A program made the position numbers and the translations under genes. Below, piece after piece: positions 1-36,093 of a stretch of 36,093 nt of DNA; within the stretch, counting starts at the first letter, position 1; every line of letters begins with the position of its first letter. Origin of the DNA: Candidatus Planktophila sp. (GTDB lineage: Bacteria > Actinomycetota > Actinomycetes > Nanopelagicales > Nanopelagicaceae). The notes beneath the pieces are model-generated. The model did no database searches and was not told the DNA's origin. It saw only the letters and a list, made by a program, of their open reading frames with translations. The DNA is taken from positions 1-36,093 of the forward strand of contig JAIOWZ010000014.1 in assembly GCA_021741905.1 (NCBI GenBank). The letters are read 5' to 3'.

Positions 1-228
1 ATCAAACTAGGTTCCAAGGGAGCTATTGCGGTCAATGGAAATGACAGTGCAAAGGTTTCAGCGGTCACAACTAATGTCGTCGACACAACTGGTGCTGGAG
101 ATTCATTTGCTGCAGGCTTTATTCCGAAGTGGCTAGAAACGAGTGACTTAACTCAAGCCCTCACCGCAGGTGCAGCCCTTGCTGCAAAGTGTGTTTCATC
201 CGTTGGGGCGCGCCCTCCCCTAAATTAG
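1..228 (+). CDS. PfkB-family (ribokinase-like) carbohydrate kinase, C-terminal part
   Basis: The reading frame is open from base 1 to a TAG at 226-228, so the 5' part lies outside the window; 75 residues are visible. They contain the PfkB signature 2 core 'DTTGAGDSFAAGF': the GAGD anion hole and the catalytic-base Asp used by ribokinase, fructokinase and adenosine kinase relatives to phosphorylate a sugar hydroxyl with ATP. The helix-rich tail 'LTQALTAGAALAAKCVSSVGA' is typical of the end of these enzymes. The substrate cannot be told from this fragment. The next gene, the topoisomerase A subunit, starts 25 bases downstream on the same strand, so co-transcription is possible. The family call is firm; the substrate is unknown. 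Confidence 0.85.
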   Translation: MKLGSKGAIAVNGNDSAKVSAVTTNVVDTTGAGDSFAAGFIPKWLETSDLTQALTAGAALAAKCVSSVGARPPLN

Positions 229-253
229 CGGTGACTCTTGGCAGAATGCCCCA

Positions 254-1786
254 ATGGCAACTGCGAAGACTCCCGCGAAATCTGCGGCAAAAGGTAAGAA
301 ACCTGCTGGACCAAAGCCCGGTGAATATCCAGGAAAGATCGTTGACATCGATGTTTCCAAGGAAGTCTCTGACTCCTTTCTTGAATATGCATACTCGGTA
401 ATTTATTCACGCGCACTCCCTGATGCACGCGATGGATTAAAACCTGTTCATCGTCGCATCTTGCATCAGATGGCAGATATGGGTCTTCGCCCAGAACGTG
501 GTCACGTTAAGAGCGCACGTGTTGTTGGTGAAGTAATGGGTAAGTTGCACCCTCACGGTGATGGCGCAATCTATGACGCACTTGTTCGTATGGCACAGAG
601 TTTTTCCATGGGATTGCCGTTAATTGATGGTCACGGAAACTTCGGTTCCCTAGATGCTGGACCTGCAGCCATGCGTTATACCGAGGCACGTTTAGCACCA
701 GCTGCTATGTCTATGGTTGCAGAAGCAGATGAAGACACAGTTGATTTTGGTCCTAACTATGACGGTCAGCTCTCTGAGCCCGTAGTTCTGCCTGCTGCAT
801 ACCCAAACCTTCTTGTTAATGGTGGTTCAGGTATTGCTGTTGGTATGGCAACAAATATGGCACCTCACAACTTAGGTGAAGTTATCGCTGCCACTAAGTA
901 TTTAATTGAAAATCCAACAGCAACTATCAAGCAGTTAATGAAGTTTATTCCAGGTCCAGATTTTCCTACCGGTGGAGAAATAGTTGGACTAGATGGTGTG
1001 CGCGAGGCATACTCAACAGGTAAGGGATCATTTAAAGTTCGCGCATCTGTTGAAATTGAAAAGGTTTCAACTCGCAAGATGGGTATCGTCATCAAGGAGC
1101 TTCCTTACACAATCGGACCTGAAAAGGTTGTTGAGCGTATTGCCGCCCTTGTTAAGGCGAAAAAGATTCAAGGAATCAGCGACATCATTGATCTTTCTGA
1201 TGGTCAGACAGGTACCAATGTTGTCATTGAGATTAAAACTGGCTTTGAGCCTGAAGAGGTTCTAGAGAAGCTCTATGCGCTTACCCCCATGGAAGATGCC
1301 TTTGCAATCAACGCTGTTGCCTTAGTCAAGGGCAAGCCACAAACACTTGGACTTAAAGAACTACTAAGAGTCTTCATTGATCACCGCATCGAAGTTGTTC
1401 GTCGCCGCTCTGAATTCCGCAAAGCAAAGGCCGAAGGCAGACTTGGTCTAGTCGATGGACTACTTAAGGCGATTATCGATATCGATAAGGTCATCAAGAT
1501 CATTCGCGGATGCGATGATGCTGCTCAAGCTAAAGAGAAGTTGATCAAAGACTTCAAGTTAAATGATGAGCAAGCAACATACATCTTGGATATGCCACTT
1601 CGTCGTTTAACAAAGATGAGCAAAATCGAACTTGAAACTGAACAAAAGGAGTTAAAGACAGTTATTGCAGAGCTCACAAAGTTACTCAAGAGTGAAGATG
1701 CAATCAAAGCTCAGGTTTCTGATGAACTAACAGCCGTTGGTAAGTCATTTGCTACTGCCCGACGCACTCGAATTGGTGCTGCTTAA
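254..1786 (+). CDS. parC: DNA topoisomerase IV / gyrase-type subunit A, lacking the C-terminal domain
   Basis: This is the breakage-reunion subunit of a type IIA topoisomerase, which cuts and rejoins both DNA strands through a tyrosine link together with the ATPase subunit (parE at 5334-7415). A Lys/Pro/Ala-rich leader of about 25 residues precedes the winged-helix core ('SRALPDARDGLKPVHRR', residues 52-68). The quinolone-pocket motif 'HPHGDGAIYD' is at 99-108, the active-site Tyr is Y142 in 'MRYTEARL', and the tower and coiled-coil regions follow. The protein ends at residue 510 just after 'ARRTRIGAA', which corresponds to the end of the GyrA/ParC N-terminal fragment. Full-length relatives have about 800 residues, so the beta-pinwheel DNA-wrapping domain is absent. 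Only 21 bases separate the stop from the next gene, leaving no room for a decayed remnant. The choice of parC over gyrA rests on a second-topoisomerase-like sequence and on pairing with a ParE-like B subunit in the window. Confidence 0.9.
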   Translation: MATAKTPAKSAAKGKKPAGPKPGEYPGKIVDIDVSKEVSDSFLEYAYSVIYSRALPDARDGLKPVHRRILHQMADMGLRPERGHVKSARVVGEVMGKLHPHGDGAIYDALVRMAQSFSMGLPLIDGHGNFGSLDAGPAAMRYTEARLAPAAMSMVAEADEDTVDFGPNYDGQLSEPVVLPAAYPNLLVNGGSGIAVGMATNMAPHNLGEVIAATKYLIENPTATIKQLMKFIPGPDFPTGGEIVGLDGVREAYSTGKGSFKVRASVEIEKVSTRKMGIVIKELPYTIGPEKVVERIAALVKAKKIQGISDIIDLSDGQTGTNVVIEIKTGFEPEEVLEKLYALTPMEDAFAINAVALVKGKPQTLGLKELLRVFIDHRIEVVRRRSEFRKAKAEGRLGLVDGLLKAIIDIDKVIKIIRGCDDAAQAKEKLIKDFKLNDEQATYILDMPLRRLTKMSKIELETEQKELKTVIAELTKLLKSEDAIKAQVSDELTAVGKSFATARRTRIGAA

Positions 1787-1807
1787 ACCCAGCCGATAGA
1801 CTCGGGT

Positions 1808-3406
1808 GTGATTTCAACTCAAGCCCTCGAACTACGAGCAGGTGCACGCCTTTTAGTTAAAGGTGTAACTGTGCGTATTAATAGCGGCGACCGCATTGGT
1901 TTTGTGGGTCGAAACGGTGCCGGTAAATCAACTCTTGCCAAAGTTTTAGCTGGTGAAAATATGCCAGCAGGTGGCGCTGTAAATCGCACCGGAAAAATTG
2001 GTTACCTCCCCCAAGATCCACGAACCGGTGATGAACCTGGCACGGTGATTGATCGAATCCTTTCGGCCCGTGACCTTGATCAAATTGCCGCCCGCATGCG
2101 CTCTGTTGAAGAGGAGATGGCAACAGCCCAAGGCGAAGCACTTGAAAAAGCGATGGATCGATATGGACGCGTTGAATCAGAGTTTTCTGCAGCAGGTGGC
2201 TATGCCGCAACAGCAGAGGCTGAAGCAATAGCCACATCCCTTGGTGTGTCAGAGGCGGTCTTTGGTAATGAACTCTCGACTCTTTCTGGTGGCCAGCGCC
2301 GTCGTATCGAGTTAGCTCGTATTCTCTTTAGCGGCGCAGAGACACTGCTACTGGATGAGCCAACTAACCACTTAGATGCTGATTCCATTGTGTGGTTGCG
2401 CGAATTTCTATCTAAGTACTCTGGCGGATTAGTAATTATTTCCCACGATGTGAACTTAATTGAAACAGTTGTGAACAAGGTTTTCTACCTAGATGCCAAC
2501 CGTAACTGCATCGATGTATATAACTTGGGCTGGAAGGCTTATCTATTGCAGCGCGAACAAGATGAACACCGCCGTAAGAAGGAGCGCGCTAACGCAGAAA
2601 AGCGTGCAGAGATTTTGCAGAAGCAGGGCGAGAAGATGCGCGCAAAGGCATCTAAGGCAACAGCGGCCCAAGGCATGTTACGCCGTGCTGAAAAACTTCG
2701 AAGTGGTCTAGATGATGTTCGAGTCGCAGACAAGGTTGCAAAACTTCGCTTCCCAACCCCTGCCCCTTGTGGCAAAACTCCCCTATCTGGTGAAGAGCTC
2801 TCAAAGAATTATGGTTCTCTTGAAATCTTTACAGATGTTTCATGTGTGATCGACAAGGGTTCACGCGTTGTAATTCTTGGACTTAACGGTGCAGGCAAGA
2901 CAACTCTGCTTCGTATTTTGGCTGGGGAACTTGAATCAGATACCGGCAAAGTTGAACATGGCCATGGTTTAAAGATCGGCTACTACGCCCAGGAGCACGA
3001 ATCACTTGATTTTGAACGCACGATCTTAGAAAACATGATGTCTGCGACCCCTGATATTGCTGAACCAGAAGCGCGAACCACATTGGGTTCATTCCTATTT
3101 GTTGGCGATGATGTTCACAAACCCGTCAAAGTTTTATCAGGTGGTGAGCGAACACGTTTAGCGTTGGCTGTTTTGGTTGTATCTGCAGCAAATGTGCTAC
3201 TTCTAGATGAGCCAACAAACAACTTAGATCCCGCATCTCGCGCCGAAATTCTTGGCGCATTGGCCGAATATCAAGGTTCAGTCATCATGGTTTCCCACGA
3301 TGAAGGCGCTGTGCAGGCGTTAAAGCCTGAGCGAGTGATCTTGTTACCGGATGGCGATGAAGACTTGTGGAAAGAGGAGTACTTCGACTTAGTCTCTATT
3401 GACTAG
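1808..3406 (+). CDS. ABC-F family ATPase (soluble ribosome-associated type)
   Basis: Two ATP-binding cassettes lie in one soluble chain of 532 residues with no membrane segments, the hallmark of ABC-F proteins, which act on the ribosome rather than in transport. Walker A motifs 'GRNGAGKST' (about 35) and 'GLNGAGKTT' (about 358), signatures 'LSGGQRRR' and 'LSGGERTR', and Walker B motifs '[11 protein letters not shown]' and '[11 protein letters not shown]' are all intact. Between the cassettes is a basic, Lys/Arg/Glu-rich linker (about 235-300), matching the P-site tRNA interaction motif region. The start is a GTG, 21 bases after parC. The N-terminus '[15 protein letters not shown]' resembles the mycobacterial Rv1473-type branch, but I cannot confirm a subfamily, so a specific role (translation factor versus antibiotic protection) is not assigned. 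Its TAG stop shares a CTAG palindrome with the stop of the convergent metalloprotease gene. Confidence 0.93.
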
Positions 3407-5307
3407 GGCCTGCTTACTTTTACTGTATCTCCATTTTGATCACGAGAGATAACTTCAATTCGCACCCCATCAACTGTTATGACATCACCCACGCGAAGTG
3501 CGGCATCAGTAAATTGTGAATCAGTTGAGCCGGGACGACGCTGAACTTTCCAGCCACCTTTAATGGATTGAATTGTCATATCAACTGTATAGACAAGTGC
3601 TCCCTCTTGCGATGCGGTCAAAACATCGAAGCCCTCATTGCGACGAGACTCAATAACTAAAATCTTTGAACTAGAAAGTCTTACAACTATTGCCTTTGTT
3701 AGATCGTTGACTCTCTCAATTGGATTTATCTGCTGTGTTACCCCAGTTACATTTAGATCAATTACATTGATGCAATTAATTTGAGAATCGGTTAACCATC
3801 CCAATAAATACCTATTCCATGAGTTCAACTCAGTTGCGCCAATAGACCAGTTATTTGACATCAGATCCCATGTGCCATAAACCGCATCACCTGGATTTAC
3901 ATACAAATCATGCAAACCAAAGAGGTGGCCAGTTTCATGTGAAATCCAACGCCAAGGAGATCCACGTGCAATGCTGCTCCATGCATCTGCGCCAGATAAA
4001 GTGATATTTGTTACGGGGCCATCATTGGTTGCAATGCCAGCTGAATTAAGAGGACCTGCTGGCCCATATGCAATGGATGCCCAAGGAATTTCGCGGGGAC
4101 TTAAGACATAAACAACATCAAATTGTGAGTAATCAACTAGTGGATCAGCGGTCTCAATAGCCAACTTCCAGTAGGAGTAAGGGTCGCCTTGATTCCACGT
4201 TCCCAACTTGTGGAAGGTTGAACTCACTGGCATGCGAACCCAGTTTTTTAACACCTGATAATCGAACTTAACTTTGTTTCCCGACATTTTGTAGAAGAAA
4301 TCATTCTGGGCATCAGTCATAGGTGTGAATTCCTCAGCAGGTGGCCTTTGTCCCACAACATCTGCAAAATCAACTGGGACGATCAGAGCCCTAATTGTTC
4401 CAAAACTTGGCAGGCGTCCTGGTGCTTTAGGAAATCCCACTTGCATTTGAGTGTTACCAGTTTGGTCAAGTAACTGGCATTGAGTGGTTGGCACAAATTT
4501 ATTGGCAGGAGTGGTCTGGAATAAATCAACTGTTAACGTAAAGAATCCAGCAGCATTTGCTGACATCCCAGGAATCGAAAGCACTCCAGAACTATTAACA
4601 ATGGCCGAATAGCGCTTACGAAGATATTGCGTTGTATTTGGTTCCACAATGTCAAAAAGATAAGAGCCTGGAATTAAGTTTGCATAAAAACTACCGTCAA
4701 AATTGCCTAGAAATAACTTCCACTCCCCGCCAGATAATTGAATATATACACCTGGCGAACCAGCTTTTGTAGTCTTACTGCTCGGGTTATAAATCCAGAG
4801 CTTTACATTCGTTCCTGCAGGTGCGGCTTGTACGGAAACGGGAAGATCAAAACTTGCTTCAAGATTTGCTGGGTTCCCACCAGCGCCACCGGTGTAAACA
4901 GTTATTCCTTTGACAGGAGGCGCTATCGCCCCACTGACGAGAGGTGTGGGAGTTGGTGTGGGAGTTGAAGTCGGTGTGGGAGTTGAAGTCGGTGTGGGAG
5001 TTGGTGTGGGAGTTGGTGTGGGAGTTGGAGTCGGTGTGGGAGTTGGTGTGGGAGTTGGTGTGGGAGTTGGTGTGGGAGTTGGTGTTGGAGTTGGAGTTGG
5101 AGTTGGTGTTGGAATTACAGCAACTGGCTTACTCCACACAAGTTTCTTGCCAGATTTTATGCAGGTAAATTTGTTTGATTTATAAGTTTGCTTTTGCCCA
5201 AGCTTGCTACATGCTTTTCCAGCCACAGGTGCTGCTGCATTACTGGCGGGAACAATAAGAAGACCAGCGCTTAAGACAAGAATTGCTAAGTAGGCTCTCC
5301 GGCGCAT
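3403..5307 (-). CDS. Secreted zinc metalloprotease-like protein (M6-like) with Pro-Thr repeat linker
   Basis: The ATG at 5307 gives a 634-residue protein with a signal peptide (Arg-rich start, hydrophobic core, 'PASNAAAP'). A small Cys/Lys-rich module follows ('[18 protein letters not shown]', then 'GKKLVW'). Next is a PT-dipeptide linker of about 57 residues and a long extracellular region. The zinc site '[14 protein letters not shown]' has H457-E458-x-x-H461 and a downstream GLxD, as in M6 (immune inhibitor A) proteases and related metzincin-like enzymes. The lead-in '[11 protein letters not shown]' is also typical of M6 proteins. It is probably a cell-surface or secreted endopeptidase of unknown target. 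It starts 26 bases after the parE stop, so it may be read from the parE transcript. An upstream in-frame TTG at 5313 is possible but less likely. The stop overlaps the stop of the ABC-F gene by 4 bases. Confidence 0.82.
4943..5114. repeat. 12-bp tandem repeat (GTGGGAGTTGGT) inside the metalloprotease gene
   Basis: About 14 copies of a 12-base unit, with some GAAGTC and GTTGGA variants, encode the PT linker on the minus strand. The unit is a multiple of three, so copy-number change would lengthen or shorten the linker by four residues without a frameshift. The same unit recurs at the right end of the window (35964-36093). Confidence 0.95.
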
Positions 5308-5333
5308 CCTCAAAGGATAGTAGGGATTAAGAC

Positions 5334-7415
5334 TTAAGCGTCGATGTGCTCGCGATCAATCTCCGCGTTAGCAATAAATTCTTTACGAGGCGCCACATCG
5401 CTACCCATCAATAGCTCAAACATTGCCTCGGATGCTGCTGCATCTGAAACGGTAATTCGGCGCAAGGTGCGGGCATCTGGATCCATCGTTGTTTCACGAA
5501 GCTGATCCGCATCCATTTCGCCAAGGCCTTTATAGCGCTGAATTGGTTCCTTCCAACGCTTACCGGTCTTTTTGAGATCTGCAGTTACGCGCTTCATCTC
5601 ATCATCACTATATGTGTAGATGTACTCGCCCTTCTTGCCTCCCCCGCCCATAACTTCGATGCGGTGCAGAGGAGGGATTGCAGCAAATACGCGACCTGAG
5701 TCAATGAGTGGGCGCATATAGCGATACATCAAAGTCAATAACAAGCAACGAATGTGAGCGCCATCAACGTCAGCATCTGACATCAAGATAATGCGGCCAT
5801 AGCGTGCTTCATCTAATTCAAAGGACTTTCCAGAACCAGCACCAATTACCTGAATAATCGAGCCACATTCTTTGTCTTCAAGCATTTGGGAAAGTGAGGC
5901 TTTTTGCACATTAAGAATTTTGCCTCGAATAGGCAAGATCGCTTGGAACTCGCTATTACGCGCAGCCTTGGTTGTGCCGAGCGCCGAGTCACCTTCCACG
6001 ATGAACAATTCTGTCCGTGTCACATCCTCTGAACGACAATCTGAGAGCTTCGTAGGAAGTGATGATGACTCAAGTGCGTTCTTGCGACGCTGTAGATCTT
6101 TGTGTGCACGAGCACTAATACGTGTGCGAGATGCTGCAGCGATCTTTTCTAGAACAAGGCGTCCGTTTGCCTTATCAATACGCTTGGTTGTGTTGAAATA
6201 CTCTTTCATCTTGTCGGCAACAACGGCTGAGACAATTCGTGTAGCTGCTGCAGTTCCTAGAACTTCCTTTGTCTGACCTTCAAACTGTGGTTCAGACATA
6301 CGAACTGTCACAACAGCGGTTAATCCTTCAAGGATGTCATCTTTAATAACATCTGCTTCCTTGTTAGCCAAAGTCTTAGTTGATCTCAACGCTTCATTAA
6401 TCACCTTAACAAGTGAGCGTTCAAAGCCAAGGACGTGAGTTCCACCCTTTGGCGTTGCGATGATGTTTACAAAGGAGCGCTGGGTAGTCTCAAAACCATT
6501 GCCCCACTTCATCGCGATATCAACTTCCATGTCGCGCTCTACCTCGGTCGAAACCATGTGGCCCTTGTCATCAAGTACTGGAACAGTCTCTTGATAGTGA
6601 CCAGTACCGTAGATACGAATGACATCACCAACAGCCTCATCTGGCTGCAGATAATTACAATATTCAGTAATTCCACTCTTGTGGAAGAAGGTTTCAGTCG
6701 TCTTAGTCTTTGTACGATTGTCATTAACAATCAGCGTTAATCCTGGGACTAAATAGGATGTTTGGCGAGCACGTGCATAAATATCTTCTAAGTCCAGCTC
6801 TGCTTCCTTCAAAAAGATTTGGCGATCACTCCACCATTTAATGCGTGTGCCTGTTACCTTCGATGAAATCTTTCCAATTACACGCAAACCTGATTTTGGT
6901 TCGAAGGGTGCCTTTGGTCCATCGCCATCAAAAATACCTGCAGTTCCGCGTTGGAATGACATCCAATAAATTTTGCCATCACGATCAACTTCAGCATCTA
7001 AGCGTGAGGCAAGTGCGTTAACAACAGATGCACCAACACCGTGCAGACCACCGGAGGCTGCATATGATCCACCACCAAATTTTCCACCAGCATGTAATTT
7101 TGTAAGAACAACTTCCACACCAGTCAAACCAGTTTTTTGTTCCTTATCTACCGGAATACCGCGACCATCATCATGGACTTCAACAGATCCATCTGACTCA
7201 AGATTGATTTCAATCTTCTTGCAATGCCCAGCTAACGCCTCATCAACAGAGTTATCAATAATTTCCCACAAGCAGTGCATGAGGCCACGTGAATCGGTGG
7301 AACCGATATACATTCCTGGGCGCTTGCGAACTGCGTCTAGGCCCTCTAGGACCGCTAAATCTTTTGCGGTATAGCTATCTTGCGAAGGGGTCGCAATTAC
7401 ATCTTTCTCGGCCAT
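5334..7415 (-). CDS. parE: DNA topoisomerase IV / gyrase-type subunit B (ATPase subunit)
   Basis: This 693-residue GHKL ATPase and TOPRIM subunit drives strand passage with the A subunit at 254-1786. Visible landmarks in order are '[18 protein letters not shown]', the ATP-site Asn/Glu region '[13 protein letters not shown]', 'DDGRGIPVD', '[12 protein letters not shown]...[13 protein letters not shown]', the TOPRIM 'EGDSALG', '[10 protein letters not shown]' and '[10 protein letters not shown]', and the C-terminal '[10 protein letters not shown]...LWET-like' segment (here 'LRETTMDP'). Length and motifs match ParE/GyrB without the enterobacterial insert. I chose ATG 7415 ('MAEKDV') because family members begin shortly before the 'YTAKDL' segment; an in-frame GTG at 7439 is an alternative and neither has a strong ribosome-binding site. 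ParE rather than GyrB is inferred from context, since gyrB normally sits beside dnaA/recF. Confidence 0.92.
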
Positions 7416-7606
7416 GGGGCGAAAGATTATCTTCCTCACCCCTTTTTTGTGCTTAAGCGCGCCGAATACATCTCAGATAGTGGAAATTGTCGACTCTCAG
7501 CGTTAAATCAGTGTTAATTAAGTAAAAAAGATTAAAAACAACAAGCGGGGAATTAATAAATGTGGTTTCCTGTTCCATAGAGAAGTTCATGGAAACGGAG
7601 AGAGAT
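7416..7606. other. Divergent intergenic region between parE and the DUF7455 gene
   Basis: This 191-bp AT-rich gap must hold the promoters for both divergent genes. I see no clear -10/-35 pair; the near-repeated GTTAAATC/GTTAATTA words around 7502-7520 are the only pattern. The ribosome-binding GGAG of the DUF7455 gene lies at its right edge. Confidence 0.5.
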
Positions 7607-7819
7607 ATGTCAGAACAGTTATTGCTTGAATCAGTACCTCTTAACGCTCTAGATCGATGCGATCGGTGCGGCGCCCAAGCTTATGTCCGTGCAGTACTTC
7701 TCAACGGCGGAGAACTCATGTTCTGTGCTCATCACGGCAAGGAATACGCTGAAAAGCTAAAGCCAATTGCCGCAAAGATTCTAGATGAATCAGAAAAGTT
7801 GATTGAATCTAAAAACTAG
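7607..7819 (+). CDS. DUF7455 family small zinc-ribbon-like protein
   Basis: A 70-residue protein with two metal-binding-type half sites, 'CDRCGAQA' and 'FCAHHGKEY', spaced about 28 residues apart. This pattern belongs to a small family (DUF7455) that in actinobacteria usually lies beside the gene for the principal sigma factor, exactly as here. Its function is unknown. An upstream in-frame ATG would start at 7562, but the ATG at 7607 is preceded by GGAGAGAGAT, a well-placed ribosome-binding site, so I choose it. The gene faces rpoD and both run into the shared terminator at 7829-7867. Confidence 0.85.
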   Translation: MSEQLLLESVPLNALDRCDRCGAQAYVRAVLLNGGELMFCAHHGKEYAEKLKPIAAKILDESEKLIESKN

Positions 7820-7828
7820 ATTTATATC

Positions 7829-7867
7829 AAAAAAGCCCTTATGCGATTAACGCGTAAGGGCTTTTTT
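7829..7867. terminator. Bidirectional rho-independent terminator between the DUF7455 gene and rpoD
   Basis: The stem AAAAAAGCCCTTA / TAAGGGCTTTTTT extends through GCG/CGC around an ATTAA loop with a single mismatch. A-tracts and T-tracts flank both sides, so it can stop transcripts arriving from either convergent gene. Confidence 0.93.
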
Positions 7868-7878
7868 GTTGGTGAATC

Positions 7879-9582
7879 TTAATCTAGATAGTCGCGCAGC
7901 ACTTGACTGCGTGATGGGTGACGAAGCTTTGACATTGTCTTTGATTCAATCTGGCGAATACGTTCACGAGTAACTCCGTAAACCTTTCCGATCTCATCAA
8001 GTGTCTTTGGTTGTCCATCTGTTAATCCAAAGCGCATTGCAACCACGCCTGCTTCACGTTCTGACAAAGTGTCTAGAACTGAGTGCAACTGTTCTTGTAA
8101 CAATGTGAATGAAACTGCATCGGCTGGAACTACAGCTTCAGAGTCTTCAATCAAATCACCAAACTCTGAATCTCCTTCTTCACCAAGTGGAGTGTGAAGT
8201 GAGATTGGTTCGCGACCATACTTTTGAACTTCAACAACCTTTTCGGGTGTCATATCAAGTTCTTTAGCTAACTCTTCTGGAGTCGGTTCACGACCAAGAT
8301 CTTGAAGCATCTGGCGCTGAACACGTGCCAACTTATTAATAACTTCAACCATGTGCACAGGAATACGGATCGTGCGCGCCTGGTCTGCCATCGCGCGAGT
8401 AATTGCCTGGCGAATCCACCATGTTGCATATGTTGAGAACTTATAACCCTTTGTATAGTCGAACTTCTCAACTGCGCGAATAAGACCCAAGTTACCTTCC
8501 TGGATCAAGTCCAAGAACAGCATTCCGCGGCCGGTATAGCGCTTAGCAAGTGAAACAACCAGACGTAGGTTTGCCTCTAGTAAGTGGTTCTTTGCGCGCT
8601 TTCCATCTTCCACAAGCCATTCAAGTTCACGCTTATATTTCTTTTCAAGCTTCTTCTCGTGCTTCAATTTCTCTTCAGCAAATAGACCAACCTCTACCCG
8701 TGTTGCAAGCTCTACTTCAAGCTCTGCGTTCAGCAAGGCAACGCGGCCAATCTGCTTTAAGTAATCCTTCACAGGATCTGCTGTTGCACCAGCTGTCATA
8801 ACAGTCTGTGCCGGAGCGTCATCTTCTTCAGATGCCTTTAATGTAAAGGCATCCTCTTCCTTGCCCTGGGTTGCCTCATCAGCAAGATCCACAACGCGTG
8901 GTTGTGCACCCTTTTCTTCTTCGCTGTCGATAATCTCGACAACTTCCTTAATAAGAGTCTCAACATCTTCTAGTTCAACTTCTTCTAACTCAACTTCTTC
9001 GCCATCAATTTTTGTAATAACAGTCTTACCGGTCTTGGCATCTACTTTTGGTGCTTCAACCTTGGTAGCAACTGGCTTTGGCGCGATTAACTCGTACTCA
9101 GCCTTCTTCAAAATTCGTGACGGTGAACCAAGTCCAGTTTTGCGAAGTTTTTCAACCATTACTGGAACTTCATTTGCGAGCGCGCGGGCCTCATCAACTA
9201 AATCTTTGTCAGCCTTCTTTGGAATTCTGTTGATCGATGTAACACCACGCGCATCAAGTTCAGCCAATACTTCGTTTTGGCGAAGCACCGCGTTCTTTGC
9301 ATCAACAATTTGTTGAACATCTTTTGCAGTTAAATCCTTTTTAAGTTCAATTTTCTTTGCAGGAGCTGCCTTCTTAACTGGCGCTGCCTTCTTTGCTACC
9401 GCCTTCTTAACTGGAGCGGCTTTTTTAACGCCAGCTTTCTTTGCAGGAGCGGCCTTCTTAACAACTGCGGCCTTTTTAACTGGCGCGGCTTTCTTTGCAA
9501 CAGCTTTTTTAACTGGTGCGACTTTCTTCTTCGCAGAAGTTTTCGCCTTCACCTTGTTTTTGAGCGCACTAAATACAGCCAC
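7879..9582 (-). CDS. rpoD: Principal (housekeeping) RNA polymerase sigma factor, RpoD/HrdB type
   Basis: This 567-residue group 1 sigma-70 factor directs RNA polymerase to housekeeping promoters. The first ~80 residues are a histone-H1-like tail of 'KKAAPVKKA' repeats, followed by an acidic stretch ('[16 protein letters not shown]'). Region 1.2 begins near '[11 protein letters not shown]'; region 2 holds '[20 protein letters not shown]' and '[16 protein letters not shown]' (-10 recognition and melting). Region 4 ends the protein with '[19 protein letters not shown]' (-35 helix-turn-helix). The GTG start at 9582 follows AAAGGA with good spacing. A TATAAT box and a small hairpin lie upstream. 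All conserved regions are intact, so it should be functional. The basic tail is common in actinobacterial primary sigma factors. Confidence 0.96.
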
Positions 9583-9599
9583 AATTGTCCTTTGATTTT

Positions 9600-9617
9600 T
9601 TCAGCGAGACCGCTGAA
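9600..9617 (-). promoter_or_regulatory. Hairpin in the rpoD 5' leader
   Basis: A perfect 7-bp inverted repeat, TTCAGCG-N4-CGCTGAA, lies between the TATAAT box and the rpoD ribosome-binding site. It is followed on the minus strand by an A-tract rather than a T-tract, so it is not a terminator for rpoD. It could stabilise the leader or bind a regulator. Confidence 0.5.
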
Positions 9618-9628
9618 GTGATAGGTAT

Positions 9629-9634
9629 ATTATA
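9629..9634 (-). promoter_or_regulatory. Candidate -10 box (TATAAT) of the rpoD promoter
   Basis: A perfect TATAAT is read on the minus strand about 47 bases upstream of the rpoD GTG. No convincing -35 hexamer lies at 16-18 bases, so this is a candidate only. Confidence 0.5.
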
Positions 9635-9669
9635 ATTTGTCCACAGGGCAAAATGCACATCGAAAACCC

Positions 9670-10743
9670 CTATTTGGCCAGATTTAAAGCCTCTCTGATC
9701 ACATTTCCCACGCTTTCAACCTCCACAAGAAAGCCATCATGGCCAAATGGGCTACTAATTGTCACTAAAGGGGCTGCCGCAGGGGCTAATTCGGCGATCT
9801 CAGCCTGTAGGCGGGGTGGAAAGAGTCGATCCGTATCAATCGAGACTGCAACCACCGGAATTGTGATTGTGGCCAATGCAGCTCCCACTCCTCCTCGATC
9901 TCTGCCAATGTCATGGCTATTCATCGCCTCTGTCAGGGCGATGTAGGTATTGGCATCAAAGCGTTTGGCCAGCTTGTCTGCCTGGTGATCTAGATAGGAC
10001 TCAACGGCAAAGCGTCCAGTCTCATCACCTTGAAGCTGGCGACCAAAGCGAATATCCATCTCAGCTTCAGTTCGATAGGTCAGGTGGGCAATTCGGCGGG
10101 CAATACCCATTCCATCCTCGGGGCCCACTTCTTGTTCGTAATAATCTCCACCATTGAAATGTGGGTCAGATTTAATTGCTCTGATTTGAATCGATGCAGT
10201 TCCGATTTGATCACCCGTTGCAACAGCAGATGATCCGATGGTGCAGATCGCACCAACACGTTCTGGCAACTGCACCGCCCATTCAAGTGCGCGCATTCCA
10301 CCCAGAGATGGACCAACTGCCAGCAAATACTTTTTAATTCCGATCGCATCGGTAAATGCAACCTCTGCTGCAACCATGTCGCGAATTGTCACTGCAGGAA
10401 AGCGAGAGCCCCACCGCTTGCCATCTGGTGCAATTGATGATGGGCCAGTAGATCCTTGGCAACCACCAATAACATTGGGGCACACAACAAAATACTTGTC
10501 TGTATCAAAGGGCAATCCTGGACCAACCATTGATGGCCACCAACCAGGAACATCAGACCATCCAGTCAATGCATGATTAACTAAAATCGCATTATCTTTT
10601 GCTGCGTTTAAACTTCCCCACGTTTGATAAGCAATGGTGACATTTGGCAATGTTTCGCCATTTTCAAGTAGCAGAAGTCCAATTGAGATGAACTTTCGTT
10701 CACCTGGATCGTGTGTTTCTAGCCATGCACCTGTTTTTGCCAT
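9670..10743 (-). CDS. metX: Homoserine O-acetyltransferase (MetX, alpha/beta hydrolase fold)
   Basis: This enzyme activates homoserine by O-acylation, the first committed step of methionine synthesis by direct sulfhydrylation or transsulfuration. The 357-residue alpha/beta hydrolase shows 'ITIAYQTWGSLN'-type N-terminal residues, 'LTGWSDVPGWW', 'VIGGCQGSTGPSS', the nucleophile elbow 'VGPSLGGMRALEW', the Asp region 'VSIDTDRLFPP' and the catalytic His in 'FGHDGFL', all in MetX order. I chose ATG 10743 ('MAKTGAW') because a GAAGGA lies at suitable distance, and because the longer frame to 10803 runs into a SAM riboswitch. Sequence alone does not separate acetyl- from succinyltransferase activity; acetyl is usual for this family in actinobacteria. 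Confidence 0.93.
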   Translation of the reverse strand: MAKTGAWLETHDPGERKFISIGLLLLENGETLPNVTIAYQTWGSLNAAKDNAILVNHALTGWSDVPGWWPSMVGPGLPFDTDKYFVVCPNVIGGCQGSTGPSSIAPDGKRWGSRFPAVTIRDMVAAEVAFTDAIGIKKYLLAVGPSLGGMRALEWAVQLPERVGAICTIGSSAVATGDQIGTASIQIRAIKSDPHFNGGDYYEQEVGPEDGMGIARRIAHLTYRTEAEMDIRFGRQLQGDETGRFAVESYLDHQADKLAKRFDANTYIALTEAMNSHDIGRDRGGVGAALATITIPVVAVSIDTDRLFPPRLQAEIAELAPAAAPLVTISSPFGHDGFLVEVESVGNVIREALNLAK

Positions 10744-10751
10744 CGTGTAAA

Positions 10752-10872
10752 AGTCCTTCACCAGCACTTGCCGCCAAGGCGACCTGTTCGTCACCCGGAG
10801 CACCCCGCCGCGGTGGAGGGTTGCCGCCTACTAAGCCGGGGCTAATACGTAGGACTCGTGAACGGTGTAATT
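10752..10872 (-). promoter_or_regulatory. SAM-IV-like (S-adenosylmethionine) riboswitch upstream of metX
   Basis: Read on the minus strand, the leader contains the conserved core 'CGGCAACCCTCC', 'CGCGGCGGGGTGC' and 'CCGGGTGA'. It opens with 'GTTCACGAGT', and the GTTC / GAAC pair closes P1. CCTAC/GTAGG forms P2. A further hairpin (GTCGC-CTTG-GCGGC) lies 3' of P1, as in the SAM-IV architecture known from actinobacteria. It ends just before the metX ribosome-binding site, so control could be translational. The assignment is by eye; SAM-I/IV variants are hard to separate this way. Confidence 0.88.
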
Positions 10873-10879
10873 CTAGCGA

Positions 10880-11428
10880 CTACCCTTCAAAAATCCCAGC
10901 CGTCACTTTAGGGTGAAGCTCTGTGCGCATTGCAGCAAATGCAGCCGCCGGCCAGCCTGAACCAAAGACTCTGCGCAATAAAATCGTCAGTGCGTACTTG
11001 GGATCATCAACAGTTGCCCGATCTAGTGCGCGATAGGCAAGTTCATTATCCCCACGTTCATAGGCCAATGTGGCAAACAAGCAGGCCACAGGTGCAACAA
11101 AGCCATTAGGTGCGATGCGCAATAAATACAGCCACATATTCCAATAAACATCAAAGGTTTCAGCGTTATGGGTACCCATCGCAAAATCACGGACCTGAAT
11201 ATCTGCAAGCCGGCCAATGACCTGGGAGATCAATTCGACATCACACTCATATCCACGATCTGCAAATTGCATAGATAGATCAATAACTGCAGTTGCCCCA
11301 TCTCGTTGCAGGAGATTGAGATCATTGCTTGAAGGAGTCAATGCAAAAGTATTAACACTTTCTATGAATTCTATATCTGCGGCAAGAGCAATTGCGGTGA
11401 TGTTGATGTAGGTGTTTTCAGTTGTCAT
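10880..11428 (-). CDS. DUF4192 family protein, short form
   Basis: The C-terminal two thirds ('WLYLLRIAPNGFVAPVACLFATLAYERGDNELAYRALDRATVDDP') match the pattern of DUF4192: an alpha-helical stretch ending in a TPR-like 'gG/D..A..AL.RA...dP.y' signature. The function of the family is unknown. Typical members have about 350-400 residues, whereas this one has 182, so the N-terminal half seems reduced. An AAAGGA lies 9 bases before the ATG at 11428. The secreted PKD gene ends 6 bases upstream, suggesting co-transcription; metX with its riboswitch follows on the same strand. The family call is from memory of the pattern. Confidence 0.65.
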   Translation of the reverse strand: MTTENTYINITAIALAADIEFIESVNTFALTPSSNDLNLLQRDGATAVIDLSMQFADRGYECDVELISQVIGRLADIQVRDFAMGTHNAETFDVYWNMWLYLLRIAPNGFVAPVACLFATLAYERGDNELAYRALDRATVDDPKYALTILLRRVFGSGWPAAAFAAMRTELHPKVTAGIFEG

Positions 11429-11434
11429 GGTTTC

Positions 11435-12175
11435 TTATCCTTTGAAAGTAGTGGGTGCTTTAACGACGGTGACTAATGCGATGGTGATTTTCTTGACAGT
11501 TCCGGTGACTGCGCGAGCGGCAGCGTTGTGTGTGTAGGTGCCATTCCAAGTTGTTAACAAAGTGATTTGATAGGTGCCTGGTTGCTTATATGTGTGTTGG
11601 ATTGTGCCGTTGGGATAAGGAGCACCGTTTTCGGTTGTGGCATAAACACCGCCATCACCAAAGCTCCAGACAAATGACGGGCGCAATGCCACATCAACAA
11701 CTTCACCGATGATGTCAATGCGACTTTGAAAAAGTGTTGGCAGGTCACACCAGAAATACACCGGAACATTTACCAGCGGTTCAAATTCAGGCTGGTATGC
11801 AACACCAGCTGTGGGAACCATCGTGGTTAAGCGATCACTCAAATTGACCTTGGTGACAGCCTTTTTTATGCGAGGTTTATAGGTGCGCTTAACCGTTGGT
11901 TTCTTAACAACCGGTTTGACTGCTTCAGCAGGTGGAAAAAACAAAGGTATAGCCTTTGGAGTAGGAGTTACTTTCGGCGCTACTTTTTTAGGAGCTTGGG
12001 TAATCGTTTTCTTGACCGTAGTAGAGCCCTTATGGGCTTCGATAATGATTTGATTGTTATCGGTATAGACATTGATGCAGGCTGTTTCTGCGCATTCCTC
12101 GGCAGCAACGCCTGCCGGCATGCCCCAAACTGCAAGTAAGAGAACTAGAAATATCGTGAACATGTGCGCCACCAT
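11435..12175 (-). CDS. Secreted PKD-domain protein with basic Pro/Lys-rich linker
   Basis: This 246-residue protein has an N-terminal hydrophobic signal ('MFTIFLVLLLAVWGMPAGVAA'). A short Cys-containing segment and a Lys/Pro/Thr-rich linker ('KPVVKKPTVKRTYKPRIKKA') follow, then a C-terminal PKD-type Ig fold with the diagnostic 'PSFVWSFGDGG' and 'HTYKQPGTYQITLLTTW' motifs. PKD domains usually mediate protein-protein or protein-carbohydrate contacts outside the cell; no catalytic site is visible. The ATG at 12175 is kept, though an internal ATG at 12163 would still leave a full signal peptide. It diverges from the NUDIX gene across 67 bases. The role is unknown; surface structural or adhesion use is inference. 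Confidence 0.75.
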   Translation of the reverse strand: MVAHMFTIFLVLLLAVWGMPAGVAAEECAETACINVYTDNNQIIIEAHKGSTTVKKTITQAPKKVAPKVTPTPKAIPLFFPPAEAVKPVVKKPTVKRTYKPRIKKAVTKVNLSDRLTTMVPTAGVAYQPEFEPLVNVPVYFWCDLPTLFQSRIDIIGEVVDVALRPSFVWSFGDGGVYATTENGAPYPNGTIQHTYKQPGTYQITLLTTWNGTYTHNAAARAVTGTVKKITIALVTVVKAPTTFKG

Positions 12176-12242
12176 AAATTGCCGATGAGACTGTTCAGGA
12201 AGTCATTGCGCTAACTGTGGATAGATGTGACAGGCTAGGAGC

Positions 12243-12710
12243 ATGGCAGCGCGCGATGGTGATGGTTGGGTGCAATGCGCCTGCGGCAATAAGCACTGGG
12301 GTCTTAATGGCGCAGCTGGAATCCTGATCCTTCGTGGCACAGAAATCTTGTTACAGCACCGTGCCCCCTGGGTGCATAACGGCGACACATGGGGAATTCC
12401 AGGCGGTGCGCGAGATTCTCATGAAAGCACCATTGAAGGGGCGTTTCGGGAAGCGGTGGAAGAAACGGGAATCAACATAGATTTACTGACACCTCTTCAT
12501 ACATTTACCGATGATCACGGTAGTTGGAAATATGAAACTGTTATTGCACGTGCTGCAGCTGGCTTAGTTGCCCATGAAGTCAACGATGAATCTCATGAAG
12601 TCCGCTGGGTCGAGATTGAAACAGTAAGTGAACTGCCATTACACCCAAGTTTTGCAAACTCCTGGCCCGAATTAAAGAAATTGCTTAATGACTTTATCGG
12701 CCCACGTTAA
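12243..12710 (+). CDS. NUDIX hydrolase
   Basis: A 155-residue protein with a complete Nudix box, G-x5-E-x7-REAVEETG ('GGARDSHE' followed by 'REAVEETGI'), which binds Mg2+ and hydrolyses nucleoside-diphosphate-linked substrates. Before it stand 'CACGNKHWGLNGAAGILIL' and 'DTWGIPGG', common in actinobacterial 8-oxo-dGTPase-like proteins. The CxC-x4-H start might bind metal, but that is not established. The substrate cannot be read from the sequence; nucleotide-pool sanitation is the usual guess. The last 39 bases overlap the 3' end of the convergent ABC ATPase gene, so the two genes share coding DNA on opposite strands. Confidence 0.92.
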   Translation: MAARDGDGWVQCACGNKHWGLNGAAGILILRGTEILLQHRAPWVHNGDTWGIPGGARDSHESTIEGAFREAVEETGINIDLLTPLHTFTDDHGSWKYETVIARAAAGLVAHEVNDESHEVRWVEIETVSELPLHPSFANSWPELKKLLNDFIGPR

Positions 12711-13262
12711 ATCTGCTTCCTCGCTGTGGGCAACAACAACAACTGTTACGCCGCCTTCTGCTAATTTCTGAAGGAGCTGAATAATTCTTTTTCTACTACC
12801 AATATCTTGGGCAGCCAGTGGCTCATCAAGAAGTAATACCGGAGTCTTTTGTGCAATGGCGGTAGCAATTGAAACACGTTGGGCTTCTCCCCCAGATAAA
12901 GTCGTCACCTGACGACCAGCCAATGTTGTTAATTCAAGAGCCTGCATCACATCTTGAGCAGGCCCAGCCAGCTCGATAATCTGTTGAACGGTAAAGCCCA
13001 ATGTGTAGCTCTGATTTTGAATTCCCACAGCACGAATCTGTGCAAGTTGTGCGGGCGATGTCAGTATCGGGTGCAGATCATCAATTGTGATGGTGCCTTT
13101 AACCGGGGCAATATCACCGGCAATAGCAGCCAACAGCGTTGATTTACCAGAACCATTAGGGCCCACAATTGCCGTGATTGATCCAGCTGGAATCTGTTCG
13201 CTGTAATCATAAATAATCTCGCGCCCATCGCGCACGATGGTGATCTCATTAATAGTAATCAT
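12672..13262 (-). CDS. hmuV: Heme-type (FeCT family) ABC transporter ATP-binding protein
   Basis: This is the cytoplasmic ATPase of a type II importer. Walker A 'GPNGSGKST', the Q-loop region 'VGIQNQSY', signature 'LSGGEAQRVSIA', Walker B 'PVLLLDEPLAAQD' and the H-loop 'VVAHSEE' are all present in 196 residues, somewhat short for the family (about 250). ATG 13262 overlaps the permease stop in an ATGA junction, indicating translational coupling, so I prefer it over a start at 13274. The symbol follows the solute-binding protein, which looks like a hemin binder; a cobalamin or siderophore importer cannot be excluded. Its 3' end overlaps the NUDIX gene by 39 bases. Confidence 0.88.
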   Translation of the reverse strand: MITINEITIVRDGREIIYDYSEQIPAGSITAIVGPNGSGKSTLLAAIAGDIAPVKGTITIDDLHPILTSPAQLAQIRAVGIQNQSYTLGFTVQQIIELAGPAQDVMQALELTTLAGRQVTTLSGGEAQRVSIATAIAQKTPVLLLDEPLAAQDIGSRKRIIQLLQKLAEGGVTVVVVAHSEEADLTWADKVIKQFL

Positions 13263-14230
13263 TGAGTTTTCCAAACATTATTCTTAACACTCACGAGTGC
13301 AATAAGAACTGGTGCACCTATCAGCGAGGTAACCAGGCCAATTGGCAATTCACCTGGTTGAGCCAGGGTTCTAGAAAGAGTGTCTGCAACCACAACTAAG
13401 AGCGCTCCAATGATGGCGGTGTGAAGTATCAATTTGCGATGAGTTGGGCCATAGATAAAACGAGCTATGTGCGGTGCTGCAAGGCCAATAAATGCAATCG
13501 AGCCAACGGTGCTAACGGCCCCACCGGCAAGTAAGGACAAGGCCACAAGTGCGAGGAAGCGAACGCGTGGTACATCTTCACCTAAATGAAATGCAGTGGC
13601 ATCTCCTAGTGAGAGTCGATCTAGCGATGGTGAAATTTTCCAGGCAATAGCCCCACCAATAATTGCCGTGATAGTAATCCCCATCAAATTCTCTCGTGTT
13701 ATTAAGGCCAGGGATCCAAAGTTCCAAAAAGAAATAGAGCGCGCATCAGCTCTTGTCACCATGGCTGATAAAAGGCCAACAATGGCGGTAAAGATGGCCG
13801 AGACTGCAATGCCCACAATGATTAATGCAAATGAAGAAAGTTGGGATCGAAGATTTGCTAACTTAAATGTTAGAGATGTTGCAACTAAAGCACCCAGTGC
13901 GCCACAAACAATGGCGCCAACAGATCCCACTTGCACAAGACCTGTTAGCACCGCCAACACTGTGCCGAGTGAGGCACCGGCTGTGGTGCCTAATATCGAA
14001 GGTTCTGCCAGTGCGTTATTGCAGGCACCCTGTGCCATTAAGCCAGCAAGGGCTAATGACGCACCAACAATGAGACCGGCTACCACGCGAGGAATACGAA
14101 TCTGCCACAAGATTTCATTACTTCCCGGAGAAAGCAAAGCTGCCCAGAAATTATCAATCTGCACCGCGCCTACATAGACCGCAATGAATGAAGCCAAAAG
14201 CAGAGCAATTGCAGGGGCTAACTTCTTCAC
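13259..14230 (-). CDS. hmuU: FecCD/BtuC-type ABC transporter permease
   Basis: A polytopic membrane protein of 323 residues with about nine to ten hydrophobic segments. Characteristic FecCD motifs are 'IRIPRVVAGLIVGASLALAGLMAQG', 'NALAEPSILGTTAGAS', 'STVGSIAFIGLAAPHIAR' (the coupling region that meets the ATPase) and 'PGELPIGLVTSLIGAPVLIAL'. It should form the heme, corrinoid or siderophore channel. The GTG start overlaps the TGA stop of the binding-protein gene by 4 bases (GTGA), and its own stop overlaps the ATPase start, so the three genes form one tightly coupled operon. Confidence 0.93.
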   Translation of the reverse strand: MKKLAPAIALLLASFIAVYVGAVQIDNFWAALLSPGSNEILWQIRIPRVVAGLIVGASLALAGLMAQGACNNALAEPSILGTTAGASLGTVLAVLTGLVQVGSVGAIVCGALGALVATSLTFKLANLRSQLSSFALIIVGIAVSAIFTAIVGLLSAMVTRADARSISFWNFGSLALITRENLMGITITAIIGGAIAWKISPSLDRLSLGDATAFHLGEDVPRVRFLALVALSLLAGGAVSTVGSIAFIGLAAPHIARFIYGPTHRKLILHTAIIGALLVVVADTLSRTLAQPGELPIGLVTSLIGAPVLIALVSVKNNVWKTQ

Positions 14231-15129
14231 TTAAGCACTGCACTTACTTTTTGGCTCAAGGCAACAACGAGGGATGGTGTTCGGGGACCAAAGGACAGAA
14301 GTAGTGAATCATCGACATCGATAATTGCCTGACTCTTACCTGCCCGTGTCTGGGCAACACCCGGAAGTTTGAGTAAGCCAGATACTCCACCAACGGATTG
14401 CAACCCCTTTGTCATGACAATGATTACCTCTGGATCTAGTGCTGCAAGGCTTTCAGCGGTCATCGTATTAAAGGGGCGTGGTAATGACACCGCTCCGACA
14501 TCGACACCACCTATTGCTGAGATTAAAGAGTCAGCACCTGATCCTGCTCCCCCAATTAAATAAATAGATGAGGTGCCGCGCAAGTATAAAAAGGCAATGC
14601 GGGGTTTGCTTGAAAGTTGTGAACTTTGGATCGCACCTGCGATGGCGGCATTGAGTAAAACCCCTTGCGCAGGTGCACCGATGGCTTCTGCAACCGCCGA
14701 AACCTTTATCGCAATATCTACCAGGGTCCAGCTTTCAGGTGTTTGCACAACCTTAATTCCAGCAGATCTAATTTGATCAATTGCAGATTTGGGGCCAGTT
14801 GATGCATCGATAATTACAAGATCAGGTTTAAGAGCGATTACTTTCTCAGGTAAAACTTGATGTCCAGATGTCACAACTGGAATTGATTCAAGTGTTTTTT
14901 CAGTACTTGAAATATCTCGACCAACAAGAATCGATCTGGCATTAAGTGAGGTCATAATCTCTGCAACACCGTTGGCAAGAACTACAACTCGAGAAACTGA
15001 AAATGGAGTAGTTGAATCTAATGAGATTGCAGAAACATCACTTTGCGAGATGGTGTTGCTCTGAGAATTCTGTGAATTAGCGCACCCTGTTAACACAATT
15101 ACCAGTGCAATAACGCCTAATCTCTTCAT
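14227..15129 (-). CDS. hmuT: Lipoprotein solute-binding protein, hemin (HmuT)-like
   Basis: The ATG at 15129 gives a 300-residue lipoprotein with a signal and lipobox LTGC (C16). A longer open frame upstream lacks signal features and overlaps the divergent gene, so it is rejected. The fold is a class III binding protein (TroA/BtuF superfamily). Segments 'RVVVLANGVAEIMTSL', 'LVGRDISS', 'GSGADSLISAIGGVD', 'MTKGLQSVGGVSGLLKLPGV' and 'DDSLLLSFGPRT' resemble HmuT hemin receptors of corynebacteria and other actinobacteria. I did not confirm the heme-ligand residues. The gene is divergent from two secreted proteins across an 85-bp region with a perfect palindrome, and it leads hmuU and hmuV. Heme uptake is the likeliest role; corrinoid uptake is the main alternative. 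Confidence 0.82.
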   Translation of the reverse strand: MKRLGVIALVIVLTGCANSQNSQSNTISQSDVSAISLDSTTPFSVSRVVVLANGVAEIMTSLNARSILVGRDISSTEKTLESIPVVTSGHQVLPEKVIALKPDLVIIDASTGPKSAIDQIRSAGIKVVQTPESWTLVDIAIKVSAVAEAIGAPAQGVLLNAAIAGAIQSSQLSSKPRIAFLYLRGTSSIYLIGGAGSGADSLISAIGGVDVGAVSLPRPFNTMTAESLAALDPEVIIVMTKGLQSVGGVSGLLKLPGVAQTRAGKSQAIIDVDDSLLLSFGPRTPSLVVALSQKVSAVLK

Positions 15130-15154
15130 GGATGTAGTGTGCCAAAACTTTGAA

Positions 15155-15177
15155 CGACAGGTGATCGAGTCCTGTCG
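15155..15177. promoter_or_regulatory. Palindromic operator candidate between hmuT and the secreted-protein genes
   Basis: A perfect 7-bp inverted repeat, CGACAGG-N9-CCTGTCG, is centred in the 85-bp divergent promoter region, 25-48 bases upstream of hmuT and 38-60 bases upstream of the opposite gene. Size and symmetry suit a dimeric repressor such as a TetR or DtxR/Fur-type protein. It does not resemble the IdeR/DtxR iron box. The protein that binds it is unknown; the TetR gene at 16634-17212 is an obvious candidate. Confidence 0.65.
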
Positions 15178-15214
15178 GATAAGCATTATGGGGGTCAGAT
15201 TTAGAGTTCTCCTC

Positions 15215-15691
15215 ATGAGAAAGCTCCTTTTCATAGTGATCGCACTACTTCCCTTTGCAATCACTCCTGCAGCAAATGCTGTCGTACTAAAAGGAGCACA
15301 AGGACAGGTTCTGACCGTTTCGGCAACTACTGCCAATAGCGGCTCGATGATCACTGTTAGTGGCAATCGTTTCGATGAAACTATCGGAATCTATTTAGCG
15401 TTTTGTGTCGTTCCTGCACCGGGTAAGGCTCCTACGCCATGTGGCGGCGGGGTTAACAAAGCTGGATTAGGAGAAGCCTCATTCTGGATTTCATCTAATC
15501 CCCCACCTTATGCAATTGGGCTGACTGAAGAGTTCTTACCCGGAGGCCGATTTACGCACAAAGTAAAGGTTTCAAAGAAAATCGGAAAGTTTGATTGCAC
15601 AAAAGTAAAGTGCGCAATAACTATTCGAGCTGATCACCTGCGTGGAAATGACAGAAGTTTTGACATGTTTGTTCCAGTAAAAATTAAATAA
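15215..15691 (+). CDS. Secreted neocarzinostatin-like Ig-fold protein, likely heme-uptake associated
   Basis: The ATG at 15215 gives 158 residues starting with a clear signal peptide ('MRKLLFIVIALLPFAITPAANA'). The mature part looks like one seven-strand Ig-type domain: 'GSMITVSGNRFDETIGIYLAFC', 'PTPCGGG', 'ASFWISSNPP', 'GGRFTHKVKV', 'FDCTKVKCAITIRADH' and 'DRSFDMFVPVKI'. This order of strands and paired cysteines recalls the neocarzinostatin/macromomycin fold and the extra domains of actinobacterial HtaA-type heme proteins. No enzyme motif is visible. Position opposite hmuT and eight bases before a related gene suggests extracellular heme capture or delivery; that role is inference. Longer in-frame starts at 15128 or 15188 would bury the signal peptide. 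Confidence 0.75.
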   Translation: MRKLLFIVIALLPFAITPAANAVVLKGAQGQVLTVSATTANSGSMITVSGNRFDETIGIYLAFCVVPAPGKAPTPCGGGVNKAGLGEASFWISSNPPPYAIGLTEEFLPGGRFTHKVKVSKKIGKFDCTKVKCAITIRADHLRGNDRSFDMFVPVKIK

Positions 15692-15699
15692 GGAGAAAA

Positions 15700-16641
15700 A
15701 TGAAAAAGATTATCGTCGCCTTAGCCTTAATAGGATCTCTCTTGGTTCCGGCTTCGGCAAACGCTGCCGAAACTAAGTTCACCGGTGCACCTCTGACTAA
15801 CCTAGATTCACAAGGTGCCACAATCAACATCATGTTGCTGGGAGTTCCTGCAAAGGGTGGTTTATATATTCAGGAGTGTGTTGAAGCACCTGCCGGAACA
15901 CGATCAGCACTGTGCAATACGGCAGTTCAACTATGGATTTCTACTGCGCGTGGTGCATCCTTCTTGCCTACCGATGTCATCAAGTTCAAGCCCACCGGTA
16001 GCTTTGTCTCAGGTGCCGCTACCGTTGATTGCACAGTCTCTAAGTGCGGAATTTTTATGCGCTATGACCACACGGTGCCCGGAGATCTCTCTGAGGATCA
16101 ATTCATTCCACTCACTTTCAAAGCTGCAACCGCCGAAAATGTCGCCCTTCCAGTTGATGAGATCACAGCCACAATCAACGGAGTTGCTGTCAGCACAAAG
16201 GCTCCGATCACCCTTGGGTATCGCCAACTATCGACGGTGTCAGCGGTTTCAAAAGCTGGAGCAACGCTGACCTTTGCATCCTTAGATCCAAACTGCGCGC
16301 TCAAAGGAACAGAAATAACACCGCTAAAGGGCGCTGGTGAGTGCGCAATTTCAGTTACCTCTGCAGGAAATACAACAGCATCTGGCATAACAGCGATTCT
16401 GCCGATTCGATTAGCACTTGGAGTTCAGACAATTCCTGCGATTGCTGCAAAAAAGTCAGTCAGCCTTGCCACTACAACAAATTTTGGACAGAAAGTTACT
16501 TATAAGGCAACTGGTAATTGTTCGATTATGAAAAATACTTTGAATGCAAAAAAGGGTACGTGCACTGTTACTGCAACTGCGGCAGGTCAAGCAGGATTGT
16601 TTGCTCCACTGAGCACAAAGGTTGTACTAAAGATTAAATAG
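15700..16641 (+). CDS. Secreted two-part protein with a neocarzinostatin-like N-terminal domain
   Basis: A 313-residue protein with signal peptide 'MKKIIVALALIGSLLVPASANA'; AGGAG is placed 5 bases before the ATG. The N-terminal half repeats the pattern of the preceding gene: 'GGLYIQECVEAP', paired Cys, 'LWISTARGASFL', 'GSFVSGAATVDCTVSKCGIFMRYDH' and 'EDQFIPLTF'. The C-terminal half is Ala/Thr/Lys-rich and beta-like, with Cys pairs ('NCALKGTEI', 'GECAISV', 'GNCSIMKNT', 'GTCTVTA'), similar to bacterial cell-surface Ig-like repeats. Probably co-transcribed with the 15215 gene. No sorting motif or C-terminal membrane anchor is seen, so it is likely secreted or wall-associated. It ends 8 bases inside the convergent TetR gene. 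The function, perhaps heme binding, is inferred from its neighbours only. Confidence 0.75.
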   Translation: MKKIIVALALIGSLLVPASANAAETKFTGAPLTNLDSQGATINIMLLGVPAKGGLYIQECVEAPAGTRSALCNTAVQLWISTARGASFLPTDVIKFKPTGSFVSGAATVDCTVSKCGIFMRYDHTVPGDLSEDQFIPLTFKAATAENVALPVDEITATINGVAVSTKAPITLGYRQLSTVSAVSKAGATLTFASLDPNCALKGTEITPLKGAGECAISVTSAGNTTASGITAILPIRLALGVQTIPAIAAKKSVSLATTTNFGQKVTYKATGNCSIMKNTLNAKKGTCTVTATAAGQAGLFAPLSTKVVLKIK

Positions 16642-17212
16642 AGGTTAGGCCAGCGATGCAGAATGCGGTAGCAGATTTAATCTCTGCTTCTGCATCATGG
16701 CCCGCTTCAATACGCTTTGTTGAAGCATCTGTAATTGCTTGGATAAACAAAAGCGCGCGCTGAGTATCTTTAACTCCCATGGCGCTCAATCCGCTCACAA
16801 GGGGTGCAAGTAATCCACGGTGGGCGGAGCCAATAGCTGCCGCGCGTTCTTGCGGTAGTGATGTTGCATTCAGCGCCTTTGCTAACAAGTGACGACCATC
16901 TGCAATATATGTCAAGGCGCTTTGTATCCAAGCCTCAATGCTTGAAAGTGGCTGGTCGGTATCTGCGACAGCTTCTTGCAAATACTGGGCAAAATTGTTG
17001 AGCTCTTCTAACACTAAATCTGCAATCAAATCTGCGCTACTACCAAAGTATTCATATACAGAGGTTCTAGATAATCCCGCTCGCTGTGCAACCGCTGCAA
17101 CTGTCACAGCAGCTCCCCCAGACTCAAGGGCGATACTTGCAGCAGCTTCGATTAATTGGTTGCGACGCCAATCACGGTGCTGTGCAAGTGTTTCGGTTTC
17201 AATGCGAGGCAT
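16634..17212 (-). CDS. TetR/AcrR family transcriptional regulator
   Basis: A 192-residue protein with a TetR DNA-binding domain: 'LIEAAASIALESGGAAVTVAAVAQRAGLSRTSVYEYFGSSADLI' in short form, with the helix-turn-helix at about 37-56 and the 'vYeYFgs' hallmark at 52-58. The C-terminal ligand domain is variable and gives no ligand. The gene is the last of a minus-strand run (prpB-prpC-prpD-dinG-tetR), starting 4 bases after dinG. It could regulate that run or, by proximity, the heme cluster whose promoter carries a palindrome at 15155-15177. Neither is shown by the sequence. Confidence 0.92.
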   Translation of the reverse strand: MPRIETETLAQHRDWRRNQLIEAAASIALESGGAAVTVAAVAQRAGLSRTSVYEYFGSSADLIADLVLEELNNFAQYLQEAVADTDQPLSSIEAWIQSALTYIADGRHLLAKALNATSLPQERAAAIGSAHRGLLAPLVSGLSAMGVKDTQRALLFIQAITDASTKRIEAGHDAEAEIKSATAFCIAGLTSI

Positions 17213-17216
17213 GAAA

Positions 17217-19214
17217 TTATTCTTTCACTCTTTCAGCAAGTCGTCTCAGTGAGTCTCGGACTACGGCAGCATCTGATGTGCGCCACAGTGGCGGCATCGA
17301 GTTAAGTAGGACACTTCCATACCTTTTGGTCACAATGCGCGAATCCAAGATCGCCACTACCCCGCGATCATCAACTGAGCGAATCAGGCGTCCAGTTCCT
17401 TGAGCCAACAAAAGCGCTGCCCTAGGCAAAGAAACCTGCATAAATCCACTGCCGCCCTTGGCATCGGCCTGGGCTGCCCGCGCACTCATGACAGGTTCAT
17501 CAGGGCGTGGAAAAGGAATGCGATCGATTGCAACCAAAATACAACTATTTCCCGGGACATCAACGCCCTGCCATAGCGACATTGTGCCAATCAAAATCGA
17601 GGTTTCATCTTTTGCAAACCTAGAAACTAACGGCCCCACTGCGTCTCCGCGCTTTTGCGTAATAATCTTTATGGGTAGCTCTGCTAACACTTTGCGTAAA
17701 TGAAGATCGGCTGCCTCAACACCGCGCCAGGATGAAAACAGAGCAAGTGTGCGACCACCTGCAGCATCAATTAATTCACCCAGCTCGGTAAGGACTTCTT
17801 GACTAGGACCATCACGACCAGGTTCTGGTAAATGCTTTGGCATGTATAAAACACCTTGGTTGGCAAAATCAAAAGGACTTCCCACATCTAACATTTGAAT
17901 GTTTGCCGGATCTACTTCACCCTCTCTGATTTCAGCGTTCATCTCTTCATTGACCAAAAAGCCAATGCTCTTTGCCATTGAATCAAAGCCATTACCCACT
18001 GTGAGGGTTGCCGATGTTGCAATCACTGGAGTCTTCGTCAACAGGTTTTCGCGCAGAACTTCAGAGACAGATAGTGGAGCTAAGTACAAAGTTGAAAAAG
18101 TAGGTTCATACCAGAGCACTAAACCATCGCCCATCTTAAGCAAAGTAGTAGCAGTCGTTGCGATCTCATTGACAGCGCCTTTAACGCGTGCTCGCTCGGC
18201 CAAGCCATCAGTATCAATAATTTCATCATCTGCAGACATAAACTGAATAATCGCCTTTGATGCTTCCATCACCTTCCGGATAGAAAATTCAAGAGACTGC
18301 GGTATTTCTTCAAGGCGACCTTGCGCCCCAAATTCAGATTTAACTGACTCGCCGTAATCCACCATCGATTCATGGAAATCATTTGCCGCCTTGTGAAAAG
18401 CATCTGAAAGCTTGCCCGGCATGAACTTGCGAGCCATTGCCGCAGCGCGCAAAACACGGTTGCTCGTTAGCTCATCTGTTACCGCTTGAGTCGCCCGATC
18501 CATAAATTCATGTGCCTCATCTAAAATCACACAATCACGCTCTGGCAGGATTGGATGGGAATCCACAATTTCAATTGCTAAAAGTGTGTGGTTGGTAATA
18601 ACGATATCTGCAGTCTGTGCCTTTGCTTTGGCATTTGCCGCAAAACATTGCGATCCAAATGCACACACATCTGCGCCAACGCATTCACGGCCTGACACGC
18701 TATTAGCCGCCCACACTCTGCGATCTACTTCAGGAGCATCATCACGATCTCCTGAGACCCCTGGAGTCTTGGCCCAAGCAATAAGCCGCTTGGCATCTTT
18801 TTCAAGGGAAGAGACCTCCATGACTAACTCACCATCAGGATCTACTTCATCACTATTCATCTTTTGCAAACACACATAGTTTCCAACGCCTTTATAGATC
18901 GCATAGGAAATTTCGCGGCCTAACTCTTTTTCAAGAGCAGGCACGACAGCAGGCAGATCCCGATCAACTAGCTGGCGTTGTAAGGCAAGAGTTGCTGTTG
19001 CCACCAATACCTTTCGGCCATGAACAATGCCTGGAATTAAATAAGCAAGAGATTTTCCTGTGCCAGTGCCAGCTTGAACCATTAAGTGATGACGATTAGT
19101 TAATGCATTTGCTACCGCCTCTGCCATTTCAATCTGGCCTTCGCGGGCTGAACCACCAATTGCTTCCACAGCAACATCTAGTGCTCTGCGCACCTTTACT
19201 GACATATCGCTCAT
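17217..19214 (-). CDS. dinG: DinG/XPD-type iron-sulfur DNA helicase
   Basis: This superfamily 2 5'-3' helicase has 665 residues. Walker A 'AGTGTGKS' (48-55, K54), the DEAH box 'VILDEAHEF', motif 'ITNHTLLAIE', 'VIATSATLTVGNGF' and the C-terminal 'QGTGRLIRSVDDRGVVAILD' are intact. Four cysteines ('YVCLQ', 'ECVGADVCAFGSQC') sit where the 4Fe-4S cluster of the XPD/DinG family lies. These enzymes unwind forked DNA, R-loops or G-quadruplexes during repair and replication. The ATG shares one base with the prpD stop (TAATG), so it is translationally coupled to a propionate-catabolism gene, an unusual neighbour. No SOS box is close to it. Confidence 0.93.
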   Translation of the reverse strand: MSDMSVKVRRALDVAVEAIGGSAREGQIEMAEAVANALTNRHHLMVQAGTGTGKSLAYLIPGIVHGRKVLVATATLALQRQLVDRDLPAVVPALEKELGREISYAIYKGVGNYVCLQKMNSDEVDPDGELVMEVSSLEKDAKRLIAWAKTPGVSGDRDDAPEVDRRVWAANSVSGRECVGADVCAFGSQCFAANAKAKAQTADIVITNHTLLAIEIVDSHPILPERDCVILDEAHEFMDRATQAVTDELTSNRVLRAAAMARKFMPGKLSDAFHKAANDFHESMVDYGESVKSEFGAQGRLEEIPQSLEFSIRKVMEASKAIIQFMSADDEIIDTDGLAERARVKGAVNEIATTATTLLKMGDGLVLWYEPTFSTLYLAPLSVSEVLRENLLTKTPVIATSATLTVGNGFDSMAKSIGFLVNEEMNAEIREGEVDPANIQMLDVGSPFDFANQGVLYMPKHLPEPGRDGPSQEVLTELGELIDAAGGRTLALFSSWRGVEAADLHLRKVLAELPIKIITQKRGDAVGPLVSRFAKDETSILIGTMSLWQGVDVPGNSCILVAIDRIPFPRPDEPVMSARAAQADAKGGSGFMQVSLPRAALLLAQGTGRLIRSVDDRGVVAILDSRIVTKRYGSVLLNSMPPLWRTSDAAVVRDSLRRLAERVKE

Positions 19215-20653
19215 TAAAGAGCCATCAAATCCATAAACTCATTTACTGGAGTTGCGGCTAACTTGTCATAATCAAGGCAGAGGTCAGCGATCTTCTTTTG
19301 CTTGTCCGCGTCATATATACGAGCCAGGTTGATCTTGTATTTCTCAATCAACATCGGAATACCTTCAACGCGACGGCGGGCATGGCCCAGTGGGTACTCA
19401 ACGGCTACCTCATCAAAGACCCTGCCATCATTGAATTCAACTGTTACAGCATTGGCAATCGACCGCTTTTCTGGGTCATGATAATCAGCCGAGTAGCCGG
19501 TGTCTTCAACGCACACGATCTTTTCACGCAAGGCATCAATCCGTGGATCAGCTGCAATGTCATCCTCGTAATCACGAGCAGTTAAGCGACCAAAAACAAA
19601 CGGCACCGCAACCATGTATTGAATGCAGTGATCACGATCTGCAAAATTGGTAAGTGGTCCCTTTTTATCAATAATGCGGATGCAGGCCTCATGGGTACGA
19701 ATTGTTATCTTCTTGATGTCATCTGAAGTTTTACCGGCTGCCTGCATCTGCTGATAAATAGTCATGGCAGCTTCCACCGCAGTTTGTGAATGGAACTCTG
19801 CTGGAAACGAAATCTTAAACAAAACATTTTCCATCACATAGGAACTGTATGGTCGCTGGAACTTAAATGGTTGCCCCTTGAAGGAGACATCGTAAAAACC
19901 CCAAGTCTTTGCAGTCAGCGCTGATGGGTAACCCATCTCGCCTGCTTGTGCCATCAAGGCAAGACGGACTGCGCGAGCTGTTGCATCCCCTGCTGCCCAT
20001 GATTTGCGAGATCCAGCATTTGGAAAGTGTCGGTAAATACGAAGTGAATGCCCATCAATCCATGCCAGTGAAACAGCGGCCAGTGCTTGATCTCGGGTTA
20101 GGCCCATCATCTGCGCCACAACGGCAGTTGATGCGACTTTTACCAAAATAACATGGTCAAGGCCCACCTTATTAAATGAGTTCTCAAGTGCGATACATCC
20201 CTGAATTTCGTGGGCTTTGATCATCGCAGTTAATACATCTTTGATCGTAAACTTTTTATCGGTTGTGCGAGAGAGCCAATCAGCTGTTGCAAGAATTCCA
20301 CCCAAGTTATCTGATGGGTGTCCCCATTCGGCAGCTAACCAGGTGTCATTGAAATCTAACCAACGAATCATTGCACCAATGTTGAAGGCACCTTGAACTG
20401 GGTCCAACACATATGTGGTGCCAGGAACCTTGACACCATTTTCAAAGGTTAATCCCGGAACAACTGGGCCTAAAAGCTTTCTGCAGGCTTCATATTCAAG
20501 TGATTCCAGGCCACATCCAACTGTGTCCAGAAAACTACTCCATGCAGTTTGATAAGCAACCGGAGATTTAATCTCATAGTTCAGTGCGTAATCAACGATG
20601 TCGATGATGACCTGATCATATGGCTGGTTGTTTGCAACTACATGGCTCGACAT
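19214..20653 (-). CDS. prpD: 2-methylcitrate dehydratase (MmgE/PrpD family)
   Basis: This enzyme dehydrates 2-methylcitrate in the methylcitrate cycle, which oxidises propionyl-CoA to pyruvate and succinate. The 479-residue length matches PrpD (about 480). Segments 'WSSFLDTVGCGLESLEYEACRKLLGP', 'GAFNIGAMIRWLDFNDTWLAAEWGHPSDNLGGILA' and 'DRDHCIQYMVAVPFVFGRLTARDYEDD' are typical of the family. It follows prpC by two bases and overlaps dinG by one. Together with prpB and prpC it completes the core cycle apart from aconitase-type isomerisation. Confidence 0.93.
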   Translation of the reverse strand: MSSHVVANNQPYDQVIIDIVDYALNYEIKSPVAYQTAWSSFLDTVGCGLESLEYEACRKLLGPVVPGLTFENGVKVPGTTYVLDPVQGAFNIGAMIRWLDFNDTWLAAEWGHPSDNLGGILATADWLSRTTDKKFTIKDVLTAMIKAHEIQGCIALENSFNKVGLDHVILVKVASTAVVAQMMGLTRDQALAAVSLAWIDGHSLRIYRHFPNAGSRKSWAAGDATARAVRLALMAQAGEMGYPSALTAKTWGFYDVSFKGQPFKFQRPYSSYVMENVLFKISFPAEFHSQTAVEAAMTIYQQMQAAGKTSDDIKKITIRTHEACIRIIDKKGPLTNFADRDHCIQYMVAVPFVFGRLTARDYEDDIAADPRIDALREKIVCVEDTGYSADYHDPEKRSIANAVTVEFNDGRVFDEVAVEYPLGHARRRVEGIPMLIEKYKINLARIYDADKQKKIADLCLDYDKLAATPVNEFMDLMAL

Positions 20654-20655
20654 AT

Positions 20656-21786
20656 TTAGCGCTTTTCTATTGAGACGAACGCCAAATCCTCTGGACCAAT
20701 ATAGGTAGCTGTTGGGCGGATGATCTTTCCGTCATTACGCTGCTCGATGACATGAGCGGTCCAGCCTGAAATACGTGCCATTACAAAGAGTGGCGTGAAG
20801 TAGTTAACTGGAATCTTCATCGCATCGTATGCAACAGCTGAGAACCAGTCCACGTTAGGGAACATCTTCTTTACTTCCCACATCACAGATTCGATGCGCT
20901 CTGCAACATCATACAAATTCTCTTTACCAGCAGATACTGCAAGCTCTTTTGTAATGACCTTTACGATTTCGTTACGAGGATCAGAGACTGTATAGACAGG
21001 GTGACCAAAGCCGATTACAACCTCTTTGGCATCTACGCGCTTTCTAATGTCGGTCTCTGCTTCATCTGCTGTTGCATAACGAAGTTGAATTTCGAGTGCA
21101 ACCTCATTGGCACCACCATGCTTTGGACCGCTGAGCGCTCCGATTGATCCTGTAACACATGAATAAATGTCTGCGCCAGTTCCAGCAATTACGCGGCCAG
21201 TAAATGTTGAAGCGTTAAATTCATGTTCTGCGTACAAAACTAGCGATGCGTGCATTGCCTTTTCCCAAAGTGCAGAAGGCTTTTCACCATGCAAAAGATG
21301 AAGGAAGTGAGCACCGATTGAATCATCATCTGTTTCTACTTCAATGCGCTTTCCAGTATTTGCAAAGTGGTGCCAGTAACCAAGAAGTGAACCTGTCTTT
21401 GCCAGCATTGAATCTGCAATATCGCGCGCTTCTGCTTCTGTGTGATGGACAGACTCTGGTGTGACCGCACCGAGTGCTGAAAATCCTGTGCGCAAAACAT
21501 CCATTGCATGGGCAGTTGCTGGAAGTTGTTCCAAAACTGTTTTAACCTGAGGTGAAAGTCCGCGTAATCCTTTGAGCTTTGCCTTGTAGGTATCTAATTG
21601 CGATTGGGTAGGAAGCGCGCCGTGAACTAGAAGGTGTGCGACCTCTTCGAACTGGCAGTTAGCGGCCAAGTCCTTGATGGAGTATCCACGGTAGTGAAGG
21701 TCAGCTCCACCCACTGCGCTCAGAGCAGTATTTCCAGCAGGAACTCCTGAGAGTGCAACTGACTTTTTTACTTTGATCTCTTCCAT
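20656..21786 (-). CDS. prpC: 2-methylcitrate synthase (citrate synthase family)
   Basis: This enzyme condenses propionyl-CoA with oxaloacetate. The 376-residue type II citrate-synthase fold shows '[12 protein letters not shown]', '[15 protein letters not shown]', '[23 protein letters not shown]'-type core residues, '[12 protein letters not shown]' and the active-site '[13 protein letters not shown]'. The short length and the place between prpB and prpD favour methylcitrate over ordinary citrate synthase. The ATG at 21786 is six bases after the prpB stop; GGGTAG serves as a weak ribosome-binding site. All catalytic regions appear intact. Confidence 0.93.
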
Positions 21787-21792
21787 GATTTT

Positions 21793-22680
21793 CTACCCAT
21801 TGTCTTTGCCTAGTGTTTGGTCAAGTGCTTTTTCGTACTCATAATAATTAATCGCTTGGTATAACTCTTCGCGGCTCTGCATCGTGTCGATCACATTGGC
21901 CTGGGTGCCATCCCGACGAATGGAAGTGTAGACATTTTCGGCCGCCTTATTCATCGCTCTGAAGGCTGACAATGGATACAGGATCATGCCCACGCCATTG
22001 GCAGCTAATTCATCACGAGTAAACAAGGGAGTCTTTCCAAATTCAGTGATATTTGCCAGGATCGGCCTGGAAACAGCAGATGAAATCTTGGAATAATCTG
22101 CCAAGTTTTCAATTGCCTCAGGGAAGACTAAATCCGCACCAGCCTCGATATATGCCTGAATACGATCCAGGGCCAAATCGATACCTTCATTTGCAATCGC
22201 ATCTGTGCGAGCCATGATTTGAAAGTTCTCATCTGTGCGAGCATCAACTGCCGCCTTGATGCGATCAACCATTTCGCCTTTAGAAACAATTTCTTTGTTG
22301 GGGCGATGGCCACAGCGCTTTGCGCCCACCTGATCTTCGATATGCATTGCCGCAGCCCCTGCTTTGATCAGATCTTTAACAGTGCGACCAATGTTAAAAG
22401 CTGAAGCACCAAATCCTGTATCTGCATCAACTAACAGCGGTGTATCGCAGACTTTAGTAATTCGACGAACATCGGTTAAGACATCATCCAACGTTGTAAT
22501 TCCTAGATCCGGAATACCCAGTGACCCTGCTGCAACTCCGCCACCTGACAAATAGATTGCGCGAAACCCTGCGCGCTTAGCAAGCAAGGCGTGATTAGCG
22601 TTGATGGCTCCAATAATTTGAAGCGGGGTTTCTTCAGCTAACGCCTTTTTAAAGGCCGCTCCTGCGCTAATGACGCTCAC
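21793..22680 (-). CDS. prpB: 2-methylisocitrate lyase (PrpB)
   Basis: A phosphoenolpyruvate mutase/isocitrate-lyase superfamily enzyme of about 295 residues that splits 2-methylisocitrate into pyruvate and succinate. It has '[20 protein letters not shown]', the metal-binding 'DADTGFG', '[19 protein letters not shown]' (the KRCGH loop with the catalytic Cys) and '[19 protein letters not shown]'. I take GTG 22680 as the start; an adjacent TTG at 22683 is possible and neither has a clear ribosome-binding site. Only 10-13 bases separate it from the ribH stop and no terminator fits there, so the prp genes may be read from the riboflavin transcript. Confidence 0.93.
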
Positions 22681-22693
22681 CAAACGAGTCTAT

Positions 22694-23158
22694 CTAGGCG
22701 TTCTTCAAACGCAAAAGTTCAAGGGCTGCAACTGCGCTGTCATATCCCTTGTCCTCTGTGCTGCCAGCAACGCCTGATCTAGCAATAGCTTGGTCAAGGT
22801 CATTACACATCAAGACGCCATATCCAATCGGTTTGCCGAATTTAAGTGAAACATCGATCACCCCTTGTGTAACGCCTTGGCAGACATAGTCAAAGTGAGG
22901 AGTTTCACCTTTAAGCACCAAGCCAACTGCAACCACAGCATCAAAGCCCTTCTCAAATGCATATTGGGCAGCAAGTGGAATTTCGAAAGAGCCGGGAACA
23001 AACTGAACTTCAACGGTTCCCACCTGCGCCTCTGCAAGTGCTCTCTGAGCACCTGCAATCAAGTCATTACAAATATCTAGATGCCACGAGGAAGAGATGA
23101 TCGCAACCTTGGCGCTAGGAAGGGGTGCGATACCAATACGTGGTGCATGTCCTGCCAT
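22694..23158 (-). CDS. ribH: 6,7-dimethyl-8-ribityllumazine synthase
   Basis: The penultimate enzyme of riboflavin synthesis, 154 residues. 'SSWHLDICNDLIAGA', 'VQFVPGSFEIPLAA', 'AVGLVLKGETPHFDYVC' (the substrate-loop GETxHF(D/E)) and 'GYGVLMCNDLDQAIARSG' are all present. The ATG at 23158 directly follows the ribBA stop; AGGAGG inside the ribBA end is placed 8-9 bases before it. Fourth gene of the rib operon. Confidence 0.96.
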   Translation of the reverse strand: MAGHAPRIGIAPLPSAKVAIISSSWHLDICNDLIAGAQRALAEAQVGTVEVQFVPGSFEIPLAAQYAFEKGFDAVVAVGLVLKGETPHFDYVCQGVTQGVIDVSLKFGKPIGYGVLMCNDLDQAIARSGVAGSTEDKGYDSAVAALELLRLKNA

Positions 23159-24364
23159 TTACTTGCCTCCTCGTGAATGACCAAGTTTTTCTTCCTTGGT
23201 GGCTAGATACTTTTCATTAAATTTATTGCTGACAATTACAAGTGGTTTTTGCGTCACTGTAATGCCAGAGCCCTTAAGGGCTGCAACTTTGTTGGGATTA
23301 TTAGTAAGCAATTGCACACCAGTAATCTGTAGCGCTTTAACTATCGCAATTGCATCAGACCAATCACGTGCATCGATTTCATGACCCAAATTCAAGTTGG
23401 CATCGATAGTGTCCATGCCCTGATCTTGTAATTGATACGCCTTAATTTTTTCGGTTAGCCCAATTCCGCGGCCCTCGTGATCACGTAAATAGATGATGTA
23501 GCCATAGCCATGCTCTTGAATCAAATTGATTGACTGCTCTAGCTGTTCACCGCAATCACAACGCTGGGAATGAACAACATCGCCTGTGAAACACTCGCTA
23601 TGAATACGCACCATAGGAGTTTTTCCAGAATCCCCAAATGCAATTACTGCATGCTCTCTTTGGCGAAGTCCTGGGAATGTTGCGATCTTCCACATGCCAC
23701 TTCGAAGTGGCAACTGTGCCCACTCAAATTTAAATTGTGTTGGGGCCTGTATTGGCGCAACTGGATTGGCCAGTACATATTCCTTTAATTCATCAACAGA
23801 AACAACAGGAATTGAGTGCTCTGTAGCAAAAGCGATCAGTGATTGCCCACGTGCCATGGAGCCATCATCATTAACGATTTCAGAGAGCAGGCAAAGCGGC
23901 TGTGCGCCAACGATCTGCGAAAGTGCCACACCAGCTTCAGTGTGACCACCACGGGCTGCAAGTCCCCCGTTATCTGCAATCAAAGGAAAGACATGGCCTG
24001 GGCGAATGAAATCTGATGCAACAGATGATGCAGCTGCAAGTGCTCTCACAGTGTTGGAGCGCTCTTGTGCACTCACTCCTGTTGTTAAACCAACTTTGTA
24101 ATCAACACTGACTGTAAAGGCGGTCTTTTTTGAATCCTGATTTTCTTCAACCATCAGAGGCAAATGCAATGCGCGAGCACGCTCTTGGGTCATAGCAACA
24201 CACAAAATACCTGTCGTGTGGCGCACCATAAATGCTACTTTTTCAGTGGTTGCCTTCTCGGCCAAAATCATCAGATCGCCTTCGTTTTCACGATCGGCAT
24301 CATCTGTAACAATAATGAAATCACCATTTTTATAGGCAGCAAGTGCGATCTGTAATTGACTCAT
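23159..24364 (-). CDS. ribBA: Bifunctional 3,4-dihydroxy-2-butanone-4-phosphate synthase / GTP cyclohydrolase II
   Basis: A 401-residue fusion supplies both precursors of lumazine. The N-terminal DHBP synthase half has 'DDADRENEGDLMILAE', 'RHTTGILCVAM', 'TTGVSAQERS', 'FIRPGHVFPLIADNGG' and 'GHTEAGV'. The C-terminal GTP cyclohydrolase II half has 'RIHSECFTGDVVHSQRCDCG' (zinc Cys triad C-x10-C-x-C) and 'LRDHEGRGIGLTEKI'. Both active sites look complete, so it should work as RibBA. The ATG overlaps the ribE stop by one base (TAATG). The end carries an extra Lys-rich segment and a Gly-Gly-Lys finish. Confidence 0.96.
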   Translation of the reverse strand: MSQLQIALAAYKNGDFIIVTDDADRENEGDLMILAEKATTEKVAFMVRHTTGILCVAMTQERARALHLPLMVEENQDSKKTAFTVSVDYKVGLTTGVSAQERSNTVRALAAASSVASDFIRPGHVFPLIADNGGLAARGGHTEAGVALSQIVGAQPLCLLSEIVNDDGSMARGQSLIAFATEHSIPVVSVDELKEYVLANPVAPIQAPTQFKFEWAQLPLRSGMWKIATFPGLRQREHAVIAFGDSGKTPMVRIHSECFTGDVVHSQRCDCGEQLEQSINLIQEHGYGYIIYLRDHEGRGIGLTEKIKAYQLQDQGMDTIDANLNLGHEIDARDWSDAIAIVKALQITGVQLLTNNPNKVAALKGSGITVTQKPLVIVSNKFNEKYLATKEEKLGHSRGGK

Positions 24365-24966
24365 TACTTATCTCCCTTTGCTAGCAAGCGCTCAACATAC
24401 TTAGCCAAGACATCGACCTCGACGTTAATCAAATCCCCTGGCAATAGTGTTGAAAGATTGGTTCGCTCTAAAGTCTCTGGGATTAACCACACGGTAACCA
24501 CATTGTTTTCATCATTGATTTGCCCAACAGTTAGAGAAATACCATCTAGACAAATAGAGCCTTGATTAACGATGTATTTGGTTAACTCGGCCGGGACGGT
24601 CAGATCAAACTGAGCCCACTTATCCCCCGGTGTTAAAGAAACAACAGTTGCAACACCATCAACATGGCCCTGGACCATATGCCCACCCATACGGGCATTC
24701 AGCTGTGCTGCTAGTTCTAAGTTTACGGGGCTGCCAACAAAGATTTGTGAAAGTGATGTCAGATTAAGAGTTTGAACCATGACATCTGCTGTGAAGGCGA
24801 TGCCATCTATTGAGGTGGCGGTTAAACACACGCCGTTAACCGCAACAGAATCTCCCACTGAAATCTCTGAAATCAGCCCTGGTGCGTTAATAGTAAAGAT
24901 GGCAGATGTCTCACTCTTTTTGATGGCGGTTATTGAACCAAGTTCAGCAATAAGTCCGGTAAACAT
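24364..24966 (-). CDS. ribE: Riboflavin synthase alpha chain
   Basis: The final step, dismutation of two lumazine molecules to riboflavin. The 200-residue protein begins with the canonical 'MFTGLIAELG' and shows two lumazine-binding repeats: 'GDSVAVNGVCLTATSI' and 'GSICLDGISLTVGQI', each followed by the 'LxxTNL'-like strand ('TLNLTSLSQI', 'TLERTNLSTL'). I start at ATG 24966, which shares one base with the ribD stop (TGATG); the GTG one codon earlier is rejected because it would break the conserved start. Symbol usage varies (ribC in Gram-positives). Confidence 0.96.
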   Translation of the reverse strand: MFTGLIAELGSITAIKKSETSAIFTINAPGLISEISVGDSVAVNGVCLTATSIDGIAFTADVMVQTLNLTSLSQIFVGSPVNLELAAQLNARMGGHMVQGHVDGVATVVSLTPGDKWAQFDLTVPAELTKYIVNQGSICLDGISLTVGQINDENNVVTVWLIPETLERTNLSTLLPGDLINVEVDVLAKYVERLLAKGDK

Positions 24967-25979
24967 CACTCACCATTCCTAATGCGATATACAGATTTAA
25001 CATCGCCATCTAGGACCACGGTGCTCAAGTGATCCATCCGCATTTGGTCGGTAATCGTTGTTGGGTAATCAAAAGTAAAGAAGTGCTTTCCTGTGCCCAA
25101 TAGCGTTGGTGCTTGATAAATAACCAATTCATCCAACAAGCAACCATCCAACATCGCACTACCTAAAGTCGGACCTGCCTCAACAAATACATGATTAACG
25201 CCGAGTTCATCGAGTTTTGCGACCAAGACATCTAGGTCTTTAGATTTCACAAGAAGTGTTTGTGCGGCAGCATCAAAGACCTGCGCACCTTCTGGCAGCT
25301 CTTGCTCCCCGCAAATAACGCGGATTGGATTAGCCCCATAGCCAGCAAAGGATCCACGAGGAATCAAGTGTGGGTCATCTGTAATAACAGTATTTGTGCC
25401 CACCAGAATCGCATCTGCCTGACGGCGTAGTACTTGCACATCAGCCCGTGAAGTTTCATTGCTTATCCACTTAGAAGTTCCATCTGCGGCTGCAACCTTG
25501 CCATCAAGAGTTGCGGCAACCTTCCAGGTAAAAAATGGTCGCCCCTTTTTAATCTTCATCAGCCAAGCACGGTTAGAAAAAGCTGCTTCATCTTTCAAAA
25601 CTCCTGCAATAACAGTGATGCCAGCTGCGCGAAGAGCATCTGCTCCCCCTGCTGCTGTTGAATTGGGATCACTCACAGCAAAGACAACAGTTGTTATCCC
25701 TGCAGCAATAATTGCTTGCACACATGGTCCAGTTGATCCTGTGTGATTGCATGGTTCAAGAGTCACAACAATGGTTGAACCTGCAGCCTTGTTTCCTGCA
25801 GCTTTTATTGCAACAACTTCGGCGTGATCTGGTGAGTTAACGCGATCATGAAAACCTTCGCCCACAACAGTGCCGGCAGCATCAATAATGACTGCGCCAA
25901 CAATTGGATTAGGAGCAGTTTTACCTAAACCTTTTTCGGCAAGGGCAACGGCACGTTGCATTGCAACTGTGTGATCCAT
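24966..25979 (-). CDS. ribD: Bifunctional diaminohydroxyphosphoribosylaminopyrimidine deaminase / 5-amino-6-(5-phosphoribosylamino)uracil reductase
   Basis: First gene of the rib operon. The ATG at 25979 gives 337 residues. The N-terminal cytidine-deaminase-fold half has the zinc motif HAE (52-54) and PC-x8-C (C77, C86), preceded by 'APNPIVGAV'. The C-terminal reductase half has 'PFFTWKVAATLDGKVA', 'SKWISNETSRADVQVLRRQADAILVG' and 'VFVEAGPTLGSAML'. A longer open frame to 26069 reads through the riboswitch expression platform and is rejected. The start codon sits directly after the terminator T-tract; the G-run of the terminator stem lies at ribosome-binding distance. Confidence 0.95.
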   Translation of the reverse strand: MDHTVAMQRAVALAEKGLGKTAPNPIVGAVIIDAAGTVVGEGFHDRVNSPDHAEVVAIKAAGNKAAGSTIVVTLEPCNHTGSTGPCVQAIIAAGITTVVFAVSDPNSTAAGGADALRAAGITVIAGVLKDEAAFSNRAWLMKIKKGRPFFTWKVAATLDGKVAAADGTSKWISNETSRADVQVLRRQADAILVGTNTVITDDPHLIPRGSFAGYGANPIRVICGEQELPEGAQVFDAAAQTLLVKSKDLDVLVAKLDELGVNHVFVEAGPTLGSAMLDGCLLDELVIYQAPTLLGTGKHFFTFDYPTTITDQMRMDHLSTVVLDGDVKSVYRIRNGE

Positions 25980-26015
25980 AAAAAAGCCCCCGACTCTAGA
26001 AACGAGTAACCGGGG
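25980..26015 (-). terminator. Riboswitch-controlled terminator abutting the ribD start
   Basis: On the minus strand, CCCCG pairs with CGGGG and ACTC with GAGT (with a small bulge), followed by GC and TTTTTT. The T-tract ends immediately before the ribD ATG. The GGGGG of the 3' stem strand is also the only plausible ribosome-binding sequence, so the same hairpin could block both transcription and translation. Confidence 0.85.
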
Positions 26016-26085
26016 TGGGTGCACACCAAACTCTTTAAAGTAAGGCAAGCGCACAAAGAAGGTAGGCACAAGCCGACCCTTTGTT

Positions 26086-26212
26086 GGTTTCCTCTCATCC
26101 GGACTTTAACCGTCGGTCTCAGAATTTCACTGAGTCAACCGATACCTGGCAGGCATCGGGTCGCGGACTATAACCGCCGGTTCGAAATTACATCGACCCC
26201 GGAAACAACAGT
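26086..26212 (-). promoter_or_regulatory. FMN riboswitch (RFN element) controlling the rib operon
   Basis: Read on the minus strand, the conserved RFN blocks appear in order: 'GTCGATGTAATTTCG', 'ACCGGCGGTTATAGTCC', 'GCGACCCGA', 'GACTCAGTGAAATTCTGAG', 'ACCGACGGTTAAAGTCCGGATG', 'AGAGGAAACC'. P1 closes as TTTCC with GGAAA, extended by GTTG/CAAC. Binding of FMN would be expected to favour the downstream terminator at 25980-26015. The 25980-26307 gene-free stretch is fully explained by this element, its terminator and the nrdJ terminator. Confidence 0.96.
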
Positions 26213-26216
26213 TGTA

Positions 26217-26222
26217 ATTCTA
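26217..26222 (-). promoter_or_regulatory. Candidate -10 box (TAGAAT) for the rib operon
   Basis: TAGAAT on the minus strand lies just upstream of the riboswitch P1 helix, so transcription would start about where the aptamer begins. No good -35 match is visible. Confidence 0.35.
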
Positions 26223-26250
26223 CTCTTGATTGATAGGTGCTGGTGACATG

Positions 26251-26288
26251 AAAAACCCCGCCCATCGTGATGGATGAGCGGGGTTTTT
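26251..26288 (-). terminator. Rho-independent terminator after nrdJ
   Basis: AAAAACCCCGC pairs perfectly with GCGGGGTTTTT around a short partly paired loop, 20 bases past the nrdJ stop. The flanking A- and T-tracts make it work on the minus strand and separate nrdJ from the rib promoter. Confidence 0.92.
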
Positions 26289-26307
26289 AACGGGGTTGGT
26301 TAAATTC

Positions 26308-29139
26308 TTAGCTGCAACCAGATGTGTTTCCACACCCTTCGCATACAAAACATGCACCTGACATACGCATCTTCACTCCACATGTCATACACAGCGGTGC
26401 ATCAGATTTGATTCCCATTGATTCAAGTAGATCAGATGAAGATCCGATTGTTGCTGCAAGGGGCGCAGCTTCAATCTTTACCGCTACTGGCTTACTTGCA
26501 ACCGCAGGAGCCGCCACAGCCGCAACTGCTTTTGGGGTATCAGCCACCGCTACAGGTGCGTACTCGCCACCATTGTCTAGCGCTGCTGCGCGTTCTGCTG
26601 CTGTGTATAGACCCATTGCTGAACGCTGTTCAAATGGTAGGTAGTCAAGAGCTAAACGACGGAAGATGTAATCCATCATGGATTGTGCCATGCGGATATC
26701 TGCATCATCTGTCATGCCTGCTGGCTCAAAGCGCAAGTTTGTGAACTTCTCCACAAATGTTTCTAGTGGAACTCCGTATTGAAGTCCGATAGATACTGCA
26801 ATTGAGAAGGCATCCATTACGCCAGCAAGAGTTGATCCCTGCTTGCCAAGCTTTAAGAACACTTCACCGAGTGCGCCATCAGCATATGCACCAGCGGTCA
26901 TGTAACCCTCTGCGCCACCAACAGCAAACGATGTTGTTGTTGCTGGACGCGCCTTTGGAAGACGCTTGCGAACTGGAGTAGACAAGTCCTCTTCTACAAC
27001 TGCTTCCTTCTTCTTAGCCTTGCCATCGGATAATGGCTGACCAACCTTGCAGTTGTCACGGTATACCGCGAGCGCCTTGATGCCCATGCGCCATGCTTCG
27101 ATGTGTACTTCTTCAACCTCTTCAACAGTTGCATCCTCAGGAAGGTTTACTGTCTTTGAGATCGCACCTGAAAGGAATGGCTGGCATGCAGCCATCATGC
27201 GCACGTGGCCCATGGGAGCAATTGAACGTTGTCCTAGAGCGCAGTCAAATACTTCGTAGTGCTCAAGCTTGAGTCCTGGAGCATCGATGACGTGGCCGTT
27301 TGCTGCAATGAACTCAACGATTGCTTCTACTGTTTCTTGCGCGTAGCCAAGCTTTACAAGTGCCTGTGGAACTGTCTGGTTAACGATCTGCATAGATCCG
27401 CCACCGACAAGCTTCTTGAACTTAACCAATGAGAAGTCAGGCTCGATACCTGTTGTATCGCAATCCATCATCAAACCGATTGTTCCGGTTGGAGCAAGAA
27501 CTGAGATCTGCGCGTTGCGCCATCCATTCTTATCTCCTGTTGAAAGACATGCATCCCAGGCCTTGTTCGCCTCTGCCCACACATCGCGGTCAAGAGTTGT
27601 CTCAGACTTTGCTGCAGATGATGCTGATGCATGCTTGCGCATAACGCGTGCGTGTGGCTTAGCGTTTTGTGCAAAGCCTGCGTACGGTCCAACGATTCCA
27701 GCAAGCTCTGCTGAACGCTTGTAGGTAATGCCTGTCATCAATGATGTGATGGCACCAGCAAGTGCGCGGCCACCCTCTGAGTCATAAGCAAGACCTGAAG
27801 CCATAAGTAGTGCACCAAGGTTTGCATATCCAATACCTAGCTGGCGGAACGCCTTTGTGGTGTCCCCGATTGCCTCGGTTGGGAAATCTGCGAAACAGAT
27901 TGAGATATCCATCGCTGTGATGATGAGCTCTGCAGCCTTACCAAATGACTTTGCATCAAATGATCCATCTGCTTTTAGGAACTTCATCAAGTTAAGGGAA
28001 GCCAAGTTACATGATGAGTTGTCTAGTGACATGTACTCAGAGCAAGGGTTTGACGCATTGATGCGACCTGACTCTGGAGTTGTGTGCCAGTCATTGACTG
28101 TGTCATCGAACTGAACACCAGGATCAGCACATGCCCATGCAGCTTGTGCAATCTTTGTAAAGAGTGCGCGTGCATCAACAGTTTCAATAACTTCACCAGT
28201 TGAGCGAGCTGTTAAGCCAAACTGCTCTCCCTTTTCAACTGCGTTCATGAACTTGTCTGACAAGCGAACTGAGTTGTTTGCATTCTGGTACTGAACAGAG
28301 ATGATGTCTTTTCCACCAAGATCCATGTCAAAGCCAGCATCGCGTAGTGCGCGAATCTTGTCCTCTTCGTTGACCTTTGTCTCAATAAACTCTTCGATAT
28401 CTGGGTGATCAACATCTAGAACAACCATCTTTGCAGCACGACGGGTTGCGCCACCTGATTTGATTGTTCCAGCGGACGCGTCAGCACCGCGCATGAATGA
28501 GACTGGACCAGATGCTGTTCCGCCGGACTTGAGAAGCTCCTTTGAGGAACGGATGCGGGACAAGTTAAGTCCTGCTCCTGATCCACCCTTGAAAATCATT
28601 CCTTCTTCGCGGTACCAGTTAAGAATGCTGTCCATAGTGTCATCAACTGACAGGATGAAACATGCTGAAACCTGCTGTGGTTGGTTTGTTCCAACGTTGA
28701 ACCACACTGGTGAGTTAAATGCGAAAATCTGGTGCAATAGCATGTGTGTTAGTTCATGCTCGAAAATTAATGCATCGTTATCTGTTGCAAAGTAGCCGTG
28801 CTCTTTGCCCGCCTTTGTGTATGTCAATACAACGCGATCGATAACCTGCTTCAAAGACCATTCGCGATTGTCAGCACCAAGTGCGCCGCGGAAGTACTTT
28901 GTGGTAACGATTGTTGATGCATTTACTGACCAAGTATCTGGATACTCAACTCCGCGTTGCTCAAAAACAGTTTCACCCGTTCTCCAGTTCTGCTGCACTA
29001 CATCGCGACGTTCCCACTTCACTTCATCGTATGGGTGTACGCCTTCGTTGGTGTAGATGCGTTCGATCGTCAAGCCCTTACCCTTGAGGGTGTTGTGGGC
29101 CTTGATTTTCGCTGGTCGGTTGATGACCGTCTCTGACAT
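26308..29139 (-). CDS. nrdJ: Vitamin B12-dependent (class II) ribonucleoside-diphosphate reductase
   Basis: This 943-residue enzyme makes deoxynucleotides using adenosylcobalamin as radical source, so it works with or without oxygen but needs B12. It shows 'NSPVWFNVG', 'GGSGAGLNLSRIR' with 'GPVSFMRG', the active-site 'NPCSEYMSLDNSSCNLASLNL', 'GLGYANLGALLM'-like 'GIGYANLGALLMASGL', 'APTGTIGLMMDCDTTGIEPDF' and a C-terminal zinc-ribbon tail with paired Cys ('CMTCGVKM', 'CFVCEGCGNTSGCS'), typical of the long actinobacterial NrdJ. GGGGAA lies 6 bases before the ATG. It follows nrdR by 21 bases, forming the usual nrdR-nrdJ operon. Confidence 0.96.
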   Translation of the reverse strand: MSETVINRPAKIKAHNTLKGKGLTIERIYTNEGVHPYDEVKWERRDVVQQNWRTGETVFEQRGVEYPDTWSVNASTIVTTKYFRGALGADNREWSLKQVIDRVVLTYTKAGKEHGYFATDNDALIFEHELTHMLLHQIFAFNSPVWFNVGTNQPQQVSACFILSVDDTMDSILNWYREEGMIFKGGSGAGLNLSRIRSSKELLKSGGTASGPVSFMRGADASAGTIKSGGATRRAAKMVVLDVDHPDIEEFIETKVNEEDKIRALRDAGFDMDLGGKDIISVQYQNANNSVRLSDKFMNAVEKGEQFGLTARSTGEVIETVDARALFTKIAQAAWACADPGVQFDDTVNDWHTTPESGRINASNPCSEYMSLDNSSCNLASLNLMKFLKADGSFDAKSFGKAAELIITAMDISICFADFPTEAIGDTTKAFRQLGIGYANLGALLMASGLAYDSEGGRALAGAITSLMTGITYKRSAELAGIVGPYAGFAQNAKPHARVMRKHASASSAAKSETTLDRDVWAEANKAWDACLSTGDKNGWRNAQISVLAPTGTIGLMMDCDTTGIEPDFSLVKFKKLVGGGSMQIVNQTVPQALVKLGYAQETVEAIVEFIAANGHVIDAPGLKLEHYEVFDCALGQRSIAPMGHVRMMAACQPFLSGAISKTVNLPEDATVEEVEEVHIEAWRMGIKALAVYRDNCKVGQPLSDGKAKKKEAVVEEDLSTPVRKRLPKARPATTTSFAVGGAEGYMTAGAYADGALGEVFLKLGKQGSTLAGVMDAFSIAVSIGLQYGVPLETFVEKFTNLRFEPAGMTDDADIRMAQSMMDYIFRRLALDYLPFEQRSAMGLYTAAERAAALDNGGEYAPVAVADTPKAVAAVAAPAVASKPVAVKIEAAPLAATIGSSSDLLESMGIKSDAPLCMTCGVKMRMSGACFVCEGCGNTSGCS

Positions 29140-29160
29140 GTGTGGTTCCCCGTCTTCTAG

Positions 29161-29700
29161 TTATGAGTTAATTTTTTGAGATGCGTTAGTGCTTTGTTCT
29201 GCATTACTTGTTTTTTCTTTACTACTTGATGCTGAAGCAATTGGGGTATTGCTAGAAGGTAGAGCGCGGAGAAGTGCGATCTCACCTTCGAAGTCTTCAA
29301 GGGAGGCAAAGTTACGGTACACAGATGCATAACGTAAGTAGGCGACCTCATCTAGCTCTCGGAGTGGCGCAAGAATTGCCATTCCCACTTCTTGAGCTTC
29401 GATTTCTGCTTGTCCTGTGCCTCGGAGAGTCTCTTCTACGCGCTGAGCAAGCAAAACTAAATCGTCCTCGTTAACGGGACGTCCTTGGCAGGCTTTGCGA
29501 ACACCAACCAATACCTTCTCGCGGCTAAATGGCTCTGTGGCCCCGCTTCGTTTAATAATGTTAAGTAGTGAGAGCTCTTGAGTTGAAAATCGCTGGCCGC
29601 ACTGGGGGCACTCGCGACGACGGCGGATTGCGGTGCCATCTTCAACTGGACGAGAGTCCACAACGCGGGAATCATCAAATCTGCAGAATGGGCAATTCAT
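29161..29700 (-). CDS. nrdR: Transcriptional repressor NrdR of ribonucleotide reductase genes
   Basis: A 179-residue protein that senses ATP/dATP and represses ribonucleotide reductase genes. It begins 'MNCPFC' with a zinc ribbon (C3, C6, C31, C34), followed by an ATP-cone from about residue 49 ('[24 protein letters not shown]') to about 140 ('[13 protein letters not shown]'). A Ser/Asn-rich C-terminal tail of about 30 residues extends beyond the usual ~150-residue length. ATG 29700 is chosen over the earlier start because the conserved protein begins at MNCPFC; an AGGAGG lies about 10 bases upstream. First gene of the nrdR-nrdJ operon; a candidate NrdR box lies upstream at 29822-29834. Confidence 0.95.
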
Positions 29701-29800
29701 CTCGGCGTGTCCTCCTGTCAATGCTCGTTATCTGTAACTTCGGGTGTAAAGGGCTTTTTTGAGCCGAATCGGAATATTACCCTAAAACCACTACTAATGG

Positions 29801-29834
29801 AAGCAATTCTTGCTTTGACCCCTACATCTTGTGT
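29801..29834 (-). promoter_or_regulatory. Candidate NrdR-box region upstream of nrdR
   Basis: On the minus strand ACACAAGATGTAG (29822-29834) matches the known NrdR-box consensus (acaCwAtATaTwG) at about 11 of 13 positions. About two helical turns downstream is a perfect inverted repeat, AAGCAA-N3-TTGCTT (29801-29815), that could be a degenerate second box. The rest of the 214-bp gap between the LysM gene and nrdR holds no other structure I recognise. Confidence 0.45.
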
Positions 29835-29914
29835 TAACTATAAAGCATTGGTTGAGGATTTGCCTGTCGAGTAGGTTAAAACTTTCTGAACGGCGTGTCG
29901 CAACCGTTACACAT

Positions 29915-30286
29915 CTACTTCAAGGGAACGCGCAGCCTCTGTCCAGCCTGCAGATCAAAGCCTGTCAGGTTATTTGCCTCGCGAATGTCATTGACCAAGC
30001 CCTGGACATCTCCTGAACCGTAAGCGGCAGCCACAGACCACAGGGTTTCACCTGGGGCAACAACGATGATCTCGTATGAAGGCGCTGTGCTTGCCTCGAC
30101 CTGTCCGGCCCCGGACTGAGAAGCAAAGCCAGCTGCCATCACCACGGTCAGCGAGAGAACAACACATGTGCGAGCAAGTCGACCACGGCGAGTGATGCCA
30201 CCGGACGGATTGGTCTGCTGATTGCTTAAAAAGCCTTGATTTACAATGCTTTTTCCACTTACTGAATTGAAAGTTAGTGCGCTCAT
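29915..30286 (-). CDS. Membrane-anchored LysM protein divergent from lexA, YneA/DivS-like
   Basis: The ATG at 30286 follows AGGAG by 8 bases and gives 123 residues: a cytoplasmic N-terminus of about 37 residues, one membrane segment (40-56, 'TCVVLSLTVVMAAGFAS') and a C-terminal LysM domain (71-122, 'YEIIVVAPGETLWSVAAAYG ... AGQRLRVPL'). LysM binds peptidoglycan. Small one-TM LysM proteins next to and controlled by LexA are SOS cell-division inhibitors in other Gram-positives (YneA in Bacillus; DivS plays a similar part in Corynebacterium). A perfect SOS box lies 39-52 bases upstream. The LysM fold is firm; the division-inhibitor role is inferred from layout. Confidence 0.85.
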   Translation of the reverse strand: MSALTFNSVSGKSIVNQGFLSNQQTNPSGGITRRGRLARTCVVLSLTVVMAAGFASQSGAGQVEASTAPSYEIIVVAPGETLWSVAAAYGSGDVQGLVNDIREANNLTGFDLQAGQRLRVPLK

Positions 30287-30322
30287 AGTCGTTTCTCCTG
30301 CTGTCCTACCTTGGGGAAGGTA

Positions 30323-30340
30323 TTCGAACAACTGTTCGAA
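30323..30340. promoter_or_regulatory. SOS (LexA) box 1, in front of the LysM gene
   Basis: CGAACAACTGTTCG (30325-30338) matches the Gram-positive LexA consensus CGAAC-N4-GTTCG perfectly, with TT/AA extending the symmetry to 18 bases. It lies closer to the LysM gene. Confidence 0.95.
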
Positions 30341-30380
30341 TAAGACAATTAAACACCCTCCCACTGACAAAAAGCAAGAT

Positions 30381-30404
30381 AAATTCGAACAGGTGTTTGA
30401 ATTT
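30381..30404. promoter_or_regulatory. SOS (LexA) box 2, in front of lexA
   Basis: CGAACAGGTGTTTG (30386-30399) has one mismatch to the LexA consensus, inside a 24-base near-perfect palindrome flanked by AAATT/AATTT. It ends about 22 bases before the lexA start, consistent with autorepression. Confidence 0.93.
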
Positions 30405-30425
30405 TTGGCAAAGGTGTGTCACCCT

Positions 30426-31112
30426 ATGGGTATGCCAAAAAAGAATGACGCAGTAGTAACCGAACTCCCAGACAGCCCAGAAGGCCCACACGGCCTGACC
30501 TCCCGTCAGCTCAAGATCCTTGGAGCAATCAAGGACGCGGTTGAAAACAACGGCTACCCACCAACAATGCGTGAGATCGGCGTTGTGGCTGGCCTGACCT
30601 CCCCTGCCTCAGTCAAGTACCAATTAGAAGCACTGGAAAAGAAGGGCTTCATCCGCCGCGACCCAACTCGTGGCCGCGCCCTTGAAGTTTTAATGCCAGA
30701 TGAAAAGACATCTGAGAACTCAACCCCAGTAGATGCCACCCGCTACATCCCACTTGTCGGTCGCATCGCAGCTGGTGGTCCCATCACGGCAGAGCAATCT
30801 ATTGAAGAGACCTTCCCACTTCCAGAATCACTTGTTGGCAGCGGCGAACTCTTTATGCTCAAAGTTGTTGGTGAATCAATGATTAACGCAGCAATCTGCG
30901 ATGGCGATTACGTAGTTATTCGTTCTCAAAAGGATTGCAACAACGGAGAGATCGTTGCAGCAATGATTGATGGCGAAGCAACTGTGAAGACCTTCTCCCG
31001 CAAGAACGGCCACATCTGGCTACTTCCTGCCAATGATGATTTCGCTCCTATCGATGGAGACAACTGCGAGATCTTAGGCAAGGTAACAGCGGTACTTCGT
31101 TCCGTTCGCTAG
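30426..31112 (+). CDS. lexA: LexA repressor of the SOS response
   Basis: A 228-residue self-cleaving repressor. The N-terminal winged helix spans about 24-87 ('LTSRQLKILGAIKDAVENNG', 'PPTMREIGVVAGLTSPASVK'). The cleavage site is Ala116-Gly117 in 'GRIAAGGPI'; the catalytic dyad is Ser151 ('GESM') and Lys188 ('ATVKTF'). All key residues are present. The open frame extends upstream to 30246 through the SOS boxes, so I use ATG 30426 ('MGMPKK'); ATG 30432 is equally possible. It is divergent from the LysM gene and ends 6 bases from the convergent ROK kinase gene with no terminator visible. Confidence 0.96.
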   Translation: MGMPKKNDAVVTELPDSPEGPHGLTSRQLKILGAIKDAVENNGYPPTMREIGVVAGLTSPASVKYQLEALEKKGFIRRDPTRGRALEVLMPDEKTSENSTPVDATRYIPLVGRIAAGGPITAEQSIEETFPLPESLVGSGELFMLKVVGESMINAAICDGDYVVIRSQKDCNNGEIVAAMIDGEATVKTFSRKNGHIWLLPANDDFAPIDGDNCEILGKVTAVLRSVR

Positions 31113-31118
31113 GCAGAA

Positions 31119-32051
31119 CTAAGACTTAGAAATTTTCAATGCATCCGAACCAAGAAGACCTGCGCCAATCATTCCAGCTTCGTCACTAAACTTTGCCATA
31201 ACCAATGTGGGTGCCTTGTGCATAGTTAATTTCTTATCAAAGTGCTCCCTGATTGGATTGAGTAGAAAATCTCCAGCCTGAGAAACGCCACCTCCAAAGA
31301 TAATTACCTCGGGAGCGAGAATGGTTACATATGCCGTCAATGAAATCGCGATCGCATCGACAGCACTTGACCACGCCTGCAAAGCTATTGGATCTCCAGT
31401 TTTTGCTAAATCAAGGACTTGACGAGCGTTCGACAATTTATTGGAGCTATTCTTATTGTAATTTCTCACAATTGAAGGTGCAGTCGCAATCGTCTCCAAA
31501 CAACCGCTAGAGCCGCAGGGGCAAGAGATCCCAGAATTCACATCTAAATGCCCAATCTCGCCACTATAGGGATTCTCATTGAAAACTCCATCAATAACTA
31601 TGGCACCAGAAATGCCAGTTCCAATTGAAAAATAAAAAGAGTTTTTGTAACCAATTCCCGAACCGTATATGGCCTCGGCTCGCCCACCCGCCCGAACGTC
31701 ATGACCAAAACCAACCGGAAGTTCGATGGCGCTTTCTAAAATCTCTTTGAACTTTACATTCTTCCATCCGATGTTTTCGGAAAACTCAGCAATACCCGAA
31801 ACTGCATCCACAATCCCAGGTACTACTAAGCCGATGGCTTTTGCTTGCGGGTAATCATCGCACATCTCCTTGGCTGCCAATAAAACTTGAGCAACAGCAT
31901 GCTCAGGACCGTTTTCGCGTTCCGTGAAATACCTGCGCTTTTCCAAGATTTTCGCGCCCGAAAGTAAACCTGCTTTGATCTCGGTTCCCCCGGCGTCAAT
32001 ACCTATTACTGGCGCATCATCAATAATGGTCACCGGTAGCACTTCAAGCAT
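31119..32051 (-). CDS. ROK-family sugar kinase
   Basis: A 310-residue kinase with the ATP-binding 'VIGIDAGGTEIKAGLLSG' at the N-terminus, the ROK signature region 'GIGYKNSFYFSIGTGISGAIVIDG', and the zinc-binding 'GHLDVNSGISCPCGSSGCLETIA' (C-x-C-x4-C). These mark glucokinase, N-acetylglucosamine or N-acetylmannosamine kinases of the ROK family. It lies 38 bases after the SIS isomerase gene on the same strand, so the pair could process an amino sugar: one enzyme phosphorylates and the other isomerises or deaminates. The substrate is not readable from the sequence. Confidence 0.92.
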   Translation of the reverse strand: MLEVLPVTIIDDAPVIGIDAGGTEIKAGLLSGAKILEKRRYFTERENGPEHAVAQVLLAAKEMCDDYPQAKAIGLVVPGIVDAVSGIAEFSENIGWKNVKFKEILESAIELPVGFGHDVRAGGRAEAIYGSGIGYKNSFYFSIGTGISGAIVIDGVFNENPYSGEIGHLDVNSGISCPCGSSGCLETIATAPSIVRNYNKNSSNKLSNARQVLDLAKTGDPIALQAWSSAVDAIAISLTAYVTILAPEVIIFGGGVSQAGDFLLNPIREHFDKKLTMHKAPTLVMAKFSDEAGMIGAGLLGSDALKISKS

Positions 32052-32089
32052 TTCATTTCTCTTTCTAAGTTGGATTTCTTTTTTTGCGA

Positions 32090-32977
32090 TTACATGGCAG
32101 GGTGAAGGATTACTGACCGGCCAAGTCCGCGGGGATTATCTGGGTCAAGACCTTTACCTTTTGCAATTTCGATAGCCAATCGTTGGGCCCGTATGAGATG
32201 TGCCATGGGATCAAGTGAGCTCTTTTCTAACAACGCTCCTGTTGCCAGAATGTCTGATTCAAGCTGCGAATCAATCTCGCCAAACATCCAAACAGCTCGC
32301 CCCTTTTGTGAGATAGATATTGGGCCATGTCGGTAATCAAGAGCTGGATAAGCCTCTGACCAAAATTGGGCTGCCTCTCGAGTTTTTAACCCGGCCTCTT
32401 GCGCCAGGCCGATAGTCCATCCACGACCTAGAAATGTTATTTGTTCAACGTTAACCAAATCACCTAAATCACTTTCCAAGGCGATTTCTGCATCGCTTGC
32501 AGCTTTCATTAAATCTAAGCCGTCATGAGCACGTAGTAGCCCAAGTACTGCAGTTGCCCAACGCGTTTGAATTAGTGATTTTTCATCGGCGTATTCCATG
32601 ATTATCGACTCTGTTGCAAATTTTGTAACTGGCGAGCCTTCCACTCCTGTAATTACCAAGGAAGGAATTTTGCTTTTCTTAAGTAAGTCGACTACCTCTG
32701 AAGTTGTTCCAGAACGAGAGATAACGATTAATTTGTCATACTTGCGGTCATGATTAAATTCTGAGCCAGCGTATGCGTCACTTTCGCCACATCCAGCTTC
32801 CTCGCGAAAACCGGCATAACTTTGAGCCATAAACCATGATGTGCCACATCCTGCAACGGCCAGTTTTTCTCCTTTTTTTGGAAGAAGGTGGGAAACCGAA
32901 TTCAGAAATTCGGAGGTTTGGCGCCAAATTGCTGGCTGGGATGCAAGTTCTTTTTCGCAGATATATTCGGAGCTCAT
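32090..32977 (-). CDS. SIS-domain sugar isomerase/deaminase-like protein (GlmS C-terminal/AgaS type)
   Basis: A 295-residue protein made of two SIS (sugar isomerase) domains without the glutaminase domain of GlmS. 'LAVAGCGTSWFMAQSYAGFREEAG', 'VISRSGTTSEVVDLLKKSK' and 'QFWSEAYPALDYRHGPISIS' carry the phosphosugar-binding Ser/Thr residues and the C-terminal 'RHGP' loop found in GlmS, FrlB and AgaS relatives. ATG 32977 ('MSSEYICEKEL') is chosen because relatives start there; no ribosome-binding site is obvious and the longer frame reaches 33013. Likely pairs with the ROK kinase in amino-sugar use. A tRNA 3' fragment lies about 60 bases upstream. Confidence 0.87.
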   Translation of the reverse strand: MSSEYICEKELASQPAIWRQTSEFLNSVSHLLPKKGEKLAVAGCGTSWFMAQSYAGFREEAGCGESDAYAGSEFNHDRKYDKLIVISRSGTTSEVVDLLKKSKIPSLVITGVEGSPVTKFATESIIMEYADEKSLIQTRWATAVLGLLRAHDGLDLMKAASDAEIALESDLGDLVNVEQITFLGRGWTIGLAQEAGLKTREAAQFWSEAYPALDYRHGPISISQKGRAVWMFGEIDSQLESDILATGALLEKSSLDPMAHLIRAQRLAIEIAKGKGLDPDNPRGLGRSVILHPAM

Positions 32978-33039
32978 GCCACGAGGGTAGGCGTGGATAA
33001 TCCCTAGAGTCAAGAGAGATTAAGTGAAATTGAGACAGA

Positions 33040-33063
33040 GCTGCCGACAGGACTCGAACCTAC
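33040..33063 (-). other. tRNA 3'-end fragment (T-arm plus acceptor strand), possible attachment-site remnant
   Basis: On the minus strand GTAGG-TTCGAGT-CCTGT forms a T-arm with the invariant TTCGA loop, followed by a seven-base acceptor-like strand CGGCAGC. The DNA upstream on that strand is the 3' end of the Rieske gene, so no D-arm or anticodon arm exists. Such tRNA 3' ends are typical left-overs of integrase attachment sites. Confidence 0.55.
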
Positions 33064-33066
33064 TGT

Positions 33067-33702
33067 TTACGGTTTGATGTAAATCTTTCCATCTCGCTCC
33101 ATTACTTCATAACGCGTCAGTGGCAATCTAGCTGGCCCTGATTGTGCCGCTCCATCATATGGACTAAAAATGCTCATATGACAATTACAAATCAACTCTT
33201 CTTTTCCTGCAACAACTTTGCAACCAGCATGTGTGCAATAAACGCTGACTGCATAGACCTTTCCACCTAGACGTGAAAAAGAGTATGAGGTGTATAGGTT
33301 TTTCGTGGTATTTACTTCAATGATCTTTATCTGTCCCTCTTTGAGTTCAGAGGAGTTAGCAACAAAGGCACCTTCAGTAGATGTTGGCGAAGGTGTTGGA
33401 GTTGCTGTTGCAGAAGTACTTGGCGTTGCAGAAGCACTTGGCGTTGCAGAAGCAGTTGGCTTTGCAGTAGCACTGGCAGTAGCCGTAGCAACCTTTGCAC
33501 CTTGCTTCCAGATCAGCTTGCCCTTGGACTTAACAACTGTGTAGACATAACCGCGATAGACAACCTTTTGACCGACCCTGCTGGCCTTTAATGTTGGCCC
33601 AGCGGCCGCGGCCATTGAAGGAAAGAGAAGCAATAGTGCAGACAGGCCCAGCCCGCCGACCACCTCACGGCGGCGCACAACCTCTTTAATCCAAGAACTC
33701 AT
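33067..33702 (-). CDS. Exported Rieske [2Fe-2S] protein with low-complexity linker
   Basis: This 211-residue protein starts with a Tat-like signal ('VVRRREVVGGLGLSALLLLF'), as expected for a cofactor-carrying exported protein. A small Lys-rich module follows ('GQKVVYRGYVYTVVKSKGKL', then 'IWKQG'), resembling the module in the metalloprotease at 3403. An Ala/Thr/Pro/Ser linker (about 70-110) leads to a C-terminal Rieske domain with ligands C156-x-H158 and C172-x2-H175 and disulfide cysteines C161 and C174 ('CTHAGC', 'CNCH'). The cluster should transfer electrons outside the cytoplasm, but no quinone oxidase or reductase partner is adjacent. The stop lies 4 bases from the tRNA fragment. Confidence 0.9.
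   Translation of the reverse strand: MSSWIKEVVRRREVVGGLGLSALLLLFPSMAAAAGPTLKASRVGQKVVYRGYVYTVVKSKGKLIWKQGAKVATATASATAKPTASATPSASATPSTSATATPTPSPTSTEGAFVANSSELKEGQIKIIEVNTTKNLYTSYSFSRLGGKVYAVSVYCTHAGCKVVAGKEELICNCHMSIFSPYDGAAQSGPARLPLTRYEVMERDGKIYIKP
33410..33480. repeat. 18-bp imperfect tandem repeat in the Rieske gene linker
   Basis: About four copies of an 18-base unit close to GTTGCAGAAGCACTTGGC encode the Ser/Ala/Thr/Pro linker (six residues per unit). Multiples of three keep the frame. Confidence 0.75.
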
Positions 33703-33822
33703 CTACAAAAAGTAGTGCAGGCCGCCGTTCTTTTCCTGTTAAAACAAGTATTTAACCCAACGCTCACCCAACATTCACCTACTCCATGCATCTGGGAAAC
33801 CTTGGCACCTCATGATCTGCCT

Positions 33823-33993
33823 ATGAACTCCAACAACCTGCTTAGCCTGCTCATTGCTAATCAATTTGTAGTTGACCATGAGATTCAATTTGAGGATGAG
33901 GAGCGTGGCCGTTTTGCCCGCTCCCGCCGTGCTATTGAATCCCACGACCTAGAACTCCAAGCACAGATCGCAGAGCGCACCATCGCTATATAA
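33823..33993 (+). CDS. Small hypothetical protein (56 aa)
   Basis: The ATG at 33823 opens a 56-residue frame: 'MNSNNLLSLLIANQFVVDHE' followed by a charged, probably helical tail ('EDEERGRFARSRRAIESHD', 'LELQAQIAERTIAI'). No known domain is recognised. Support for a real gene comes from its position between a promoter-sized gap and a string of hairpins ending in a terminator, and from its sensible amphipathic helix content. There is no strong ribosome-binding site. A longer frame to 33715 has unlikely composition and is not used. Confidence 0.5.
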   Translation: MNSNNLLSLLIANQFVVDHEIQFEDEERGRFARSRRAIESHDLELQAQIAERTIAI

Positions 33994-34000
33994 AAAGTTT

Positions 34001-34039
34001 TCTCTACCTCGGTAGGGAGATCTTCCATTTGAGGGAATG
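34001..34039 (+). promoter_or_regulatory. Two small hairpins preceding the terminator-like hairpin
   Basis: TCTC-TACC/GGTA-GAGA (34001-34020, with a two-base bulge) and CCATT-N6-AATGG (34024-34039) fold in series. Together with the hairpin at 34050-34083 they make three stems within 83 bases in front of the DUF4287-DUF1801 gene. Confidence 0.45.
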
Positions 34040-34049
34040 GATACGAGAT

Positions 34050-34090
34050 ATAACCCCCGTAGCCCTATCGCTACGGGGGTTATTCTTTTC
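34050..34090 (+). terminator. Strong rho-independent terminator hairpin, directly before the DUF4287-DUF1801 gene
   Basis: A perfect 14-bp stem (ATAACCCCCGTAGC with GCTACGGGGGTTAT) around a CCTATC loop is followed by TCTTTT. It would end the transcript of the small gene at 33823. The next ATG lies only 9 bases after the stem, so the G-run that could serve as its ribosome-binding site is buried in the hairpin. Confidence 0.85.
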
Positions 34091-34092
34091 CC

Positions 34093-34644
34093 ATGGCAAA
34101 AGATCCTTCCCGCGAAGCCCACTTCCCCGCAATTGAAAAGAAGTACGGCGAGAAAATGGCCTACTGGTTTAAGGTCATGGCACAACTTGAAGGCAAGAAA
34201 TATCCAGAACAAATTGCGCACTTAAGAGAGAACTACGGCTTTTCCCAAGCCCATGCCAACGCACTTGTTATGTTTTCTAGAGGCTCGGAATCCTCACAAC
34301 GATTTGCCACCCCAACAGAGTTTTATAAATCTGTAACACCACAGCAAGCCAAAACAATGAAGGCGATCTTTAAAGCAATCACCGGCAAGTACCCAGATCT
34401 AGAACTTGTCATCGCTTGGAACGTTCCCATGGTCAAGTTTGAAAAGCATTACATCTTTGGTGTTTCGGCTTCAAGTAATCACATAGCTATTGCACCATGG
34501 GATCAAGATGTGCAAAAAGCGTTTGCGCCTAAGTTCAAGGAAGGCAAGGCGCTGAAGAAGATTATCCAATTACCCAATGACTGGGAAGTTGATGCCAAGT
34601 TGATCCAGGCAATGATTAAGGCAAGCCTTGCCAATCTGAAATAG
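34093..34644 (+). CDS. DUF4287 - DUF1801 (YdhG-like) fusion protein
   Basis: A 183-residue soluble protein. The N-terminal part ('YWFKVMAQLEGKKYPEQIAH', 'LRENYGFSQAHANALVMFSRG') fits DUF4287, a short helical domain. The C-terminal part ('YKSVTPQQAKTMKAIFKAI', 'YPDLELVIAWNVPMVKFEKHYIF' in short form, 'SASSNHIAIAPW') fits the DUF1801/YdhG alpha-beta fold. Such fusions are common in actinobacteria and have no known function. No catalytic residues can be named. The start codon stands 9 bases after a perfect hairpin, so expression may come from read-through or a start inside the hairpin. It is followed 9 bases later by an ene-reductase gene. Confidence 0.8.
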   Translation: MAKDPSREAHFPAIEKKYGEKMAYWFKVMAQLEGKKYPEQIAHLRENYGFSQAHANALVMFSRGSESSQRFATPTEFYKSVTPQQAKTMKAIFKAITGKYPDLELVIAWNVPMVKFEKHYIFGVSASSNHIAIAPWDQDVQKAFAPKFKEGKALKKIIQLPNDWEVDAKLIQAMIKASLANLK

Positions 34645-34653
34645 AGTGGCCAC

Positions 34654-35718
34654 ATGAGCGCACTCTTTGATCCATTAACAATCCGCGACGTCGAATTTAA
34701 TAACCGTATCTGGGTTTCTCCGATGTGCCAATACATGGCCAAGGATGGCTTTGTGGGCCAGTGGCACGATGTGCACCTGGGTTCTTTTGCCACAGGTGGC
34801 ACGGGTTTAATCATGGTCGAAGCAACAGGTGTTGTTCCTGAGGGACGGATCTCTATTGGTTGTCCATCCATTGAAGATGATGCCCATGCCGTGGCCTTTA
34901 AACCCATGATTAATTTTGCACATCACCACGATGTGAAGATCGGAATTCAATTAGCTCACGCAGGTCGCAAAGCCGGCACGATGTTGCCGTGGGATGATCA
35001 CCGCATCGCAACGAAAAAAGAAGGCGGCTGGCAGGCTGTTTCATCCTCTGCAATTGCCTTTGAAGGATATGCAGAACCTCGCGCGCTAACTGTTCCTGAA
35101 ATCCATCAACTCACTCAAGATTTTGTAGATGCTGCCATGAGGGCTGTAAAGATTGGCTTTGATGTCATTGAACTCCATGCCGCCCACGGCTATCTCTTCC
35201 ATCAGTTCTACTCCCCTCTTGCCAACAAGCGCACCGATGAATACGGCGGAGAGTTTGCTAATAGAACTAGATTCTTGCGGGAAACAGTTGAGGCGGTCCG
35301 AAAGGCAATACCAACAGGAACACCGCTCTTTGTTCGAATCTCTGCGACTGACTGGGTTGATGATGGCTGGAACTTGATTGATTCAGTTGAACTTTGCACG
35401 CAATTAAAGGCACTGGGTGTGGATCTGGTAGATGTTTCTACAGGTGGCAATGTACATAACGCACCTATTAAAGCCACACCTGGCTTCCAAGTTCCTTTTG
35501 CCACAGCAATTAGAGCAGAGACCGGAATCCTGACAACTGCTGTTGGCTTAATTACTGAACCAGAGCAAGCAGATCACATCATCCAAATAGGAGAAGCCGA
35601 TGCCGTCTTTATGGCAAGGGCCTTTTTGCGCAATCCCAGATTCCCTTTGCATGCTGCAGAAAAACTTGGCGTCAAGATCAAGTGGCCGCTGCCAATAGAG
35701 CGCGGCAAGTTAAGCTAA
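34654..35718 (+). CDS. NADH:flavin oxidoreductase, Old Yellow Enzyme family (YqjM-like)
   Basis: A 354-residue FMN-dependent TIM-barrel ene-reductase. 'NRIWVSPMCQYMAKDG' carries Cys25 at the position of the flavin-tuning Cys of YqjM; 'QLAHAGRKAG', 'FEGYAEPRALT', 'HAAHGYLFHQFYSPLANKRTDEYGG' (active-site His pair and FMN-binding residues) and 'ADAVFMARAFLRNPRFPLHAA' follow in family order. These enzymes reduce activated C=C bonds of unsaturated carbonyls; the natural substrate is unknown. It starts 9 bases after the DUF1801 gene and ends 3 bases from the convergent cytochrome b5 gene. Confidence 0.94.
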   Translation: MSALFDPLTIRDVEFNNRIWVSPMCQYMAKDGFVGQWHDVHLGSFATGGTGLIMVEATGVVPEGRISIGCPSIEDDAHAVAFKPMINFAHHHDVKIGIQLAHAGRKAGTMLPWDDHRIATKKEGGWQAVSSSAIAFEGYAEPRALTVPEIHQLTQDFVDAAMRAVKIGFDVIELHAAHGYLFHQFYSPLANKRTDEYGGEFANRTRFLRETVEAVRKAIPTGTPLFVRISATDWVDDGWNLIDSVELCTQLKALGVDLVDVSTGGNVHNAPIKATPGFQVPFATAIRAETGILTTAVGLITEPEQADHIIQIGEADAVFMARAFLRNPRFPLHAAEKLGVKIKWPLPIERGKLS

Positions 35719-35721
35719 TTT

Positions 35722-36093
35722 CTATTTGTTAAGCGGGCCTAGCTTGTAACTGTCTAATTTCATTGCTGGCTGACCTTGGTTTGCGTGCTGTGCTTTAAAG
35801 GCGTTGGTTCCATCTGTTCCACACAAGAACAAGATCGCACCAGAACCACCAGGGTGGGCGTTAATCCAACTAGTTAAGTTATAGACATAACCATCTACAA
35901 CGGTCCAACAACTCTGTGCGGTGTTATTGGCCATCACCTGCGCCATGGTGTAACCAGCAACCGTTGGTGTGGGAGTTGGTGTGGGAGTTGGTGTGGGAGT
36001 TGGTGTGGGAGTTGGTGTGGGAGTTGGTGTGGGAGTTGGTGTGGGAGTTGGTGTGGGAGTTGGTGTGGGAGTTGGTGTGGGAGTTGGTGTGGG
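35722..36093 (-). CDS. Cytochrome b5-type heme protein with PT linker, 5' part outside the window
   Basis: The domain at the C-terminus ('SCWTVVDGYVYNLTSWINAH', 'PGGSGAILFLCGTDGTNAF', 'KAQHANQ') is a cytochrome b5 fold; the axial heme ligands are the His of HPGG and the His of 'QHAN'. Two Cys flanking the heme site could form a disulfide, as in exported bacterial cytochrome b5 proteins. The frame does not start at the Met near 35946: it stays open through 'VAGYT' and a perfect PTPT linker to the window edge (124 codons visible). The protein is therefore larger, and by analogy with the metalloprotease probably has a signal peptide or other domain before the linker. Likely an extracytoplasmic electron carrier; partner unknown. 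Confidence 0.85.
   Translation of the reverse strand, partial: PTPTPTPTPTPTPTPTPTPTPTPTPTPTPTPTPTPTPTPTPTPTVAGYTMAQVMANNTAQSCWTVVDGYVYNLTSWINAHPGGSGAILFLCGTDGTNAFKAQHANQGQPAMKLDSYKLGPLNK
35964..36093. repeat. 12-bp tandem repeat (GTGGGAGTTGGT) running off the window end
   Basis: Nearly 11 perfect copies of the unit also seen at 4943-5114, in the same orientation and also coding PT dipeptides on the minus strand. The window ends inside the array, so its true length is unknown. Confidence 0.95.

Follow-up and report, generated by a model that had tools for sequence, protein, structure and literature searches.

Here we describe a divergent locus of Candidatus Planktophila sp. that, in our judgement, fairly probably serves heme acquisition in a heme-auxotrophic acI bacterium, with a small secreted protein (P1), and probably a second one (P2), catching heme and presenting it to an HmuTUV-type importer; both are candidate heme binders. 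The importer itself is of a known kind, and what is new is its partner with a predicted neocarzinostatin fold. The source genome comprises 1.25 Mb in 44 contigs, one of which (36,093 nucleotides, analysed at its full length) is referred to here as the window. The locus is also present in the closest named relatives, Planktophila versatilis MMS-IA-79, P. lacus MMS-21-148, IMCC25003, and LanE-43 (freshwater acI, Nanopelagicales). Its features are as follows:

12672..13262, minus strand: HmuV-like ABC ATPase, 196 aa (PF00005, 1e-27)
13259..14230, minus strand: HmuU-like FecCD permease, 323 aa (PF01032, 2.3e-78)
14227..15129, minus strand: HmuT-like heme receptor lipoprotein, 300 aa, lipobox LTGC (PF01497, 2.4e-22)
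15154..15178, no strand assigned: candidate operator ACGACA-N13-TGTCGG in the shared divergent promoter region (arm conservation)
15215..15691, plus strand: P1, predicted secreted single-domain neocarzinostatin-fold protein, 158 aa (structure model)
15700..16641, plus strand: P2, predicted secreted protein with a neocarzinostatin-fold domain and two Ig-like domains, 313 aa (structure model)
16634..17212, minus strand: TetR-family regulator, candidate operator binder (PF00440, 4.2e-9)

As the initial annotation had described, the three importer genes overlap by 4 bases (at 13259-13262, ATGA, and at 14227-14230) and span 12672-15129 on the minus strand, and the receptor start at 15129 lies exactly 85 bp from the P1 start at 15215. 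The FecCD permease and the ABC ATPase thus share one operon with the receptor, the arrangement of HmuTUV systems. For the ATPase, the best NCBIfam model was the heme ABC transporter ATP-binding protein (3e-44, under the model's cut-off).

Comparison of a profile built from 35 receptors with solved structures placed the importer closest to heme systems. The profile matched RhuT, CgHmuT, YpHmuT, ShuT, and BhuT at 1e-42 to 1e-60 (RhuT 5gj3, 7e-60; CgHmuT 5az3, 2e-59), and HutB was also among the solved heme receptors that ranked ahead of the B12 receptors; BtuF was reached only at 8e-14 or weaker in the same comparison, which does not place the system with BtuFCD. In C. glutamicum HmuT, heme is held by His141 and Tyr240 with assistance from Arg242 (PMC4926363). 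These residues align with His90, Tyr182, and Arg184 of the window receptor, which are invariant in 62/62 aligned relatives (the 35 receptors plus 27 from other orders and classes).

Import of cobalamin or a ferric siderophore had to be weighed, as the PF01497 and FecCD families include such importers, the single sequence scores equally weakly against the NCBIfam models of BtuF and IsdE, and B12-dependent MetH-type proteins are nearly universal across Nanopelagicales. However, heme receptors lead in the profile comparison by more than 40 orders of magnitude and the heme ligands are invariant. Moreover, many relatives carry a second PF01497 importer, which was found under an AdoCbl riboswitch at 4/4 such loci examined, so B12 has its own system in those relatives; no cobalamin riboswitch was found in the window, and the receptor was the only PF01497 protein found in the source genome. 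Since B12-dependent proteins are near-universal in the order, the need for B12 does not track the HmuTUV-type importer. We therefore rejected cobalamin or siderophore import, which we consider highly improbable, in view of the profile comparison, the heme-ligand positions, and the existence of a distinct B12 importer under riboswitch control. The initial annotation had named clustering of the importer with BtuF or siderophore receptors as the result that would speak against its guess of a heme-specific importer; the profile is instead nearest to heme receptors.

The distribution of the importer points in the same direction. Heme auxotrophy of Planktophila is reported in PMC12381374 and PMC10202952, and heme auxotrophy prevails in the order Nanopelagicales (acI): of 113 good genomes, 8 encode HemE and the same 8 encode ferrochelatase, and neither ferrochelatase nor HemE was detectable in the source genome. 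The importer is present in 53/108 good genomes and in 0/8 of those with heme synthesis (chance of zero overlap 0.0035 overall and 0.0017 within genera, a calculation that ignores kinship inside a genus). In genus g11, 16/17 good genomes carry the importer, and the sole exception (G099) is the one genome with heme synthesis; it lacks an HmuTUV-type importer but retains a PF01497 importer of the second type. Every genome sampled for a heme-copper oxidase contained one, and heme is therefore required everywhere. Approximately 47/108 good acI genomes lack both the importer and HemE, although those sampled contain a heme-copper oxidase, which implies that another route to heme exists.

Heme receptors often accept other porphyrins, and the imported ligand could in principle be an iron-free tetrapyrrole or a chlorophyll-derived pigment, although genomes with the importer have no ferrochelatase and an iron-free porphyrin could not become heme in them; we give this possibility very little weight. 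Coproporphyrin import combined with a late heme pathway was ruled out on the same ground, ferrochelatase being missing wherever the importer occurs. The earlier guess of a heme-specific importer is thus strongly supported by the nearest solved relatives, the axial-ligand residues, the mutual exclusion with heme synthesis, and the separate B12 importer, and the predicted importer is almost certainly heme-specific and of the HmuT type.

We then consider the two secreted proteins. The N-termini of P1 and P2 resemble signal peptides with an A-x-A site, as judged by eye. Both proteins contain the motifs G-x-Y, W-I-S, D-C-x4-C, R-x-D-H, and F-x-P, a shared pattern noticed in the initial annotation, and profile searches together with structure predictions place a neocarzinostatin-fold domain in each, so the pattern is not due to chance. 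The P1 model (pLDDT 84.5) best matches macromomycin (Z 11.6, rmsd 2.1 over 100 positions) and reaches Z 9.0-11.6 against ten enediyne chromoprotein structures, with the next fold at 7.8. In the P2 model (pLDDT 92.2), residues ~24-142 adopt the neocarzinostatin fold (Z 9.9-11.8; neocarzinostatin itself 11.7-11.8), followed by Ig-like domains at 148-240 and 241-313 that resemble Big_2/S-layer-like domains (Z 8-9). The predicted structures of both proteins therefore agree with the neocarzinostatin-like fold suggested for them.

By sequence, neither P1 nor P2 of the window reaches the Pfam cut-off for PF00960; the family is matched by 9/19 P1 and 6/19 P2 relatives, at up to 9.5e-5 and 3.5e-6, respectively, and the NCBIfam model chromo_anti is matched by 17/19 members of the P1 family (best 1.2e-8). 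Compared with neocarzinostatin, macromomycin, and other enediyne chromoproteins (PF00960), P1 and P2 share the predicted fold, the cysteine pattern, and secretion; unlike them, the window copies are marginal by sequence, no enediyne biosynthetic genes were seen among the genes adjoining the locus, and the P1 family combines invariant SSNPPPY and RxDH-DRxxD motifs with linkage to hmuTUV. Throughout the phylum, P1 retains two pairs of cysteines together with the SSNPPPY and RxDH-DRxxD motifs, and its polar invariants are Tyr60, Tyr99, Arg138, Asp140, His141, Arg147, and Asp150. Among solved structures, ThiX (7qhm chain M, from the bcc-aa3 supercomplex of C. glutamicum) is the closest by sequence to both the P1 and P2 profiles; like P1, it is an extracytoplasmic actinobacterial protein with a sequence-related domain, but it is a lipoprotein belonging to a respiratory complex and has no SSNPPPY motif. 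Tyr60 and the Asp-His motif are common to P1 and this distant relative, and so may be structural rather than ligand-binding; the PPY tyrosine and Arg138 are not shared with ThiX and would be better candidates for a ligand site.

The association of P1 with the importer is close. Within the order, 107/107 genomes with a strong P1 match carry the receptor, and P1 is present in 107/111 receptor-bearing genomes; among the remaining four, three have a receptor that is partial or lies at a contig end or close to one, and in the fourth P1 is partial. P1 adjoins the receptor in 76/80 named loci, the other 4 being cut by contig ends. HmuTUV also adjoins P1 in 21/24 loci outside the order but within the class, and in 6/6 loci from other classes. 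The initial annotation had asked whether the secreted pair always accompanies hmuTUV. For P1 this holds, as it almost never occurs without the transporter, but not for P2, which is variable and has solo relatives that lack the importer (a weak P2-like homologue occurs alone, without an importer, in 16 genomes). Nor is this a minimal system of merely local occurrence, the pairing of P1 with the importer being widespread in Actinomycetota.

The absence of HtaA noted earlier extends well beyond this locus: HtaA (PF04213) is absent from P1 and P2, and was found in 0/113 good Nanopelagicales genomes. Elsewhere, the earlier statement that some actinobacterial proteins combine HtaA with an additional domain of this kind proved correct, since at 3 loci outside the order a further protein adjoining hmuTUV is a fusion of HtaA and a neocarzinostatin domain.

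A hemophore is a secreted protein that binds heme and delivers it to an importer; of these traits, a secretion signal and linkage to the importer were observed here. P1 very likely has a role in heme acquisition. What P1 and P2 would bind is less firmly indicated. It is possible, though we think it unlikely, that the importer carries heme while P1 and P2 keep some other partner at the surface, such as a hemoprotein or a heme-carrying lipid, or serve the importer as a subunit for assembly or docking. ThiX, the nearest solved relative, is an accessory lipoprotein in the respiratory supercomplex of C. glutamicum, the Ig-like domains of P2 are typical of adhesive surface proteins, and heme binding in the fusion proteins may belong to HtaA. 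However, the acI order has no HtaA to bind heme, and P1 consists of a single soluble domain in which many polar and aromatic residues are invariant across the phylum. Furthermore, proteins with the chromoprotein fold are known to bind flat, hydrophobic ligands. We consider it reasonably probable that P1 binds heme directly, and heme binding may extend to P2. A role of P1 and P2 in guarding against free heme by sequestration or buffering, rather than in supplying the importer, would be compatible with the toxicity of excess heme and with the operator they share with the importer, which could act in opposite senses on the two arms. However, several loci from other classes are single operons with P1 as the first gene, with overlapping stop and start codons in some, which fits joint supply, and a purely protective role thus appears improbable.

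The proposed system most resembles HtaA/HtaB-HmuTUV of Corynebacterium, with which it shares an HmuT lipoprotein with a His/Tyr/Arg heme site, HmuUV, and genes at the locus for extracellular partners with a heme-handling role (here predicted). It differs in that the partners have the neocarzinostatin fold, HtaA (CR) domains having turned up nowhere in the order, and in that P1 and P2 are soluble, secreted, and without an evident membrane or cell-wall anchor. The proposed logic, in which a surface heme catcher feeds an ABC importer, is also that of the Isd/NEAT and Shr/Shp systems of Firmicutes, although the catcher domain is unrelated. Neither a link between neocarzinostatin-fold proteins and heme uptake nor heme-binding measurements on neocarzinostatin-fold proteins of this family were found in the literature searched, which left out most subscription papers, and no description of the heme acquisition machinery of acI bacteria was found in the searchable literature.

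In the mechanism we propose, P1, perhaps together with P2, would be exported, and its neocarzinostatin-fold barrel would capture heme released into the water. The HmuT-type lipoprotein would then accept heme from P1 through its His/Tyr pair, and the HmuUV permease and ATPase would import it for direct use as a ready cofactor, the genome having no detectable ferrochelatase or HemE. It seems to us evenly balanced whether the P1 family represents phylum-wide hemophores of Actinomycetota that work with HmuTUV, either alongside HtaA or, in heme-auxotrophic freshwater bacteria with streamlined genomes, instead of it; if so, a fold known from antibiotic carriers would have a physiological function in carrying tetrapyrroles. 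Were P1 to bind heme, bacterial heme capture would gain a new fold, and many actinobacterial secreted proteins annotated merely as neocarzinostatin-like would gain a role. Few freshwater microbes are as abundant as the acI bacteria, which rely on heme from their surroundings; the locus names a likely heme importer and a likely surface partner in a cultivated heme-auxotrophic group, which makes the question testable.

Finally, the 85-bp gap holds an operator through which both arms of the locus would be switched together, the probable regulator being the adjoining TetR-family protein. The palindrome reported earlier in this gap is a perfect 7-base inverted repeat (CGACAGG-N9-CCTGTCG). Across 74 related gaps, the consensus CCGACA-N13-TGTCGG is matched with at most 1 mismatch in 63, with arms kept and spacer sequence free, and the mean number of mismatches is 0.85, compared with 4.2 in shuffled gaps. 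No convincing site was found in loci outside the order, which makes the operator an acI feature, and a whole-genome operator search revealed no further regulon members clearly above control. A match before hemE in G099 was rejected as a likely coincidence, since it falls within codons 4-12 of hemE and the same residues give rise to it again in G271. A TetR-family gene is located 3′ of P2 in most loci, with a homologue in 70/80 related loci, and in 4 P. versatilis-type loci without the TetR gene the operator spacer is 14. In G099, the heme-biosynthesis cluster has a TetR homologue (48% identical) at a distance of ~0.15 kb, and other TetR homologues adjoin solo P2-like genes.

Neocarzinostatin-fold proteins resembling the secreted protein P2 were also found as solo genes, outside any P1/P2 pair, in importer-less genomes:

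L059, 3950-5001: solo P2-like neocarzinostatin-fold protein
L060, 4275-4721: solo P2-like neocarzinostatin-fold protein
L061, 3660-4752: solo P2-like neocarzinostatin-fold protein

A homologue of the locus TetR regulator adjoins the solo gene in L059 and L061. At the related loci L044, L045 and L058, one P1-like protein of 290-310 aa replaces the P1/P2 pair.

A further TetR homologue lies near heme-biosynthesis genes in the prototroph G099:

L152, 428-1036: TetR homologue, 48% identity; the heme-biosynthesis cluster ends ~0.15 kb away

Operator-like sequences fall within the first codons of hemE (L152, 6754-6778; L153, 7538-7562), and these matches are probably a coding coincidence. In the order survey, HemE and the importer were both absent from about 47 of the 108 good acI genomes, and a heme-copper oxidase is present in every sampled acI genome of this group.

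Beside the locus, the gene for a secreted PKD-domain protein keeps its place in most Planktophila-like genomes, and ResB/CcsA cytochrome c maturation-like genes, identified by eye, adjoin the locus in genus g8 (L046, L047). In the window, the PKD-domain protein and two riboswitches lie at:

11435-12175, minus strand: secreted PKD-domain protein
10759-10863, minus strand: SAM-IV riboswitch, preceding a homoserine acetyltransferase-like gene
26083-26210, minus strand: FMN riboswitch, upstream of a gene cluster ending near 26069

Public records for five of the related loci (L077, L096, L098, L104 and L151) are titled Bifidobacterium breve; they are evidently acI metagenome bins, and the species names therefore look wrong.
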